In this document: positions 1 to 64,000 of the stretch, in pieces
Numbering within the stretch: position 1 is the first letter of the stretch
Layout of the letters: every line of letters begins with the position of its first letter
DNA from: Prolixibacteraceae bacterium
GTDB taxonomy: Bacteria; Bacteroidota; Bacteroidia; Bacteroidales; Prolixibacteraceae
Length of the DNA stretch: 64,000 nt
Direction: 5' to 3'
NCBI GenBank assembly: GCA_021740385.1
Contig: JAIOZY010000003.1
Coordinates: 62,001-126,000 of the forward strand
The notes under the pieces: generated by a model
The model's input: only the letters and a program-made list of their open reading frames with translations
What the model was told of the DNA's origin: nothing
Databases searched by the model: none
Position numbers and translations under genes: made by a program

Positions 1-821
1 TCGCGCCGTTCGGGAAAACTGCCCCTCGAACGCTCGTATTGAAAGAGTACGTATTCATACGGGTCGAGCACATCAAGCTTGTTGGCCAGTTGTTTAAAAC
101 CATAATAGGTGTTGTAGTTAACGGTAACTTTTCCTTTAGTACCCGATTTTGTGGTAATAATAACAACGCCGTTTGCACCGCGTGAACCGTAAATGGCTGT
201 TGAGGAAGCATCTTTTAAAACATCGATCGATTTAATATCGCTCGGGGCAATATCGCCAATGCTGTTTACGGGGAAACCATCAACAATGTACAAGGGTGAA
301 TTGTCCTGTGTAATGGAACCGCCTCCACGCACCCTTATTTTTACTTCGGCATCGGGCGAACCCTCGGTTGTTGTAATTTGTACGCCTGCCAGCCGGCCGG
401 TCATGGCCTGGGCTGTCGACGAAACCGGGATGTCTTTCAGTTGCTCTTCACTAACCGAAGCTACCGAACCGGTAAGGTCGCGTTTTTGAACCGAACCGTA
501 ACCAATGGCTACCACCTCGTCGAGGTATTCGGTCCCTTCTTCCATTGTAACGTTAATTACCGAACGGCCATTTATTTCAATTTCGCGGGTTTTGAGCCCA
601 ACAAATGAAAAAATCAGCGCATCGGATTGGGGGTCGTTAACTTCAATGGTGTAGTTACCATCAATATCGGTTATAGAACCTGTTGTAGTCCCCTTAACAA
701 CTACTGTAACGCCGGGTATTGCCTCACCGCCTTCTTCGGTAACTTTTCCCGTTACCGAAACCTGGGCCATAAGTGCAGAGGTTACAAGCAGGAAACCAAT
801 GATGCCAAGAAACTTCCTCAT
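1..821 (-). CDS. SusC/RagA-type TonB-dependent outer-membrane receptor, N-terminal part (runs off window)
   Basis: The reading frame starts with ATG at 821 and stays open to the left edge, so only about 273 residues are present. It opens with a signal peptide (MRKFLGIIGFLLVTSALMAQ), followed by a CarboxypepD-regulatory-like domain (VSVTGKVTEEGGEAIPGVTV). The SusC junction (LDEVVAIGYGSVQKRDLTGS) and a TonB plug with GSRGANGVVIITTK come next. No STN domain precedes it. SusC-type proteins import oligosaccharides through the outer membrane with a SusD lipoprotein, which would lie beyond the window. The gene follows a GH105-like enzyme and a secreted repeat protein on the same strand, so it most likely belongs to their polysaccharide utilization locus. 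The family is secure; the substrate is not visible. Confidence 0.95.
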   Translation of the reverse strand, partial: MRKFLGIIGFLLVTSALMAQVSVTGKVTEEGGEAIPGVTVVVKGTTTGSITDIDGNYTIEVNDPQSDALIFSFVGLKTREIEINGRSVINVTMEEGTEYLDEVVAIGYGSVQKRDLTGSVASVSEEQLKDIPVSSTAQAMTGRLAGVQITTTEGSPDAEVKIRVRGGGSITQDNSPLYIVDGFPVNSIGDIAPSDIKSIDVLKDASSTAIYGSRGANGVVIITTKSGTKGKVTVNYNTYYGFKQLANKLDVLDPYEYVLFQYERSRGSFPERR

Positions 822-860
822 AAGAATAACTTTAATGGTTTGAATATATCCAAAGATCAG

Positions 861-893
861 AAAAAACAAGGGTACCGGCAATAACCGGCACCC
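861..893 (-). terminator. Intrinsic terminator between the repeat-protein gene and susC-like gene
   Basis: On the minus strand a 9-bp stem (GGGTGCCGG / CCGGTACCC, one G-T wobble, 6-nt loop) at 893-870 is followed by TTGTTTTTTC. It starts 10 bases after the stop codon of the upstream gene. It suggests that the SusC-like gene has its own promoter or relies on partial read-through. Confidence 0.7.
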
Positions 894-903
894 ATTTATC
901 AAT

Positions 904-3900
904 CTATTTTCTCATCAACTTGGTTTGTGTTGTATATATTTCATTTTCAACTTTCAACAAATATGCCCCGGGGCTAAGGTTGCTAATGTCGAGCCTGTAA
1001 CCCGAGTTGATGGCACGGTTTATTACTACTGAACCAGCCATGTTGTAAACCTTCAACTGTGATTTGCTCACACCGGTATTGATGAATATGTGATCGGATG
1101 CCGGATTGGGATACACTTTAAACATACCGTTTGAAATATCGTCAACACCCGTGAGTATGCTTATATGTACAACATAGGTTAATTGTGTCCCATCTTCAGC
1201 GGTTACCACAATACTAACATCACTCGGGAAACTGGTAACCAGTCCGTCGCCCTCAACCGTTGCAAGGGCATCGTTGGCTTCGGCCCCGATCAGTACACTG
1301 GTTGTACCTTCTTCCAGCTCAAGGTCGTATTCCATCACTTCCGGATCGAAATCAGGAGTCAATTCGCCCTTGGTTGCCGAAATTGAAGCCAAAGTAGCAT
1401 CGGTCGACGGATAATAGTATTCAACATTAACCGTGTAGGTATTTTGTGAACCATCTTCGGCTGTTACCACTATATTTACCGATGAGGGTATTTCGGTAAT
1501 TTCTCCAGCCCCTTCAATGGTAGCCGAATCGTGGTTAGCAACGGCGTTAAGGGTTACACTTGGATTTTCGAAATGAACCGAAAGGTTGTATTCCCTGGTA
1601 TACGGATCAAAATCAGGCTCGAGTGTACCAACACTTGTTGTAAGTTCAGCCAGCTTGGCATCGCCCGATTTCTGGTAAACCTGACGCTCGGGTGCACCGG
1701 TAACAAAATCAGGTAAGTTGGGATCTTCATGCCCCAGCCATACAACCATCCAGTCGAGGTAACCGCCAATGATCTCACCGCTTTCATCGCCAAATTTTAT
1801 GTAATTATCGCTGGTTGATGAGGTTGATGTTGCCTGAAGGGCCGGTTCGGCCGCTTCGTCGATGTAAACAGAAGCCATGTCGCCCTCAACAACAATGCGG
1901 TATGTGTGCCATGCCGAAAGGTCCATGTCTACTTTTACCTCCACTTCCGATTTCGAAAGTTCAAGTGTACTATCGGAAGGGGTAATACGCAGTTCGTCGC
2001 GTGTGCCGGAGTTCCCGTTGCGCCACTGTATATCCATTACGCGGTCGTAAGCGGGGTCGCCGGTACCTTTAACCCTGGCAACAATGGTGAATTTGGTTTC
2101 AGTCCATTCATCTGGCATGTAGTAGCGGTACATGGTTTTTGCATTTTCGTCGGGCTGCAGGTATTCCAGCAGGTTATTTCCGGCAATGTCGGGATCGGCC
2201 ACAATGGTTTCCGAGAAGTTTTCGCCCGGGGAACCACTGCTGATATCATGTAAGTCAAAATCAGCACCTTCGGTTTCAGCCGGAAGCACATCGGCTGTAT
2301 AACCCAACCAGTACGATCCCAGCGGACGTCCGGTAAGGTAATCGGGCAATACGGGATTTTCGTCGCCCAGCCACAATACTATCCAGTCGAGGTAGCCACC
2401 AATTATTTCACCGCTTTCATCGCCAAACTTGATGTAGTTATCGCTTGTTGACGATGTTGATGTTGCTTCAATAACCGGTTCGGCCGCTTCGTCGATGTAA
2501 ACGGTAGCAACATCACCGTTAACCACAATGCGGTAGGTATGCCATGCCGAAAGGTCCATGTCGACTTTTACTTCCACTCCCGATTTCGAAAGTTCGATGG
2601 TACTATCGGAAGGTGTAATACGTAACTCATCGCGTGTGCCGGAGTTCCCGTTGCGCCACTGTATATCCATTACGCGGTCATAGGCCGGGTCGCCCGTACC
2701 TTTAACCCTTGCAACAATGGTGAATGCCGTACCTGTCCAGTCATCAGCCATGTAATAGCGATACATGGTTTTGGCATTTTCATCGGGCTGGAGGTATTCC
2801 AGCAGGTTGTTACCGGCAATGTCGGGGTCTTCAATAATGGTTTCTGAGAAGTTTTCGCCCGGGGAACCGCTGCTGATGTCATGTAAATCAAAATCAGCAC
2901 CTTCGGTTTCAGCCGGAAGTACATCGCCCAGGTAAGCGAGCCAGTCGGGATAGCGTATACCGGTCAACCCTTCGGGCAATTCGGGGTTTTCATCGCCCAG
3001 CCACAATATAATCCAGTCGAGGTAGCCACCAATTATTTCGCCGCTTTCATCGCCAAATTTAATGTAGTTATCGCTTGTTGACGATGTTGATGTTGCTTCA
3101 ATAACCGGTTCGGTCGCTTCATCGATGTAAACGGCCGACACATTGCCGTTAACAACAATACGGTAGGTGTGCCATGCCGACAAATCCATGTCGACTTTTA
3201 CCTCCACTTCCGATTTCGACAGTTCAATGGTACTGTCGGAAGGTGTAATACGTAACTCATCGCGTGTGCCGGAGTTCCCGTTGCGCCACTGTATGTCCAT
3301 TACGCGGTCGTAGGCCGGGTCGCCGGTACCTTTAACGCGGGCAACAATGGTGAATGCCGTACCTGTCCAGTCGTCGGGCATGTAATAGCGGTACATGGTT
3401 TTTGCGTTTTCGTCGGGCTGGAGGTATTCCAGCAGGTTGTTACCGGCAATGTCGGTGTCTTCAATAATGGTTTCCGAAAAGTTTTCGCCTGGTGAGCCAC
3501 TACTTATCGAAGTAAGGTCGAAGTCGGTATCGCCCGTTTCCGAAGGCAGTACATCGCCCAAATAGGTGAGCCATGCAGGTTCGGCAGGTTGTTCCATTCC
3601 AGAAAGGCCTTCGGGCAGGGCAGGATTTTCTTCGCCCAGCCACATCACCATCCAGTCGAGGTAACCGCCGATAATATCGCCACTTTCATCGCCAAACTTA
3701 ATGTAATTGTCGCTGGTTGATGAAGTGGTCGTTGCTTCAATGACCGGTTCGGCCGCTTCGTCGATGTAAACGGCAGCAACATCACCGTTAACCACAATGC
3801 GGTATGTATGCCATGCGGATAAATCCATGTCGACTTTCACTTCCACTTCCGATTTCGACAGTTCAATGGTACTGTCGGAAGGGGTAATGCGCAATTCGTC

Positions 3901-4275
3901 GCGTGTTCCGGAGTTCCCGTTACGCCACTGTATGTCCATTACGCGGTCGTAGGCCGGGTCGCCCGTACCCTTAACCCTTGCAACAATGGTAAATGCCGTA
4001 CCGGCCCAGTCTTCGGGCATGTAATAGCGGTACATGGTTTTTGCATTCTCATCGGGCTGCAGGTATTCCAGCAGGTTATTTCCGGCAATGTCGGGATCAG
4101 CCACGATGGTTTCTGAGAAGTTTTCGCCCGGAGAACCGCTGCTGATATCATGTAAGTCAAAATCAGCACCTTCGGTTTCGGCCGGAAGCACATCGGCTTC
4201 GTAAATCATCCAGTTTTGGGCTGTTGAAAAGAACCCAATCGAGATAAAAATCAATAAAAAGTAGAGTTTCTTCAT
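904..4275 (-). CDS. T9SS-exported protein with four near-identical lectin/LamG-like repeats
   Basis: The product has 1123 residues. A signal peptide (ending FFSTAQ) is followed by four copies of a module of about 210 residues, starting near residues 24, 235, 445 and 655. Each holds DVLPxETxxxDFDL, SGSPGENFSETI, AYDRVMDIQWRNGNSGTRDE, AWHTYRIVV and DNYIKFGDESG. AWHTYRIVV followed by VYIDE resembles concanavalin-A/LamG-type sugar-binding beta-sandwiches; this is a fold guess. Two cadherin-like beta-sandwich domains follow (about 865-950 and 950-1040). A T9SS type A sorting domain closes the protein (VYPNPASDHIF through LMRK). It is therefore probably a cell-surface or secreted protein that binds the same glycan as its neighbours. 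It lies 28 bases downstream of the GH105-like gene. The repeats are also near-identical at DNA level, which points to recent duplication or gene conversion. Confidence 0.88.
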   Translation of the reverse strand: MKKLYFLLIFISIGFFSTAQNWMIYEADVLPAETEGADFDLHDISSGSPGENFSETIVADPDIAGNNLLEYLQPDENAKTMYRYYMPEDWAGTAFTIVARVKGTGDPAYDRVMDIQWRNGNSGTRDELRITPSDSTIELSKSEVEVKVDMDLSAWHTYRIVVNGDVAAVYIDEAAEPVIEATTTSSTSDNYIKFGDESGDIIGGYLDWMVMWLGEENPALPEGLSGMEQPAEPAWLTYLGDVLPSETGDTDFDLTSISSGSPGENFSETIIEDTDIAGNNLLEYLQPDENAKTMYRYYMPDDWTGTAFTIVARVKGTGDPAYDRVMDIQWRNGNSGTRDELRITPSDSTIELSKSEVEVKVDMDLSAWHTYRIVVNGNVSAVYIDEATEPVIEATSTSSTSDNYIKFGDESGEIIGGYLDWIILWLGDENPELPEGLTGIRYPDWLAYLGDVLPAETEGADFDLHDISSGSPGENFSETIIEDPDIAGNNLLEYLQPDENAKTMYRYYMADDWTGTAFTIVARVKGTGDPAYDRVMDIQWRNGNSGTRDELRITPSDSTIELSKSGVEVKVDMDLSAWHTYRIVVNGDVATVYIDEAAEPVIEATSTSSTSDNYIKFGDESGEIIGGYLDWIVLWLGDENPVLPDYLTGRPLGSYWLGYTADVLPAETEGADFDLHDISSGSPGENFSETIVADPDIAGNNLLEYLQPDENAKTMYRYYMPDEWTETKFTIVARVKGTGDPAYDRVMDIQWRNGNSGTRDELRITPSDSTLELSKSEVEVKVDMDLSAWHTYRIVVEGDMASVYIDEAAEPALQATSTSSTSDNYIKFGDESGEIIGGYLDWMVVWLGHEDPNLPDFVTGAPERQVYQKSGDAKLAELTTSVGTLEPDFDPYTREYNLSVHFENPSVTLNAVANHDSATIEGAGEITEIPSSVNIVVTAEDGSQNTYTVNVEYYYPSTDATLASISATKGELTPDFDPEVMEYDLELEEGTTSVLIGAEANDALATVEGDGLVTSFPSDVSIVVTAEDGTQLTYVVHISILTGVDDISNGMFKVYPNPASDHIFINTGVSKSQLKVYNMAGSVVINRAINSGYRLDISNLSPGAYLLKVENEIYTTQTKLMRK
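1700..4215 (-). repeat. Four tandem in-frame coding repeats of about 630 bp
   Basis: The same sequence landmark (ttcgcc[c/t] on the plus strand) recurs at 2221, 2854, 3484 and 4123. The periods are 633, 630 and 639 bases, all multiples of three. Long stretches are identical between units, including many third codon positions. The differences cluster at unit junctions and at a few loop positions. Confidence 0.95.
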
Positions 4276-4303
4276 TTTTTTTCGGTTTTTGATTAATTAT
4301 CAG

Positions 4304-5500
4304 TTATATGTTTAATTCATATGCAGCCATAATAAGCGGTGCAATTCCTTTCGGATCGTTGTCGATTTGTTCCTGGTTAATGTAATATTCGAACGAGCCA
4401 TCGCGGTGGTGTTTGCCCCCCAGGCCGGCTTGCCCGCATACGTTTGTAAGGGTTGGTAAGTTGTCCTTATCGGTTTTTATAAAATTTTGTGTTAGCGATG
4501 TAAACGACTCAAGTGCTACCGATTTGTATTTTGAGGGCAACACGCCCATTTTAGCTCCTTTTGTAAAAGCATAAATAAACATGGCCGAGCACGATGTTTC
4601 GATATAATTGTATTCCTGTCCGCCTTTATCGAGCACCTGGTACCAGAGGTTTGTTTTTTTGTCCTTTACCTTCAATAAAGCCTGTGCCTTGTTACGGAAT
4701 ATTTTTTCAATTTCTTTACGTTGCGGGTGTTCTTCAGGCAAATATTCCAAAACATCGGCCAGTGCCATAACATACCATCCCATGCCACGCCCCCACTTGT
4801 TGGGCGATTTTCCGTTAGCATGATTTGCCCAGGGCTGGCTTTTGGTTTCGTCCCAGGCATGTACCATTAATCCGTTGCGGGGATCGTTGGTCAGTTCGTG
4901 AATCAATGTTAACTGGTGGCAGGCAGAATCGTACCATTGGGGTTTTTCAAAATCGCGGGCATACCGGGCCATGAAAGGTGCAACCATGTAAGCACTGTTG
5001 ATCCAAACCTGGTTGGGGTATATTTTTTTATGCCAATACCCACCGTTCGATGTACGGGGCTGGTTTTTCAATTGACTAACAATTTTTTCAATGGCTATAC
5101 GGTAGCGTTCATCCCCGGTTTCATTATAAAATGTTAACAAGCCTTTGGCCGGATTGATGAAATCGAGGTTGTAATCAGAAAGTTTGTACTTTTTTATGTT
5201 CCCTCCGCTGTCAACAAAAGCGTCGATAAAATCTTTGTGATAGCAGACGTATTGTGAATCAATTTCTTCAAGTTTATGTATCGCTTGCCCCAACATGGCA
5301 ATATCGTACTGCCATTTTACCGATGATGGGTTGTTGTAAATGGTCAGGCTGTCGTTACGTTCAATGACGGTATTGGCCAGTTTTTCGGACCATTTCATAT
5401 TGCCATCACTGTTTTCGTTGCCCCGGTTTTTACACCCGGTAAAAAGCAGGAATGTGAGCAGGCTGTATATAAAAGTTAGCTTCATTCGAAATTTTAACAT
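4304..5500 (-). CDS. GH105/GH88-like unsaturated glycuronyl hydrolase lipoprotein
   Basis: The product has 398 residues with a lipoprotein signal (LLTFLLFTGC, Cys at 23), so it is probably membrane-anchored and surface or periplasmic. It matches unsaturated rhamnogalacturonyl/glucuronyl hydrolases (YteR/UGL), which hydrate the 4,5-unsaturated uronate left by polysaccharide lyases. The visible motifs are QVWINSAYMVAPFMARYA (about 164-181), MVHAWDETKSQPW, SPNKWGRGMGWYVMALAD and YIETSCSAMFIYAF. In characterised members the first motif carries the catalytic aspartate (WxD); here that position reads Asn168. The ATG at 5500 is preceded by GTGGAAAA; a second ATG at 5485 lacks such a site. It is the first gene of a leftward unit and is divergent from a hybrid sensor-regulator. 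Family confidence is high; activity is uncertain because of the Asn. Confidence 0.9.
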   Translation of the reverse strand: MLKFRMKLTFIYSLLTFLLFTGCKNRGNENSDGNMKWSEKLANTVIERNDSLTIYNNPSSVKWQYDIAMLGQAIHKLEEIDSQYVCYHKDFIDAFVDSGGNIKKYKLSDYNLDFINPAKGLLTFYNETGDERYRIAIEKIVSQLKNQPRTSNGGYWHKKIYPNQVWINSAYMVAPFMARYARDFEKPQWYDSACHQLTLIHELTNDPRNGLMVHAWDETKSQPWANHANGKSPNKWGRGMGWYVMALADVLEYLPEEHPQRKEIEKIFRNKAQALLKVKDKKTNLWYQVLDKGGQEYNYIETSCSAMFIYAFTKGAKMGVLPSKYKSVALESFTSLTQNFIKTDKDNLPTLTNVCGQAGLGGKHHRDGSFEYYINQEQIDNDPKGIAPLIMAAYELNI

Positions 5501-5655
5501 TTTTCCACGTTACAATTTTAAGGCTATAAGCCCGTTCAAACCGGTTACATTTTACTTGAAAATGGGGGTTATATCGTTTTTATCCTTTAGAAGGGTTTTA
5601 AAAAGAGAAAATAACCTTTCTTTAACCTGTTTGTTTTTCTTACATTTATCATTCG
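5501..5655. promoter_or_regulatory. Divergent control region between GH105-like gene and hybrid regulator
   Basis: About 155 AT-rich bases separate the two start codons. On the minus strand a TTTG (in CGGTTTGAACG) precedes TAAAATTG, close to the Bacteroidota -7 consensus TAnnTTTG, but the spacing is short (16). No clean repeat that would serve as an AraC-type operator was identified by eye. Confidence 0.4.
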
Positions 5656-5676
5656 GTGAACTCGATTATTGAAATT

Positions 5677-8600
5677 ATGAGGGGTGCGGGAATTATAATG
5701 ACTGTACTGTTTTCAATTTTTTTGAAAACTGCATTTGCAAATCCGGTTGAGATAGAACGTTTCGAACATATCGATTCGAAGCAGGGTTTATCACAAAACA
5801 ATGTTTTGAGCATGTATTGCGACCATCTGGGGTTTATATGGTTTGGCACCATGGACGGGCTTAACCGTTACGATGGGTACAATTTTGAAATCATCAAATC
5901 GGAAACGGGCAAAAAAAATGTACTCACACACAACCGCATAAGCCAGATATGGGAAGACAAATCGGACATGCTTTGGGTGAAAACATACGATGGTTATTAC
6001 CATTATTATATACGAGAAACCGGTGGTTTTATTACGTTTCCCGATTACCAGCAATCGATTGAGAAAAAAAACAGTGTAATCAGTTGCTTTACCGAAGGGG
6101 TCACGGGTGAAATTTGGATGGGTACTACAAACTCGGGCTTTTACCATTTAACATTCAACAGCGAGGATAAACGTTATAATGCGAAACAGTTTACCGCCTC
6201 GGAGCCGGGTTCGGTCAGCAACAATTCTATATCGTTTATTGAAAACGGCGAAAAAGAAAATGTTTGGATTGGCACAAAGAACGGGCTAAACCTTTACAAT
6301 TCCGAAACAAGTACCTTTCAAACCTTTCATACCGGTTATAATTTTTCATGTGCAGCAACAAAAAACAACCAGGTATATTTTGGTACACTTTCGGGCGGAC
6401 TATTCCGTTACAACAATTCTACCGCCTTGTTTGAAGTACTGCCCGGGAAACTTTCGAAAAAAAATATCCGTGAAACCGGATTGCTTGAAATATCGGGAAA
6501 CAATTTACTTATTGGCACCCCCAACAGGGGTTTGCTGGTTTATAACTTCAACACCGATTCACTGCTTACATTTGACCGGTTTGGGTTAAACATACGGCAA
6601 ATTTTTATTGATAGTTACGGACTGTTGTGGATAAAAACCGAACATTTTGGGTTGGTAAAAATTGATTTAAAAGAAGGGAAATCGAAACATTTCGATTTAA
6701 TTGAAAAAGAAAAACAAACCATAATCGATGATGAACGTCCGTACATTTATGAAGACCAGCAACGAAACCTCTGGATTGGCATTCACGGTGGCGGACTGGC
6801 ACTTTACGATCGTGCAAACGATTCCCTGGTTTTTTACCGCAACGATCCCCTTTCGGATAAAACACTGAGTTCTGACTTTGTACACTGCATTGCCGAAGAT
6901 AAATCGGGTTTGCTGTGGGTTGGCACAGGCCAGTTTAACGGCGGGGCAAACAAGGTAATTTACGCGAACCCCTCGTTCAAACAAATCAAACCCTGCGAAA
7001 ACATTACCAATTTGGCCGACAACGTAATACGCTGTGTTTTTGAAGACAGTAACCGCAACATCTGGATGGCCTCAAAATCGGGCAGCGTTTATATATACAA
7101 CCCCGACCTGACCCTGAAAAAAGCATTCGAGAATTTTCACCTGGTAAAAAAAGATGTTCCCGGGTACAACGTTTATTGCATAATGGAAGACCACGAAGGG
7201 TACATCTGGATGGGCACAAAAGGCGGCGGGGTGTTTGTCAGCAAAAATACCATTACAAAGGGCAGCCGGTTTTATTCCAACTTGTCGTTTAATCAATACA
7301 CGGCAATCAAAGGCGATTCGCTTTCATTAACAAACAACAACGTATATTCACTACTCGAAGACCCGTTTAACAACGTTTGGATAGGAACCTATGGCGGGGG
7401 CATAAGCAAAGTTATTTCGCGAACAGCAAACCGCTTAACATGCATGCAAATAACGACTCAAAACAGCAACCTTTCGAGCAACGATGTGCGCTACCTTTTT
7501 CTCGATTCGAGGGGGTTGCTTTGGATCGCAACCGGTTTTGGCCTCAATGTGGCAACGCCTGTCCAAACCGCTTCTGTGCCGGTATTCGATTCCTTTTTTT
7601 ACGACCCGGCATCGGAAAACAGCATCAGCTACAACGATGTGATCCACATTTTTGAAGATTCCAAACGGCAACTCTGGTTCGGCACTTTCGGGGGTGGTGT
7701 AAGCCTGTTAAAAAAATACAATGGGCCAGCTTCTTCATTCATCAGGCTAAACGTTGAAAAAGGGCTGGTAAACGATGCCGTTTTTTCCATTCTCGAAGAT
7801 GAAAGCGGCAAAATATGGATGGGAACCGAAAGCGGTATTTCAAGCTACCTGCCAGCCCGTTTGCTGTTCGAAAACTATGATGTAAACAGCGGGCTGTTTT
7901 CTGAAAACTTTTGCGAAAATTCGTGTTGTTCCCTGTCCTCGGGAAACCTGATGTTTGGCAGCATTTCGGGCGCTTTGCTCATCATGCCCGAAAACATTGA
8001 AAAAACATTGTATGCCCCGCCGGTTGTAATCACCAACTTCCAGCTTAACAACCGCGATGTTGACATTACCGACCCCCAATCTCCCATCAACCAAAGAATT
8101 GAAACACTCGATGAAATAGTTCTGAAACACAACCAGTCGAGCTTTAGTTTCGAGTATGCCGCCCTGAGTTTTTTTGCCCCCGGGCAGAACAGGTATTCAT
8201 TTATACTTGAAAATTTTGAAAATGAGTGGAATAACGTGGGCATCCAGCGCAAATCCACCTATACAAACCTTTCGCCCGGTAGTTACGTGTTTAAGGTTAA
8301 GGCAGCAAACTGGGACGGAGCGTGGAACGAAATACCCCGGCAGGTAAAAATTACAATTACACCACCCTGGTGGGCAAGCATTTATGCCTACATAGCCTAC
8401 ATTGTAATTACCATTGTATTGCTCGATGTGGCCCGGCGTATTTTTCTGAAATATTACCGCATGCAAAACGACCTGAAAGTTGAACGCAGGGTGAACGACA
8501 TTAAGCTTCAGTTTTTCACCAATATTTCGCACGAAATACGCACACCGCTCACACTGATACTGGGCCCCATTGACGACATCAAGTCGATTAAAAAGCTCCC

Positions 8601-10065
8601 GGCTGAAGTGAAAACACACGTCGACATCATGGAACGAAACGGCAAACGGATGTTGAAACTACTTAACCAACTTCTCGATTTCAGAAAAATTCAGAAGAAA
8701 AAGATGGATTTACAAATTGAGGCGATCGACCTTAGCGGTTTTGTAAATGAAATTTACGAGCAGTTTTTGCCCATTGCACACCACAAACAAATCGATTTCA
8801 AACTAATTAAACCCAATAAGAAAATCACCGTTTTTGCCGACCCGAATAAATTCGATTCCGTCGTTTTCAATATCCTTTCGAATGCCTTTAAATACACTCC
8901 TGAAAAGAAAAAAATTACCGTTGAGATTTTTAACCCGGCAAATGATTATGTCGATATTGACATTACCGATGAAGGCTCCGGCATTTCGAAAGAAAAGCTT
9001 TCATTCCTTTTCCAACGCTTTACACCCCTTTCGGCTGGCGACAACCAACTAAACGGAACCGGCATTGGGCTTTCGCTTGCCTACGAAATAATGAAACTTC
9101 ACAAAGGAGACATTCTGGTTGAGAGCGAAGAAGGAAACGGTGCAAAATTCAAAATAAGGTTGCTAACCGGTACAACACATTTCGAAAATGCCGAAATTCA
9201 TACCGGCCATGAAGGCAAATACCGGCATCGCTCACCCGACGAGGAAGATGAAAAATTGCCTGAAAATGAACCTTATTGCGATGGATCAGAAAAACAACCC
9301 CTGGCCCTGGTTATTGAAGATAACCCCGAAGTGCTGATGTACATTGCCAATTGCCTGAAAGAACATTTCAGGGTAGAAAAAGCCATTGATGGCACCGAAG
9401 GGCTTGACAAACTAACCGTAATGCATCCCGATATCATCATTACCGATGTGATGATGCCCAAAAAAGATGGTATTGAATTCACCCTCGAACTGAAAGCCAA
9501 TTTTGAAACCTCGCATATCCCGGTAATTATGCTCACGGCTAAATCGAATATTGCCGACCAGGTTATGGGTATTGAAGCCGGGGCTGAGGCATATATTTTA
9601 AAACCATTTAACTCGACCTATTTGCGGGCTGTTGCACTTAACTTTATTAAACAGCGCGAAGCCGTAATTCGCAAATACCGCGACAAAGCCGTGCTCGATT
9701 CGTACAATGCCAAAATATCGAGCCGCGACGACCAGTTCCTGAAAGAAATTTTTTCAATTATTGAGGAACACTTAACCGATTCATCGTTCAATGTTGAACA
9801 TTTGATTGACTACTCGAAATACAGCCGTACCGTGATGTACAATAAAATAAAAGGACTGCTGGGCGTAACCCCTGTCGACCTGGTGCGGCAGTTACGTTTA
9901 AAACACGCGGCCATGTTGTTTACCCGTAAAGGGCACAAAATATCGGAAGCAGCCTATGCCAGCGGCTTCAACGACCCCAAATACTTCAGGAAATGCTTCA
10001 AAAATTTTTACGGCATGTCGCCAACCGAGTATATGAAATCGGGCCAATGGGAAACGGCAGAATGA
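5677..10065 (+). CDS. Hybrid two-component system regulator (beta-propeller sensor, kinase, receiver, AraC)
   Basis: This HTCS protein has about 1462 residues and fuses sensor, kinase and transcription factor in one chain. A signal peptide (ending TAFA) is followed by about 14 Reg_prop blades (xxIWIGTxxGL repeats) forming two periplasmic propellers. A Y_Y_Y domain follows (NRYSFILENFENEW, then LSPGSYVFKVKA), and then a membrane helix near 910. The HisKA box is FFTNISHEIRTPLTLILG (His near 956). The HATPase has DEGSGIS and GTGIGLSLAYEI. The receiver has PDIIITDVMMPKKDG (phospho-Asp near 1257), and an AraC HTH ends the chain. In Bacteroidota these proteins sense an oligosaccharide and activate the adjacent polysaccharide locus, here the divergent GH105-like operon. 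Possible starts are GTG 5656, ATG 5677 and ATG 5698; I chose 5677 because it gives a charged signal-peptide N-region. Confidence 0.95.
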   Translation: MRGAGIIMTVLFSIFLKTAFANPVEIERFEHIDSKQGLSQNNVLSMYCDHLGFIWFGTMDGLNRYDGYNFEIIKSETGKKNVLTHNRISQIWEDKSDMLWVKTYDGYYHYYIRETGGFITFPDYQQSIEKKNSVISCFTEGVTGEIWMGTTNSGFYHLTFNSEDKRYNAKQFTASEPGSVSNNSISFIENGEKENVWIGTKNGLNLYNSETSTFQTFHTGYNFSCAATKNNQVYFGTLSGGLFRYNNSTALFEVLPGKLSKKNIRETGLLEISGNNLLIGTPNRGLLVYNFNTDSLLTFDRFGLNIRQIFIDSYGLLWIKTEHFGLVKIDLKEGKSKHFDLIEKEKQTIIDDERPYIYEDQQRNLWIGIHGGGLALYDRANDSLVFYRNDPLSDKTLSSDFVHCIAEDKSGLLWVGTGQFNGGANKVIYANPSFKQIKPCENITNLADNVIRCVFEDSNRNIWMASKSGSVYIYNPDLTLKKAFENFHLVKKDVPGYNVYCIMEDHEGYIWMGTKGGGVFVSKNTITKGSRFYSNLSFNQYTAIKGDSLSLTNNNVYSLLEDPFNNVWIGTYGGGISKVISRTANRLTCMQITTQNSNLSSNDVRYLFLDSRGLLWIATGFGLNVATPVQTASVPVFDSFFYDPASENSISYNDVIHIFEDSKRQLWFGTFGGGVSLLKKYNGPASSFIRLNVEKGLVNDAVFSILEDESGKIWMGTESGISSYLPARLLFENYDVNSGLFSENFCENSCCSLSSGNLMFGSISGALLIMPENIEKTLYAPPVVITNFQLNNRDVDITDPQSPINQRIETLDEIVLKHNQSSFSFEYAALSFFAPGQNRYSFILENFENEWNNVGIQRKSTYTNLSPGSYVFKVKAANWDGAWNEIPRQVKITITPPWWASIYAYIAYIVITIVLLDVARRIFLKYYRMQNDLKVERRVNDIKLQFFTNISHEIRTPLTLILGPIDDIKSIKKLPAEVKTHVDIMERNGKRMLKLLNQLLDFRKIQKKKMDLQIEAIDLSGFVNEIYEQFLPIAHHKQIDFKLIKPNKKITVFADPNKFDSVVFNILSNAFKYTPEKKKITVEIFNPANDYVDIDITDEGSGISKEKLSFLFQRFTPLSAGDNQLNGTGIGLSLAYEIMKLHKGDILVESEEGNGAKFKIRLLTGTTHFENAEIHTGHEGKYRHRSPDEEDEKLPENEPYCDGSEKQPLALVIEDNPEVLMYIANCLKEHFRVEKAIDGTEGLDKLTVMHPDIIITDVMMPKKDGIEFTLELKANFETSHIPVIMLTAKSNIADQVMGIEAGAEAYILKPFNSTYLRAVALNFIKQREAVIRKYRDKAVLDSYNAKISSRDDQFLKEIFSIIEEHLTDSSFNVEHLIDYSKYSRTVMYNKIKGLLGVTPVDLVRQLRLKHAAMLFTRKGHKISEAAYASGFNDPKYFRKCFKNFYGMSPTEYMKSGQWETAE

Positions 10066-10424
10066 AAATGTTTTTTGTCAATACCGAATATGAAAGGAAA
10101 CCTGTAATTTGATGTTTCTCACCGAAAAACCCATTAATTTTATTCACTTCACAAAAACCGCTTCTCAAATCCTGTTTCTTGTTTTTAGAATAGTAGTGTT
10201 GTGTCAATAATTATCAAACTCATCGTAATGTGCATAATAGGTGACACTTGAGTGTAAAAATTGTAATAATGATTTAAATTTTTTGCCACGAATATACGAT
10301 TTTGGCAATTCTCATTGCAATGCCGTCAGGCATGATCTTATTTTGTACCCGGTGTGTTCAACCGAGGGAGGGGCAAACAAAAAAAACGGGAATGTCCTAA
10401 CCATGGAGCATTTGAATACGCACC
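10066..10424. other. Gene-free intergenic stretch (convergent gene ends)
   Basis: These 359 bases lie between the 3' end of the hybrid regulator and the 3' end of the NtrY-like kinase. I see no convincing ORF. A weak inverted repeat (gtgtca ... tgacac, 10200-10247) and a 5-bp hairpin (atgcc-gtca-ggcat near 10319-10332) are present. No strong T-tract terminator is visible. Confidence 0.5.
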
Positions 10425-13400
10425 TTACTTCCCGGCCAGCGGCATTTTAATGTAAAACGTAGTGCCTTTGCCTTCTTCCGAATCGAACCATATTTCGCCG
10501 CCAAAGCTGTCGGTAATGTTTTTGGTAATGGCCAGCCCCAGGCCGGTACCACTTGTTTTTGTTGTAAAGTTGGGCATAAAGATCCGCTCTTTTAACGAAG
10601 CAGGTATCCCTTTACCATTATCGGCCACTTCGATAACCACATGATCTTTTTCACGTTGCAACGAAAAAGTAATTCGCCCTTTCCGGTTTTCGGGTATGGC
10701 CTGCTGAGCGTTTTTTATCAGGTTTATCATGGCTCTCGAAAACTGCTCCTTGTCGGCATTTACCTCAATGTTTTCAGCACCTTCAAAACGGGTTTCAAAC
10801 CTGCAACCATCCGTATAGTCGTACAACCCCACAATTTCGCTGAGTTTTTGCACAAGGTTAAACCGTTCGTTGTGGGCACGAGGCATTTTGGCAAAGTTCG
10901 AAAACTCGGTGGCAATGGCCGAAAGGTTTTGAATTTGTTCAATCAGGGTTTTGGTAACTTTATCGAGTGTTTGTTTGTATTCTTCACTGTCATTGGGTCT
11001 CGACCGTTGCAAAAACTGGATGTTCAGTTTCATCGGGGTAAGTGGGTTCTTTATCTCGTGGGCAATTTGGCGGGCCATTTCACGCCAGGCTGTTTCGCGT
11101 TCCGAGCGCGCCAGAAGGTCGGCACTTGCCGCCAGCTCTTCAACTTTGTTGTTATACTCGAGCACCAGGGCGCCAATTTCATCGTTCGAAGTATATCTTA
11201 TAGGTAAAGGGTTTTTCCCCAGTTGAACGTTTTGGAGGTTGTCGCGAATCAGCTTCAGTGGCCCGGTTATTTTTGCTGAAATGAAATAGGCAACCAGGAT
11301 GCTGGCCAGCAACAGGAACACGTAAATGTTGATAAATGCCAGAATAAAGGTGGTAATTTGCTGGCTGAACGCTTTTTGCTGCATAAAATATGGCAGGTTA
11401 AGGTAGCCGGTTTCTTCACCCATTTCATTCAGTACCGGGACATAGGCCGACAGGTATTTCATTTTCGAAATGTTTTCGTTGTGCAAATACCGGGGCAACC
11501 TGAACAGGGTCATGTTCATCAGCGCTTTGTTGTTCATCATGGGCGAAATGAGCCCTTTTTCAAAAATTTCGGGGCGCGATGTTGCCATAAGGTTACCGTT
11601 CAGGTCGTACAAATGAATATCGGTGCGGAAGACATCCGATAAATGAATCAGTTCGTAAGTAATGTATTCATTACTGTTTTCCAGGGGTTCACCAATGTTT
11701 TCAAGAACGTTTTCAACTTCAATCGATACAGAATTCATCCGCTCAATCAACTCTTTTTGATGATTGGTGCGGTATTGAGTAACAATATAAAAAATTGTAC
11801 CACCGCCAATAATGAGCAATGAAACGATTACAATGCCAATAATTGAGTACTGTATTTTCTTTTGCAGCGAGGGTTCCCTTTTTGAAAAAACTTCGCCGGG
11901 ACGCGATGCCAGGGTCAACACCATTACCAGGATAAAAAAGAAAATGAAAATGTATGGAAACGAGATGAGGTAATCGAAAAACGTAACATATTCACGGCTG
12001 ACCAAAATGTAATTTCCTTCACCATAGCCATAAATGCAATGATCGTGTCCGCTCCATTTTCTAAAACGTATTCCATCATTTTGCAGCTCGTAGGTTTCGG
12101 CTGTAAGTGCATACACAAACTTACCGCCGCGGTCGACCAATTCACCGTTGCTGTATTTTGCGAACGAGAAATGATCTTTAAAGCGGTTTTCGAACGAGTT
12201 CCCGGGGATAAGCAGCTCGGGGAAACCGGCACCTTCCGATAACAATTTCGAATTGAGTTCGATATAGAGATTTAATGGAAATTCAACTTCATATTTAAAC
12301 TCACCAAAGTAGGTTATCCGCCCGTTGGAATTATCCATGAAATAGAAATTCGTCCCTGCAATCGGGGAGCCTTTATCTTCGATCATCTCTTTGAAAAACG
12401 GGAAACAAGACCGGGTAATATTCCCGGGTTGAATGAGCAGGCTGTCGAATTCGTAGCAAACGGTAGTCTGGAAATCATACTCCCTGAAATAGCCATCGAA
12501 ATGTTTTTTCCGCATGTACGCTTCAATATTTTCAAACGGTGGCATCAAAAGGTCTTTAAGCTGAAAATCAGCTTCTATTTCAGCATCAATATCGCGTAAA
12601 AATAGTTCGGCAGTCGGGTCGTGTTCGGCCGACAAATTTATGGCCATGGTTTCCTGTACCTTGTTTTCGTGTTGTTTAACAAACCTGAAAAGCAGCGATA
12701 AGGTAAAAAGGGTAAAAAAGAAAACAATTATCACACCAAGCGTCAGCCTGTGCGACAACAACCCTTTGCGGTTAATAACGATTCCGGTACCTGCAATGAA
12801 ATAAAAAAACAGGTTTAACCTCAACTTTTGCGATGGTTCGGTTAACAGGCATAGTACCGCAAGCCCTGCAAATACAATTGTTAAAAGCAAAAAAAGTTTT
12901 CGGCTGGTAACGTGTTTGCGGAAAACCTGGATGAATTTTGTGATTAGTAATAAAAAAGCAAGTAATAGCAGCCCCAGTGAAAGGAAGCCATAAAAACTGA
13001 AAATGGTAAGATACTCAATGCGGTACATGGCAAATGATATGCCCGAATTCATCACCAACGTGTAAAATAAATAACGGACGAATACAAAAAAAACACCGAG
13101 GATCAGGAACCCGGTTAACAGACTAATGGTATTATAAAACGGGTTTGCTTTAATTCTTTCGGGAAGTTCAAATATCCGGTAAAACAAAACTGCCCAGTAA
13201 AACATAAACAGGCAAAATAACAGGAAATTCCCTAACGACGGCCAGAAGGAAGTGTAGGCAAACCACCGGGGCGAAAAAAGGCTTAACTGGTATATACTGT
13301 GGGGAAACTTCAGGTAGTTAACCAGGCAGTATAGGCCCAGGGTAACAATTAAAAGTACAAGTAGTTTTAATAGCGGGAAACGGTGAAGTGAATGGGCTGT

Positions 13401-14084
13401 AACCCGGTAGAGAACCCAAAACAGCATGATTAAGGCCAACAGGTAAAGCAAAGCCGGAATGTAAAGCATGGAGTAAGGGCAGTTGGTGTTCCCGGGGCTC
13501 AGGGCAAAAAGGAAATTGTTGTTTGCATCGTTAACCGGGAATAATCCTTCCGAAGTTTTTACATGAACTCCATAGTCATCCGGAAGCCCAAACCCACGTG
13601 CAAACCTACTGCTTAAATAATCATTGTCAATTGGATATTCGTGTTTTATAAGGATGAGGGCATGAATCAAACAGGGGTTCTTTTTCTGAATAGAATGGAG
13701 GTACCAACCATTGGGAAGTTTGAGCAGCCCTGTTTCTGAATTTCCTATTAATTGCGGAAAAGCAATGGCGTGGTCGCTCCAGTATGCAATTGAATCGGCA
13801 CGGGTTACAACAAGGCCAATACCTTCATTGTCAAAAAAGTTGTCATAGCCAAGTGTTTCAAAAAGCATTTTACCGGTTAAAGAATCGGCAAAGTCAAATT
13901 TTGCTGAAACTTCGGCTAACAGGTCTTCGGCCCGGTTTTGTTTGTCCCTCAATTTTTCCGCAAAATTTTTTAGCACCCGTTGCTGTTGCGCTTCACTGAA
14001 AAGCATTTTTTCGGAAATAACCGAAAGCCCCAAAAAAACAATCAGCAAAATAAGCGGCGTACGTATGTTTTGTATGAGTTTCAC
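10425..14084 (-). CDS. Very large multi-pass sensor histidine kinase, NtrY-like
   Basis: The product has 1219 residues. The N-terminal half has a signal-anchor helix, an extracytoplasmic segment, and a block of about eight hydrophobic helices between roughly residues 210 and 470. A second extracytoplasmic region follows, then a helix near 715-735, a Cache-like region, a helix near 905-925 and HAMP (KLIRDNLQNVQLG). The kinase core is clear: REMARQIAHEIKNPLTPMKL (His near 1010), an N-box around NLIKNAQQAIPE, VADNGKGIP and GTGLGLAITKN. HEIKNPLTP followed by FSNFAKMP is characteristic of the NtrY family. No response regulator lies beside it. The start is GTG at 14084, with AAAGGCAC upstream. The gene begins 13 bases after rlmH and is probably cotranscribed with it. 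The signal sensed is unknown. Confidence 0.9.
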   Translation of the reverse strand: MKLIQNIRTPLILLIVFLGLSVISEKMLFSEAQQQRVLKNFAEKLRDKQNRAEDLLAEVSAKFDFADSLTGKMLFETLGYDNFFDNEGIGLVVTRADSIAYWSDHAIAFPQLIGNSETGLLKLPNGWYLHSIQKKNPCLIHALILIKHEYPIDNDYLSSRFARGFGLPDDYGVHVKTSEGLFPVNDANNNFLFALSPGNTNCPYSMLYIPALLYLLALIMLFWVLYRVTAHSLHRFPLLKLLVLLIVTLGLYCLVNYLKFPHSIYQLSLFSPRWFAYTSFWPSLGNFLLFCLFMFYWAVLFYRIFELPERIKANPFYNTISLLTGFLILGVFFVFVRYLFYTLVMNSGISFAMYRIEYLTIFSFYGFLSLGLLLLAFLLLITKFIQVFRKHVTSRKLFLLLTIVFAGLAVLCLLTEPSQKLRLNLFFYFIAGTGIVINRKGLLSHRLTLGVIIVFFFTLFTLSLLFRFVKQHENKVQETMAINLSAEHDPTAELFLRDIDAEIEADFQLKDLLMPPFENIEAYMRKKHFDGYFREYDFQTTVCYEFDSLLIQPGNITRSCFPFFKEMIEDKGSPIAGTNFYFMDNSNGRITYFGEFKYEVEFPLNLYIELNSKLLSEGAGFPELLIPGNSFENRFKDHFSFAKYSNGELVDRGGKFVYALTAETYELQNDGIRFRKWSGHDHCIYGYGEGNYILVSREYVTFFDYLISFPYIFIFFFILVMVLTLASRPGEVFSKREPSLQKKIQYSIIGIVIVSLLIIGGGTIFYIVTQYRTNHQKELIERMNSVSIEVENVLENIGEPLENSNEYITYELIHLSDVFRTDIHLYDLNGNLMATSRPEIFEKGLISPMMNNKALMNMTLFRLPRYLHNENISKMKYLSAYVPVLNEMGEETGYLNLPYFMQQKAFSQQITTFILAFINIYVFLLLASILVAYFISAKITGPLKLIRDNLQNVQLGKNPLPIRYTSNDEIGALVLEYNNKVEELAASADLLARSERETAWREMARQIAHEIKNPLTPMKLNIQFLQRSRPNDSEEYKQTLDKVTKTLIEQIQNLSAIATEFSNFAKMPRAHNERFNLVQKLSEIVGLYDYTDGCRFETRFEGAENIEVNADKEQFSRAMINLIKNAQQAIPENRKGRITFSLQREKDHVVIEVADNGKGIPASLKERIFMPNFTTKTSGTGLGLAITKNITDSFGGEIWFDSEEGKGTTFYIKMPLAGK

Positions 14085-14097
14085 TAAGTGCCTTTTT

Positions 14098-14571
14098 TTA
14101 TTTATGATGATAGGGCTCTCCCTTAATTATGGTCATGGCCCGGTAAAGTTGTTCCAAAAAAATAAGCCGCACCATTTGGTGCGAAAAGGTCATTTTTGAA
14201 AGGGCAATTTTCTCCTTTGCCATCGCGTGGACTTTTTCGGAAAAACCATACGGCCCGCCAACAGCAAAAACCATGCTACGTGTTCCGGCAATCATTTTCT
14301 GCTCCATAAAACGGGCAAATTCTTCAGAGGTGAAAAGTATCCCGTTCTCATCGAGCAATATCAGATCATCGGTTGGTTTTATCTGGCCAATAAGCAACTC
14401 CCCTTCTTTTTCTTTTTGTTGTTCACACGATATTTTCCGTGTGTTTTTTAACGCCGGTACAACAACTTCGGAAAATGGAAGGTAATGTTTTAAGCGCTTA
14501 CGGTATTCTTCCATTCCTTTCTGAAGGTATGATGCTTCGGTTTTGCCTGTTTCAAGTAAGGTAATTTTCAT
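14098..14571 (-). CDS. rlmH: 23S rRNA (pseudouridine1915-N3)-methyltransferase RlmH
   Basis: The product has 157 residues, the normal length for this SPOUT-fold enzyme, which methylates pseudouridine 1915 in helix 69 of 23S rRNA on assembled ribosomes using S-adenosylmethionine. The SAM-binding loop is FAVGGPYG (GGPYG at 105-109). The signature C-terminus reads TFSHQMVRLIFLEQLYRAM and ends GEPYHHK. It is the first gene of a leftward pair with the giant sensor kinase (13-base gap). Confidence 0.97.
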   Translation of the reverse strand: MKITLLETGKTEASYLQKGMEEYRKRLKHYLPFSEVVVPALKNTRKISCEQQKEKEGELLIGQIKPTDDLILLDENGILFTSEEFARFMEQKMIAGTRSMVFAVGGPYGFSEKVHAMAKEKIALSKMTFSHQMVRLIFLEQLYRAMTIIKGEPYHHK

Positions 14572-14845
14572 CTGTTTAAAATTTTTAGTTTTCTGCCCTT
14601 TTTTCTAATTATGAGGTGAAATTACAAATTAACCCGCGTTATTCCACAAGGGAGAAAACGAATTGCATATATATTTTGGGAAATTTGCACGTTTTTTGTT
14701 AGTCTTTTCCTTCTGAAATTTTTGGGGTTATTTTTGAATATTTAAAAAAATGAACCGCATTTTAAAGATTAATGTGTAATTTCAGCATTTGAACCGCTGT
14801 TAAACAATTTCAGGGTTTAAGCTGCGGTTACTAAAAAAGAAAAGG
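14572..14845. promoter_or_regulatory. Divergent promoter region between rlmH and the DUF4783 gene
   Basis: This is an AT-rich spacer of 274 bases. On the plus strand TATTTTTG (14729-14736) matches the Bacteroidota -7 element TAnnTTTG and would give a 5' UTR of about 100 bases to the gene at 14846. No TTTG -33 element lies at the expected distance. No ORF is seen. Confidence 0.4.
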
Positions 14846-15235
14846 ATGGGTAAGAAATTAATATTCAGTGTGTTTTTATTTTTTCTGTCGGCAGGGAGTG
14901 TAGTTGCACAAATCCCCGACGACATCATTCTTAGCCTCAAATCGGGCAATTCGGCCGAACTTGCCAAACATTTTAACCAAAACGTTGAACTGGTTGTGCT
15001 CGATACCGAGAACGTATACAGCAAAGCACATGCCCGGCAAGTCCTTCACGATTTTTTCGGGAAAAACAAACCGGTTTCATTTCATATTATCCATAAAGGG
15101 GGCAAAGGCGATTCAATCTATGCCATTGGCACCCTGAAAACCGAAAACGGCCAGTTCAGGGTCTATTTTTTGATAAAAACAATCAACAACATTCCGTTTA
15201 TACACCAACTGAGAATTGAACAACAGTCGGAATAA
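14846..15235 (+). CDS. DUF4783 family exported protein
   Basis: The product has 129 residues with a signal peptide (LFFLSAGSVVAQ). The mature part reads IPDDIILSLKSGNSAELAKH, then FNQNVELVV and a segment ending LIKTINNIPFIHQLRIE. It fits the small NTF2-like DUF4783 family of Bacteroidota, which has no known function. It is probably periplasmic. It lies 31 bases upstream of the BrkB-family gene and may share its transcript. Confidence 0.85.
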   Translation: MGKKLIFSVFLFFLSAGSVVAQIPDDIILSLKSGNSAELAKHFNQNVELVVLDTENVYSKAHARQVLHDFFGKNKPVSFHIIHKGGKGDSIYAIGTLKTENGQFRVYFLIKTINNIPFIHQLRIEQQSE

Positions 15236-15266
15236 GTATAAAAACCGTTGGCTTACGGCGTAAAAA

Positions 15267-16202
15267 ATGAAGATCAAACGATGGTACCGGCATAATGTAC
15301 TCCGAAGGTTAATTCCCGTTATACGCTGGGCACAAAAAGTAACATTGCCCGGTTTTGATAAGATACCCATTTACTACGTGGGGCTTTATTTCATAAGGGG
15401 CATAAAAAACGGTGCAATTAATACCCGGGCATCGGCCGTTGCATTTAACCTTTTCCTGGCCATGTTCCCGGCAATTATATTCATATTCACACTTATCCCA
15501 ATCATACCGGTCGAAAATTTTCAGGTTGAGTTATTACTACTGATCGAGTCAATCGTTCCCGAAAGCGCATACGGTTCCATTCAGAAAACCATTGAAGACA
15601 TCATTACAATTCCCCACGGCGGGCTGCTTTCGGTGGGTTTTTTCCTGGCCCTTTTGTTTTCAACCAACGGTATTGTCTCGCTTATTCAGGGCTTTAACGC
15701 ATCGGTACATGTTAACGACACCCGTAGCTGGATCGAACTCAGGGGTATATCGCTTTTGCTTATTATTATAATTTCCCTGCTGGTAACCACGGCCATTATA
15801 CTCATAATGCTTACCCAAACCTTTTTAAACCTGTTGGTCGATAATGGTTTTATGGACAAGGCCTTTACATATTACCTGGTTACTTCGGGTAAGTGGATTG
15901 TGATTATTGCCTTGTTCTATTTTGCCTATTCGTTTCTGTATTACCTGGGACCGGCAAAGAAGAGCAAATACCGCTTTATTTCAGCGGGAAGCTCACTCGC
16001 CACGTTCCTGTCCATTATTGTTACACTGGGGTTCGGTTTTTTTATCGACCATTTCGGGCGCTATAATGCATTATACGGATCAATAGGTACGCTGCCGGTA
16101 ATCATGTTAATGCTCTTTTTAAATTGCGTTGCGCTAATTGTTGGTTTTGAATTGAATATAGGTATAGTTACCGCCCGCAGAATGACAAAAAAAGGGAGGT
16201 AA
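15267..16202 (+). CDS. YihY/BrkB-family inner-membrane protein
   Basis: The product has 311 residues. After a basic N-terminus and an amphipathic segment, six hydrophobic helices run from about residue 45 to 300. Family features include NTRASAVAFNLFLAMFPAII near the first helix, FFLALLFSTNGI, and the C-terminal YNALYGSIGTLPVIMLMLFL with FELNIGI. The family was once annotated as ribonuclease BN. Its members are integral membrane proteins of uncertain function, and a transport role is only suspected. Confidence 0.93.
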   Translation: MKIKRWYRHNVLRRLIPVIRWAQKVTLPGFDKIPIYYVGLYFIRGIKNGAINTRASAVAFNLFLAMFPAIIFIFTLIPIIPVENFQVELLLLIESIVPESAYGSIQKTIEDIITIPHGGLLSVGFFLALLFSTNGIVSLIQGFNASVHVNDTRSWIELRGISLLLIIIISLLVTTAIILIMLTQTFLNLLVDNGFMDKAFTYYLVTSGKWIVIIALFYFAYSFLYYLGPAKKSKYRFISAGSSLATFLSIIVTLGFGFFIDHFGRYNALYGSIGTLPVIMLMLFLNCVALIVGFELNIGIVTARRMTKKGR

Positions 16203-16519
16203 CCTTTCAACTTAAACAAGTATCGGGTACCCCCCACCTAACCCGGAATTAGAGCTTTCGGGAACACGGGTTAAGCATTTTTTCTGATATATCATTTTTG
16301 ATATTAAATGACATGGTTATTGAAAAAAGGTTGCAGCAGATAACATGAATTAAATTCCAAAATGCAAATTCCAAATTCCAAAAAAATAAATTCCCCGCTT
16401 TCTCTGCTCGTTCGCCCTCGAAAGAAATCGGGGTTCCGGCGACACGTGGAAAAGCTACGGACACCTATACTTCAGCGACAGCCTGTGGGTAAGCAAAAAC
16501 CAAAAAATATCTTTGTGCC
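16203..16519. other. Gene-free stretch with degenerate repeats and a possible ORF remnant
   Basis: These 317 bases lie between convergent genes. A weak stem (AACCCG 16240-16245 / CGGGTT 16267-16272) followed by ATTTTTTC could terminate the BrkB transcript. Copies of AAATTCC(A) run from about 16350 to 16395. A stretch near 16437-16500 reads GDTWKSYGHLYFSDSLW in one plus frame, which looks protein-like but has no start or extension. Confidence 0.45.
16350..16395. repeat. Degenerate AAATTCC-type direct repeats
   Basis: Within about 45 bases the unit aattcc[a] recurs five times with short spacers (aaattccaaaatgc, aaattccaaattcc, and so on). It looks like a low-complexity intergenic repeat. No protein or mobile element is associated with it. 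Confidence 0.6.
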
Positions 16520-17161
16520 TCAGCGGTTTTTCCGGATCACCATCATCCCGTCGAGCATGGGAAAAAGCACATTTTCAACACGGGGGTCGGCATTAACCAT
16601 GTTGTTGAATTCAATAATGCCCCGGGTTTGCGGGTCGTTTTGCTCGTCGGGGTCAATTACTTTTCCATCCCACAAAATGTTATCGGCAATAATGTACCCG
16701 CCGGGCTTAAGTTTATCGAAAACAAGATTGTAATAGGCCGGATATTCACGTTTGTCAGCATCGAAAAAAACGAGATCGAAAGTTGAATTTAGCGAAGGAA
16801 CAATATCAAAAATATTTCCGTAGTGGCAACTGATCTTGTTTTTTAACCCGGCCTTTTCAATATATTGTGAAGTAATTTCACTCAATTCATCCTGCTGTTC
16901 GATGGTGTGAATTACAGCATTTCCCTCGAGGGCCAGTCCCAAACTGATGGCCGAATACCCGGTATACGTTCCCAGTTCGAGAATACTTTCGGGCCTGATC
17001 ATTTTGCACAACATGTACAAAACTTTTCCCTGGATGTGCCCCGACAACATGCGCGGGTGCACACACTTGAGGTTGGTTTCCCTGTCGAGCGCTTTTAAAA
17101 AATCTTCTTCAGGCCCGGTATGTTCCGATATGTACTGGTTTATAAACCGGTTAAAATCCAT
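16520..17161 (-). CDS. Class I SAM-dependent O-methyltransferase (family 3)
   Basis: The product has 213 residues, typical of the catechol/caffeoyl-CoA O-methyltransferase-like family. Motif I is ESILELGTYTGYSAISLGLA (about 58-77). The metal/substrate region has LVFFDADKREYPAYYNLV and GGYIIADNILWDGKV. The physiological acceptor cannot be read from sequence. The ATG (17161) lies 1 base after the M16 peptidase stop, so the two genes form one unit. Confidence 0.93.
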   Translation of the reverse strand: MDFNRFINQYISEHTGPEEDFLKALDRETNLKCVHPRMLSGHIQGKVLYMLCKMIRPESILELGTYTGYSAISLGLALEGNAVIHTIEQQDELSEITSQYIEKAGLKNKISCHYGNIFDIVPSLNSTFDLVFFDADKREYPAYYNLVFDKLKPGGYIIADNILWDGKVIDPDEQNDPQTRGIIEFNNMVNADPRVENVLFPMLDGMMVIRKNR

Positions 17162-17162
17162 A

Positions 17163-18383
17163 TTAGTGATAACTTAGTACCGATAAACGGTCTTTGTCGA
17201 GAATTTGGTTTGCCACTTCAAGCAATTGTTCCGAAGTAATGTTTTCAATTTTGCGGAATACCATGGGCAACGTATCAACCTTGTTAAAGTAAAGGTAGCT
17301 ACGCCCAATGGTGAGCATCAGGTCTTCGCGGTTTTCGTTGGCAATGGCCAGTTGTCCTATCAGTTGCTTTTTGGCTTTCGAAAGCTGTAATATGCCCAGC
17401 TTTTGCTTCCTTAAACGGGCAAATTCCTTTTCAACAAGTTGCATAGCCCTTAATAGGTTGTGCTGCTCGGTACCAAAATAAACCATAAAAATCCCGGTAT
17501 CGGTATATGGGGTGTAGTTTGCCTCTATGGTGTATGCCAGGCCATTGCGTTCGCGAAGCGCCATGTTAAGGCGGGAGTTCATCGAGTTTCCTCCAAGTAT
17601 GTTGCTTAGCAAAACAAGCGTCAGGCGCCAGTCGTTTTTCAGTTCGTATGCTTCGTTACCAATAATGCAATGCGATTGAAATGTGGCTTTCGATATTTGT
17701 TTTACCTGGGGCTGATAGCCTGAGAATTTTTCACGTTTTCGGGGCCGGTTGTTTTGCGGGAGCAACTCAAAATACTGATCCACCAATTTTGCAAACCTTT
17801 CCGGATTAATTTTACCCACCGAGCAAATCACCATTTCGTCCGTTTTATAATTACGTGAGATAAAACGCTCGATTTTTTCACGGTTGAAAGACCTTACGGT
17901 TTGCGGTGTACCCAAAATATTCCGGGCAATGGGATGACCGTCGTAAATCAGCTCTTCGAAATCGTCGAAAATTAAATCCGATGGGGAATCATTATACGAA
18001 TTGATCTCTTCGATAATAATCTCTTTCTCCAGCTCAAGTTCTTTTTTGGGAAATGAAGCATTGATGATTATGTCGCTGATGAGTTCAATGGTACGGGGGT
18101 AAAATTCATTCAAAAAAGTAGCGTATACAGCCGTTTCCTCTTTGGTGGTGTAGGCATTCAACTCGCCTCCACCGTCTTCAATGCGGTTAATAATCTGGAA
18201 TGCCTTGCGTTTTTTTGTGCCCTTAAAAATGGTGTGCTCAATAAAATGGGCCATTCCCTGTTCGTCGGCTTCCTCGTCGCGCGAACCGGTGTTCATGATA
18301 ACGCCGAAATGCGCAACCGGTGAATCGGTTTGCTGGTGTATGACCCTGATACCGTTTTTCAGTGTAAATAACTGATATTCCAT
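17163..18383 (-). CDS. M16 family zinc metallopeptidase
   Basis: The product has 406 residues and belongs to the pitrilysin/mitochondrial processing peptidase family. The inverted zinc motif HxxEH is present as AHFIEH (His46, Glu49, His50), and the third ligand glutamate is in EIIIEEI near residue 125. The C-terminal half has the R/Y region (GGNSMNSRLNMALRERNGLAY) of the second domain. There is no signal peptide, so it is predicted cytoplasmic. It is the first gene of a leftward pair with the O-methyltransferase. Confidence 0.95.
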   Translation of the reverse strand: MEYQLFTLKNGIRVIHQQTDSPVAHFGVIMNTGSRDEEADEQGMAHFIEHTIFKGTKKRKAFQIINRIEDGGGELNAYTTKEETAVYATFLNEFYPRTIELISDIIINASFPKKELELEKEIIIEEINSYNDSPSDLIFDDFEELIYDGHPIARNILGTPQTVRSFNREKIERFISRNYKTDEMVICSVGKINPERFAKLVDQYFELLPQNNRPRKREKFSGYQPQVKQISKATFQSHCIIGNEAYELKNDWRLTLVLLSNILGGNSMNSRLNMALRERNGLAYTIEANYTPYTDTGIFMVYFGTEQHNLLRAMQLVEKEFARLRKQKLGILQLSKAKKQLIGQLAIANENREDLMLTIGRSYLYFNKVDTLPMVFRKIENITSEQLLEVANQILDKDRLSVLSYH

Positions 18384-18429
18384 ATATTTTTGATTGTAAA
18401 GAGTGCAAAAGTAGAAAAAAAATTAAAGC

Positions 18430-18462
18430 AGACCTGCCAGGTTTCAAAAACCTGTCAGGTCT
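18430..18462. repeat. 15-bp-arm inverted repeat (GACCTGNCAGGTTT type)
   Basis: The arms agacctgccaggttt (18430-18444) and aaacctgtcaggtct (18448-18462) pair with a single mismatch around a 3-base loop. Palindromes of this composition recur in intergenic regions of many Bacteroidota genomes (from memory). It lies between two divergent genes, so a simple terminator role is unlikely. Confidence 0.8.
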
Positions 18463-18609
18463 GGCATTACAACACATCTTTTTTATAACACAAGTCATCC
18501 CATTCAACCTACAATTCATCCATCTAATTTTCCCTGTCAATATATTTCATATCACTTTTGGACCCATACGTTTTTTTGTTGTCATTATTTCAAACAAACA
18601 CAAACTTTT

Positions 18610-20976
18610 ATGAAGAAAATTATTTTGCTCTTATTATTTATGCCATGTTTTTTAAGCTCCTACAGTCAGTACAAACAGACGATACGGGGAGTGGTTATCG
18701 ACCAGGCTTCAAAGGTTTCCCTTCCGGGTGCCAACGTTTCGGTTAAGGACGGAGATAAAACGTTTGGAACAACCACAAACGAAAAAGGGGAATTCGAATT
18801 CAGCGATATCCCTATCGACCGTTATGAGCTGACGGTTAGTTTCATGGGTTACGAAGCGTTTTATCAAAAAAACCTCGATCTGGGGTCGGGTAAAGAAAAG
18901 GTGCTGACCATTGAGCTGGCCGAAAAGGTTGAAAAAATTGATGAGATAATTGTTACGGCCTCCGGCAAGGGTGAAGCAATGAATGAAATGGCTGCCCTGA
19001 GTGCACGTTCGTTTACCGTGGCCGAAACCGAGAGATATGCCGGTAGCTGGGGCGATCCTTCACGAATGGCATCGAATTTTGCCGGGGTAATTACGGCCAA
19101 CGACAGCCGCAACGATATCATCATCCGCGGTAATTCATCGCTTGGCCTGCTTTGGAAACTCGACGGGGTAAGCATTCCCAATCCAAACCACTTTGGCGCA
19201 CTGGGCACAACAGGCGGCCCGGTAAGTATGCTTAACAACAACATGCTGACCAACTCCGACTTTTTTACCGGGGCTTTCCCGGCCGAATACGGCAATGCCC
19301 TTTCGGGGGTTTTCGATCTGAAAATGCGGCACGGGAACAACCGCAAACACGAATTTCTGGTTCAAATGGGATTCAGCGGACTGGAGGTTGGCGCCGAAGG
19401 ACCGATATCGAAAAAAGCCGGCGCTTCATACCTGATTAACTATCGCTATTCAATTCCCGGATTGATGGGTAAAGTATTCGATTTTGGTGGCGGTGTGCCC
19501 AACTACCAGGACTTGTCGATGAAAATTTACTTCCCCACGAAAAAAGCAGGTACTTTCTCGCTTTTCGCCATTGACGGCAACAGTTCAATAGTGTTTGATG
19601 ATATTGAAAACGGCGAAGCTTCATCGTATACAATCAGCGATGGCGTGCGCACGTGTAACAGTTCTGAAATGGGCGTTGTGGGCCTTACGCACCGCATATT
19701 CCCCGATAATAAATCGAATATTTTTACCACATTCTCCATGTCGCTTCAGGGGGTTAACACACAAATCGACACCATTTACAGCGACAATAGCAGCTACCGG
19801 TTTTACGGCGAAGGAAACCGGGAAATCCGAACTACCATTTCATCGAAATATACACGTAAAATTAACGCGAAAAACACCATCAAGGCCGGAGCCTCGTTGG
19901 AATCGTTTACCATCGATTATGCCGACAGTGTATCCGGTCTTGCATATAATTTACCCAAAGACCAATACATTAATAACCTCGACACCCATGAAAACGGCTT
20001 AAACCTGCTACAGGCTTTTGCCGAATGGCAACATAAATTTGGCCCCAGGCTCACTGCATACGGCGGCTTACATTACCAGCATTTCTTTTTCAACAACACA
20101 CAATCATTTAACCCGCGACTGAACCTTTCGTACAAGCTGAGCCCGAAATCGAAAGTCAGCCTTGCCTATGGCATGCACTCCCAATTGCAACCGTTGTACA
20201 TTTACTTTACCGAAACGTACGATACCGAAACCGGGGAAATGGTTACAGGCACAAACCACGATTTAGACTTTACCAACTCACAACATATCGTTGCAGGTTA
20301 TGACCGGATGTTGTACGAAAATTTTAAATTGAAAATTGAAAGCTATTACCAATACCTCACCGATGTACCTGTCTCGAAAGAAAATGAATATTTTTCAATG
20401 CTGAATGAAGGGAATACGTTTCACCAGTCGAGAATGACAAATCTTTTGAATGAGGGAATTGGCCGGAATTACGGTGTTGAACTGACCTTTGAAAAATACC
20501 TTTCAAACAATTATTATTTCTTGCTTACCACTTCGCTTTTCGACTCAAAATACAAGGGAAGCGATGACGTATGGCGCAATACCGAATTTAATACAAACTA
20601 TTTGGTAAACGTGCTGGGAGGATACCAGATTCCGCTTAGCCAAAAACTATCGCTCGATGTTAACCTGCGGGTGCTGTGGTCGGGAGGCAAACGCGATTAC
20701 TACATCGACCTTGATAAATCGGTTGAACACGGTACAGCGGTTTACGATTTTTCAAAAACTTTTAACGAACGTGAAAAAGATTATTTCAAACTCGACGGGC
20801 GAATATCGTTAAAGTTAAACGGTAAGAAAGTTACCCAGGAATGGGCATTTGATATTACCAATGCAACAAACCATAAAAACATTTATTCAAAATATTACGA
20901 TAACGAATCGAAATCGATAAAGTACACTTATCAGCAGGGATTGTACCCGATGTTTCTGTACCGGATCAACTTTTAA
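18610..20976 (+). CDS. TonB-dependent outer-membrane receptor with carboxypeptidase-regulatory-like domain
   Basis: The product has 788 residues. The signal peptide ends near SSYSQ. A CarboxypepD-regulatory domain follows (IRGVVIDQASKVSLPGANVS, to about 100), and then a TonB-box-like stretch (DEIIVTASG). The plug is about 140-240 (IIIRGNSSLGLLWKLDGVSI, GAFPAEYGNALSGVFDLKM). A beta-barrel ends in aromatic YRINF, as expected for outer-membrane insertion. It is not SusC-type: no SusD partner is adjacent and the N-terminal architecture is that of siderophore/metal-type receptors. It is followed after 77 bases by the secreted DxDD protein, and the two probably form an operon ending in the terminator at 22846. 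The ligand is unknown. Confidence 0.93.
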   Translation: MKKIILLLLFMPCFLSSYSQYKQTIRGVVIDQASKVSLPGANVSVKDGDKTFGTTTNEKGEFEFSDIPIDRYELTVSFMGYEAFYQKNLDLGSGKEKVLTIELAEKVEKIDEIIVTASGKGEAMNEMAALSARSFTVAETERYAGSWGDPSRMASNFAGVITANDSRNDIIIRGNSSLGLLWKLDGVSIPNPNHFGALGTTGGPVSMLNNNMLTNSDFFTGAFPAEYGNALSGVFDLKMRHGNNRKHEFLVQMGFSGLEVGAEGPISKKAGASYLINYRYSIPGLMGKVFDFGGGVPNYQDLSMKIYFPTKKAGTFSLFAIDGNSSIVFDDIENGEASSYTISDGVRTCNSSEMGVVGLTHRIFPDNKSNIFTTFSMSLQGVNTQIDTIYSDNSSYRFYGEGNREIRTTISSKYTRKINAKNTIKAGASLESFTIDYADSVSGLAYNLPKDQYINNLDTHENGLNLLQAFAEWQHKFGPRLTAYGGLHYQHFFFNNTQSFNPRLNLSYKLSPKSKVSLAYGMHSQLQPLYIYFTETYDTETGEMVTGTNHDLDFTNSQHIVAGYDRMLYENFKLKIESYYQYLTDVPVSKENEYFSMLNEGNTFHQSRMTNLLNEGIGRNYGVELTFEKYLSNNYYFLLTTSLFDSKYKGSDDVWRNTEFNTNYLVNVLGGYQIPLSQKLSLDVNLRVLWSGGKRDYYIDLDKSVEHGTAVYDFSKTFNEREKDYFKLDGRISLKLNGKKVTQEWAFDITNATNHKNIYSKYYDNESKSIKYTYQQGLYPMFLYRINF

Positions 20977-21053
20977 AAGGAACACTTAAAGGAAAAATGG
21001 AATGATAATTCAATTTAAAATTTTAAATTGGAATCGAATATTTTCCTGCAATT

Positions 21054-22757
21054 ATGAAGTTGTTTATCAGGGTCCTTTATAATGCACTATTCTTGTTTTT
21101 ACCCGTTTTATGTGCCTCCCAACACGTAAAACGATCTGAAAATATTGAAGTTATTGAAGCGCTCAGTGGTGCCCTGTTGTTTCTCGAAGACAGTCAGTTA
21201 CGTTATACAAACCCTCCCCGGAAAAACAAGGGCAGTAAATATTTTTACCGCTACAATAATGAAGAACTGTTAAGCGGTAACAATAAATCGGGCATGTGGG
21301 AAAGCGGCATTCATTTTCGACCCGAACAGTTTAGAATTGGAAACAAATCGTTGGTTGTTATACCCGATTATAACTTATTTTCGAACCTGCTGGTGCTCTA
21401 TCCTTTCTATTTTTTCGGGGATGATTCTTTGGGATACATCCCGGCCATCAAAGAAAAGGCCAATGAAAAAATACTTGATTTTAAAAAAAACGGCACGTAT
21501 AATTTTTGGGTTGAACTGCCCGGGAATTTCAGCCAAATGAAACGCTCAGGTCCCCCCAATATTGATACAAAAAGAATCGATCGTATCATTAGCACCTTTC
21601 TAAAATCGAAATTTTTGAATTTCATTGCTTCAATAATTAATCATAAAGGAATAGCGCCAAGGTACTGGCTCGAAAAAATTAAATCGAACGAAAACCCATC
21701 GGGTGCCGATGCTGTCCTTAATGTGCCAAACGATGCCGATGACACATCTCTTGCTGTTGCCATGCAAAAATTGTATTGCCTTGAAAAAAGCAGGAATAAT
21801 CCTAAACGTTTTGCGGCTGAGGCATGCTTTGTCGATACCAATGCATTGTATCTCATGTCGGAGTTTCTTGATAAAAACAGGACAATGGCCGATGATAGAA
21901 ATACCTGGATTGGTAAAAACACCGGGGCTTACCTTACCTGGCTGAAAAGTGAAGATGAACCAACATTTAATAACTGCGAAACGGGTGTCATTCCGTTGGG
22001 AGTTAACAATGTCGATTGTGTACTGAACGCCAACGTGCTTTTTGCCATGGGGCTGAACAACCTTACATCTCTTCCGGGATATGAAGAAACGGTAAAATTA
22101 TTGCACCGGGTTGTTAAAGAAAAAAGATGGCATGAGGCCGGGTTGTACTATCCGCAGTACATGATTTTCCCTTATTGTATTTCACGGGCTTATCGCGATG
22201 GAAAAATCGACCACCCACTAATGAACGAAGCCATGAAAATGTTATTGATCGATTTGTTAAATATTCAGTTGAGCTCAGACGTGGAAACGAAAAAAACAGG
22301 TTCTTTCCCGGGTGGAAAAGATTGCAGAGATCATCTTTCAACCGCTCTTGGTTTGTGTGCGCTATTAAACATTGGAGAAAATATCGCCACGAAATGTGGT
22401 AAAATGCCAGAATACAAAAGTGCTGTTGAAAATGCCGTAAAATATCTGGTTGCCCAAAAAACACGGTATTCCATAAGGCATAAAAATACGTTTAATGAAC
22501 AGGATGGAAAATACTTCCGTTTGTTTGCCCCCAAAGGCTATCATTGGAAACCGGGATTGTTTTTTTCATCATCGATAAGCGAAATTGCTGCCTGGAAAAG
22601 CGAAGCCCTTTCCAGTGCGATCGTTATGGAAGCACTGGCAAAATACCTGTTGGAATACGACAAACACGCTTTTTCGATAAAAAACACGCCAAAAATTTGC
22701 ATCACATCTTACCCCTCGGATGTTCGCAAAAATTTATTGGAATTTACCATCAGGTAA
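21054..22757 (+). CDS. Exported helical protein with terpene-cyclase-like DxDD motif, function unknown
   Basis: The product has 567 residues and a signal peptide (ending FLPVLCASQ). No familiar family was recognised with certainty. The composition is alpha-helical. NDADDTSLAVAMQKLY includes D227-A-D-D-T231, the DxDDT signature of class II terpene cyclases and squalene-hopene cyclases. A later block, NCETGVIPLGVNNVDCVLNA followed by NVLFAMG, resembles the alpha/alpha-barrel repeats of prenyltransferase/squalene-oxidase-like proteins. QW motifs typical of hopene cyclases were not seen. Known cyclases of this fold are cytoplasmic or inner-membrane associated, so the signal peptide is odd. It could instead be a glycan-acting alpha/alpha toroid enzyme. 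It follows the TonB-dependent receptor by 77 bases. Confidence 0.7.
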   Translation: MKLFIRVLYNALFLFLPVLCASQHVKRSENIEVIEALSGALLFLEDSQLRYTNPPRKNKGSKYFYRYNNEELLSGNNKSGMWESGIHFRPEQFRIGNKSLVVIPDYNLFSNLLVLYPFYFFGDDSLGYIPAIKEKANEKILDFKKNGTYNFWVELPGNFSQMKRSGPPNIDTKRIDRIISTFLKSKFLNFIASIINHKGIAPRYWLEKIKSNENPSGADAVLNVPNDADDTSLAVAMQKLYCLEKSRNNPKRFAAEACFVDTNALYLMSEFLDKNRTMADDRNTWIGKNTGAYLTWLKSEDEPTFNNCETGVIPLGVNNVDCVLNANVLFAMGLNNLTSLPGYEETVKLLHRVVKEKRWHEAGLYYPQYMIFPYCISRAYRDGKIDHPLMNEAMKMLLIDLLNIQLSSDVETKKTGSFPGGKDCRDHLSTALGLCALLNIGENIATKCGKMPEYKSAVENAVKYLVAQKTRYSIRHKNTFNEQDGKYFRLFAPKGYHWKPGLFFSSSISEIAAWKSEALSSAIVMEALAKYLLEYDKHAFSIKNTPKICITSYPSDVRKNLLEFTIR

Positions 22758-22845
22758 AGTTGCTTCATAACCTGATTTTTGTATCGAGCAGCCTTCCATC
22801 AGGCTTAATTTTCATACGTTTAGGAATAATCCCATTTACCACAAT

Positions 22846-22875
22846 GGCCTGTTGTTACAACGGGCCTTTTTCATT
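22846..22875 (+). terminator. Intrinsic terminator of the receptor/DxDD-protein unit
   Basis: A 9-bp stem (GGCCTGTTG / CAACGGGCC, one wobble, loop TTA) at 22846-22866 is followed by TTTTTCATTTTTT. It overlaps the stop codon (22855-22857) and last codons of the convergent gene. On the minus strand no T-tract follows, so it acts on rightward transcripts. Confidence 0.8.
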
Positions 22876-23394
22876 TTTTAAAACCTGCCTGATTTGGTTA
22901 AGCCTTATGCGGTATCCAGCCGATGGCGACCGCTCAAGAATATCGTCGATATAAGCGGTCAGTTCCGGAGACATTTCGGGGTACAATTCACAAACTTTGT
23001 AAAAAAATTCAAGCCCCAAAACCTGGCTCGAAATTTTAGCTTTTGGGTTATTCATCCATTCAATGCAACGGTCGAGCAATTCGGTAATAAAATCCTCTTC
23101 AACCGGGCACCGTAATATTAATTTAAGCCCCTGGCGTATGTAGCTTTCATTTTTTGTTGCAATTACCTTTTTATAAAGTTTTCGTAGAATGGGAAAAATA
23201 AACGTGTTCTTTTTTTCGGTTGCGTGATCCAATATCCACAAAAAACGCCAAGCCTTGTTATCAGGCATTTCTTCCGACATTTCCCAAACGTCGTTAAAAA
23301 AATCCTGTTCTTTTTCAGCTTTTAAAAAAAGAACAGTGTACTCTTCTTTTGAATAGGCATTATTGAGTAAATTTTCAATATCGTGGCGGTTCAT
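22855..23394 (-). CDS. Helical-repeat (HEAT-like) protein, function unknown
   Basis: The product has 179 residues from the ATG at 23394 (MNRHDIENLL). An upstream in-frame start at 23457 would overlap the divergent gene's leader and adds an unlikely basic stretch. The protein is soluble and helical: helix pairs such as WRFLWILDHA and ILRKLYKKVIATKNESYIRQ, then FITELLDRCIEWM and LELFEFFYK-like segments, suggest an ARM/HEAT solenoid. No catalytic motif is visible. Its 3' end is shared with the terminator of the convergent operon. Confidence 0.75.
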   Translation of the reverse strand: MNRHDIENLLNNAYSKEEYTVLFLKAEKEQDFFNDVWEMSEEMPDNKAWRFLWILDHATEKKNTFIFPILRKLYKKVIATKNESYIRQGLKLILRCPVEEDFITELLDRCIEWMNNPKAKISSQVLGLEFFYKVCELYPEMSPELTAYIDDILERSPSAGYRIRLNQIRQVLKNEKGPL

Positions 23395-23510
23395 GGTATT
23401 CAATTTGACACAAAAATGTGAAAAAAGACGAAAAGAAAATCTTTTTTTTAAAATCATTCTTCACTTATCGGATTAAAATATGTACTTTTATTTCGCTGAG
23501 AGATTTGGAA

Positions 23511-26500
23511 ATGAGAGCGGTTTTACTATACTTTTTGCTGTTTACCGTGTTTGTTGTTAATGCACAAACCGGTTTTTTTAAAAAATTCAATGCCGAAAAC
23601 GGCATGCTCACACATAATTCGGTTGAAACCATCGTGAGGGACAACCACGGATATGTGTGGGTAGGGACGAATTACGGGCTAAACCGGCTCGATGGTTATC
23701 AAACAATCAACTACATTTCAAATCCAGGGGATTCACTTTCCATTTCGAGCAATTTTATCAAAACATTGTTTGTCGACCGCGATGGAAACCTTTGGATTGG
23801 CACCATAGGCGGCGGCCTCAACAAATTAATACGCAAAACCAATTCCTTTCAGCGATTTTTGCCAAACGCAACAAAAAACAGCATCTCTGGCATAAACATT
23901 TCGGCTATAAACCAGGATGACGAAGGAAATATCTGGATTGGGATAATTGGAAAAGGTGTTGACAAATTGAACCCCAAGACGGGTGTTTTTACACATTACA
24001 GTTTCGACAACATACACCACCTCAAGCAACGTTTTTCAAATGTAAAATCGTTACATCCCGACTCTTACGGGAATATATGGGTTGGCTTCGATTTCGACCG
24101 GAACGGCATTTATAAAATCAATCCGCAAACGGGCAATATCACTTTTCATGGCATGCCCCCCGAAGAAAACAAAAAATTTGATGTAGGTGCGGTAACCGCC
24201 ATTGGTGAATTGAGCGATGGCACCCTGCTTTTTTCAATTTGGAACAGCATGCTGTTTAAATTGCACCCGTTAAAAGATGAACACATTGTATTTTGGAAAG
24301 GACCCGCTGCATTTGAAGGCAGCCAGATAACATCGCTGGTTGTTGACAAAAAAGACAATGTTTGGATCGGAACGTGGGAAAAAGGCATATACAAAATTGA
24401 TGCATTAACCGGACAGGTTAAAAACTTCAGCAGCAACCCTTCAAATCCCGAAGGAATATCATCAAATGCCGTTAAATGCCTGCACGTCGAAAATAACAAT
24501 TTGTGGATCGGGTTCAGGGAACAAGGCGTTAATCTGCTGAATACCGGAAACAAAATGTTCAAAACACTCCCTACAACAACAAATGCCGGTTATTCGGAAA
24601 AAGAGATTGATGCCCACTGCATTACTGCCGACAATAAGGGAAACCTTTGGGTTGGAACCCGTGGTCAGGGTTTGTGGAAATATAACCTGAAACAGGGAAT
24701 TATAAAAAACTACAACAGCACAAATTCCAATTTTAAAAACGACAACATTCTTTCTGTTTTGTACAGCAAAACCGATGAACTGCTATGGCTCGGGAGCGAC
24801 GGGGATTTTCTTGCAACATTCGATCCCAAAACCGAAAAAGCCCGTTTCATTGAACACCACGAAGGCGACTGGAGTTCGGTTTACTGTCTTGAAGAAACAA
24901 ATAATTACATTTGGTGCGGCACATGGGGCAGTGGCCTGAAAAAACTCGATAAAAAAACACGTACCTATTCAACCATCCACTTCGATAAAGACGATCAGTA
25001 CCGGAATAGTATTTTCGATATTGACAAATCGGGGAACAATTTTTGGATTGCAAACGTGGGTATGGGACTTATAAGATACAATATTGAGTCGGGTAGTTAT
25101 GAGGTTTTTAACCATTCAAACCTTGAAGGCTACCCCAAAGAAAACCCAAACTGTATTTTTATCGACACCGACACAAGCATTTGGATTGCGACGGCCGGGG
25201 CAGGAATTATCCATTTTTATCCCGAAACAAAAAAATTCGAAGTTTTTAATACGACAAACGGCTTATCTTCAAACGTGGTTCAGGCCCTTGTGGCCGAACC
25301 CGGCAGTGGCAACATCTGGTGTTCGACAAATTCGGGGGTAACCCTTTTCAATAAAAAAACCAAAGAATCAAAAACTTTTTACAAACATAACGGACTGGCA
25401 GACAACAATACAAACATATCATCAATACTGGCCAGTTCTTCCGAAGGCAAAATATACTTTGGCACAATGAAAGGTGTCTCGTACTGTGACACCGGAAAAA
25501 TTCTTTACGATTCAATGGTACGGGATGTGGTTATAAACCGTCTCGATGTTTTGGGAAAAGAGGTAATTCCAGGGCACGAAGACATTATCAAGGCCACTAT
25601 TGACCAAAGCGATAAAATTACCCTGAAGCCCAAACACAAATTTTTCACCGTCTATTTTTCCTCAATGGAGTTTAACCCCTCTTTTAAAAGTGCCTATTAT
25701 TATAAATTGGATGGTTTTAATAACGAATGGCTAAAAACTTCATACAACAAAAATTTTGCCCAATATACAAACCTCGACCCCGGAAACTACACGTTAAGGA
25801 TAAAAGCTTCGAACCGCGACGGCATTGTAAGCAACCACGAAACAACACTTTCAATACATGTTAAACCGGCCTTTTGGCAAACAATCATTTTCAATATTGG
25901 CGTATTAATCATACTGATACTGGTAGTGGTACTAATCGTTTATCAACGTTACCATTCCTTGCTAAAATCACAGCTCGAACTGGAAATGAAAGTGTCGGAC
26001 CGTACCAGCGAAATCCAATTTCAAAAAGAAGAAATTGAACGGCAAAAACACGAACTTGAAATGGCCAATAAAACCAAGGATAAGTTTGTTTCAATTATTG
26101 GCCACGATTTAAAAAACCCGATGAGCAGCATCGACCAGCTAATTGAATTGCTACTGATACAGGATGCCGACATCGATGATAAAACCAGGAAAATATACCT
26201 CGAAAACCTGAAAAAACTGTCGGACAAAACGCTCAACCTGCTCGACGACCTCATGGTTTGGGCCCAGTCGCAGGCAAACCAGATAAAAATTAAGAAAACA
26301 AAACTGAACATTTCCGAAATAATCGATGATGTTGTTGAATTATGCAACCCAATTGCCCGCAAAAAAAATATCGAAATTGTTTCCACACAAAAGAAAAACC
26401 ATTATGTTGATGCCGATAAAAACACCGTAACAACCGTTTTGCGAAACCTTATAACCAACGCGTTAAAATTCTCTTTCGAAAAAGGAAAGGTTTTCATTCA

Positions 26501-26753
26501 TGTTGCTGAAGATATTGCCGAAATAATAATCCGTGTTGAAGACCACGGTACAGGAATGACCGAAACAACCCTGAAAAAACTATTTAAAGTTGAAAACATC
26601 ATTTCGAAAGAGGGCACGAAAGGGGAAACAGGCACCGGGCTCGGGCTGATCCTCTGTCAGGAATTTGTACATTTGAACGGCGGCCGTATTTGGGCCGAAA
26701 GCAAACCCGGCGAAGGAAGCACATTTGTTTTCACACTCGAAAAAGCCGATTAA
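23511..26753 (+). CDS. Beta-propeller (Reg_prop/Y_Y_Y) sensor histidine kinase without receiver or AraC domain
   Basis: The product has 1080 residues. A signal peptide (MRAVLLYFLLFTVFVVNAQ) fixes the start at ATG 23511; a GTG at 23418 would bury it. About 13 propeller blades follow (HGYVWVGTNYGLNRLDGY and similar), then Y_Y_Y (YYKLDGFNNEWLKTSY; DPGNYTLRIKA). A membrane helix near 790-815 and a short coiled coil (QKEEIERQKHELEMANKTKD) lead to HisKA with SIIGHDLKNPMSSIDQLIEL (His near 865). The HATPase has VEDHGTGM and GTGLGLILCQEF. The sensor half resembles hybrid regulators of polysaccharide loci, but the chain ends after the kinase, so a separate response regulator must exist elsewhere. No carbohydrate genes are adjacent. 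Confidence 0.93.
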   Translation: MRAVLLYFLLFTVFVVNAQTGFFKKFNAENGMLTHNSVETIVRDNHGYVWVGTNYGLNRLDGYQTINYISNPGDSLSISSNFIKTLFVDRDGNLWIGTIGGGLNKLIRKTNSFQRFLPNATKNSISGINISAINQDDEGNIWIGIIGKGVDKLNPKTGVFTHYSFDNIHHLKQRFSNVKSLHPDSYGNIWVGFDFDRNGIYKINPQTGNITFHGMPPEENKKFDVGAVTAIGELSDGTLLFSIWNSMLFKLHPLKDEHIVFWKGPAAFEGSQITSLVVDKKDNVWIGTWEKGIYKIDALTGQVKNFSSNPSNPEGISSNAVKCLHVENNNLWIGFREQGVNLLNTGNKMFKTLPTTTNAGYSEKEIDAHCITADNKGNLWVGTRGQGLWKYNLKQGIIKNYNSTNSNFKNDNILSVLYSKTDELLWLGSDGDFLATFDPKTEKARFIEHHEGDWSSVYCLEETNNYIWCGTWGSGLKKLDKKTRTYSTIHFDKDDQYRNSIFDIDKSGNNFWIANVGMGLIRYNIESGSYEVFNHSNLEGYPKENPNCIFIDTDTSIWIATAGAGIIHFYPETKKFEVFNTTNGLSSNVVQALVAEPGSGNIWCSTNSGVTLFNKKTKESKTFYKHNGLADNNTNISSILASSSEGKIYFGTMKGVSYCDTGKILYDSMVRDVVINRLDVLGKEVIPGHEDIIKATIDQSDKITLKPKHKFFTVYFSSMEFNPSFKSAYYYKLDGFNNEWLKTSYNKNFAQYTNLDPGNYTLRIKASNRDGIVSNHETTLSIHVKPAFWQTIIFNIGVLIILILVVVLIVYQRYHSLLKSQLELEMKVSDRTSEIQFQKEEIERQKHELEMANKTKDKFVSIIGHDLKNPMSSIDQLIELLLIQDADIDDKTRKIYLENLKKLSDKTLNLLDDLMVWAQSQANQIKIKKTKLNISEIIDDVVELCNPIARKKNIEIVSTQKKNHYVDADKNTVTTVLRNLITNALKFSFEKGKVFIHVAEDIAEIIIRVEDHGTGMTETTLKKLFKVENIISKEGTKGETGTGLGLILCQEFVHLNGGRIWAESKPGEGSTFVFTLEKAD

Positions 26754-26838
26754 AACCCGTATGCAGTTATCGTTTTCCGATTTGTTGAAAATTCAGTATT
26801 TAATCCATTTGACATTTGAATAGAATAAACTTTTTGAT

Positions 26839-27543
26839 ATGAAACTTTTATTGATCAGCAATTCAACAATGGCCGGACAGGCCTACCTCGAATACCCGAA
26901 AAATGAGATAAAAAAATTTCTCGGCACCAAACCCGTCGAAGCATTATTCATACCTTTTGCTGCTGTAACCTTTTCCTACGAAGCTTATGAAAAAAAGGTA
27001 AACGAACGGTTTAACGAAATGGGACATTCGGTTGTTTCGGTAACCCGTTTTGAAAACCAGCAGGAAGCGGTAAAAAATGCAAAAGCGATAGTGATTGGCG
27101 GAGGAAACACCTGGCAGCTTTTGCGGGTAATGCGCCAAAACGGCCTCTTGCCCCACATTCGGGAGAAAGTGCTGAACGGCACACCTTACGTTGGCTGGAG
27201 CGCCGGCTCAAACGTGACCTGTCCCACCATTCAAACTACCAACGATATGCCCGTAACCGATCCCGGAGGCATGGATGCCCTGAACCTTGTCCCTTTTCAA
27301 ATAAACCCGCATTACTTAGATGCCAACCCCGATGGACATGCCGGCGAAACACGCGAACAGCGCATTGAAGAATACATCGAAATTAACCGTGAAACTTACG
27401 TGGTTGGACTACGCGAAGGCACCATGCTTTGGATAGAAAACGGGAGTATAAAGCTAATGGGTCAAAAACCTGCCCGTTTATTCAGGAAAGGAAGCCCACC
27501 ACGGGAATTATTACCGGATAGTGATTTATCTTTTTTACGCTAA
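26839..27543 (+). CDS. pepE: Alpha-aspartyl dipeptidase (peptidase E, family S51)
   Basis: The product has 234 residues, matching the family length. The enzyme hydrolyses Asp-X dipeptides in the cytoplasm. The nucleophile elbow is YVGWSAGSNV (Ser121). Asp136 and His158 fall exactly one residue later than the Ser120/Asp135/His157 positions of the E. coli enzyme. The glycine-rich AIVIGGGNTWQLL segment is also typical. It stands alone between a sensor kinase and a convergent permease gene. Confidence 0.96.
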   Translation: MKLLLISNSTMAGQAYLEYPKNEIKKFLGTKPVEALFIPFAAVTFSYEAYEKKVNERFNEMGHSVVSVTRFENQQEAVKNAKAIVIGGGNTWQLLRVMRQNGLLPHIREKVLNGTPYVGWSAGSNVTCPTIQTTNDMPVTDPGGMDALNLVPFQINPHYLDANPDGHAGETREQRIEEYIEINRETYVVGLREGTMLWIENGSIKLMGQKPARLFRKGSPPRELLPDSDLSFLR

Positions 27544-27613
27544 ATTTTGGAAATAAAAGGGTTTATGTTTATTAAATCCTGCCTTCTACCTAATTGCTTC
27601 TGCCTGAAAAACA

Positions 27614-28834
27614 CTACTCATCCCGCAACCTGAAAAAACGTTTGGGAAGAAACTTTACAGGCAGCCACGAAGCCGCTGTGCCAATAACCAAAACCGTTAT
27701 TGCAATTAACAAAATACCAGGCCACCGCAGGTCAACCGGATAATGTTCAACGGCAAACGACCCCGGAAATTTTAACCAGCCATAATGAATTTGACCCAGG
27801 CAAAGGAGTATACCCAAAACCAGCCCGATAGCAGCACCCAAAACCGAAACCAATATACCTTCGTACATAAAAATCTTGCTCAATTTTTTACGCGTGAGCC
27901 CCAACGTAATCAAAATGTTGATGTCTTTTCGCTTATCGAGAATCAGCATGGCAATGGAGCTGGCCAGATTAAACGAAGCAATAATCAGGATGAACGAAAG
28001 GGTAAGAAAAATAAAAAAACGCTCGCTGTTGGCTACCCGGTAATACGACTCGTGCTGCTGATAGCGGTTTTGCACAACAAATTCAGGCCCGAGGTTTTCC
28101 TGTAACTTCTTTTGAAATTTCTTTACATTCACCCCTTCTGCCAGCTCAAGTTCAATGGAGGTAACTTCGTTTTCAAAGTCGAGTAACCGGCGCGCCATTT
28201 CAATGGGTATAAGGGCATACTGGGCATCAACTTCCTGCTGTCCTACCGAATAAATACCCGAAAGAAAAACACGCTCTTGCCTGAATGGGCTAACCAGCGG
28301 GTTGCTGCCGGTACCTTTTTTGGGTACCGATATCCAAATAGGCCTTACAAAATTTACGGCAGCGCCCAGGTTGTATTGCAACCCGCGGCCTATAACCGTG
28401 TAGTTGAAGTTGCCGTCATTCAGCATTGTTTTTCCGTCGTACATGAAACTGTCGAGCCGGCTCATTTCAAAAAACGATTCTTCAACGCCTTTAATGCGGG
28501 CAATATACTGGCGATCTTCAAACCTGAAATGGGCAATTTCTTCAACCGCTTCGCAAAAGTGAACAACATCAGGCGAGTTCCGTAACTCATTAAAAATTGC
28601 AGTGTGTGGATCGAAGTGGCTGCCTTCGGAAAGGGTAATTTTTATTTCGGGGTCGAAAACACTGAAAAACGATTTGATGAGCAGGTCGAAACCGTTAAAA
28701 ACAGAAATGACAATAACCAGCGCGGCAGTGCCAACAATAACACCTATTGTAGCTATGCCCGAAATAATGTTGACCACATTTTTCGACTTTTTCGAAACCA
28801 GGTACCGCCGGGCTATGTATAGTGAAAAGTTCAA
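27614..28834 (-). CDS. LolC/LolE-type ABC transporter permease
   Basis: The product has 406 residues: an N-terminal membrane helix (IISGIATIGVIVGTAALVIV), a large periplasmic MacB-like domain (about 45-270), then three helices in an FtsX domain (about 275-400). NFSLYIARRYL at the start is typical of lipoprotein-releasing permeases, which extract lipoproteins from the inner membrane with the LolD ATPase. No ATPase gene is adjacent. The start codon is TTG at 28834, directly abutting the stop codon of the upstream methyltransferase gene, which suggests translational coupling. It is the third gene of an rbfA-methyltransferase-permease unit. Confidence 0.92.
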   Translation of the reverse strand: MNFSLYIARRYLVSKKSKNVVNIISGIATIGVIVGTAALVIVISVFNGFDLLIKSFFSVFDPEIKITLSEGSHFDPHTAIFNELRNSPDVVHFCEAVEEIAHFRFEDRQYIARIKGVEESFFEMSRLDSFMYDGKTMLNDGNFNYTVIGRGLQYNLGAAVNFVRPIWISVPKKGTGSNPLVSPFRQERVFLSGIYSVGQQEVDAQYALIPIEMARRLLDFENEVTSIELELAEGVNVKKFQKKLQENLGPEFVVQNRYQQHESYYRVANSERFFIFLTLSFILIIASFNLASSIAMLILDKRKDINILITLGLTRKKLSKIFMYEGILVSVLGAAIGLVLGILLCLGQIHYGWLKFPGSFAVEHYPVDLRWPGILLIAITVLVIGTAASWLPVKFLPKRFFRLRDE

Positions 28835-29647
28835 TTATTTATACGCTGATACGATTAAACCGGTGCCCTTTTTATGTTCCGATGCCAGGTCTATCCAGTT
28901 TAACAAGGCCGAAAACGGATATGTAAGCAGGTAATAAAAAGGCAACAGGACAAAGAATAACTTGCTTATGCCCAAAAGTGTAATGGGTATTTTCATCGAT
29001 AGTTTCCATGAAATGTTTCCGGGCGTACCATATTGATACCGGGCATGTATTTCGGAAAAACCGGCTTCGCGGAGCTTCTCTTTTATTTCTTCAATATTGT
29101 ACCCATCGCGCACGTGTTCTTCAATAAAACCGCTAACACCATCGGTGCCGTGTTCATGCGTGTCGGAACCGCCCTGGTCCGACGGGGTTGAAATGAGCAA
29201 CATGCCGTGGGTACGCAGCGATTTGTAAAAATTCTTAAAGACCTGAACATCCTCCTCGATGTGCTCCATAACATCAACCGAAAGGATCAGATCGAACTGG
29301 TCTTCTTCAACATATTTTGTCAAATCGGCCTTTTCAAAAATCACGCGGTTGTTCAGCCCGAGTTTTAAAAAATACTGGTTGCAATCGAGTATTTGTTCCT
29401 CTTTAACATCCACTCCTTTTATGAGCGAATCGGGAAACATACGTGCAAGGGTATGCGTGTACTGGCCAAAGCCCGAACCGGCATCGAGTATAACCGGGTT
29501 TTCGGGTTTGATCCACCGTTTGAGTTCTTTGCGTATGTGCCACGAACGAAGTAACAATAAATTCAAAAGGCGGTAAAAAAGCTTGCGCAAAAACACCGTT
29601 TTGTTAAAAACCGCCCCAAGGCTCCGTTTTATGGGATCGTATTGCAT
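28835..29647 (-). CDS. Class I SAM-dependent methyltransferase
   Basis: The product has 270 residues. A Rossmann methyltransferase core carries motif I VILDAGSGFGQYTHTLARMF (about 52-71), DLILSVDVMEHIEED and LLISTPSDQGGSD. A hydrophobic C-terminal stretch (about 220-250, ITLLGISKLFFVLLPFYYLL) suggests membrane association. The acceptor is unknown. It sits 10 bases downstream of rbfA and directly abuts the permease gene. Confidence 0.9.
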   Translation of the reverse strand: MQYDPIKRSLGAVFNKTVFLRKLFYRLLNLLLLRSWHIRKELKRWIKPENPVILDAGSGFGQYTHTLARMFPDSLIKGVDVKEEQILDCNQYFLKLGLNNRVIFEKADLTKYVEEDQFDLILSVDVMEHIEEDVQVFKNFYKSLRTHGMLLISTPSDQGGSDTHEHGTDGVSGFIEEHVRDGYNIEEIKEKLREAGFSEIHARYQYGTPGNISWKLSMKIPITLLGISKLFFVLLPFYYLLTYPFSALLNWIDLASEHKKGTGLIVSAYK

Positions 29648-29657
29648 ATTTCCTAAT

Positions 29658-29996
29658 TTATTCGTTTAAAATATGGTCAATGTTGTCGATGTAATCGAGA
29701 CTGTCATCGATAAAAAAAGTCAATTCGGGAACAATGCGCAACTGCTTGCCTACCTTGCGGCCCAACATGCCCCTAATTTGAGACGACAATTGTTTTACCA
29801 GGTTCAACATCTCTTCGGCACCTTCCGATGGAAATATGCTCAGGTATACCTTTGCAACCGAAAGGTCTTTCGAAATGCGCACAACGGTTACCGAAATCAT
29901 CTTCCCGCGGAAGTGTGAACGGCTCTCGCGCTGGAAAATTTCGGCCAGTTCCTTTTGTATCAAACGGCTGACTTTATTTTGTCGTAACGTGTACAT
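29658..29996 (-). CDS. rbfA: 30S ribosome-binding factor RbfA
   Basis: The product has 112 residues from the ATG at 29996 (MYTLRQNKVSRLIQKELAEI). The longer frame to 30074 adds 26 residues not expected for the family. RbfA is a KH-fold protein that helps late maturation of the 16S rRNA 5' end. Family features visible are the N-terminal helix above, ISVTVVRISKDLSVAKVYLS, and LRIVPELTFFIDDSLDYIDN. It is the first gene of the unit with the methyltransferase and the LolC/E-like permease. Confidence 0.95.
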   Translation of the reverse strand: MYTLRQNKVSRLIQKELAEIFQRESRSHFRGKMISVTVVRISKDLSVAKVYLSIFPSEGAEEMLNLVKQLSSQIRGMLGRKVGKQLRIVPELTFFIDDSLDYIDNIDHILNE

Positions 29997-30220
29997 TGTT
30001 GTTTGTTCAGTTGTGAGCAAAGGTAACGAATCAAATTTAATTTTGGGACGGATAATTGACGATTCAACTTTCAAAAAAAGTTAAATACCGAAGAAAATCC
30101 CTCAACTCTTTAACGTTACCCCACCGGCGTTATACCTAAAAGCATGACCGATGTTATTTTTTAATCATCGGCTTTTTTAGATTTTTGAAACTTTATTTTT
30201 TAACCAATTACACGAAGTAT

Positions 30221-32104
30221 ATGAATAAAAATTATTTAATAACCGGAACCGTCTTTCTGATGGTTTTCCTTATGTTTGCGGCCATGACAACACAAGGACA
30301 AAAAAACAGGGAAGCTATTCCCGATAAATACAAATGGAACTTAACAGATATTTACGGCTCCGATGCCGAATGGCGCGAAGCCAAAGATGCCATTTCCAAA
30401 AAGCTCGATAAAGTTGAAAAATATAAAGGCACGCTTACCCAATCGGCCCAAAACCTGCTCGAGTGCCTCGAATACAATTCGTCGATTTCGAAAGAAGCAA
30501 CCCGGCTGTTTATTTATGCCGGCATGAACGCCGACCTGGACACCCGTGCCATGAAATACAAAGGCATGCGCCAGGAACTGCAGCAAATGTTTTCCGACTT
30601 TAGTGCCAAAGCGGCTTTTATACAGCCCGAAATTCTTTCTGCCGATTGGGAAACAATCGAAGATTTTATTGAAAAAGAACCAAAACTTGAAGTCTACCGG
30701 CTTGGTTTGGAAAACATGTTCCGCACCAAAAAGCATTCGCTTAGCGAACCCGAGGAACGCATTATGGCACTTTCGGGCATGGTTGGCGGAACGGCCTCAT
30801 CGGTATACGGAACCTTTAAAGATGCCGAAATGCCCAGCCCCGAAGTAACCCTTTCGAACGGTGAAATACAAAAAATTGGTATTTCTGAATACAGTAAATT
30901 CAGGGCTGCACCTAATCGCGAAGACCGTCAGATTGTGTTTGAAGCCTTCTGGAACAATTTTGCCAACTACAAAGCCACCTATGGCGAAATGCTGAACGGG
31001 AACGTGAAAAACCACATTTTCAGGGCACGGGCCAGGCATTACGAATCGGCACTTGAAGCTGCACTTTATCCAAACAACATTCCGGTTGAAGTTTACCACT
31101 CGCTAATTGAAAACGTAAATAAAAGCCTGCCTGCTTTTCACCGCTACCTGAAAATCAAAAAACGCATGATGGGGGTTGATACCCTGCGCTACCTCGATTT
31201 GTATGCCCCGGTGGTAAAGGATGTTGAGATGAATTACAGCTACAAAGAAGCAGCCGATATAATTCTTGAAGCCCTGAAACCGCTTGGCGAAGAATACGCA
31301 GAAACCGTTCAGAAAGCCATTAGCGAACGCTGGATTGACGTGTATCCCACACCCGGCAAACGCTCCGGTGCCTATTCAAACGGTGCATTTTATGATGGCC
31401 ACCCGTTTATCCTGCTCAACTTTAACGGGCTCTATTCCGATGTGAGCACCATGGCACACGAGCTGGGACACACCATGCAAAGCTACTTTTCGAACAAAAC
31501 CCAGCCCTACCCGCTGGCCGATTATGAAACATTTGTTGCTGAAGTGGCTTCTACCTTTAACGAAGTACTGCTTTTCAATTACATGATGAACAAAGTTGAA
31601 GACGATGATGTAAAACTTTCGCTTTTGATGAACTGGCTCGATGGTTTCAAAGGAACCCTGTTCCGCCAGACCCAGTTTGCTGAATTTGAACTGAAAATAC
31701 ACGAAACCGGTGAAAAAGGGATGCCTTTAACCGGCGACTCGTTTACCGATATGTATGCCGATATTGTGAAACGCTACTACGGGCACGACCAGAATATTTG
31801 CTTTGTTGACGATTACATTAACATGGAGTGGGCCTACATTCCCCATTTCTACTACAATTTTTACGTGTACCAGTACAGCACCTCGTTCACAGCATCAATC
31901 TCGCTGGCCGAAAAGGTGATGAACAACGAACCCGGGGCACTCGAAAAGTACATCAATTTCTTATCGGCCGGTGGTTCCGATTACCCGATTGAACTGCTAA
32001 AAAATGCCGGGGTAGACATGACCACCCCCGAACCGTTTGAAAAAACCATTGCCGCTATGAACAAGGTGATGGATGAGATAGAGCGGATATTGGATAAGAA
32101 GTAA
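30221..32104 (+). CDS. Exported M3-family oligoendopeptidase F
   Basis: The product has 627 residues from the ATG at 30221; the longer frame from 30185 is less likely because it puts 12 residues before the signal sequence. The zinc motif HExxH is MAHELGHTM (His413, Glu414, His417), with the third ligand in FVAEVASTFNEVLL. The N-terminal PepF domain and the C-terminal YQYSTSFTASISLAEK are diagnostic. Unlike the cytosolic lactococcal PepF, this one starts with a hydrophobic signal (FLMVFLMFAAMTTQG), so it is probably periplasmic or membrane-anchored. It stands alone, with a terminator-like stem just downstream. Confidence 0.94.
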   Translation: MNKNYLITGTVFLMVFLMFAAMTTQGQKNREAIPDKYKWNLTDIYGSDAEWREAKDAISKKLDKVEKYKGTLTQSAQNLLECLEYNSSISKEATRLFIYAGMNADLDTRAMKYKGMRQELQQMFSDFSAKAAFIQPEILSADWETIEDFIEKEPKLEVYRLGLENMFRTKKHSLSEPEERIMALSGMVGGTASSVYGTFKDAEMPSPEVTLSNGEIQKIGISEYSKFRAAPNREDRQIVFEAFWNNFANYKATYGEMLNGNVKNHIFRARARHYESALEAALYPNNIPVEVYHSLIENVNKSLPAFHRYLKIKKRMMGVDTLRYLDLYAPVVKDVEMNYSYKEAADIILEALKPLGEEYAETVQKAISERWIDVYPTPGKRSGAYSNGAFYDGHPFILLNFNGLYSDVSTMAHELGHTMQSYFSNKTQPYPLADYETFVAEVASTFNEVLLFNYMMNKVEDDDVKLSLLMNWLDGFKGTLFRQTQFAEFELKIHETGEKGMPLTGDSFTDMYADIVKRYYGHDQNICFVDDYINMEWAYIPHFYYNFYVYQYSTSFTASISLAEKVMNNEPGALEKYINFLSAGGSDYPIELLKNAGVDMTTPEPFEKTIAAMNKVMDEIERILDKK

Positions 32105-32117
32105 TACGAATGAAGAA

Positions 32118-32155
32118 GGGTACCTCGTTTGAATAGTAACGGGGTATCCTTTAGC
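32118..32155 (+). terminator. Probable terminator after the oligopeptidase gene
   Basis: A 10-bp stem with two G-T wobbles (GGGTACCTCG 32118-32127 / CGGGGTATCC 32140-32149) and a 12-base loop starts 14 bases after the stop codon. The following T-run is short (CCTTTAG), so efficiency may be low. Confidence 0.5.
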
Positions 32156-32571
32156 GTATTAGAAATTGTAAACCACCCTAACAGAGGGTGTGGCCAAACC
32201 GGCCATATTCTGAAAAATGAATGTTTTTGTTACTCCTTTTCGTTTTAATCGTTAAATATCTTAATAACTATAAATTTCTTCCTAAGATTTCTCGATTCTT
32301 AAACTAAACAATGTCACAACAGCTTTACTTTACTTATCAATACCTTAACGTATGATGTTGATATTTTGTATGTTAAGACCACTTGCAGTATCTTGATTTT
32401 TTAAGTATTTTTATTTTGAATTTACGATTACAATACTTATCTTGCAATATAAATTAATAAACTTTAAGGCTTAGACACATCTAATTTGCAATATATTTTA
32501 TACGGCGAAACCAAACAAAATGTTTACTTCGCAAAAAAGAATAGTATTTAACAAACTAAAAAAAATCCGCT
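32156..32571. other. AT-rich gene-free stretch
   Basis: No ORF of note is present. A small hairpin (CACCCT-AACAG-AGGGTG near 32174-32190) and a 7-bp inverted repeat (AAGTATT ... AATACTT, around 32403-32440) were seen. The base composition is visibly more AT-rich than the flanking genes. The promoter of the downstream lipoprotein gene should lie here; no perfect TAnnTTTG was found. Confidence 0.5.
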
Positions 32572-32643
32572 ATGAAACGAGCCCCGAATTATCGGGGCGA
32601 GTTCCATACGATGCCAATTGAAATAAATAATTTAATCGTATGA
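32572..32643 (+). CDS. Possible 23-codon leader ORF overlapping the lipoprotein gene
   Basis: ATG at 32572 opens a 23-residue frame (MKRAPNYRGEFH...) whose TGA (32641-32643) overlaps the ATG of the lipoprotein gene in an ATGA junction. A perfect 7-bp hairpin (GCCCCGA-ATTA-TCGGGGC, 32581-32598) lies inside it. The arrangement fits translational coupling or a leader peptide, but the ORF is short enough to be chance. Confidence 0.35.
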   Translation: MKRAPNYRGEFHTMPIEINNLIV

Positions 32644-33173
32644 AACCAATCGTAATTTTCACCTGCATCATTTTCCTGTTGATAACAGCTTGCGAAAAAG
32701 ACACACCGCCTTTTGCCAATGAGGACATCACAATTAGCAGCTCAATGCCCGGCTTTGCGGTTTACAAAACAAAAGGGGATTATTTCAACTACATTACAGT
32801 TAAAATGGACATTAAAGATACTTTAACCATGATACCTGCGTATAATGCGAATGATCCAAGGGTAACAGTTACCGAAGATAACGTAGTGTACAATTTACGC
32901 TGGTATTTAAGAAGCGGTTATACGGTATGCCGTGAAATGGATATTAACAGGATTTTTACCAATATTACCTTTAAAGAATTAATTGATCATGTTGACAGTA
33001 TTGGTGGTATTGTACCCCCTGATGAATGGTTTAAATACAGAATTATTGATAAACACCCCTTTACTGAATTTTACGACTTGAAGAAAAACACAGGCAGGGA
33101 TTTTACCCTTGGGGAAATAAACCAGATGGCTGAAAACGGCACACTTGAAACCTATTTCACAAAATTAAAATAA
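32640..33173 (+). CDS. Small putative lipoprotein, function unknown
   Basis: The product has 177 residues. The lipoprotein signal is IFTCIIFLLITACEKD, with the lipidated Cys at 18. The mature part starts with acidic and polar residues and is not recognised. It contains SSMPGFAVYKTKGDYFNYIT, a single NLRWYLRSGYTVCRE segment and DEWFKYRIIDKHPFTEFYDL. No catalytic motif is visible. Its ATG overlaps a possible leader ORF. Nothing in the neighbourhood suggests a pathway. Confidence 0.75.
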   Translation: MKPIVIFTCIIFLLITACEKDTPPFANEDITISSSMPGFAVYKTKGDYFNYITVKMDIKDTLTMIPAYNANDPRVTVTEDNVVYNLRWYLRSGYTVCREMDINRIFTNITFKELIDHVDSIGGIVPPDEWFKYRIIDKHPFTEFYDLKKNTGRDFTLGEINQMAENGTLETYFTKLK

Positions 33174-33432
33174 CCAACGGACAAACCGACGCTTCGATGA
33201 AATTTGTGGTAAAAAGGGAATAAGGTAAATGAAAGTGAACAAATAAGTGTTTAATAACCTCAAGAGATTATCGATATTCAATTAAGAAAAACGCTGGTTT
33301 TAATTGATTTGCTGGTATTTTAATTAAAAAATACAGCAACAATGCTTCTATCCATTTAAATATTCGTATTGTAAGAAATCGGCAACCCTGGGAATATTTC
33401 GTATTTTCGCAGCAAACTTAAAACTACAGAAA

Positions 33433-33633
33433 ATGGTAAAGAAAAGTAAAAAACGCAACAGGGGCTTCCTTTGGGGGCTGATCTTTGGGATCATAATTGC
33501 CGTGGCAGCAATATGGTATTACCAAAACCATTACAAGAAATCGGACCTTGAGAAAGAAACCCGAAAAATTGAGAAAAAAGCCAAAAAAGAAATTGAAAAA
33601 GCCGGCGATAAAGCCAAAGAATTATTTGAATAG
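33433..33633 (+). CDS. Small single-pass membrane protein with charged helical tail
   Basis: The product has 66 residues: a basic N-terminus (MVKKSKKRNRG), one membrane helix (LWGLIFGIIIAVAAIWYY) and a charged amphipathic helix rich in KKA/EKA (about 32-66). It resembles YtxH-like small membrane proteins. It lies 9 bases upstream of metF and is probably cotranscribed. TATTTTCG at 33402-33409 may be its -7 element (one mismatch to TAnnTTTG). Confidence 0.8.
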   Translation: MVKKSKKRNRGFLWGLIFGIIIAVAAIWYYQNHYKKSDLEKETRKIEKKAKKEIEKAGDKAKELFE

Positions 33634-33642
33634 AACATTGGA

Positions 33643-34596
33643 ATGAAGGTTGTTGACATTATTAATAAATCAGAAAAAACGGTATTTTCATTCGAACTTT
33701 TACCGCCACTGAAAGGAACTACGGGCGATAAGTTGTATAACACCATTGAGCAATTGCTTGAGTTCGACCCGAAGTACATTAACATCACCACCCACCGCGA
33801 TGAGTTTGATTTTCACCAGCGGGAAGACGGGCTGATTGAAAAACGCATTGTGCGCAAACGGCCGGGTACGGTAGCCATAGCCGCATCCATTCAGCACAAA
33901 TACGGCATACCCGTTGTACCCCACATTTTGTGCGGCGGTTTTACCCGCAGCGAAACCGAACACGTGCTCATCGACCTGTTTTTTCTGGGTATTGAAAACG
34001 TACTGGCCCTCAGGGGCGACGGGCTAAAAAGCGAACCGGTGTTTACACCCGAGCCAAACGGAAACCGTTATGCCAGCGAACTGGTTGAGCAAATTTCGAA
34101 CCTGAAAAAAGGGAAATACCTCGACCCCGATTTGAAAAACAATACACCCCTCGATTTTTGCATTGGCGTAGCCGGTTATCCCGAAAAACACTTCGAAGCA
34201 CCCAACCTTGATACCGACATGGAATACCTGAGAAAGAAAGTGGATGCCGGTGCCGAATACATCGTAACCCAAATGTTTTTCGATAACAGTAAATATTACC
34301 GTTTTGTTGAAAAATGCCGGGCTGCAGGCATTACCGTACCCATTATTCCCGGGCTAAAGCCCATTGCAGTATTGAGCCAGCTTACCGTGCTGCCAAAAAT
34401 ATTCAGTATCGACCTTCCGCAGGATCTGGCAAAAGCGTTGAAAAAATGTAAAAACAACAGCGATGCCAAAAAAGTGGGCACCGAGTGGGCCATTCTCCAG
34501 GCAAAGGATTTGGTGAAACATGGCGCACCCAGCCTGCACGTTTACACCTATGGCATTACCGATAATGTTAAAGAGATAATGAAAGCGGTGTTATAG
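33643..34596 (+). CDS. metF: 5,10-methylenetetrahydrofolate reductase
   Basis: The product has 317 residues and a TIM-barrel flavoenzyme fold. It reduces methylene-tetrahydrofolate to 5-methyl-tetrahydrofolate for methionine synthesis. Diagnostic blocks are VFSFELLPPLKGT (catalytic Glu region), INITTHRDEFDF, VPHILCGGFTRSETEHVLID and LALRGDGLKSE. Further blocks are IGVAGYPEKHFEAPNLDTDM, YIVTQMFFDNSKYYRFVEKC and the C-terminal LHVYTYGITDNVKEIM. It is the second gene after the small membrane protein. Confidence 0.96.
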   Translation: MKVVDIINKSEKTVFSFELLPPLKGTTGDKLYNTIEQLLEFDPKYINITTHRDEFDFHQREDGLIEKRIVRKRPGTVAIAASIQHKYGIPVVPHILCGGFTRSETEHVLIDLFFLGIENVLALRGDGLKSEPVFTPEPNGNRYASELVEQISNLKKGKYLDPDLKNNTPLDFCIGVAGYPEKHFEAPNLDTDMEYLRKKVDAGAEYIVTQMFFDNSKYYRFVEKCRAAGITVPIIPGLKPIAVLSQLTVLPKIFSIDLPQDLAKALKKCKNNSDAKKVGTEWAILQAKDLVKHGAPSLHVYTYGITDNVKEIMKAVL

Positions 34597-34601
34597 TAAT
34601 G

Positions 34602-34646
34602 AACTGAATGAATTGAGTTAACTGAATGAACTGAGTTAACTGAATT
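34602..34646. repeat. 18-bp direct repeat (2.5 copies)
   Basis: Units aactgaatgaattgagtt (34602-34619) and aactgaatgaactgagtt (34620-34637) differ by one base and are followed by a partial third copy (aactgaatt). The repeat lies in the short gap between the convergent metF and hemolysin III-type genes. Confidence 0.85.
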
Positions 34647-34675
34647 AGGTCAAATAGCTTTATCTGAAAAGGCCG

Positions 34676-35317
34676 CTACAACAAAAACCAAAAACCGAAA
34701 AAATGGCAAATGGTACCGCCCAGTATGAAAATGTGAAACACCCCGTGTAAATAGGGTTTCGACCGCCACAGGTAAAAAAACGGTGCTAATGTATAGCTTA
34801 TACAGCCGGCCAGTAAAAACCATATCGTTGGCGAAGGGGTTTTCTTAATGACCGGCACAATGGCAATAATAATCATCCAGCCCATGGCCATATAAAGGAT
34901 GGTTGAAAGCAGCCGCATTTTCGACGTGTAAAACCAAACCTTGAAAATAACCCCGGCAATGGCGAGCGCCCATATAATGCCAAAAATTACCCAACCCAAC
35001 GCCCCTCTTAACGTTATGAATGTAAGCGGGGTATATGTTGCAGCAATCAAAATATATATCGATGAGTGATCGAGCTTGTTCAGTTTATGTTTGAGCCTTG
35101 GGTTATAAACCCCGTGAAACAATGTAGAAGAGGTGTACAGCAAAAGCATGCCCAAACCAAAAATGCTGTATGACACGATATGCCAAACTGTCCCATGCAA
35201 CGAAGCCTTTACAACAAGTAAAACCGTTGCGGCAATGGCCAGGCCAATGCCCACCCCGTGCGAAATGCTGTTAAATATCTCATCGCCTTTGGTGCGGCGT
35301 TTTAATGCTGTATTCAT
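34676..35317 (-). CDS. Hemolysin III / PAQR-family seven-helix membrane protein
   Basis: The product has 213 residues from the ATG at 35317 (MNTALKRRTKGDEIFNSISH). The extended frame begins at a TTG (35344) and is not needed. Seven hydrophobic helices are visible. Conserved family residues are the SISHGVGI motif, YTSSTLFHGVYN, KLDHSSIYILIAATYTPLTF and the C-terminal LHGVFHIFILGGTICHFF. The four histidines are those proposed to bind zinc in this family. The biological role is unclear despite the name. Confidence 0.93.
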   Translation of the reverse strand: MNTALKRRTKGDEIFNSISHGVGIGLAIAATVLLVVKASLHGTVWHIVSYSIFGLGMLLLYTSSTLFHGVYNPRLKHKLNKLDHSSIYILIAATYTPLTFITLRGALGWVIFGIIWALAIAGVIFKVWFYTSKMRLLSTILYMAMGWMIIIAIVPVIKKTPSPTIWFLLAGCISYTLAPFFYLWRSKPYLHGVFHIFILGGTICHFFGFWFLL

Positions 35318-35684
35318 TTTTAATTTTTTTGGTAAAACGTTCAATCCCGAGTTATGTTGGTGTTTTTCCTGTTTATTATTTCCATCACTTTCACATCATC
35401 AAAAGTATAATAAATACAAACCGGTTTTAAAATAACAGGAGGAAATGAAGGCCAAAATGATTATCATCATTTTTTTACTTTATTTCAACGCACCTGCTAT
35501 ATATCAAGTATCAAAACCAGTGAACAATAGAACAATGTTTTACAGCCATTGTTTACTCCCAAAAACGTAAAATTTTTTTCAATTCCATTAAAAATGTATA
35601 TTTGAAACTGTAATTCAGCTGTTTGCTGAAATAATCTGTTATTCATAAGCGATGTAAACATTTTTAAATACAAATTCCGTAAAG
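35318..35684. promoter_or_regulatory. Intergenic region with promoter of the lamin-tail-domain gene
   Basis: These 367 bases lie between divergent genes. TATATTTG (35597-35604) matches TAnnTTTG exactly and would yield a 5' UTR of about 75 bases. No TTTG -33 element lies at 19-21 bases. No ORF was seen. Confidence 0.5.
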
Positions 35685-37172
35685 ATGAAAAAACAAATTA
35701 CCCTTCTTGCTTTTCTATTGATTGGCCAACTTCTTTGGGCCCAACCCCCCAATGCATGGATCAACGAAATCCATTACGACAACACCGGTTCCGATGTGAA
35801 TGAAATGGTTGAAATAGTAATTGAAAATCCCGGTTCGTATACCCTTGGCGACTTCACCCTTAGCCTGTACAACGGTAACGGAGGTTCATTTTACCAAAGT
35901 ATTACACTTAACCAATTTACCACCGGCGATAACATCAATGCATTTTACATTTACTCACGATACATTACCGGTATTCAAAACGGTTCACCCGATGGCATTT
36001 CGCTCGATTACCAGGGAACGCTTATTCAGTTTTTAAGTTATGAAGGAACTTTTGTTGCTGCCAACGGGCCTGCCAACGGGGTAACTTCCACCGATATTGG
36101 CGTGAATGAAACGGGATCGACAGGCACCAGTGAATCGCTACAACTTGGTGGCAACGGTACCGCTTATGCCGATTTTACCTGGAATGTACCGGCAACAGCC
36201 ACCCCAGGCAGTTTCAACAACGGCCAAAGCATAGGGGGAATATCGCTGCCCACCATACTTACAGCCCCCTCGACATTAACCGGCTTTTTGTACCAAACCG
36301 GTAGCGGGCCAAGCGCCAGCCAGTCGTTTACCGTTAGTGGCACAAATCTTACAGGCGATATAACCATAACGCCCCCTTCTGCTTATGAAATATCAACTGA
36401 TGATGCTACTTTTCAAAGTACAGATATTGTGCTTCCCGAAACCGGCGGACTTGTTGCACCAACCGATATTTTTGTAAGACTGATGGCCGGTTTGCCCGTA
36501 TCGCCCTATAACCAGAATGTAATGCTGTTGTCGCCCGGGGCAACCAACAAAACGGTAAGCTGCAACGGCGATGTGATCCCGGTTATGCCGCAATTGGTGA
36601 TAAACGAAATTCATGCCGACCCCGATGCAGCAAACGGCGATGCCAATAACGACGGGGTAGTCGATTCCTCGGACGATGAGTTTGTTGAAATTGTGAACAA
36701 CGACACGTACCCGGTTGACCTATCGGGCTATACCCTGAGCGACGGTATTGGCGTGAAACATTTTTTCTGGGGCATTACCCTCAACCCCAACGAAGCGATT
36801 GTGGTTTTTGGCGGTGGAACACCAACCGGTTTTGAGACCTATGCCTTAACGGCCTGGGGCGGCAGCCTGGGATTGAACAATAGTGGCGATGTTGTAACAT
36901 TGAAAGATGCCGCTTCGTATGTAGTCGATTCCTATTCCTACGGATCGGAAGGTGGCGATAACCAGTCGCTTACCCGCGACCCCGACCTTACCGGCCCTTT
37001 TGTGCAACACACCACGGCAAGCGGTTCGGGTGGCAGTTTGTTTTCGCCCGGCAACCACGTTGATGATTCGCCGTTTACCCTGCCTCCCCCGGCAGTACCG
37101 GTACACTGGATGTATAGCCTGCTGATTTTTTTAGTGGCCGGGTTAGCCATTGTACTGAAATTTAAACGGTAA
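35685..37172 (+). CDS. Exported lamin-tail-domain (LTD) protein with C-terminal membrane anchor/sorting tail
   Basis: The product has 495 residues. A signal peptide (LLIGQLLWAQ) is followed by a first LTD domain (NAWINEIHYDNTGSDVNEMV, about 22-170). A beta-sandwich domain common in Bacteroidota extracellular proteins follows (LTGDITITPPSAYEIS; about 190-300). A second LTD (LVINEIHADPDAANG, then DEFVEIVNNDTYPVDLSGYT) contains a calcium-loop-like DANNDGVVDSSDD. The end is unusual: VPVHWMYSLLIFLVAGLAIV plus LKFKR, a hydrophobic helix followed by basic residues instead of a T9SS domain. That layout matches exosortase-type or other C-terminal sorting signals. It is probably surface-located. LTD domains often accompany nucleases or adhesins, but no catalytic domain is present. 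Confidence 0.85.
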   Translation: MKKQITLLAFLLIGQLLWAQPPNAWINEIHYDNTGSDVNEMVEIVIENPGSYTLGDFTLSLYNGNGGSFYQSITLNQFTTGDNINAFYIYSRYITGIQNGSPDGISLDYQGTLIQFLSYEGTFVAANGPANGVTSTDIGVNETGSTGTSESLQLGGNGTAYADFTWNVPATATPGSFNNGQSIGGISLPTILTAPSTLTGFLYQTGSGPSASQSFTVSGTNLTGDITITPPSAYEISTDDATFQSTDIVLPETGGLVAPTDIFVRLMAGLPVSPYNQNVMLLSPGATNKTVSCNGDVIPVMPQLVINEIHADPDAANGDANNDGVVDSSDDEFVEIVNNDTYPVDLSGYTLSDGIGVKHFFWGITLNPNEAIVVFGGGTPTGFETYALTAWGGSLGLNNSGDVVTLKDAASYVVDSYSYGSEGGDNQSLTRDPDLTGPFVQHTTASGSGGSLFSPGNHVDDSPFTLPPPAVPVHWMYSLLIFLVAGLAIVLKFKR

Positions 37173-37270
37173 TTTGCCAATTGATTTCAATTCCCTAAAT
37201 AATTGGTTTAATTCCTCAAACTTGCTATTTTTATCGCTTGTCAAAAAAAAGTCAAAACAACGCGAAAGCC

Positions 37271-37942
37271 ATGAAGAATAAAATTGTTTTACTAATCGTT
37301 TTTTGCTTTTTAGGAATGCTGGGACACGCCCAGTATGCCTACCGCATCGAGGCCAATATTTTTACCAAAACACGCCTGGCCGACAGTACTTTTCAAATAA
37401 GCAAAGGCACACTTTTCTACGATAAGAACATTAAAAAGATCATTTTCGATTTTACCTTTCCTGAAAGGGAAAAAGTTGTTTTGTTCGACACCATCATGTA
37501 CACGTTCAGGGCCGATACCCTCTATTCAAAATCGTTAAACCTGCTCATCCCCGACCAATCGTTGTTCCATTTTATGCTTTCGGGTAAAATGGCCAACTTC
37601 GGGCTCGACGAAGCCAATTTCGAAATGAAAGGGTTTGAAAAGAAAAAAGACATGATTATTACCACATGGATACCACCCGAACACATGAAAGAAATCATTT
37701 CGAAAGTGCTGATTGCCACAAAAAATAAACTGCTTTATTCCGTTACCATGGTCGATGCAGAAGGGGAAGTTATGAACCGCCAGATATTAAAAAACTACGA
37801 ATTTATACAAGGCATTGAAATCCCTTCGGAACTGCTCATTGCTACTTATGCCAAAAGCGGTACAATATACCAGGTCATCAACCTTGACAATATAATTTTA
37901 AACGATCCGGAAAATGATGCAAACTATGACAAAGAATTATAA
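37271..37942 (+). CDS. Periplasmic LolA-like protein, first gene of an envelope cluster
   Basis: The product has 223 residues from the ATG at 37271; the frame is open to a TTG at 37238, which adds 11 residues before the signal. The signal peptide is KIVLLIVFCFLGMLGHAQ. The rest is a beta-rich domain (FQISKGTLFYDKNIKKIIFD, ERKV-like FPEREKVVLFDTIMYTF, a long WIPPEHMKEIISKVLI segment). It resembles the unclosed beta-barrel of outer-membrane lipoprotein carriers (LolA/LolB), but the similarity is by pattern only. Its stop is 46 bases before the YidD-like gene. The next four genes overlap one another, so this is probably the first gene of an operon. Confidence 0.75.
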   Translation: MKNKIVLLIVFCFLGMLGHAQYAYRIEANIFTKTRLADSTFQISKGTLFYDKNIKKIIFDFTFPEREKVVLFDTIMYTFRADTLYSKSLNLLIPDQSLFHFMLSGKMANFGLDEANFEMKGFEKKKDMIITTWIPPEHMKEIISKVLIATKNKLLYSVTMVDAEGEVMNRQILKNYEFIQGIEIPSELLIATYAKSGTIYQVINLDNIILNDPENDANYDKEL

Positions 37943-37953
37943 CGGCCTCCCCT

Positions 37954-37974
37954 TTCCCCTTCCAAGGAGGGGAA
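37954..37974. repeat. C-rich/G-rich inverted repeat between two cluster genes
   Basis: TTCCCCTTCC (37954-37963) and GGAGGGGAA (37966-37974) pair with one bulged base. Purine/pyrimidine-rich hairpins of this kind are a common intergenic element in Bacteroidota. No T-tract follows, so it is probably not a terminator; it may tune mRNA stability between the genes. Confidence 0.55.
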
Positions 37975-37988
37975 GTAAGGAAAATGCA

Positions 37989-38459
37989 ATGAAATACATT
38001 TCCCAAATAAATTTCGAAATGCCTCTATTTCAAAAATGTAAAACATTATTTAATTGCAATTCGTTTGAAAAGGGAATAATAACTGCGGTTTTGCTTGTAC
38101 TTTTTTCATTACCGGCATTTTCACAAAGCCCTTCGAAATTTACCCGGCTGAAAGGGCTCAATAAACCCAAAGAAAAAACCGATTTTTCGAAATACCTTAA
38201 AAACAGCAAAAACGAACTGGAAGCCACAGCTGCCTTGCTTTTCATCGGGTATAAAGATTTTTTGTCGTCGCAAGACATGAACAGTTGCGTGTTTACACCC
38301 TCGTGTTCGGTTTATGCCATTGAAAGTGTAAAGAAGAGAAACATTTTCGAAGCATATTTGATGACATTCGACCGCTTGTCACGCTGTCACCCGTTTATAA
38401 AAAATGAAGAATACCCGTATAACTTCGAAACACAGAAATATTATGACCCGGTACACTAA
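37989..38459 (+). CDS. YidD-like protein with an N-terminal export signal
   Basis: The product has 156 residues from the ATG at 37989. The C-terminal half is a YidD domain (PF01809): FIGYKDFLSSQDMNSCVFTP, SCSVYAIE, and DRLSRCHPF, with the three family cysteines at 100, 106 and 133. YidD normally is an 80-residue amphipathic protein at the inner face of the membrane that assists YidC insertion. Here the domain follows about 45 residues ending in a cleavable-looking hydrophobic stretch (GIITAVLLVLFSLPAFSQ), which suggests an extracytoplasmic location. The 3' end overlaps the next gene by 17 bases. The YidD family is confident; export and function are inferences. Confidence 0.88.
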   Translation: MKYISQINFEMPLFQKCKTLFNCNSFEKGIITAVLLVLFSLPAFSQSPSKFTRLKGLNKPKEKTDFSKYLKNSKNELEATAALLFIGYKDFLSSQDMNSCVFTPSCSVYAIESVKKRNIFEAYLMTFDRLSRCHPFIKNEEYPYNFETQKYYDPVH

Positions 38460-39279
38460 ACTGCTTATTATACCCTTATTATTATTTACAGGGTTTGCCT
38501 TTGCTCAACAAAACAACCCGTACGACTGTGAAAATTCGAAACGCTTTGCCGGCTACCTGTTCAACACCGGCCAATATGAGCTATCGATGCACGAACTGGA
38601 ACGCATCGGTTTCTTTTGCGATTACGATTCAACATCGCAACTCACACTACTGAAAGCATACCGGAAATTAAAGAAATATAACAAAGCCAACACCTTTTAC
38701 GATGGCATTGGATATGAAAACATTAAAAGCCTTTCGCCCGAATTCAGGGAAGAATACATCCGGTTACTCATGACCCAGCAACGCTACACCGATGTACAAA
38801 AAAGCATTTCGACAGATATACCGATAATACAAAAATACGAACACCTTTTAGGGACAAATTTATTGCTGAAAAAATGGGAAGAAGCGTACCAGCTTAGCCT
38901 GCGTGATGTACCCAAAACCAATTACAAAACCCTGGGGTTAAAGAATGTTGCTGAAAAGAGCTATTCTGCAAAACGGAAAAGCCCCGTGCTGGCAGCGCTT
39001 ATGTCAGTTGTTTTGCCCGGCAGCGGTAAAGCCTATTGCGGTTACTGGGGCGACGCAGCCATTTCGTTCAGCTTCGTGGCCTCGGGTGCATTTTTTGCCA
39101 TCAGGGGTTTTCAGGAATACGGTACCAACAATGCTTACCCCTGGATAATTGGGGGAATTGCCTTCAGTTATTATGTGGCAAATATTTACGGCGGGGCAAC
39201 CTCGGCAATCAGATACAACGATAACATTGACCATGGTTTTATTCATGAAACAGAAGAGATTTTATATTCTGATTATTAA
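38443..39279 (+). CDS. TPR-like exported protein with C-terminal PGSGK membrane helices (paralog A)
   Basis: The product has 278 residues from the ATG at 38443, overlapping the YidD-like gene by 17 bases. A signal peptide (IPLLLFTGFAFAQ) is followed by helical TPR-like repeats (about 25-170; RFAGYLFNTGQYELSMHELE). Then comes KRKSPVLAALMSVVLPGSGK followed by AYCGYWGDAAISF, and two or three membrane helices up to residue 260. The SPxLAAxxSxxLPGxGxxY pattern is seen in Bacteroidota DUF5683-like proteins. The next gene has the same architecture, so they look like tandem paralogs. Function unknown. Confidence 0.8.
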   Translation: MTRYTKLLIIPLLLFTGFAFAQQNNPYDCENSKRFAGYLFNTGQYELSMHELERIGFFCDYDSTSQLTLLKAYRKLKKYNKANTFYDGIGYENIKSLSPEFREEYIRLLMTQQRYTDVQKSISTDIPIIQKYEHLLGTNLLLKKWEEAYQLSLRDVPKTNYKTLGLKNVAEKSYSAKRKSPVLAALMSVVLPGSGKAYCGYWGDAAISFSFVASGAFFAIRGFQEYGTNNAYPWIIGGIAFSYYVANIYGGATSAIRYNDNIDHGFIHETEEILYSDY

Positions 39280-40105
39280 TGTGCTAATCGGCATTACGCT
39301 TCACGCCCAGCAATTGGGTGATGTTGTACAATTTGCCGATTCGCAGTTCAATAAAGGAAATTTTTCAATTGCAGCACAGGAATACAACCGTGCCCTCTTT
39401 TTCGGGTACGACGACATTGGCTACCTCTCGATGAAAATCGGGCATTGTTACATCGAACTATCGGATTATGAACAGGCCGCCAGTTTTTACGACCGCTCGT
39501 ACCGCTACGCTTCTAACGACAGCATTAAAAACGAAGCTGTGCTTGGCAAAACATTTTGCCTGGTGATGAATTCCGAGCATGTTTATGCTTTAAGTGAACT
39601 GTTAAATTTAACCACCCCAATAACCCGCGAACAGGAAGTGCAATCGTACTTCTTAAGCGGCATTGCCCATTACGGCCTCGAAAACGACACGCTGGCCTTT
39701 GAAAATTTCAATTCTGCCCTTGAATCAGCCGGCATTAACGACTCGTTGAAAACAGTGCTGCAAACCGAGTTCGAAAAAGTATACCGGTACAAAAAACGCT
39801 TCAACCCTACCCGTTCGTACATTTTGAGCGCCATTATTCCGGGCTCGGGACAAACGGCCGTTGGTGCTTTTAAAGAAGGGATCAATTCGCTGATCTTGCT
39901 ATCTGTTCTGTACTATTTAACATTCGAAGTGGCCATTTCTTTCTCTGTTCTCGATGCCATTATTACCTTTCTGCCCTGGTTTCAGCGTTATTATTTCGGG
40001 GGCATGGAAAAGGCCAAAGGGCTGGCCGTTTCCAAAATTGAAAAAGAGCGGTATAAATCTTACCTGCAAATTCTTGAACATACCACACCCGATGCCTATC
40101 GATGA
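39245..40105 (+). CDS. TPR-like exported protein with C-terminal PGSGQ membrane helices (paralog B)
   Basis: The product has 286 residues from the ATG at 39245 (MKQKRFYILIINVLIGITLH), which overlaps the preceding gene by 35 bases. The frame upstream to 39149 lies inside that gene and is rejected. TPR-like helices run from about 25 to 185 (FADSQFNKGNFSIAAQEYNR; YIELSDYEQAASFYDRSYRY). RSYILSAIIPGSGQTAVGAF starts near residue 190 and leads into two membrane helices. The layout repeats that of the upstream gene, with low sequence identity. Its stop overlaps the start of the DUF4294 gene (ATGA), which indicates coupled translation. Confidence 0.8.
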   Translation: MKQKRFYILIINVLIGITLHAQQLGDVVQFADSQFNKGNFSIAAQEYNRALFFGYDDIGYLSMKIGHCYIELSDYEQAASFYDRSYRYASNDSIKNEAVLGKTFCLVMNSEHVYALSELLNLTTPITREQEVQSYFLSGIAHYGLENDTLAFENFNSALESAGINDSLKTVLQTEFEKVYRYKKRFNPTRSYILSAIIPGSGQTAVGAFKEGINSLILLSVLYYLTFEVAISFSVLDAIITFLPWFQRYYFGGMEKAKGLAVSKIEKERYKSYLQILEHTTPDAYR

Positions 40106-40647
40106 AAATACGTCTGGCAAATAGCTTTATAACCATGGCGCTAATGGGTTCAATCTTATTACTGCCGAATTCGTCGGCTATGGCACGAAGAAACGACAAC
40201 GGCGAAAGATTACGCGACGATATGCATAAAATATGGCCTTTTCTCCAAACCGTGAAAATTGAATACAACCTGGTACAGGCCCAGCTCGAATTCATGACCG
40301 ACCTGGCCGAACGGGATACGTTTCTTTACAACTACGAACAATACGTAAAAAAAGCCTATTTCAACGAACTTATCAAGCTCAACACCAGGCAGGGGAAGTT
40401 ACTCCTGCTGCTGATACACCGCGAGCTTGGCAAAACCCCGTTTGAACTGCTCCGCTTATACCTCGACTTTGAACGGGCAACATTCTGGCAAAAATTTGCA
40501 AAATTCCTCGGCGCCGACCTGAAAGAAAAATACATTGCCCGAAACCATCCCGAAATGGAAGCCATTATTGAAGAGCTCGACTCGCTGCAAAATCCGGTGA
40601 TCAATCCTTCCGAAGAATTTTTTATTGAACCGGTTATATCTCGTTAA
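40102..40647 (+). CDS. DUF4294-like exported protein
   Basis: The product has 181 residues. A signal-like N-terminus (FITMALMGSILLLPNSSAMA) is followed by a helical domain with LNTRQGKLLLLLIHRELGKT, PFELLRLYLDF and RATFWQKFAKFLGADLKEKY. The RQGKxLLxLIxRExG pattern is that of the Bacteroidota DUF4294 family, of unknown function. It is the last gene of the five-gene cluster, joined to the previous gene by an ATGA overlap. No terminator is obvious downstream. Confidence 0.8.
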   Translation: MKIRLANSFITMALMGSILLLPNSSAMARRNDNGERLRDDMHKIWPFLQTVKIEYNLVQAQLEFMTDLAERDTFLYNYEQYVKKAYFNELIKLNTRQGKLLLLLIHRELGKTPFELLRLYLDFERATFWQKFAKFLGADLKEKYIARNHPEMEAIIEELDSLQNPVINPSEEFFIEPVISR

Positions 40648-40826
40648 ACCGGGTTAAGAATAATTAGAGTTATACCAGGTAAAACATTACAAATCCCTGA
40701 AAAAAATAAATTTCATCTTTTTATTCAAAACATCTTGACTTAAATAGGTTACAATTTGTAACTTGTATCCTTGTCTGCATACGTGAACTAATTAAATTCT
40801 TTATATAAACAATTTACAAACACATT

Positions 40827-43800
40827 ATGAAAACGCTTTTAAATGACCTGCAAAAAAATTCGTTCGTACTTATAAAAACAACTGCAACCCTTTTTCTTAT
40901 TGCTCTTGTACTGATGATCCCGAACACTGTCAACTCCAACACGCTTTCCACGAAAAGCCCGTTGTCAACCCCTTCAACAACGACTTACTGGGATGTTATT
41001 GCCACGCTTGATTTTGGAGGTACTTTCCAGGTTACTGCCGATGCTACCCTGATTACTTCCGGTTCGGTTTTTACCATACACCTTACCACGAAAGAAATTG
41101 CTGGCACAGAAGAAGTACATAATATTACCTTTGAAGGCACGCACGATAATGGCGTTTATACTATATCCAATAATTCATTTAATCCATTTGATGATGAAAC
41201 AGAGGTAACCCTTCACAATGCCGTCTTTACCGTTGACGGAGACAACCTCACAGGGGAAGGTTCATTTTCTGAAACAATTCCGGGTATTGGGGAAATAAAC
41301 GGAACACTTACGGCCACCGGGACAAAAACCGGGGAAGAACCTTTTCTTACGGTCTCTCCGGCTAACCTATCGTTGCCTGCTGCTTCAGGAAGCACGGGTA
41401 CATTTGAGGTTTCGGCAAATGTAAGCTGGAGTGTAATTACTATTGACCGATGGATTTCGGCATTTCCTTCATCGGGCAATAATAACGGAAGTGTATTGGT
41501 GGCGGTTTCTGCTAACAGTTTTCCTTCCGAACGAAGTGCAACAATACTTGTTACCGGCGAAGGCGTTTCAACAAAAATTGTTACGGTTACACAGGCAGCA
41601 AACGGTGATTTGACATTTCAATATCCCGTGCCCCGTTACGGCCACTCGGCATCGAAAATATGCAAGTTTGTTTATTTGCTGGGAGGAAGAAACTACCACG
41701 GTATGCTGAAAAGCGCATCTTTAAACAATGATCCTAATGCCCATTTGAGTAAAGCCCTGTACCGGTACGATACCATAACCCATGCTATTCATAAACTTAC
41801 CCCCGGTACGATGACCGAAAGCGAACCTTTACCAGGGATAATGGGACACAACGCCATTGTTTTCAGTGGAGAATTGTACGTGTTAAACGGCATACGTAGC
41901 GATACAAACAACCTGAGCACTTACGTTTACGACCCAATAACCTACAGCTGGGAAGAAGACTTTATTCCCATTCCTTATGCTTCCAAAAGCCATGCGTTTG
42001 CTTCACTTGAAAATCCCCGATCGACAGCTTGGGTCGTATTTGGTGGCCAGAAAGGGGAAAGCCTTGCTACCGACTCTTGCCACAGGTTTGAAAATATGAC
42101 AGGGGTATGGTCAAGCCTGTCCACCATGCCATTGCCCGCCGTTCATAGCGGAGCATCAATTGTTACCAACAATAAATTTTACTGCGTTGGAGGAATGACC
42201 AATGACGGCCCCTCCGGTCAAATAAGTGCATATAACCAGATTGACCGGACATGGAGTATGCTGGAAACCGAATTACCGGCAGCTATGTACGGCATGTCAT
42301 TCGCTTCAATAAAAAACAAGCTTTACCTGTATGGAGGAGCCGGATCATCGGATCTGAAATCGATGAACGCCTATAACCCCGAGCAGTTTTCCACAACGCT
42401 GTACCAGGTTACCATTGATACCCTTAGCGGGGATATTAACATAAATGAACGGGCAAATGGTCTGCCTCCGTTGCTTTACAGTGCAGGATGGACCGAAGAA
42501 AACGAAGGCGATACTTTGTTCTACACATTCGGGGGAATAAATGCCATTTTTCCTGATGGCGATACCCTGCTAACCAACAACTTTTACCGGTTTAATATGA
42601 CCGATAGTCTTGTTCAACAGTACGATACCGTCACTCAAGACTGGGGAGAACTGCATCCCGAAGTTTTTGTATCGGACGATACGTTGAACTTTGAAGCATT
42701 ACAAACATCCGAAAACGCACTTTACATTGCCTCAAACACTACCTGGAACATTTCAAGCGGTCAACCGTGGCTTGATTCCGATGTTGAAACCGCTTCGGGC
42801 AACCAGCTGGTGTTGCTATCTGTTGAAGAAAATACCTCGCTGGAAGAGCGGGAAACGGTTTTGCAAATATCCTGCAACGAAGAATCCATGCATAACATTG
42901 TCGTTATCCAGGCCGGGGCAACGCCAACCCTCTCGGCATCGGTTTCTTCACTTAACATTGGTGCCGAAACGAACAGTACAGCCGATTTTGAAATCAGTTC
43001 GAACACCGAATGGGAAATTGAATGCGATCAGGCCTGGCTTACGGTTGATCCGTTAACGGGAACCGGCAATAATACAATTACCTTAACAGCAGAAGAAAAC
43101 ATCGATCTTACTGAACGAGAGGCAATACTTACCATCACAGCAAACAATACCGAACCGCAAACAGTTACCGTTACCCAGGCCGGAGCTGAACCATTCCTTG
43201 TGATTTCAAATTTTGAAATTATTACTTCAGCAAATGCAAGTACCGATGAAAGCTTCGATGTAAATTCGAATACAACCTGGCAAATTTCGGTTAACGAAAC
43301 ATGGTTAAGTGTTAGTGAGGTAGACGGAACAGGCAATCTTACAATATCGTTGATCATCGAAGAAAACACCTCAATATTCGAACGACTCGCCACAATAAAC
43401 ATTTCGGGTACCGATATACCGGCACAATCAATTACGGTAACCCAGGAGGGTGCGCCGGCAACACTTTCTGTTTCGGAACCTCAACTTGAATTGGATGCTG
43501 AAAACGGCAGTGAAGCAACATTCGATGTTACATCGAATACAACATGGAGCGCTGCTTCCGATCAAACCTGGCTAACGGTTAACCCCGAAACGGGAACCGG
43601 CAATGCCACCGTTACCCTTGTTGCCGAAGAAAATTCGACCGGATCGGAAAGACAAGCCAATATAACAGTTATTGCTGAAGGAACAGAAGCTCAAACCATT
43701 GAAGTTTTACAGGCACCGCTTACCGGATTTACGCAACAGCATTTAAACGGTATCCGGGTTTCACCAAATCCATTTTACGATGGCATAACGGTTAACCCAA

Positions 43801-43979
43801 ACCAGAAAAACATACAGCTTTCGCTATACGACCTGAACGGGCGGTTAATGCTCACACAGGAAATTTCAGAAAAGAAACACATAAAAACAGAAGCATTGCC
43901 CGAAGGTGTTTATATTCTGGAACTGATCAGTCCGAAAGAAATCTTCAAAATGAAAATAATTAAGAAACACTCAAATTAA
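40827..43979 (+). CDS. T9SS-exported protein with five BACON domains and a Kelch propeller
   Basis: The product has 1050 residues. A long signal region (hydrophobic 15-33) is followed by a beta domain (50-168) and a first BACON domain (170-257; LTVSPANLSLPAASGSTGTF). A Kelch-type beta-propeller occupies about 265-600 (YGHSASKICKFVYLLGGRNY and further blades with GG motifs). Four more BACON domains follow (about 609-697, 697-787, 787-875, 875-963), each with NTTWxxS...W(L/S) and TVTQ-like endings. A T9SS sorting domain closes it (VSPNPFYDGITVN ... MKIIKKHSN). BACON domains bind mucins or glycans or act as spacers. It is predicted to be a surface adhesin or glycan-binding protein. Its stop overlaps the convergent lipase-like gene by 4 bases. 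Confidence 0.9.
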   Translation: MKTLLNDLQKNSFVLIKTTATLFLIALVLMIPNTVNSNTLSTKSPLSTPSTTTYWDVIATLDFGGTFQVTADATLITSGSVFTIHLTTKEIAGTEEVHNITFEGTHDNGVYTISNNSFNPFDDETEVTLHNAVFTVDGDNLTGEGSFSETIPGIGEINGTLTATGTKTGEEPFLTVSPANLSLPAASGSTGTFEVSANVSWSVITIDRWISAFPSSGNNNGSVLVAVSANSFPSERSATILVTGEGVSTKIVTVTQAANGDLTFQYPVPRYGHSASKICKFVYLLGGRNYHGMLKSASLNNDPNAHLSKALYRYDTITHAIHKLTPGTMTESEPLPGIMGHNAIVFSGELYVLNGIRSDTNNLSTYVYDPITYSWEEDFIPIPYASKSHAFASLENPRSTAWVVFGGQKGESLATDSCHRFENMTGVWSSLSTMPLPAVHSGASIVTNNKFYCVGGMTNDGPSGQISAYNQIDRTWSMLETELPAAMYGMSFASIKNKLYLYGGAGSSDLKSMNAYNPEQFSTTLYQVTIDTLSGDININERANGLPPLLYSAGWTEENEGDTLFYTFGGINAIFPDGDTLLTNNFYRFNMTDSLVQQYDTVTQDWGELHPEVFVSDDTLNFEALQTSENALYIASNTTWNISSGQPWLDSDVETASGNQLVLLSVEENTSLEERETVLQISCNEESMHNIVVIQAGATPTLSASVSSLNIGAETNSTADFEISSNTEWEIECDQAWLTVDPLTGTGNNTITLTAEENIDLTEREAILTITANNTEPQTVTVTQAGAEPFLVISNFEIITSANASTDESFDVNSNTTWQISVNETWLSVSEVDGTGNLTISLIIEENTSIFERLATINISGTDIPAQSITVTQEGAPATLSVSEPQLELDAENGSEATFDVTSNTTWSAASDQTWLTVNPETGTGNATVTLVAEENSTGSERQANITVIAEGTEAQTIEVLQAPLTGFTQQHLNGIRVSPNPFYDGITVNPNQKNIQLSLYDLNGRLMLTQEISEKKHIKTEALPEGVYILELISPKEIFKMKIIKKHSN

Positions 43980-44710
43980 AAATCATTTTTTTTAGACCTG
44001 AAAGTACCAATTTTTAAAAAATCTATGGTCATTTCAATAGCACGGGCATTTCCGGGTAATCGGGAATGCCCGTCGCAAACAATGGCCGTGTCCCTTTCAA
44101 CGCCCAGAAAGGCGCTTTCTGGTTTCAGACGGCCGTCGTCCTCGCCTTTAATCCGGCGGTTATACCCTTTTCCGTTTCCTTTTATGCCGGCTATAATACC
44201 TATTTCGGCATTATCTGGTATTGGTAAATTTCCTGCAAAAGACTCCGGTCCGGTTTGCATCCGTTCAAGGTTTGGCCCGAGCATCCACCGGAAAAAGCGC
44301 ATTGACGCGTAAAAGTTGGCAGCTTCGGCTCCTTTGTTGGGCGGGGCAATCATCACAATGCGGTAAACCACCGGAAACGGTTCACCGGTTTTTCGGTTCC
44401 CCAGCATCGACCTTACAACCAGTGCCCCCATCGAATGGGTTACAAAACAAACCGTATCGATTTCGGAATTTTTCAATTCATTATAAAGTTCACTGCCTGT
44501 TTTTTCTATGGGGTCAACCACGCTTCGGTACCCGTAATTACAAGTTTCGAACCCGGCAGCAGCAATGTTCTTTTCCAGTTTTTTCATAATCATTGTTGTA
44601 GCTCCATGCCCGTGAAGCAAATAAACCGTTGTTGAAGCATTAATAGCAAGGGTAAAATGAAGCCCCAGAACAATGAGCAGGATTTTTAACGTTTGACGGT
44701 GCTTTCTCAT
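43976..44710 (-). CDS. Exported alpha/beta-hydrolase, lipase/PGAP1-like
   Basis: The product has 244 residues from the ATG at 44710; the longer frame (44743) would overlap the divergent gene's leader. A signal peptide (LLIVLGLHFTLAINA) precedes an alpha/beta-hydrolase core: TVYLLHGHGATTMIMKKLEK (oxyanion HGHG), the nucleophile elbow CFVTHSMGALVVRSML (THSMG instead of GHSMG), and a C-terminal DGHSRLPGNA carrying the likely catalytic histidine. It resembles lipases and esterases of the PGAP1/triacylglycerol lipase groups. The substrate is unknown. Confidence 0.85.
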   Translation of the reverse strand: MRKHRQTLKILLIVLGLHFTLAINASTTVYLLHGHGATTMIMKKLEKNIAAAGFETCNYGYRSVVDPIEKTGSELYNELKNSEIDTVCFVTHSMGALVVRSMLGNRKTGEPFPVVYRIVMIAPPNKGAEAANFYASMRFFRWMLGPNLERMQTGPESFAGNLPIPDNAEIGIIAGIKGNGKGYNRRIKGEDDGRLKPESAFLGVERDTAIVCDGHSRLPGNARAIEMTIDFLKIGTFRSKKNDF

Positions 44711-44754
44711 GTAATTGTTTTTCTTTGTATTTTCACGGGGCAAAGATACAAAAC

Positions 44755-45084
44755 ATGGGCGACGATTTTTTTCAACGTGTATATGAAGTGGTAAGACTCA
44801 TACCGCCCGGGAGGGTAACAAGCTACGGAGCCATTGCCCGTTACCTTGGCACAGCTCGTTCGGCACGCATGGTGGGCTGGGCCATGAACCAAAGTCACAC
44901 GCAGCCCGATGTTATTCCTGCGCACCGGGTAGTAAACCGCAACGGGATGTTAACCGGTAAACATTTTTTTGGCGGCGAAAACGTGATGCAGGAACTGTTA
45001 GAAGCAGAAGGGCTGGAAATTGAAAACGACCGGATACTGAATTTCAGGGAACAGTTTTGGGATCCTGCTGTTGAGCTTGCTTAA
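44755..45084 (+). CDS. Alkyltransferase-like (MGMT-type) DNA-binding protein lacking the acceptor cysteine
   Basis: The product has 109 residues from the ATG at 44755. The winged-helix MGMT domain is intact: VVRLIPPGRVTSYGAIARYL and ARMVGWAMNQ. In true O6-alkylguanine methyltransferases the active site is PCHR; here it is IPAHRVVNRNG, with Ala replacing Cys. It is therefore an alkyltransferase-like protein (ATL), which binds alkylated bases and hands them to nucleotide excision repair rather than repairing them directly. It is divergent from the lipase-like gene. Confidence 0.9.
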   Translation: MGDDFFQRVYEVVRLIPPGRVTSYGAIARYLGTARSARMVGWAMNQSHTQPDVIPAHRVVNRNGMLTGKHFFGGENVMQELLEAEGLEIENDRILNFREQFWDPAVELA

Positions 45085-45199
45085 CATCATGTGCTGCAAA
45101 TTCGCTAAAATGCAGAGGAATATTCTTTTTTGTACCTACATGACTTATAAGTTGTCAATTTCTAAACTGTCGTCATTTGCTTTAACCCAATATAATTTT

Positions 45200-45235
45200 T
45201 CTCTGCTTTGCGCCTCAGCGCCACTGTGGTTCAAA
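45200..45235. repeat. Possible dispersed intergenic element (ctttgcgcctcagcg type)
   Basis: The stretch ctctgctttgcgcctcagcg near 45202 resembles ctttgtgcctcagcgg near 16513. Elements built on 'ctttgcgcct' are scattered through intergenic DNA of many Bacteroidota (from memory). Only two partial copies are visible here. Confidence 0.4.
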
Positions 45236-45239
45236 TCTG

Positions 45240-46031
45240 TCAGGCCGAAAGGAAACCCCCGTCAACGGGGATCATCGCACCATGCATATAACTGGCCATA
45301 CCGGAACAGAGCATCAGGGCTACACATGCCACTTCGTCGGGTTTACCCAGGCGCCCGGCGGGTATACGTTGCATGAAATTATACGCATCGGAAATCAGGC
45401 CAACTTTGAATTTTTTTAGCACCGTTTTGGCAGCAGTTCTGGTACCATTGCTATTAATACCCCCGGGCAAAACGGTATTTATACGGAACCCTTTCCCACC
45501 ATACTCCCGTGCCAGGTCGCGGGTAAGTGCAATCACGCCAATTTTTCCAAGCGAATACTGGGTCAGGTCGGCTTTAAAAGGAAGCAACGCTTCAATCGAC
45601 CCGAAATTAACAATCACACCTCCCCTGTTTTTACGATACCGGAACATATTCTGGCACATCCACAGTACCGAATACAAATTGACTTTCATAACCTGATCGA
45701 TGTATGCATAGTCAAGCGTCATGAAATTCTTGAAGGGGTAAATCCCGGCGTTGTTTATAAGAATATCAATTCCCTTACCGTCAATTTTTCCCCAAAAGTC
45801 ATCAATATCCTCTTTTTCCGACAAGTCGAAAGTGTAGCATTCAACCTCAACATCCCTTTCTCTTGCCAGCCGTGCAACATTGTTTAACCGTTTATCGGCC
45901 ATATCGGTCAACACCAAATTACATCCTGCTTCAGCCAAACGTGCCACAATAGCTTTTCCAATGCCATTGGCAGCCCCGGTAACAATGGCTGTTTTTCCCT
46001 TCAAATTGATCAATTCCCCAATTGTTTTCAC
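45240..46031 (-). CDS. Short-chain dehydrogenase/reductase
   Basis: The product has 263 residues. The classical SDR Rossmann fold has the cofactor motif AIVTGAANGIGKAIVARLAE (TGxxxGxG, about 15-34), DILINNAGIYPFKNF, a serine in VNFGSIEAL and the catalytic YxxxK in LTQYSLGKIGVIALTRDLAR. The C-terminal PAGRLGKPDEVACVALMLCS and the final DGGFLSA are typical. The start codon appears to be GTG at 46031, with AAAGG upstream. The substrate is unknown and no partner gene is adjacent. Confidence 0.93.
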   Translation of the reverse strand: MKTIGELINLKGKTAIVTGAANGIGKAIVARLAEAGCNLVLTDMADKRLNNVARLARERDVEVECYTFDLSEKEDIDDFWGKIDGKGIDILINNAGIYPFKNFMTLDYAYIDQVMKVNLYSVLWMCQNMFRYRKNRGGVIVNFGSIEALLPFKADLTQYSLGKIGVIALTRDLAREYGGKGFRINTVLPGGINSNGTRTAAKTVLKKFKVGLISDAYNFMQRIPAGRLGKPDEVACVALMLCSGMASYMHGAMIPVDGGFLSA

Positions 46032-46214
46032 CCTTTGATTTTTTAATGATTGAAAATCATAACCATTTTCAAATTTTCAATCCTAAAAATCCGACATTTT
46101 TATCATATATACATTATAAAAATCCCTTAAAGAAGTGCTGCTTTTAAAAGTTGGATTAAACAGACAGCCACCAAAGGATAAAAGACAAAATCATCTATTT
46201 TTAATCCTTTTTAG

Positions 46215-46222
46215 TATTTTTG
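46215..46222 (+). promoter_or_regulatory. -7 promoter element of the Mrp-type ATPase gene
   Basis: TATTTTTG matches the Bacteroidota -7 consensus TAnnTTTG and lies 26 bases before the ATG at 46248. No TTTG -33 box is at the expected distance. The short leader and TAGGATT before the ATG fit this start. Confidence 0.5.
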
Positions 46223-46247
46223 CATTTTGCTTAAAAAATTTAGGATT

Positions 46248-47345
46248 ATGGCCATACAACCAAAAGATATTAAAGATGCTCTTCGAAGTGTGAAAATGCC
46301 GGGATCGGATCAAAACATTGTTGATCTCGACATGGTTCAGGAAATACGCATTACCGGAAAAAAAGTGAGTTTTACATTGGTATTTCAACGTTCTAACGAT
46401 CCGTCAATCCCGTTTGTCAGATCACAGTGCGTACAGGCAATACTTAAAAACATTGGCATGGATACCGAAATTGCAGGAAACATTTCAGTACGCTCGGTAC
46501 ACGATACCGAACGACCCGTTTTGCCCGAAGTCAAAAACATCATTGCCATAGCATCGGGAAAAGGAGGCGTTGGCAAATCGACCGTTGCTGTTAACCTTGC
46601 AGTAGCGCTTGCCCAAACCGGTGCTTCGGTGGGTTTGATCGATGCCGATATTTTCGGGCCATCGGTACCCATCATGTTTGGCGAAAAACAGTCGAAACCC
46701 AAAGGAAAAAAGGTTGAAAACCGCGACATGATTTTACCCATTGAAAAATACGGTGTGAAAATATTATCGATCGGTTTTTTTATCAACCCCGATGATGCCC
46801 TCGTTTGGCGCGGCCCAATGGCATCAAATGCATTAAAACAGTTAATTACCGAAGTGCTTTGGGGACCGATCGATTACCTGCTTGTTGACCTGCCACCCGG
46901 CACCAGCGATATACACCTTACCCTGATGCAAACCGTTCCCGTAACGGGTGCCATTATTGTAACTACCCCGCAGGATGTTGCCCTGGCGGATGCTGCCAAA
47001 GGTATAAGCATGTTCAGGGGAAAAAATGTCGATGTTCCGGTACTGGGGCTGGTTGAGAACATGGCCTGGTTTACCCCTAAAGAGCTACCCGATAATAAAT
47101 ACTACATATTCGGGAAAGAAGGAGGTAAAAAAATGGCTGAAAAAGCCGGGGTACCTTTGCTTGGACAAATTCCACTGGTACAGGGCATACGCGAAGGAGG
47201 CGATGAAGGCAAACCTGCCGTAATTTCAGATGACACCATCACCCAAAAAGCATTTAATGAGCTTTGCTCCAGCGTAATCAATTCAGTGAATAAACGTAAT
47301 GAGAAACAAGCACCAACCCGGAAAATCAATGTATCAAGAAAATAA
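46248..47345 (+). CDS. mrp: Mrp/NBP35-family P-loop ATPase (iron-sulfur carrier type)
   Basis: The product has 365 residues from the ATG at 46248. An N-terminal MIP18/DUF59 domain (about 1-85) is followed by the deviant Walker A motif IASGKGGVGKSTVAVNLA (Lys105 and Lys110), DADIFGPSVPIMFG, VWRGPMASNALKQL and DYLLVDLPPGTSDIHLTLMQ. The family transfers or assembles Fe-S clusters. The CxxC cluster-binding motif of E. coli Mrp is absent: the corresponding segment reads LVENMAWFTPKELPDNKYYI. The gene stands alone. Confidence 0.95.
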   Translation: MAIQPKDIKDALRSVKMPGSDQNIVDLDMVQEIRITGKKVSFTLVFQRSNDPSIPFVRSQCVQAILKNIGMDTEIAGNISVRSVHDTERPVLPEVKNIIAIASGKGGVGKSTVAVNLAVALAQTGASVGLIDADIFGPSVPIMFGEKQSKPKGKKVENRDMILPIEKYGVKILSIGFFINPDDALVWRGPMASNALKQLITEVLWGPIDYLLVDLPPGTSDIHLTLMQTVPVTGAIIVTTPQDVALADAAKGISMFRGKNVDVPVLGLVENMAWFTPKELPDNKYYIFGKEGGKKMAEKAGVPLLGQIPLVQGIREGGDEGKPAVISDDTITQKAFNELCSSVINSVNKRNEKQAPTRKINVSRK

Positions 47346-47391
47346 ATTATTTTATTTTACCAAAAAACTTTTTCTTATTATTAATAATCAA

Positions 47392-47399
47392 TAGCTTTG
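47392..47399 (+). promoter_or_regulatory. Probable -7 element of the RNA-binding protein gene
   Basis: TAGCTTTG is a full TAnnTTTG match about 110 bases upstream of the ATG at 47510, giving a long 5' UTR. A second, imperfect candidate (TAGTATTTG) lies nearer at 47416. Confidence 0.4.
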
Positions 47400-47509
47400 C
47401 TTTATTAGAAATGTATAGTATTTGCATCTCTTTAACAAATTCGAAATGTTTTGCTACACACTTCTAACGAGTTAATTAATCTTATTTATTTTTAACTTTT
47501 TCTTTTTTT

Positions 47510-47926
47510 ATGGACATTTTTGTAGCAAAGCTGAACTCTGAAACAACAGCCGACCACCTAAAGGAACTTTTTTCACAATTTGGTCAGGTTAATTCAGCCA
47601 AATTAATCATGGATCGCGAAACCAGCATGTCGAAATGCTATGGTTTTGTTGAAATGGAAGACGAATCTGAAGCCGAAGAAGCCATTGAACAACTGAACGA
47701 AAGCAATTTCATGGACAATATTATTGTCGTGAAAAAATCAGAACCCAAAACTTCTGAACGGCGTTCTTTTGACAGGCGCCCGGGTGGTGGTGGTGGTGGC
47801 GGAAACCGCCGCTTTGAAGGAAACCGCCGTTTCGACCGCGACCGTAACTTTAACCGTGACCGCAACAGGGGCGACCGCAGAGGGTTTAACCGTGATGATC
47901 GGTCAAACGATTTCAACCGTTACTGA
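47510..47926 (+). CDS. RRM-domain RNA-binding protein with Gly/Arg-rich tail
   Basis: The product has 138 residues. One RNA-recognition motif occupies about residues 1-80, with RNP2 IFVAKL (3-8) and RNP1 KCYGFVEM (42-49). A low-complexity tail follows (GGGGGGG, then RRFEGNRRFDRDRNFNRDR-type repeats) that probably adds RNA affinity. Bacteroidota lack Hfq in many lineages, and such RRM proteins are candidates for general post-transcriptional regulators. The gene has its own promoter and a strong terminator. Confidence 0.95.
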   Translation: MDIFVAKLNSETTADHLKELFSQFGQVNSAKLIMDRETSMSKCYGFVEMEDESEAEEAIEQLNESNFMDNIIVVKKSEPKTSERRSFDRRPGGGGGGGNRRFEGNRRFDRDRNFNRDRNRGDRRGFNRDDRSNDFNRY

Positions 47927-47937
47927 TAAAAGCTTAA

Positions 47938-47968
47938 AGCAGATTCAAAAAAATCTGCTTTTTTTTTG
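47938..47968 (+). terminator. Intrinsic terminator of the RRM gene
   Basis: A perfect 8-bp stem (AGCAGATT 47938-47945 / AATCTGCT 47952-47959, loop CAAAAA) runs directly into a T-run that lasts to 47968. It starts 11 bases after the stop codon. Confidence 0.9.
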
Positions 47969-48115
47969 CTTCAAGGTGGTAACCTTTTTCCCTTTTGCGG
48001 AATAAACAAATGAACGTTGTTGAAGTTAGGCGAATTGGATAAAGAGAACCTTTTTACCAACGACAGTTTTTACAAAATTTCTATACGGGCAGTGCAACAT
48101 ACTGCCCGTTTTTTT
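47969..48115 (+). ncRNA. Candidate small transcript ending in an orphan terminator
   Basis: After the RRM terminator, a second strong terminator (stem ACGGGCAGT 48085-48093 / ACTGCCCGT 48101-48109, T-run to 48115) has no real gene in front of it. Only a 10-codon ORF (ATG 48011) lies between. TAACCTTTTTCC near 47978 is a weak -7 candidate. It may be a back-up terminator for the RRM gene or the 3' end of a small RNA of about 100 bases. Confidence 0.35.
48085..48115 (+). terminator. Strong intrinsic terminator, no upstream ORF
   Basis: A perfect 9-bp GC-rich stem with a 7-base loop is followed by seven T residues. It lies about 115 bases upstream of pgk and 120 bases after the RRM gene terminator. 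Confidence 0.88.
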
Positions 48116-48193
48116 AAGCCCACGATATGCTAAATCATTATTAATACAGGCATATAAGTCCCATTTTTTACCTGCCGTTCTGCATTAAATTTT

Positions 48194-48201
48194 TATATTT
48201 G
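48194..48201 (+). promoter_or_regulatory. -7 promoter element of pgk
   Basis: TATATTTG (exact TAnnTTTG) lies 31 bases upstream of the pgk ATG. The -33 position is T-rich (CATTTTTTACC) but lacks a strict TTTG. Confidence 0.6.
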
Positions 48202-48231
48202 GGCTGATTTCTAACAAAAAAATCAAACAAT

Positions 48232-49425
48232 ATGCAAACAATTGATAATTACGACTTTTCAGGAAAGAAGGCGCTTATTAGGGTCGATTTCAATGTCCCG
48301 TTAAACGATAAGTTTGAAATTACCGACGATACCCGTATGAGGGCAGCCCTCCCATCCATAAAAAAAGTGATAGAAAAAGGGGGTTCCCCCATTATCATGT
48401 CGCACCTTGGCCGCCCAAAAGATGGCCCGGAAGATAAATTTTCTTTACGTCACCTGGTAAACCATTTATCGGAATTGCTGGGCGGGACAACCGTGAAAAT
48501 GGCACCCGACTGCATTGGCGACGAAGTAAAAAAATTGCTGCCCGAAATAAAACCGGGCGAAGTGCTGATGCTTGAAAACCTCCGGTTTCATAAAGAAGAA
48601 ACAAAAGGCGAAGAAAACTTTGCCAAACAACTGGCCGAAAACGGCGATTGCTGGGTTAACGAAGCTTTTGGCACCGCACACCGCGCACACGCTTCAACAG
48701 CAGTTATTGCCAAATTTTTCCCAAACGACAAAATGTTTGGATACCTTATTGAAGGTGAACTCGAAAGCCTCGACAAAGTGCTTAAATCACCCAAAAGGCC
48801 GTTTACAGCAATTATGGGTGGTGCAAAAGTTTCATCCAAAATCACCATCATCGAGAACATGCTCGATAAGGTTGATAACCTGATTATTGGTGGCGGAATG
48901 ACTTTCACTTTTGTTAAAGCAAACGGTGGAAAAATTGGAAGCTCGCTTTGCGAAGACGAATTTTTGGAAACCGCTTTACAGATTAAAAAGGCTGCTGCCG
49001 AAAAAGGTGTCAACCTTGTAATGGCTCACGATGTGGTTGCAGGAAACGAATTTTCGGCCGATGCCGAAACACAGGTTGTACCAGCCGATAACATCCCCGA
49101 TGGCTGGATGGGACTGGATGCCGGACCCAACAGCATTGAAAAAATGAAAAAAGTGATTGAAGAATCAGGTACCATACTTTGGAACGGCCCGGTTGGTGTT
49201 TTTGAATTTGAAAAATTCGAAACCGGCTCACGTGCAGTCGGCGATGCCATTGTTGCTGCAACATCGAAAGGTGCTTTTTCGCTTATTGGCGGCGGCGATT
49301 CGGTTGCCTGCGTTAACAAGTTCAAACTCGCCGAAGGCGTGTCATACATTTCAACAGCAGGAGGTGCTTTGCTCGAATACCTCGAAGGAAAAACCCTTCC
49401 GGGAATTGCTGCTGTTCGCGGTTAA
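48232..49425 (+). CDS. pgk: Phosphoglycerate kinase
   Basis: The product has 397 residues, normal length for the glycolytic enzyme that transfers phosphate from 1,3-bisphosphoglycerate to ADP. The N-domain substrate motif is [13 protein letters not shown], followed by [17 protein letters not shown] and NLRFHKEE. The hinge has [15 protein letters not shown]. The C-domain nucleotide site includes [15 protein letters not shown] and [13 protein letters not shown]. It is monocistronic, with its own promoter and terminator. Confidence 0.98.
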
Positions 49426-49448
49426 CAAAACCAAATAACCAATATTGT

Positions 49449-49481
49449 GAACCCGGGGTCCTTTTCTCCGGGTTTCTTTTT
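49449..49481 (+). terminator. Intrinsic terminator of pgk
   Basis: A stem AACCCGG (49450-49456) / CCGGGTT (49468-49474) is followed by TCTTTTTATG. It begins about 24 bases after the pgk stop codon and reaches the 3' end of the convergent gene. Confidence 0.8.
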
Positions 49482-49490
49482 ATGTGTTTA

Positions 49491-50585
49491 TTACCACCAC
49501 TTATTTACCGGGCTATCACTTAACCTGAATGTTTTACCAATTTCGGGCAATGCCACTGCAAGACCGGTACGATTAGCTTCTTTAAAAAAACGGGTTGGCG
49601 GATCGTACCACGAATGAATGCTTAAACTAAACTTGCCCCAGTGCACAGGCATTGCAACTTTTGAACGCAAATCAATGGCTGCTTTAACCGATTCTTCGGG
49701 CATCATGTGAATGGAGGGCCAGTATTTGTTGTATTGCCCGCACTCAACAATCGAAAAATCGAAAGGGCCCAGCTTTTTGCCAATTTCTTTAAAACCGTTG
49801 TAATAGCCCGAATCACCCGTGAAAAATATACTGCTTTGAGAAGATTTAATGGCCCACCCACACCAAAGTGTTTGGAAACGGTCGGTTATTCGGCGGCCCG
49901 TAAAATGCCTCGATGGCGTGGCCGTAAATTCAATATGGTTAAACGTTATTGTTTCCCACCAGTCGAGCTCAACCATTTTTTCGGCAGGTATGCCCCACCG
50001 TTCAAGATGTGCGCCAACACCAAGGGGCATAAAAAATAACTTTACCGTCTTGTTTAGTTTTTTAATAGACTTGTAATCAAGATGATCATAGTGATCGTGC
50101 GAAAGAACCACAACATCAACGGGTGGTAATTTCTCAACGGCATAATCATGCGTGTAATCAAATTTTTTGGGACCCGCAAAGGAAAGAAGTGATGCCCTCT
50201 TCGAAAATACCGGATCGGTTAAAATGACAGTCCCGTTCATTTTTAACAACACCGCTGAATGTCCCAGCCAGGTAACAATAACTTCACTATCGGGCAGTGT
50301 GGCATATAAATTTTTGTTTACAGGCCATGTCTCTATCGGTTCTTCCGGCACGCGGTCAACTTTTTTACCCAAAAATTCCCTCATTGCCTTGCGTGGCGGA
50401 GCCTGCATTATGGTTCTCACCGGATTGTGAAATGTATTGTTGCTAAAATTGGGCGAGTTCTCCATACGTTCCAGACGGTTTCCCGTGGCCTTTTTTCCCA
50501 GTTGTGGGGCAAACAGAAAAAAACCGGCTACCAGCATTGCCAGTGTTATTACAATTAATAAAACAGTTATCATTATTTTCTTCAT
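49491..50585 (-). CDS. Membrane-anchored MBL-fold metallohydrolase (NAPE-PLD/UlaG-like)
   Basis: The product has 364 residues. An N-terminal helix (ITVLLIVITLAMLVAGFFLF) anchors or exports it. The beta-lactamase fold has VIVTWLGHSAVLLKMNGTVI, VVLSHDHYDHLDY (HxHxDH near 162), TPSRHFTGR, SIFFTGDSGYYNGF and a C-terminal AMPVHWGKFSLSIH. RHFTGR, GDSGY and HWGKF match the N-acyl-phosphatidylethanolamine phospholipase D-like/UlaG branch, so a lipid or lactone phosphodiester substrate is possible. It is convergent with pgk. Confidence 0.92.
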   Translation of the reverse strand: MKKIMITVLLIVITLAMLVAGFFLFAPQLGKKATGNRLERMENSPNFSNNTFHNPVRTIMQAPPRKAMREFLGKKVDRVPEEPIETWPVNKNLYATLPDSEVIVTWLGHSAVLLKMNGTVILTDPVFSKRASLLSFAGPKKFDYTHDYAVEKLPPVDVVVLSHDHYDHLDYKSIKKLNKTVKLFFMPLGVGAHLERWGIPAEKMVELDWWETITFNHIEFTATPSRHFTGRRITDRFQTLWCGWAIKSSQSSIFFTGDSGYYNGFKEIGKKLGPFDFSIVECGQYNKYWPSIHMMPEESVKAAIDLRSKVAMPVHWGKFSLSIHSWYDPPTRFFKEANRTGLAVALPEIGKTFRLSDSPVNKWW

Positions 50586-50739
50586 TTGATTAACTTATTG
50601 CTTTATATGTCTCGTACAATTATTTTTAAAGAACAGTAAAAAAGGTCAATTGTTAATACTGCCCGCCAGTTTTGGGTTAAAAATTGTTAATCTTTTTCAT
50701 GATCCGAAACCACATAACAAAATTATACGTATTGCTTTT

Positions 50740-50845
50740 GCCTTTACAACAATTATGAACAAAAGTTGATTGGTTGAACCATGTTACAGGGTAGTAACCA
50801 ATTTGGTTTTAAGGTTAAGCGGTGGACAAGACCACCGCTTTTTTT
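50740..50845 (+). ncRNA. Candidate small RNA ending in an orphan intrinsic terminator
   Basis: A gene-free stretch contains a 7-bp stem (ATTGGTT 50769-50775 / AACCAAT 50796-50802) followed by a 9-bp terminator with a T-run. Both face rightward, while both flanking genes run leftward, so no known mRNA ends here. The start and promoter are not defined. Confidence 0.45.
50817..50845 (+). terminator. Strong intrinsic terminator with no upstream gene on its strand
   Basis: A perfect 9-bp stem AAGCGGTGG (50817-50825) / CCACCGCTT (50832-50840) with loop ACAAGA is followed by a T-run to 50845. It is 11 bases beyond the stop codon of the leftward gene at 50856, but the T-run is on the plus strand. 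Confidence 0.85.
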
Positions 50846-50855
50846 ATACCAATTA

Positions 50856-51758
50856 TTATTTTCTCAAAACAAAGGTTGTGGAACCAATGTTATACCCATC
50901 GGCAAAAACATCAACCATATACGTTCCGGGAACAAGGGCTTCAAAACCGGTATTATCCCAGTAAATATTTACCGGCAGGCTCTGCCCCTCGTAATTCACT
51001 TCACGCATGGCCGAATAGGGAATTTCGATATCTTCGAACGGGAATACCTCTTCTTCGGCATTCACCAACAACAACTGATCGGGCCGCATAATGCGGATAT
51101 AAATGGGTTTTGGTCCCCTGGGTGCGGTAAGGTTCTTGCTCAGTGTAAAACTTACAACAAGTTTTTGGATACGGGCAACACGCATTGTTTCCCGGTTCGA
51201 TGGTGTTAACCCCGATGCCCTGAGATCCAAAGCTTCGAGAATCTGGGCCATTTTTACCGTTTGTTCAAGCTGTTCCTTTTCTTTTTCCAGTTGTTCGTTT
51301 TTTTGCCGAACGTTGGAATACTGTTTTTTAACCGTAAGATTTTCAGCATACAATTCTTTGTTCCGTTCATTCAGGGAATCGATCTGGTTATATAAACTTT
51401 TCATGATGCCACGCAGGGTAGTAACCTTGTCGCGATAGCCCATGATTTCTTCATAGCTGGCTTTTTTTACCTGCTCAACTTCTACAAGCAGGCTTTTTAT
51501 TTCGTTTTGAGTTAGCAAAAGGTTTTCATTAAGTGCCTCATTGTTTGTTTTTAACGAATCGTAATCCACCAGCATTTCCGATAATTCAAATTTTATTGAA
51601 TCTTTTTCGTTGTTCAACTGCTGAATGATATCGGTGTGTTGTTTCCTTTGAATAATAAAAAGTGCAACCACGGCTAAAAGAATCACCGTAAGGGTAATTA
51701 CCAGTGCATTTTTCACATCGAATTTACGGGTTGGGTTATTGTTTGAATTTTCGGCCAT
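50856..51758 (-). CDS. Single-pass membrane protein with long coiled coil and C-terminal beta domain
   Basis: The product has 300 residues. A short cytoplasmic N-terminus (NNNPTRKFDVKN) is followed by a membrane helix (ALVITLTVILLAVVALFIIQ, about 19-38). A heptad-rich coiled coil covers about residues 40-170 (NEQLEKEKEQLEQTVKMAQI and others). The C-terminal domain (about 190-300) has beta-type segments (QKLVVSFTLSKNLTA, PKPIYIRIMRPDQLLLV, VNIYWDNTGFEALVPGTYMV). It is not recognised; the layout fits a periplasmic envelope or division-associated protein. No catalytic residues are evident. Confidence 0.85.
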   Translation of the reverse strand: MAENSNNNPTRKFDVKNALVITLTVILLAVVALFIIQRKQHTDIIQQLNNEKDSIKFELSEMLVDYDSLKTNNEALNENLLLTQNEIKSLLVEVEQVKKASYEEIMGYRDKVTTLRGIMKSLYNQIDSLNERNKELYAENLTVKKQYSNVRQKNEQLEKEKEQLEQTVKMAQILEALDLRASGLTPSNRETMRVARIQKLVVSFTLSKNLTAPRGPKPIYIRIMRPDQLLLVNAEEEVFPFEDIEIPYSAMREVNYEGQSLPVNIYWDNTGFEALVPGTYMVDVFADGYNIGSTTFVLRK

Positions 51759-51897
51759 TCCACAATATATAACAAATTAACCACGACAAAATTAGAATTA
51801 TTTAAAACTTTTACAATGCCGTGTTTTCAAATATTGAAACTAATTCAAATCCGGATATGTTTAAAAAAATAATTTTACCCTTTCTTTTTTCTGTTTT

Positions 51898-52605
51898 TCA
51901 TATCCGGTCCCTTCCGAAAATAAATTTCTCGAAATAATAGCGCAGCGGGTTTGAGTATTTCCTTTTTTTCCAGGGGCGACTGCTATGTGGCTGGTGAACA
52001 ACCTTCACTCCCGGTAAAATGTAATTTACAAATCCAGCATTTCGCGACATAGCCGTTACGGTTACATCAAACCAGTGCTTGTTTTTAGGCAGTTCCTCAA
52101 AGTCAAGGCTTTTTAATAGCCTGTTAGTTAACAGGGTGCAACAAAAACTCAGACGGTGTTTCGTTGCAATCACCGCTTCGCTTTTAGGTTTAATGTGATT
52201 GTAGGGAAAATTGACCGCCCCGTTTGCATCGGTTGTTAAAGCTGCAACCATCCCGGCATTTTTCAGCTTCCCGGCAAAATGAAGCAAGCGATTAATGGTA
52301 TCTTCTTTTACAAAAACATCCGATTCAATCAATAGCAAATGGGCTTTTTGTTCAAGGGCCCTTTTTTGGGCATCAATCAACACAAAACGGTAATTGGGCG
52401 AAGGGGTATCTACCACGTCTTCAAGGTTAACAAGCGTAAACCCAACCGTTGTTTTGTTTTGGAGCATTTCCTTGTTTTCGGGCAAACTCCAGTCGTTGTA
52501 TACAACAAAAGGGTTATTACTTTTCGCGCTACAAACATGTTCAATAGCCATCAACGATGTTTCAATTGAATCTTTAACCGGCATTACAATTAACAGGTTC
52601 TCCAT
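51898..52605 (-). CDS. Glycosyltransferase family 2-like protein
   Basis: The product has 235 residues. The N-terminal nucleotide-binding half has LLIVMPVKDSIETSLMAIEH and FVVYNDWSLPENKEML. The DxD-like position is in LLLIESDVFVKEDTINRLLH. The C-terminal part has HRLSFCCTLLTNRLLKSLDF and a basic end. It lacks membrane helices. The acceptor and donor sugars are unknown, and no other cell-surface glycan genes are adjacent. Confidence 0.82.
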   Translation of the reverse strand: MENLLIVMPVKDSIETSLMAIEHVCSAKSNNPFVVYNDWSLPENKEMLQNKTTVGFTLVNLEDVVDTPSPNYRFVLIDAQKRALEQKAHLLLIESDVFVKEDTINRLLHFAGKLKNAGMVAALTTDANGAVNFPYNHIKPKSEAVIATKHRLSFCCTLLTNRLLKSLDFEELPKNKHWFDVTVTAMSRNAGFVNYILPGVKVVHQPHSSRPWKKRKYSNPLRYYFEKFIFGRDRI

Positions 52606-52721
52606 GCAAACGGGCTTTTTGTCAAAAATAACGAAATTAAGCAGAAATATTGCCTTTTAAAAAACGGGCAACAAAGGTCACCAAAATTATAAACAGTGAG
52701 ATTCTGTGTTGAAAACTTTCG

Positions 52722-52753
52722 TTTGCCGGAGCACTAAAAATTGACTATTTTTG
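52722..52753 (+). promoter_or_regulatory. Complete Bacteroidota-type promoter (-33 TTTG, -7 TATTTTTG)
   Basis: TTTG at 52722-52725 and TATTTTTG at 52746-52753 are separated by 20 bases, the spacing of the primary sigma factor consensus in Bacteroidota. Transcription should begin near 52760, which places the start codon of the HU-SPOR gene downstream of it (GTG 52777). Confidence 0.75.
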
Positions 52754-52776
52754 ATATTATCAAAAAAAACAAAAAA

Positions 52777-53673
52777 GTGAATATTACTAAACACATATCA
52801 ACACTTTTGCAATTTCACGAGTGCGTGGTCGTTCCAGATTTTGGCGGGTTTATTTCAAACTACATACCTGCCCGTTACGACAAAAGCACGCAAACCTTTT
52901 TTCCCCCAAAAAAAGAAGTTGTTTTCAATTCCAAAATCAGGAAAAACGACGGTTTGCTTCTTAATTTTTTGGTTGAGGAAGAAAGCCTGACTTACCAAAA
53001 TGCACGTAAAGCCATCGAAGATTTTGTGGACCTTACACTTATTCGCTTAAACCACGGTGAAAAAGTTGATTTCCCCAATCTGGGTTCTTTGCACTTTTCA
53101 CACTCGGGGTCGTACGTTTTTGAAGCCAAACCAAACCTACAACTTATTGAAACATATGGGTTAACCGAATTTCATTACTTGCCGAAAACCCCAAAAAAAC
53201 AAGCCGTTGAGCGGCCGGCAGTAAGGGCATTACACCCCCATAAAAATGCAATACGCATTGCGGCCGGAATTGCTCTGTTGTTTGCACTATCGCTTTTCCC
53301 CGTGAAAAAAGAAAATTCGGTTTTCCAGTCGTCGTACCTTAACCCGCTATCGGTTATTACTTCGGAACCTGTAATGAATGAAGAGCCTGAACAGGTTATA
53401 GAAGAAAACGAACCCATTAAGGAAGAGACAACGAAAGAGGTGGCCAAAGCACCTTATATTCTCGTGGGCGGAAGTTTTTATTACCGCGATAATGCTGAAA
53501 CATTTAAAACACAACTCGAACAAAAAGGGCACATGGCCGAAGTGTTGGTTGTTGATGAACACTTTTTCCGCGTTTCGATTGATGCCTATTACGACTGGCA
53601 GCAAGCTATTGATGCCATGAAAAAATACAGGGGAACCCACCCGGGATCGGAAGCCTGGGTAAGCACCCGGTAA
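52777..53673 (+). CDS. HU-type DNA-binding domain protein fused to a membrane helix and SPOR domain
   Basis: The product has 298 residues from the GTG at 52777. An in-frame TTG at 52741 lies upstream of the likely transcription start and is rejected. The N-terminus is a CCDC81-like prokaryotic HU pair (NITKHISTLLQFHECVVVPD, FGGFISNY, then ARKAIEDFVDLTLIRLNHGE, about 1-125). A membrane helix (IRIAAGIALLFALSLFP, near 168-185), an acidic linker and a SPOR domain follow (YILVGGSFYYRDNAETFKTQ ... FFRVSIDAYYDWQQAI). SPOR domains bind denuded septal peptidoglycan, so this protein could link the nucleoid or cytoplasm to the division site. A terminator follows. Confidence 0.92.
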   Translation: MNITKHISTLLQFHECVVVPDFGGFISNYIPARYDKSTQTFFPPKKEVVFNSKIRKNDGLLLNFLVEEESLTYQNARKAIEDFVDLTLIRLNHGEKVDFPNLGSLHFSHSGSYVFEAKPNLQLIETYGLTEFHYLPKTPKKQAVERPAVRALHPHKNAIRIAAGIALLFALSLFPVKKENSVFQSSYLNPLSVITSEPVMNEEPEQVIEENEPIKEETTKEVAKAPYILVGGSFYYRDNAETFKTQLEQKGHMAEVLVVDEHFFRVSIDAYYDWQQAIDAMKKYRGTHPGSEAWVSTR

Positions 53674-53692
53674 ATAATATATTACTCTTAGG

Positions 53693-53723
53693 GGGCTGAT
53701 GCTTTTATCAGCCCTGTTTTTTT
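53693..53723 (+). terminator. Intrinsic terminator of the HU-SPOR gene
   Basis: A perfect 8-bp stem GGGCTGAT (53693-53700) / ATCAGCCC (53707-53714) with loop GCTTTT is followed by TGTTTTTTT. It lies 19 bases after the stop codon and 15 bases before the LD-carboxypeptidase ATG. Confidence 0.9.
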
Positions 53724-53738
53724 AACTTAATTTGAACC

Positions 53739-54641
53739 ATGCTTGTCCCTCCATATATCGAAAAAGGCGATAAAATCGGAATCGTTTCCATCGCTTCCAA
53801 AGTCGATCGCGATAAAATTGTACCTGCACTCGAAATGTTGGAAAAAAATGGTTTTGAAGTTATTAAAGGTGAACACATTTTTTCGGCCGTCAACCAGTTT
53901 GCTGCAACAGATGAACAACGTGCTGCCGATTTTCAAAAAATGATCGACAATCCGCAAATCAAAGCTGTAATTTTTTCGCGGGGTGGGTATGGCACTTTTC
54001 GAGCATTAAATTATATCGACTGGAACCGTTTTCTTAAACACCCGAAATGGATTGTTGGCTTTAGCGATATAACCGTTCTTCATGGTAAATTGGAAAAATT
54101 GGCAGTGGCATCGCTGCACGGTGTTATGCCGGGGCATTTTTTGCATGCCGGCAAACCAACCAAGGCATTTTCGTTACTAATGGAAACATTGAATGGCCAG
54201 CCAACAACGTACAAAATAAAAAGCCACAGGTTAAACCGGAATGGCAAGGCAAAAGGCCGGCTAACCGGTGGAAATTTGTCGGTTTTATACAGTTTAAGGG
54301 GTACCCCACTCGACGTTGATACCCGCGGAAAAATACTGTTTATTGAAGATTTAGGCGAATATTTATACCACCTCGATCGTATGATGGTAAACCTAAAAAA
54401 TGGAGAAAAACTCAGCAAGCTTGCAGGTTTGATCATCGGGCAATTCACCGGCATGAAAGATGGAAACACCCCCTTTGGAAAAAACGCTTACGAAATAATT
54501 TTCGATGCCATTAAAGAATATAACTACCCGGTAGTTTTCGATTTTCCATGCGGGCACATTGCTTCCAATTACCCGTTAAAATGCGGGATTGAAGCTGAAA
54601 TCAATGTAACAAAAAGCGAAACAATCTTTAAACAAAACTAA
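53739..54641 (+). CDS. Murein LD-carboxypeptidase (family S66)
   Basis: The product has 300 residues. The enzyme removes the terminal D-Ala from murein tetrapeptides during peptidoglycan recycling. The catalytic triad is readable: nucleophile Ser109 in WIVGFSDITVLHG, Glu203 in LFIEDLGEYLYHLDRMMVNL, and His273 in FPCGHIASNYPL. IFSRGGYGTFRALNYIDW is also diagnostic. No signal peptide is present, consistent with cytoplasmic recycling. It is 7 bases upstream of yraN. Confidence 0.95.
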   Translation: MLVPPYIEKGDKIGIVSIASKVDRDKIVPALEMLEKNGFEVIKGEHIFSAVNQFAATDEQRAADFQKMIDNPQIKAVIFSRGGYGTFRALNYIDWNRFLKHPKWIVGFSDITVLHGKLEKLAVASLHGVMPGHFLHAGKPTKAFSLLMETLNGQPTTYKIKSHRLNRNGKAKGRLTGGNLSVLYSLRGTPLDVDTRGKILFIEDLGEYLYHLDRMMVNLKNGEKLSKLAGLIIGQFTGMKDGNTPFGKNAYEIIFDAIKEYNYPVVFDFPCGHIASNYPLKCGIEAEINVTKSETIFKQN

Positions 54642-54648
54642 AACAGCC

Positions 54649-55017
54649 ATGGCACAACACACCGATTTGGGAAAAAAAGGCGAAGAAATTGCCATAAACC
54701 ACCTGGTTAACAAGGGATATACCATAAGGGACCGAAACTGGTATTACCAAAAACTGGAAATCGACATTGTAGCCGTCGATGGCGATGAACTGGTCATTGT
54801 TGAAGTGAAAACCCGAAGTGCCAGAATTTACGAAGATTTACGCGATTCGATCAGCAGCCGCAAAATACGATTTTTGGTAAATGCTGCCGAAGCCTACATA
54901 ATGGAACACGACCTGAATATGGACACCCGTTTTGATGTAATTGGCATTAAATGGTTTGGCGAAGATAAATTTACCATTGAACATTTTCCCGATGCTTTTT
55001 CTCCCCCGGTAAATTAA
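54649..55017 (+). CDS. UPF0102/YraN family endonuclease-like protein
   Basis: The product has 122 residues, the normal family length. The restriction-endonuclease-like core has LGKKGEEIAINHLVNKGYTI, DRNWYYQKLEIDIVAVDGDE (catalytic Asp) and LVIVEVKTRSARIYEDL (the ExK motif). The function is unsettled; a DNA or RNA nuclease role is inferred from the fold. It is the second gene after the LD-carboxypeptidase. Confidence 0.93.
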   Translation: MAQHTDLGKKGEEIAINHLVNKGYTIRDRNWYYQKLEIDIVAVDGDELVIVEVKTRSARIYEDLRDSISSRKIRFLVNAAEAYIMEHDLNMDTRFDVIGIKWFGEDKFTIEHFPDAFSPPVN

Positions 55018-55146
55018 CTCCATGTAAAGGCCATACTCTAAAATTTTTTAAAAATCCGGCTCTTTTCTGTAAAATAGGTAAGATTGTATATCTTAGCAGC
55101 TTAATTTAAAAACAGGGTCAATTATCACAATTGTAAATACTTTGAA

Positions 55147-55581
55147 ATGATAGTAAAAATTGTCAATAAATCGAACAATCCATTACCGGCTTACAGCACA
55201 ATACATTCAGCCGGTATGGACCTTCGCGCACATATTGATCACGATATTGAACTTAAACCCCTTGAAAGGACACTGGTCCCAACGGGGCTATACATTGAAT
55301 TGCCAGTGGGCTTCGAAGCCCAGATAAGGCCCCGCAGTGGCCTGGCAATAAAACAGGGAATAACCGTTTTAAATACACCGGGAACAATCGATGCCGATTA
55401 CCGGGGCGAAATTCGTGTTATACTTGTAAACCTTTCGAACGAAAAAGTTATCATTAAAAGCGGAGAACGGATTTGCCAGATAATTGTTTCAAAACACGAA
55501 ACGGTAACATGGGAACAAGTAGCAATTTTGGAAGAAACAAAACGAGGAGAAGGTGGTTTTGGCCACACCGGCAAAAAATAG
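55147..55581 (+). CDS. dut: dUTP diphosphatase
   Basis: The product has 144 residues, the size of trimeric dUTPases, which hydrolyse dUTP to dUMP and pyrophosphate. All five motifs are visible: [11 protein letters not shown] (1), [11 protein letters not shown] (2), [15 protein letters not shown] (3), [10 protein letters not shown] (4) and the C-terminal Gly-rich [10 protein letters not shown] (5). It is followed after 11 bases by the TPR lipoprotein gene. Confidence 0.97.
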
Positions 55582-55592
55582 TAGCAAAAACA

Positions 55593-57356
55593 ATGAACAA
55601 AATAATAATCTTTTTTTTAGCATCGATACTTTTCTTTTTTACGGCATGCAGTACTCAGAAAAAAATAGCAGAAACTTCTGAGAAAGATAATACTACAACC
55701 AGTGAAGACGGATTTGCAAGTGAACAGAAAAAAATTGAATTTGAATACCTTTTTATCGAGGGACTGAAACAAAAAATGATTGGCAGCCCCGATAACGCCA
55801 TTCAATATTTCAACAGTTGCCTTGATATTATGCCCAATTCGGCAGCCGTTTTGTACGAACTTGCCAACATCCACTACATAAAAAACGACTTTACAAGCGC
55901 AAAGTTGTTGTTAGAAAGGGCCATTGATATCAACCCCGAAAATAAATGGTACAAGCTACTCCTTGCGCAAATTTTGCAAAACAACCAGCAATACCTCGAG
56001 GCCAGTAAAATATACCGGGAATTGATAAAAACCGAACCCGACAACATCAATTTTTATTACCTCAATGCTTTACTTTTATCATCGGGCGGCCAATACGATG
56101 AAGCCATAAAAGCCTACAACCAACTTGAAGAAAAAACCGGCTTTAACGAACAAATTTCTATGGCACGCCAACAACTTTATCGCCAGGCAGGAAAAGATAA
56201 GGAAGCGTATAAAGAAATTGAAAAACTGATTGAACACGATCCCACTGTACCGGAATACTACGGCCTGCTTGCCGACATGTACAAAGAAGACGGTGAAATG
56301 AACAAAGCACTCGAGTATTACAATAAAGTACTTGAAATTGAACCCGGAAACGGTTTTGTTCACTTTTCGCTTGCAACGTTTTACATCCAGAATAAAGAAC
56401 CTGAAAAAGCATTTACGCATGCCAAACAAGGGTTTCATAACCCCGATATCGAAATTGAAACAAAAATTCAGCTCTACCTTATGCTGGCCACTGCACCCAA
56501 AGAACAGAATTTTAGCGATGAAGAAATTTTGGAATTGGTCGATATTATTTCACAAGTACACCCCGATGATCCCCGCAGTTACAGCATTAAGGCCGATTAT
56601 TTTATTCAACGCAACCGGTTATCCGAAGCAAAGGACTATTTAGAAAAAGCCCTCGATGTTGATCCCAACTCGTACCCACTTTGGGAACAACTGATAATTT
56701 TAGACAACCAAACCGGTGATTATGAAAGCATGGGCAAACACAGCAAAAAAACCATGGAGTTGTTTCCCACCCAACCGCTTCCTTACGTGTTGAATGCCGT
56801 TGCCAACATTCAATTGGAAGCGTATGAAAAAGCCCTCGATGCACTTGAAGCCGGGCAAACGTACCTTGTCGATAATAAAAAGCTTGAGGCCCAGTTTGAG
56901 CTATACAGGGCCGAAGCATATTACAACCTGAACAAACGCAGTGAAGCATTCGAGGCCTTCGAAAAAGTAATTGAAATTGAGCCCGATAACTACATGGCCA
57001 TGAATAACTATGCTTATTACCTGTCGTTAAAAGGTGAAAAACTCGACAGGGCTGAAATGTTAAGCAGTGAAGTTGTTAAGGCCAATCCGAACAACCCAAC
57101 ATATCTCGATACACATGCCTGGGTACTGTTTAAAAAACAAGAATTCCGCCTGGCAAAATTTTACATGGAAACCGCTATGAAAAACGGTGGCAACGAAAGC
57201 GCGGTGGTTGTTGAACACTATGGCGATATTTTGTACAACCTTGGCGAAACCGAAAAGGCCATTAAAAACTGGGAAAAATCGGCCGAAATGGGCAATGAAT
57301 CAAAAACATTGCAACAAAAAATTTTTGAAAAAAGGTATATAGAAGGAGAAGAATAA
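55593..57356 (+). CDS. TPR-repeat lipoprotein
   Basis: The product has 587 residues from the ATG at 55593; the frame upstream to 55473 lies inside dut and is rejected. The lipoprotein signal is FFLASILFFFTACSTQ (Cys near 19). About 13 tetratricopeptide repeats fill the mature part (NAIQYFNSCLDIMPNSAAVL; KALEYYNKVLEIEPGNGFVH; SEAFEAFEKVIEIEPDNYMA). The position after dut and before DUF4292 and EnvC-type genes recurs in Bacteroidota (from memory), so a role in outer-membrane or cell-wall assembly is plausible. It shares one base with the next gene (TAATG). Confidence 0.93.
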   Translation: MNKIIIFFLASILFFFTACSTQKKIAETSEKDNTTTSEDGFASEQKKIEFEYLFIEGLKQKMIGSPDNAIQYFNSCLDIMPNSAAVLYELANIHYIKNDFTSAKLLLERAIDINPENKWYKLLLAQILQNNQQYLEASKIYRELIKTEPDNINFYYLNALLLSSGGQYDEAIKAYNQLEEKTGFNEQISMARQQLYRQAGKDKEAYKEIEKLIEHDPTVPEYYGLLADMYKEDGEMNKALEYYNKVLEIEPGNGFVHFSLATFYIQNKEPEKAFTHAKQGFHNPDIEIETKIQLYLMLATAPKEQNFSDEEILELVDIISQVHPDDPRSYSIKADYFIQRNRLSEAKDYLEKALDVDPNSYPLWEQLIILDNQTGDYESMGKHSKKTMELFPTQPLPYVLNAVANIQLEAYEKALDALEAGQTYLVDNKKLEAQFELYRAEAYYNLNKRSEAFEAFEKVIEIEPDNYMAMNNYAYYLSLKGEKLDRAEMLSSEVVKANPNNPTYLDTHAWVLFKKQEFRLAKFYMETAMKNGGNESAVVVEHYGDILYNLGETEKAIKNWEKSAEMGNESKTLQQKIFEKRYIEGEE

Positions 57357-58252
57357 TGGGAAGAAAGCACATCGATAACGTTTTATATTACGCTATACTT
57401 TTTTTTATAATAACCTGGCTATTATCATCGTGCAGTGTTTCAAGGCGCGTACCTGCAACTTTCGAAGTACGGCCCATGCCAACCACAAAAATTATCCGGA
57501 AAATTGAAACCGAAAAGCCCCGTTACAAAAATTATTCGTCAAAAAAAGTATCGGTACGCTTTGAAAATGGTGAAAATAAAAACATTTTTTCAGGACAGTT
57601 AAAAATTGACCGCGACAATTGCATCATCATTTCGATGAAGAAAATGAGTGTCCCGCTCGGGAAAGGAAAAATTACACCCGATAGTATTAAATTCGTAAAT
57701 TATTTCGATCGTAATTTTATTTCCGAAGACATCGGAAAAATTAAAAACATTATAGGTTTTCCGCTCGATTACCCAATGTTGCAGAATTTGCTTGCCGGTA
57801 ATATTGCTGAAATAATTGACCAAAAATTTAACGGTAGGGAACTGCTTTCATCCATCGATTCGCAACAGTATCGTCTGCAAAGCCAGTTAACACCACGCGT
57901 TAGCCGGGTGCTTGAATCGGGCAATCAAAACCGCATCGAACGTTTCATGAAAAGACACGATGACGATGAGTTTTCAACCCTCACAATTTGGGTCGATCCG
58001 CAATATTTTGTGGTGAAAAAAATGGTTATGGACAACTACAAAACACAAGAAAACATTTCGGTTGTTTTTGACGAACATGAACTGATTGGCAGAAGCTTAT
58101 ACCCCCAAAACTTTGTTATTGAATATCATTCAGAAAGAAATAAGTCATTGATTGAAATAAATTTATCAAAATCGTCGGTTAATAGGGAAAAAGATTTTAG
58201 CTTCAATATTCCCGACAGTTACGAAAAATTAAAAATGGTAAGCGTTCAATAA
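57356..58252 (+). CDS. DUF4292 family lipoprotein
   Basis: The product has 298 residues. A lipoprotein signal (ILFFIITWLLSSCSVSRRVP, Cys near 26) precedes a beta-rich LolA/LolB-like domain with KKVSVRFENGENKNIFSGQL, INIGFPLDYP-like IGFPLDYPMLQNLLAGN, and ISVVFDEHELIGRSLYPQNF. The DUF4292 family is Bacteroidota-specific and has no established function; a lipoprotein-carrier fold is inferred. The ATG overlaps the preceding stop by one base and is preceded by AGAAGGAG. Confidence 0.9.
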   Translation: MGRKHIDNVLYYAILFFIITWLLSSCSVSRRVPATFEVRPMPTTKIIRKIETEKPRYKNYSSKKVSVRFENGENKNIFSGQLKIDRDNCIIISMKKMSVPLGKGKITPDSIKFVNYFDRNFISEDIGKIKNIIGFPLDYPMLQNLLAGNIAEIIDQKFNGRELLSSIDSQQYRLQSQLTPRVSRVLESGNQNRIERFMKRHDDDEFSTLTIWVDPQYFVVKKMVMDNYKTQENISVVFDEHELIGRSLYPQNFVIEYHSERNKSLIEINLSKSSVNREKDFSFNIPDSYEKLKMVSVQ

Positions 58253-58273
58253 AACGGGCAACCAGCCGTGTAA

Positions 58274-58281
58274 TAATTTTG
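58274..58281 (+). promoter_or_regulatory. Possible -7 element upstream of the EnvC-like gene
   Basis: TAATTTTG matches TAnnTTTG and lies about 90 bases before the ATG at 58372. No -33 TTTG was found. It suggests that the EnvC-like gene can be transcribed separately from the preceding three genes. Confidence 0.4.
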
Positions 58282-58371
58282 GCATTATGTCTATCATACA
58301 TGGCAAAATGTAAGCCTGCAATTTGACCCGATAAACAATCGGAATCTGACTAAAATGAAAGCATCAGACAA

Positions 58372-59553
58372 ATGAAACAAATTGGCATAGCTTTTTGTAT
58401 TGCTGCCTTCCTTTTTTCTTTCACGGTAAAAGCACAAACACTTAACGAGCTGAAAAACCGGAAAGAAAAAACAAAAAAGGAAATTGAATACACCAACCGT
58501 TTATTAAACGAAACGGGAAAAGATACCCGTGTATCAATAAACAAGCTATCCATTCTAAACCAAAAAATCAAACTACGTAACGAACTGATTGCCGATTATA
58601 ATACACAACTTAACCTGCTCCAAAAATCGATTGACGATAACCAGTTTATTGTAGACTTGCTTACCAACGACCTCGAGCGCATACGGCATGAATATGCCCA
58701 AATGATTAAACAGGCTTACCGGAACCGCGGTAACTATAATTTACTGATATTCCTGTTTTCGAGCAAAAGCTTCAACCAGGCATACAAACGGTTTTTATAC
58801 CTGCGGCAAATGGCCCGGTACCGTAAAAAACAATCTGAACAAATTGAGGCTATACGCACGGTGCTCAGACTAAAAATAGAGGATCTGAATACACGCAAAC
58901 AGGAACAGCAGGAAATATTGACCCAACAAATGGCCGAAACTTCGAAGTTAAAACAGGAAAAAGAAAAACAGAATAACTATTATAGCCAGCTAAAAAAACG
59001 TGAACGCGAATTGAAAAAACACCTGGAAAAACAGGAACAAATTGAAAAGAAACTGGAACAAGAAATTCAGCGTATAATTGAAGAAGAAGCACGTAAAGCA
59101 CGGCAAAAGGCCCTAACAGCCGAAGAGTTAAAACTATCGGAAGATTTCGGAAAAAACAAAGGGCGGTTTCCGTGGCCTGTTAAAAGCGGTATTATTACCG
59201 ATAAATTTGGTGAACATTCGCACCCGGTAATGAAAAACATCATTATAAGAAATAACGGTATCGACATAACAACCAACGAAGGCGAGAACGCCCTGGCCAT
59301 TTTTAACGGTAAAGTTAGCCGGGTTTTTGCCATACCCGGGGGCAACATGGCCGTTATACTCCGGCACGGGGAATACATCAGCGTTTATTCTAACTTAAAC
59401 AGCGTTTTTGTAAAACAGGGCGACGAGATTAAAACACTGCAGCAAATCGGATCCATTTTTACCGATAAACACGAGGGAAACAAAACCGTTTTGAAATTCC
59501 AGATTTGGAAAGAAAACCTGAAACTGAACCCCGAAGAGTGGATTTTAAAATAA
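58372..59553 (+). CDS. EnvC-like murein hydrolase activator with degenerate LytM domain
   Basis: The product has 393 residues. A signal peptide (FLFSFTVKAQ) is followed by two long coiled-coil segments (about 20-130 and 160-255; EKQNNYYSQLKKRERELKKH) and a C-terminal LytM/M23 domain (about 270-393). The zinc ligands of active M23 peptidases are missing: the HxxxD site reads RNNGIDI and the HxH site reads LKFQIWKE. This is the pattern of EnvC, which activates amidases at the septum rather than cutting peptidoglycan itself. It follows the TPR/DUF4292 pair. Confidence 0.93.
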   Translation: MKQIGIAFCIAAFLFSFTVKAQTLNELKNRKEKTKKEIEYTNRLLNETGKDTRVSINKLSILNQKIKLRNELIADYNTQLNLLQKSIDDNQFIVDLLTNDLERIRHEYAQMIKQAYRNRGNYNLLIFLFSSKSFNQAYKRFLYLRQMARYRKKQSEQIEAIRTVLRLKIEDLNTRKQEQQEILTQQMAETSKLKQEKEKQNNYYSQLKKRERELKKHLEKQEQIEKKLEQEIQRIIEEEARKARQKALTAEELKLSEDFGKNKGRFPWPVKSGIITDKFGEHSHPVMKNIIIRNNGIDITTNEGENALAIFNGKVSRVFAIPGGNMAVILRHGEYISVYSNLNSVFVKQGDEIKTLQQIGSIFTDKHEGNKTVLKFQIWKENLKLNPEEWILK

Positions 59554-59577
59554 CGATAAGTAAACAAAATTTCAATG

Positions 59578-60279
59578 TCAGATACTTGCCATTCTTCTCA
59601 GGGTGGGCACATCGAGAAAACGGATTTTCCGCCCTTTCAGCTCAATCAGTTTATCCTGCTTAAATTCCGACAACAACCTGATAACTGACTCGGTAGCTGT
59701 ACCAACCATGTTAGCCAACTCCTCGCGGGTGAGCGATATTTGCAAGGTTCCGTCATCGTCTACATCAAAATTATCTTTCAGTAGAAGCAACACTTCGGCC
59801 AACCTTTCGCGCACGGTTTTTTGAGCAATATCGGTAATGTAGTCGTTAGCTTCACGCAGCTCGCGGCACAAAATCTGGATCATCCAGTGTGAAAATTTCC
59901 AATTGTTTTGCAGCAAGTACAACAAGGTTTGATAGGGTATGTGGCACAAAACGGCATCATCGATAACTTTCGCCGAAGTACATGCCAGTTCCTGGCTAAG
60001 TAACGACCTGAAAGCGATAATGTCGCCCTGCTTAACAAAACGAATTATTTGCTCTTTTCCGTCAATACCGGTTTTGTAAATTTTCAGTATCCCGTTTGTT
60101 ACACAATAAAAGCCTGTTAACCGGGTACCTTCGCGGTAAACGACACTTCCCTTTTTGTAAGTTTGGCATGTTTTATCATAATTCAACTTCCCAATTTCGG
60201 TGTCGGTCAGGTGTTTAAAAAACTTAAACTCCGATAAATTGGTCTCTTCCGGTTGTGGAATATATGATGAACTTCTCAT
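59578..60279 (-). CDS. Crp/Fnr-family transcriptional regulator
   Basis: The product has 233 residues. A cyclic-nucleotide-binding-like beta-roll covers about 20-140 (YKKGSVVYREGTRLTGFYCV; KQGDIIAFRSLLSQ). It is followed by a dimerisation helix and a Crp-type HTH (LTREELANMVGTATESVIRL, LSEFK). No FNR-type N-terminal cysteine cluster is visible, so oxygen sensing through a [4Fe-4S] centre is unlikely. The gene is divergent from an OsmC-family gene, and a CRP-like box lies between them. Confidence 0.93.
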   Translation of the reverse strand: MRSSSYIPQPEETNLSEFKFFKHLTDTEIGKLNYDKTCQTYKKGSVVYREGTRLTGFYCVTNGILKIYKTGIDGKEQIIRFVKQGDIIAFRSLLSQELACTSAKVIDDAVLCHIPYQTLLYLLQNNWKFSHWMIQILCRELREANDYITDIAQKTVRERLAEVLLLLKDNFDVDDDGTLQISLTREELANMVGTATESVIRLLSEFKQDKLIELKGRKIRFLDVPTLRRMASI

Positions 60280-60417
60280 AACAACTACTGTAAAAAATTT
60301 TGATAATTTTAAATTTCAAGTAAATATAGTGATTATAACAATTCCAATAAAAAAAATGTAAATCGCAGAAAACCCTTAATGAACATTCCGCAGGCAATTT
60401 AACCTTGCGTATGCAAT

Positions 60418-60433
60418 TGTGACCAAAATTACA
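60418..60433. promoter_or_regulatory. CRP-like operator candidate
   Basis: TGTGA-CCAAAA-TTACA has one mismatch to the TGTGA-N6-TCACA Crp/Fnr-family consensus and lies in the shared intergenic region, 55 bases upstream of the OsmC start. It is a natural target for the adjacent regulator, though DNA specificity in this lineage is not established. Confidence 0.4.
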
Positions 60434-60487
60434 TATTTTGTATAAAGTAGTTTATTATTTTGAGGCTTAATGTAAAAATTGAATTAT

Positions 60488-60901
60488 ATGAAACAAGAAA
60501 CATTGTTAACATGGAAGGGCAACATGGCCTTCGAAACCGAAATGGACGGACACATCCTGCGCCTGGATGCATCGGAAAAAGTGGGTGGCCACAACACGGG
60601 AATGAGACCCAAGGGTTTGATGCTCACATCACTTGCGGGTTGTACCGGTATGGATGTAATTTCTATTTTAAAGAAAATGAAAATTGAACCAGATGAATTT
60701 AACGTACGGGTTGATGGTTTTTTAACCGAAGAACACCCAAAATACTACAATAAAATGCACATTATTTATGAATTCAAAGGTGAAAATCTGCCCGAAGAAA
60801 AACTGAAACGCGCCATTGAATTGTCGCAAGATAAATACTGTGGTGTTTCGGCTTTGTATAAAAAAGCGATTGAATTAACCTACGAAATAAAAATCCTTTA
60901 A
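60488..60901 (+). CDS. OsmC/Ohr-family redox protein
   Basis: The product has 137 residues from the ATG at 60488 (MKQETLLTWKG); a TTG at 60479 in frame is less likely. OsmC-fold peroxidases reduce organic hydroperoxides with two cysteines; both are present, in LTSLAGCTGMDV (Cys52) and LSQDKYCGVSAL (Cys118). It lies divergent to a Crp/Fnr-type regulator. Confidence 0.93.
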   Translation: MKQETLLTWKGNMAFETEMDGHILRLDASEKVGGHNTGMRPKGLMLTSLAGCTGMDVISILKKMKIEPDEFNVRVDGFLTEEHPKYYNKMHIIYEFKGENLPEEKLKRAIELSQDKYCGVSALYKKAIELTYEIKIL

Positions 60902-60951
60902 CGGTTGTTGTATCCCGTTAAAAAATAATTGAAAAATGTTTCCCTAGAAAA

Positions 60952-61971
60952 TTAAAACGCCGACTGAAACTGGTTTAGAAATCGTACGTCGTTTTCAAAA
61001 AACAGGCGCAGGTCTTTTACACCAAATTTCAGCATAGCAATGCGTTCGATGCCCATGCCGAATGCAAAACCGGTGTACTTTTTATTATCGATGTTGCACA
61101 ATTCCAACACATTCGGATCGACCATACCACAACCCATAATCTCGAGCCAGCCGGTATATTTACACACATTACAACCTTTTCCGGCACAAATGGAACAACT
61201 CACGTCCATTTCGGCAGAAGGTTCGGTAAAAGGGAAATAAGAAGGCCTGAGCCTGATCTCTGTTTTTTCGCCAAACATTTCGCGGGCAAAATAAAGCAGT
61301 GTTTGCTTCATATCGGCAAACGAAACATCTTCATCTACATAAAGCCCTTCAACCTGGTGAAAAATGCAGTGAGCCCGTGCCGAAATGGCTTCGTTACGGA
61401 ATACCCTGCCGGGAAATATGGCCCGTATGGGTGGCTGTGTTTTTTCCATTACACGTACCTGTACGCTCGATGTATGGGTGCGTAACAGAACATCGGGGTC
61501 TTTTTCAATGAAAAAAGTGTCCTGCATGTCGCGTGCCGGATGTTCAGGCGGAAAATTAAGGGCCGAAAAAACATGCCAGTCGTCCTCAATTTCAGGGCCT
61601 TCAGAAACCACGAAACCAAGTCGCGCAAATATTTCAATAATTTCGTTACGAACAATGGCCAACGGGTGCCTGCTACCCATTTTGATGGAATCGCCCGGTA
61701 AGGTTAAATCAATTCCGCCGGTTTCGTCTTCACTTTTTTCAAACGAATCTTTAAGGGCGTTTATCTTTTCGGCAGCAAATTTTTTCAGGTTGTTCAACTC
61801 AGCCCCGATAACCCTTTTCTGATCGGCAGGTATGGTTTTAAATTCGTCGAATAAATTACCGATGATCCCTTTTTTGCTGAGGTATTTTATCCTTAACTCC
61901 TCTGCTTCGTCAACACCATTGGCAACCAATCCGTTTAATTCTTCCTTCAGTGCTTCAATTTTATCTAACAT
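60952..61971 (-). CDS. pheS: Phenylalanine-tRNA ligase alpha subunit
   Basis: The product has 339 residues, normal for the alpha chain of the heterotetrameric class II synthetase. The N-terminal coiled coil (about 1-85) is followed by the catalytic domain: PLAIVRNEIIEIFARLGFVV, TFFIEKDPDVLLRTHTSSVQ, IFPGRVFRNEAISARAHCIF and FHQVEGLYVD. FTEPSAEMDV, a CSICAGKGCNVC cysteine cluster and a C-terminal GFAFGMGIERIAMLKFGVKD (motif 3) follow. The beta subunit (pheT) is not in the window. Confidence 0.97.
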   Translation of the reverse strand: MLDKIEALKEELNGLVANGVDEAEELRIKYLSKKGIIGNLFDEFKTIPADQKRVIGAELNNLKKFAAEKINALKDSFEKSEDETGGIDLTLPGDSIKMGSRHPLAIVRNEIIEIFARLGFVVSEGPEIEDDWHVFSALNFPPEHPARDMQDTFFIEKDPDVLLRTHTSSVQVRVMEKTQPPIRAIFPGRVFRNEAISARAHCIFHQVEGLYVDEDVSFADMKQTLLYFAREMFGEKTEIRLRPSYFPFTEPSAEMDVSCSICAGKGCNVCKYTGWLEIMGCGMVDPNVLELCNIDNKKYTGFAFGMGIERIAMLKFGVKDLRLFFENDVRFLNQFQSAF

Positions 61972-62086
61972 TCCCGGTTGTTTTTAGTAAAGCTGCAAAA
62001 TTAACAGAAATTGTGGAAATGAAACTTTTAACTCTTCAGAAATAACCAATTTATTCTTATTTTAGGGTGATTTAAAATAACTTGTT

Positions 62087-62797
62087 ATGAGACGAATATT
62101 TCTGTTTTCAATAATTTTGGCGTTAATCCCGGTTTTTTCTTTTGGTAAAAACAATCAACCTTTCGAAGTTTTTCCGCTTAACCATGCCTCAATGGTTATT
62201 AAATACAACGGCCTTACCCTATACATCGACCCGGCAAATCAGTACGAAAAGCTTACACCTTTTTCAGTACCCGACCTGATTCTGATTACCCACACCCATG
62301 GCGACCATTACAACAAAGCATTGATCGATTCATTAAAAAACGATCAAACAGTTGTGGTTGGAAATAAAAAAGCCATCGATGATTTGGGCTATGGAAAAGC
62401 ACTGAAAAATGGCGAAAAAACCGAAATAAAGGGGATCAAAATTGAAGCCATTGCCAGTTATAACCTGCCCCCCGAAAATACGCGCTTTCATCCAAAAGGA
62501 GAAGGCAACGGATATGTGCTCACCCTAAGCGATGAACGTGTATACATCTCGGGCGATACCGAAGACACACCCGAAATGCGCAACCTGAAAAACATCGACC
62601 ATGCTTTTATTTGCATGAACATGCCCTACACCATGACCCCGGAAAAAGCGGCATCGGCCGTACTGGAATTCAAACCCAAAAAAGTATACCCATACCACTA
62701 CCGGCAAAGGGATGGGTTCGGTGATATAGAAAAATTTAAAGAACTTGTTTCGGTTGATCCCGCTATCGAGGTTATTTTTCTTGATTGGTACGACTAA
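62087..62797 (+). CDS. Periplasmic MBL-fold hydrolase, UlaG-like
   Basis: The product has 236 residues. A signal peptide (ILALIPVFSFGKN) precedes the metallo-beta-lactamase core with YIDPANQYEKLTPFSVPDLI, ITHTHGDHYNKALIDSL (HxHxDH), NGYVLTLSDERVYISGDTED and KVYPYHYRQRD. It matches the UlaG/YcbX-like short MBL family, whose members hydrolyse lactones or related metabolites. Export is unusual for UlaG itself. Its stop overlaps the convergent gene by 4 bases. Confidence 0.92.
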   Translation: MRRIFLFSIILALIPVFSFGKNNQPFEVFPLNHASMVIKYNGLTLYIDPANQYEKLTPFSVPDLILITHTHGDHYNKALIDSLKNDQTVVVGNKKAIDDLGYGKALKNGEKTEIKGIKIEAIASYNLPPENTRFHPKGEGNGYVLTLSDERVYISGDTEDTPEMRNLKNIDHAFICMNMPYTMTPEKAASAVLEFKPKKVYPYHYRQRDGFGDIEKFKELVSVDPAIEVIFLDWYD

Positions 62798-63228
62798 TCA
62801 AGTATGCGGCATAAAATATTTGCCGCTGTTTCGATGAATTTAGGGCAACGGGTATCGAAATAACCAAGCGCTTTAATTTTTGCACTTTCTTCGGGAATAC
62901 CAATGTTGAAATCAAGTAATTTTTCACAATCCAGTTCGCTGTGTTTTTCTACAAACAATTTGCTGAATTCCCTGATTTTTTCATTTGCCAATTCCTTCTT
63001 TTCGGTGTTTGAGCCAGGCTTTTGATTGGCCCACAAACCAATAACACTGTATGCCCCGGTAACAGCACCGCAGGTTTTTCCCTGTTTGCCCATTCCACCG
63101 CCAAAGCCTAAACCAATTGCCCGGCATAATTCTTCACTTACACCGTAATCGGGGCCAAAAGCCGATAATACCGACTGGTTGCAATTCATTGTTTCAAAAT
63201 TCTTAACTGCTTTTTCTGCTCGTTTCAT
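62794..63228 (-). CDS. C_GCAxxG_C_C family protein
   Basis: The product has 144 residues with the characteristic cysteine set: Cys16, Cys35, Cys53 (KTCGAVTGA, the GCAxxG-like box), Cys101, Cys128 and Cys140. The glycine-rich GLGFGGGMGKQGKTCG segment is the family signature. Members are thought to bind a metal or redox cofactor; no function is proven. It is 11 bases after the cyclophilin gene and probably cotranscribed with it. Confidence 0.92.
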   Translation of the reverse strand: MKRAEKAVKNFETMNCNQSVLSAFGPDYGVSEELCRAIGLGFGGGMGKQGKTCGAVTGAYSVIGLWANQKPGSNTEKKELANEKIREFSKLFVEKHSELDCEKLLDFNIGIPEESAKIKALGYFDTRCPKFIETAANILCRILD

Positions 63229-63239
63229 AAGGTTAAAAT

Positions 63240-64000
63240 TTAAAAGACGATTCTAATTTTTTTCAATCTGATATCTTTCAGTGGCCTGAAATCGTTTTTT
63301 GTGGGCAACATGGTTATTTCATCGGCAATTTCGAGCCCCGATACCACTTCGCCAAAAACGGTGTATGAACCGTCGAGATGCGGCGCCCCGCCAATGGTTT
63401 TGTATGTGTTCCGTTGTTCTTCGGAAAAAGTTATCCCGTTTTCTCCTTCAATTTCATCCAACTCTTCATCGTGGTACAAACGGCCGGTTACAATGTAAAA
63501 CTGAGAACCGTCGCTACGGCGTTTCCTGTTTTTGGTATCGGGTTTGCGGGGTGAACCTATTGCCCCGCGTTTATGATAAATTCCCTTAACAATATGAGCA
63601 GGCAAGGTATATCCCGGCCCTTTCCAACCTACAATATCATCGGATTGGGCATAACGGGTGTCGGCCGCTCCGGTTTGAATACCAAAGTCGCGTATTACCC
63701 GGTGTATGAGCAAACTATCGAAATATCCCTCTTCGGCCAATTGGATAAAATTATCGCGGTATGTGGGTATTTCGTTATACAGTTTAATGGCAATGTTTCC
63801 TTTATCGGTTTCAAGAATAATTTGTTTAATGGCCTTGTTCCTTTGTGCATCGGGGTTTCCAATGGCAGAAAGCGGTTTGTCCGATTTTCCTTTTTTCAAA
63901 ACATCGAGTAAAAAAAGCGCCGGTACAGCAAAATATTCTTTTTGGTACATCACCTCGAGCGAAGCAGCCATTCCCAGCACGGTTCCGTTCGAAACAAAAA
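63240..64000 (-). CDS. Cyclophilin-type peptidyl-prolyl isomerase, C-terminal part of a larger protein (runs off window)
   Basis: The frame stays open to the right edge, so the start lies outside; GTG 63980 and ATG 63971 are internal possibilities. The last about 195 residues form a cyclophilin domain: QIILETDKGNIAIKLYNEIP, DSLLIHRVIRDFGIQTGA, SDGSQFYIVTG and HLDGSYTVFGEVVSGLEIAD. An insertion is present (GAIGSPRKPDTKNRKRRSDG and the acidic RLYHDEELDEIEGENG). The N-terminal fragment (GMAASLEVMYQKEYFAVPAL) is not recognised and may belong to a helical-repeat domain. Confidence 0.9.
   Translation of the reverse strand, partial: FVSNGTVLGMAASLEVMYQKEYFAVPALFLLDVLKKGKSDKPLSAIGNPDAQRNKAIKQIILETDKGNIAIKLYNEIPTYRDNFIQLAEEGYFDSLLIHRVIRDFGIQTGAADTRYAQSDDIVGWKGPGYTLPAHIVKGIYHKRGAIGSPRKPDTKNRKRRSDGSQFYIVTGRLYHDEELDEIEGENGITFSEEQRNTYKTIGGAPHLDGSYTVFGEVVSGLEIADEITMLPTKNDFRPLKDIRLKKIRIVF

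Follow-up and report, generated by a model that had tools for sequence, protein, structure and literature searches.

A conserved Bacteroidota gene order joining a predicted exported YidD-like protein, a LolA-fold protein and putative hairpin membrane proteins

Introduction

Members of the YidD family are widespread, poorly understood and normally cytoplasmic, and they are assumed to work in the cytoplasm. What, then, might a YidD domain do when it is encoded behind a signal peptide and within a tight cluster of envelope genes? Such a cluster lies in the window analysed here, a stretch of 64,000 nucleotides from Prolixibacteraceae bacterium (GenBank assembly GCA_021740385.1, contig JAIOZY010000003.1, positions 62,001 to 126,000). 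A previous sequence-only reading had grouped five of its genes and suggested outer-membrane insertion or export, a role which we likewise infer the cluster may have.

Results and Discussion

Five Genes in the Window

Five co-directional genes occupy positions 37271-40647. A gap of 46 nt follows the first gene and the subsequent reading frames overlap by 17, 35 and 4 nt, figures in which the called frames and the sequence-only reading agree. The features are as follows:

37271..37942, + strand: LolA-like periplasmic protein, 223 aa, Sec signal peptide GHA-Q (AF2 model, fold matches, conserved place 5' of YidD)
37989..38459, + strand: predicted exported YidD-like protein, 156 aa from ATG 37989, signal peptide ...LFSLPAFS-Q (PF01809, TIGR00278, core residues)
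about 38232-38405, + strand: YidD domain within the YidD-like protein (domain match)
38443..39279, + strand: PG1, with signal peptide, TPR-like N-terminal region and C-terminal PGSG hairpin-like domain (alignment, weak domain matches, conserved order)
39245..40105, + strand: PG2, a PG1 paralogue with signal peptide, TPR and C-terminal hairpin-like domain (TPR_2, phmmer, PG1 adjacency)
40102..40647, + strand: DUF4294 protein, a lineage-specific neighbour overlapping PG2 by 4 nt (PF14127)

As had been claimed for all five products, a hydrophobic N-terminus is present in each. A typical A/S-Q junction closes the signal sequence in four of them (GHA-QYA, AFS-QSP, AFA-QQN and LHA-QQL, one each), the exception being the DUF4294 protein. 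For the YidD-like gene, an alternative ATG at 37926 would overlap the LolA-like gene by 17 nt. A hairpin repeat between the two genes, present in five genome copies at ≤1 mismatch, was judged to be a minor dispersed repeat.

The fifth gene had been counted as a cluster member, which had to be given up. Its product clearly passes PF14127 (92.3 bits versus a Pfam cut-off of 27), but DUF4294 is near-universal in the class (182 of 198 genomes), with three copies in the window's own genome, and is unlinked to the other genes elsewhere; it adjoins them only in the window and was absent from every other locus examined. This spread, together with its absence from the other loci, rules out DUF4294 as a core member.

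A YidD Domain behind a Signal Peptide

The YidD-like protein scores above both curated family cut-offs (PF01809, 63 bits versus 27; TIGR00278, 51.2 versus 40) and keeps the C..C..RC core and the D-P tail of E. coli YidD. Among 66 relatives, the residues Y, S, Q, C, C, S, D, R, R and C of the YidD core are invariant and a Q after the signal peptide is nearly so. Unlike E. coli YidD, a membrane-protein insertion efficiency factor (Yu et al. 2011, as listed in PMC8082313), the window protein has a predicted signal peptide and a different gene context. Rather than being short cytoplasmic proteins, it and its relatives have a predicted signal peptide and a long N-terminal extension. Because the Cys motif comes only after this signal peptide and about 78 residues, the YidD domain is predicted to be exported. 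The export proposed by the sequence-only reading is thus borne out by prediction: among 74 relatives, 70 have an N-terminal hydrophobic segment, and at one locus (L192) a natural fusion places YidD between a signal peptide and a TPR-hairpin region in a single, predicted exported chain. A separate canonical YidD is encoded elsewhere in the window's own genome (G000:C45). The structure model of the YidD-like protein was of moderate confidence (79); no fold relative stood out in the PDB, the best of 36 aligned chains reaching Z 3.6, and no sequence match was obtained either.

The LolA-Fold Protein and the Two PG Proteins

The first product had been taken for a lipoprotein-carrier-like protein. 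Its LolA_like Pfam score is below the curated threshold (15.3 bits versus 30), and the same profile matches 12 of 68 relatives weakly (best E 2.3e-05). The assignment nevertheless stands because the AF2 model (pLDDT 94.4) supports a LolA half-barrel, matching LolA/LolB structures in the PDB at Z 15-16 over 181-189 residues (AlphaFold/VIA; 9tp6, 9tpm and 3bk5, Z 15.4-16.0). By this model, the protein has the LolA/LolB fold.

Lol carriers described in Bacteroidota include LolA1-3 and LolB1-2 of F. johnsoniae (PMC11885536) and LolA3 and LolB of P. gingivalis, in which a conserved Arg of the beta2-beta3 loop marks LolA and an exposed Leu of the beta3-beta4 loop marks LolB (PMC13103446). The window protein shares their fold and a Sec signal peptide, but is linked to YidD and TPR proteins rather than to lolB or pigment genes. 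P. gingivalis LolA3 was rejected as its orthologue since, although the fold agrees, neither the LolA3 nor the LolB chains gave a sequence match even at E 1. A precedent for dedicated pairs is provided by lolA2/lolB2, which always lie within flexirubin-type pigment loci (PMC11885536).

PG1 and PG2 match each other in phmmer searches at about 1e-6. The C-terminal domain of PG1 carries the motif KSPxLAxxLSxxxPGxGKxY...FYxGNIYG (alignment A1), its membrane segments being weak in a hydropathy scan, and PG2 matches TPR_2 at 1.2e-05; weak TPR and TM2/DUF5683 matches occur among members. The TPR-like N-termini and PGSG hairpin-like C-termini agree with the two TPR-containing PGSG membrane proteins recognized before. 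With TM2/DUF5683 hairpin membrane domains the pair shares a PGxGQ/K-Y motif and weak matches. It is unlike them in scoring below the cut-offs, in being fused to a TPR region and in occurring as a pair.

Gene Order in Other Genomes

The order LolA-like > YidD > PG1 > PG2 was found in 17 of the 198 class genomes sampled; in one of them (G150) YidD had been lost from the gene calls by overlap filtering and was placed by protein search. At 80 loci from named genomes, LolA-like > YidD > PG was present in 69, several of the others being truncated at contig edges, and UP-LolA-YidD-PG, in which UP is a further family treated below, in 65. Adjacent pairs at these 80 loci numbered 82 for PG1 > PG2, 78 for YidD > PG1, 73 for LolA > YidD, 63 for UP > LolA and 29 for UP > UP, and LolA-like orthologues sit directly upstream of YidD at most loci. 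An artefact of near-identical genomes is excluded by the protein identity of the relatives, about 20-40% across many families.

The order LolA-like > YidD > PG1 > PG2 is conserved far beyond chance. The sequence-only reading had staked its proposal on a gene order kept outside close relatives, and the order extends far beyond them. Its remark that no system of this composition is described also holds for the open-access literature, where no description of the gene combination was found. Judged from these comparisons, four of the five window genes form a widely conserved, undescribed Bacteroidota operon.

A Further Family Accompanying the Module

Directly upstream of the LolA-like gene, at most loci and often in tandem, lies a gene for a protein of ~150 aa, here called UP, with a predicted signal peptide, a helical segment and a C-terminal two-TM hairpin. 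On the sequence evidence UP is the fifth core gene of the module, and it had been missed before. No UP was found inside the window; the window's genome encodes a four-copy array and a fifth copy elsewhere, the five being 28-48% identical. UP does not correspond to a known family: NCBIfam gave no match for four of these five and a meaningless glucose-6-phosphate dehydrogenase match for the fifth.

UP was detected in 17 of the 198 class genomes, the very ones that carry the LolA-containing module, the genomes not being independent; the LolA-like profile matched 29 of the 198, including all 17. The UP profile was built from 12 of the 17, and of the 186 genomes outside it five have UP, all five carrying the module and four of them having UP at unlinked loci. 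In three families that include genomes with and genomes without the module (f33, f52 and f55), those lacking it also lack UP. In 40 genomes, a profile of the UP N-terminus alone matched these 17 and left the other 23 without a match, so that no further client types sharing only this N-terminus were seen in the 40.

This distribution bears on two alternatives. The cluster might be an ordinary operon of envelope genes without shared function, its order kept by drift or block horizontal transfer. The patchy distribution (17 of 198) would be compatible with block transfer; however, UP lies at unlinked loci in four genomes (G000, G017, G036 and G099) and is still matched to the module, YidD and PG1 occur fused, and the order is retained despite the low protein identity, which together make this alternative highly improbable. 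The second holds that YidD-PG1-PG2 is a general periplasmic-side quality or insertion factor for membrane proteins, to which LolA-like and UP were added for regulation in some Bacteroidota. It draws on the YidD-PG1-PG2 core without LolA or UP in other classes and several Bacteroidia, and on PG1 and PG2 sometimes sharing one long frame. We consider it unlikely, as the tight one-operon layout and the matching of UP to the LolA-containing module point to a specific client, and PG1 is absent from 147 of the 198 class genomes. Where the core occurs alone, it would have another or broader job, a point against the reading favoured below.

A Possible Function

To our minds the chances are about even that UP, LolA-like, exported YidD, PG1 and PG2 form an envelope module which makes or delivers small hairpin membrane proteins by a dedicated route, with UP as cargo. 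In favour of this reading are the conserved order, the matching of UP to the LolA-containing module, the LolA-fold model, the fusion at L192 and the retained residues of the YidD core. UP precursors would cross the inner membrane by Sec, and a complex of YidD, PG1 and PG2 would receive their C-terminal hairpin on the periplasmic side, acting on the trans side much as YidD does in the cytoplasm, by assisting the membrane entry of hydrophobic segments. The TPR regions might grip the N-terminal segment of UP, while the half-barrel of the LolA-like protein would cover the hairpin (in lipoprotein UPs, the lipid) and take UP through the periplasm to where it finally resides, probably the outer membrane. 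The presence of multiple UP copies, tandem or unlinked, against one set of machinery would be cargo-like behaviour.

UP could instead be a subunit of the machine, the five proteins building one envelope structure, for instance a pilin-like assembly or a channel of hairpin subunits, with YidD, PG1, PG2 and LolA-like as assembly factors or parts. The layout of UP is that of small two-helix pilins and rings, tandem copies would suit a polymer of many subunits, and the co-occurrence of UP with the module fits equally well. With type IV secretion pilins (PF18895), UP shares a signal peptide, two hydrophobic helices and a charged loop; unlike them, it has an extra helical segment of about 70 aa, and its T4SS_pilin matches are inconsistent and below the cut-off (3 of 59 members at E≤0.01; 17.7-17.8 bits versus 26.6 in two inspected). 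Pfam gave UP only sub-threshold matches, scattered over unrelated membrane families, as hydrophobicity alone would predict, and no further conserved gene that could act as an assembly motor was found at the loci. We therefore give the subunit reading only a small chance.

Under the cargo reading, a widespread exported YidD with one candidate client family, fused to its TPR-hairpin partner in one genome, offers a small setting for testing YidD activity. The module would add a carrier of LolA fold that probably serves a two-helix membrane protein, and if UP reaches the outer membrane, this would reveal a new mechanism by which helical proteins are put into that membrane. Since most UPs carry an ordinary Sec signal and no lipobox, Lol-type lipid cargo would not be general; the lipobox-like signal of some Emticicia UPs (LASC-QK) fits a LolA client.

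Gene Cluster in the Window

The five reading frames of the cluster are packed as claimed by the sequence-only reading, with a 46-nt gap followed by overlaps of 17, 35 and 4 nt, and the N-terminal signal sequences it had assigned to all five products were likewise found, each of the Sec type as judged by sequence.

37271-37942, LolA-like protein, Sec-type signal sequence with A/S|Q junction
37989-38459, YidD-like protein, Sec-type signal sequence with A/S|Q junction
38443-39279, PG1, Sec-type signal sequence with A/S|Q junction
39245-40105, PG2, Sec-type signal sequence with A/S|Q junction
40102-40647, DUF4294 protein, Sec-type signal sequence

The YidD and DUF4294 domains passed their Pfam cut-offs, and by sequence the LolA_like score stayed below its own (15.3 versus 30 bits). 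Since an ordinary YidD is encoded on another contig of the same genome, the window YidD represents an additional, exported paralogue. PG1 is a paralogue of PG2; each begins with a TPR-like region and closes with a PGSG hairpin-like domain. A long frame at 55473-57356 showed TPR-type similarity to both (E about 1e-10), and the window offers it neither a YidD nor a LolA-like partner. Between the LolA-like gene and the YidD start lies a GC-rich inverted repeat (37944-37975); its core TTCCAAGGAGGGGAA occurs in five genome copies at <=1 mismatch and in none when read backwards, and was judged a small dispersed repeat.

Conservation of the Gene Order

Searching 198 genomes of the class with the YidD-like protein yielded many exported relatives, and their neighbourhoods revealed the order LolA-like, YidD, PG1, PG2 in 17 genomes, the window's included. 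At locus L050 (genome G150) YidD lies in an overlapping frame and was positioned by protein search; at L043 (G099) a single PG gene is called after YidD, with a second PG1 match on another contig. A further 80 loci from named genomes were gathered by a PG1 profile (Emticicia, Lacihabitans, Spirosoma, Jiulongibacter, Rhabdobacter, Marivirga, Marinoscillum, Saprospiraceae, Chitinophagales and Bacteroidales MAGs). LolA-YidD-PG was present in 69/80, YidD-PG1-PG2 in 71/80 and, including the upstream family UP, UP-LolA-YidD-PG in 65/80, counts which describe the surroundings of PG1 and not module frequency, because the loci were retrieved via PG1. Several loci outside these counts are short contigs cut at one end. 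Conservation of the order extends well past close relatives. Variants comprise a single long PG-type frame in place of two genes (L054, L058, L092) and two divergent modules per locus (L084, L101, L114, L117, L129). Module loci were also found in records titled Gammaproteobacteria and Rickettsiales (L086, L139); these are probably mislabelled Bacteroidota bins, since the UP of L139 is nearly identical to a Marinoscillum UP (L142).

The proposed membership of DUF4294 did not hold. PF14127 occurs in 182/198 class genomes, with three copies in the window's genome, and was absent from every other module locus examined. DUF4294 is a bystander that overlaps PG2 by 4 nt through a local arrangement.

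Phylum-wide, PG1 was detected in 45/395 genomes. Most of these are YidD-PG1-PG2 loci without LolA or UP, in families f73 and f91; this core is thus the broader unit and the LolA-like protein and UP an extension. The full five-gene order was found in family f81 (L182).

The UP Family

In most loci a protein of ~150 aa, UP, is encoded directly upstream of the LolA-like gene. It comprises a signal peptide, an 'LF..DE..I..EF..LN.LE..V..NEG.T' segment and two hydrophobic segments around 'PLGIPSFxWGxxLGxxGxxxVYxxxDxDxxKKAxxGC' or 'WGSFAWGFCCxPxGxF'. UP is missing from the window; its genome carries a four-gene array ~18 kb before the window begins and one copy on another contig, the five sharing 28-48% mutual identity. 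Tandem UPs recur, with 29 UP>UP adjacencies in the 80 loci, and owing to this multi-copy pattern we read UP as a client and not as part of the machine. An UP variant (L118:5474-5941) with a TM2-like C-terminus scored 21.1 bits against a cut-off of 27.9, which suggests that one N-terminal segment can carry different hairpins.

Profile searches detected UP in 17/198 class genomes and the LolA-like protein in 29/198, namely the 17 UP genomes and 12 with mostly weaker matches, among which L062 and L071 were examined and represent a second module type without UP. Ignoring relatedness, the chance of drawing all 17 UP genomes from the 29 is ~3e-17 (worked out by hand with binomial coefficients), and that of coinciding exactly with the 17 genomes whose module contains LolA is 6.5e-25, also ignoring relatedness; the 29 were split post hoc, by both score and neighbourhood. 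A fairer figure omits the 12 genomes used to build the UP profile: UP then occurs in 5/186 genomes, exactly the five remaining module genomes (the window's genome G000, and G017, G036, G099 and G150), unlinked in four. Module-less genomes of families f33, f52 and f55 contained no UP. An N-terminus-only profile recovered the same 17/40 genomes and 0/23 others, three of which have diverged modules with only weakly UP-like neighbours. The phylum-wide sample added weak matches in three genomes, limited to the hydrophobic part (G247, G271) or partial and inside a long frame (G452).

Structure, Topology and Possible Mechanism

The LolA-like protein modelled at pLDDT 94.4. Among its top PDB hits (Z 15.4-16.0 over 181-189 residues) are putative lipoprotein-sorting proteins as well as LolA3 and LolB of P. 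gingivalis, chains that a sequence search did not recover. Having a Sec and no lipoprotein signal, it resembles the soluble carrier LolA, unlike the anchored LolB. The exported YidD gave a moderate model (79) and no standout relative among PDB structures; three of its ten invariant columns across relatives are the cysteines that ordinary YidD also has. Export of YidD, suggested by the signal sequence of the window copy, agrees with the single chain of L192, in which a signal peptide is followed by YidD (27-106; TIGR00278, 55.8 bits), a TPR region and the PGSG domain. Lying between signal peptide and hairpin-like domain, YidD and TPR region are predicted to be together on the periplasmic side.

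We propose that UP would be exported by Sec, that YidD-PG1-PG2 would act on its hairpin from the periplasmic side and that the LolA-fold protein might shield and carry it. Of this scheme, the analysis shows the order of the genes, the co-occurrence of UP with the module, the predicted export signals and the fold; binding, insertion, destination and the cargo status of UP are its proposed elements.

In the open-access literature covered, YidD is unmentioned in the Bacteroidota LolA/LolB papers PMC11885536 and PMC13103446, and the only paper in which both words, LolA and YidD, occur is a Leptospira transcriptome study; this does not prove absence. The gene set and the UP family correspond to no system described there, and the module is therefore regarded as new, although its parts have known folds.

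Flanking Genes

Upstream, 35685-37172 encodes an exported protein with a lamin-tail domain (PF00932). Its C-terminal end, PVPVHWMYSLLIFLVAGLAIVLKFKR, resembles a sorting tail of the membrane-anchoring kind and matched no NCBIfam model. Downstream, a large protein (40827-43979) shows mutarotase/Kelch-like similarity. The pattern SSNTxWxxxxxxxWLxVxPxxG recurs in several of its modules, which resemble BACON domains, and the protein bears a type A sorting tail of the T9SS (TIGR04183, 45.5 bits).
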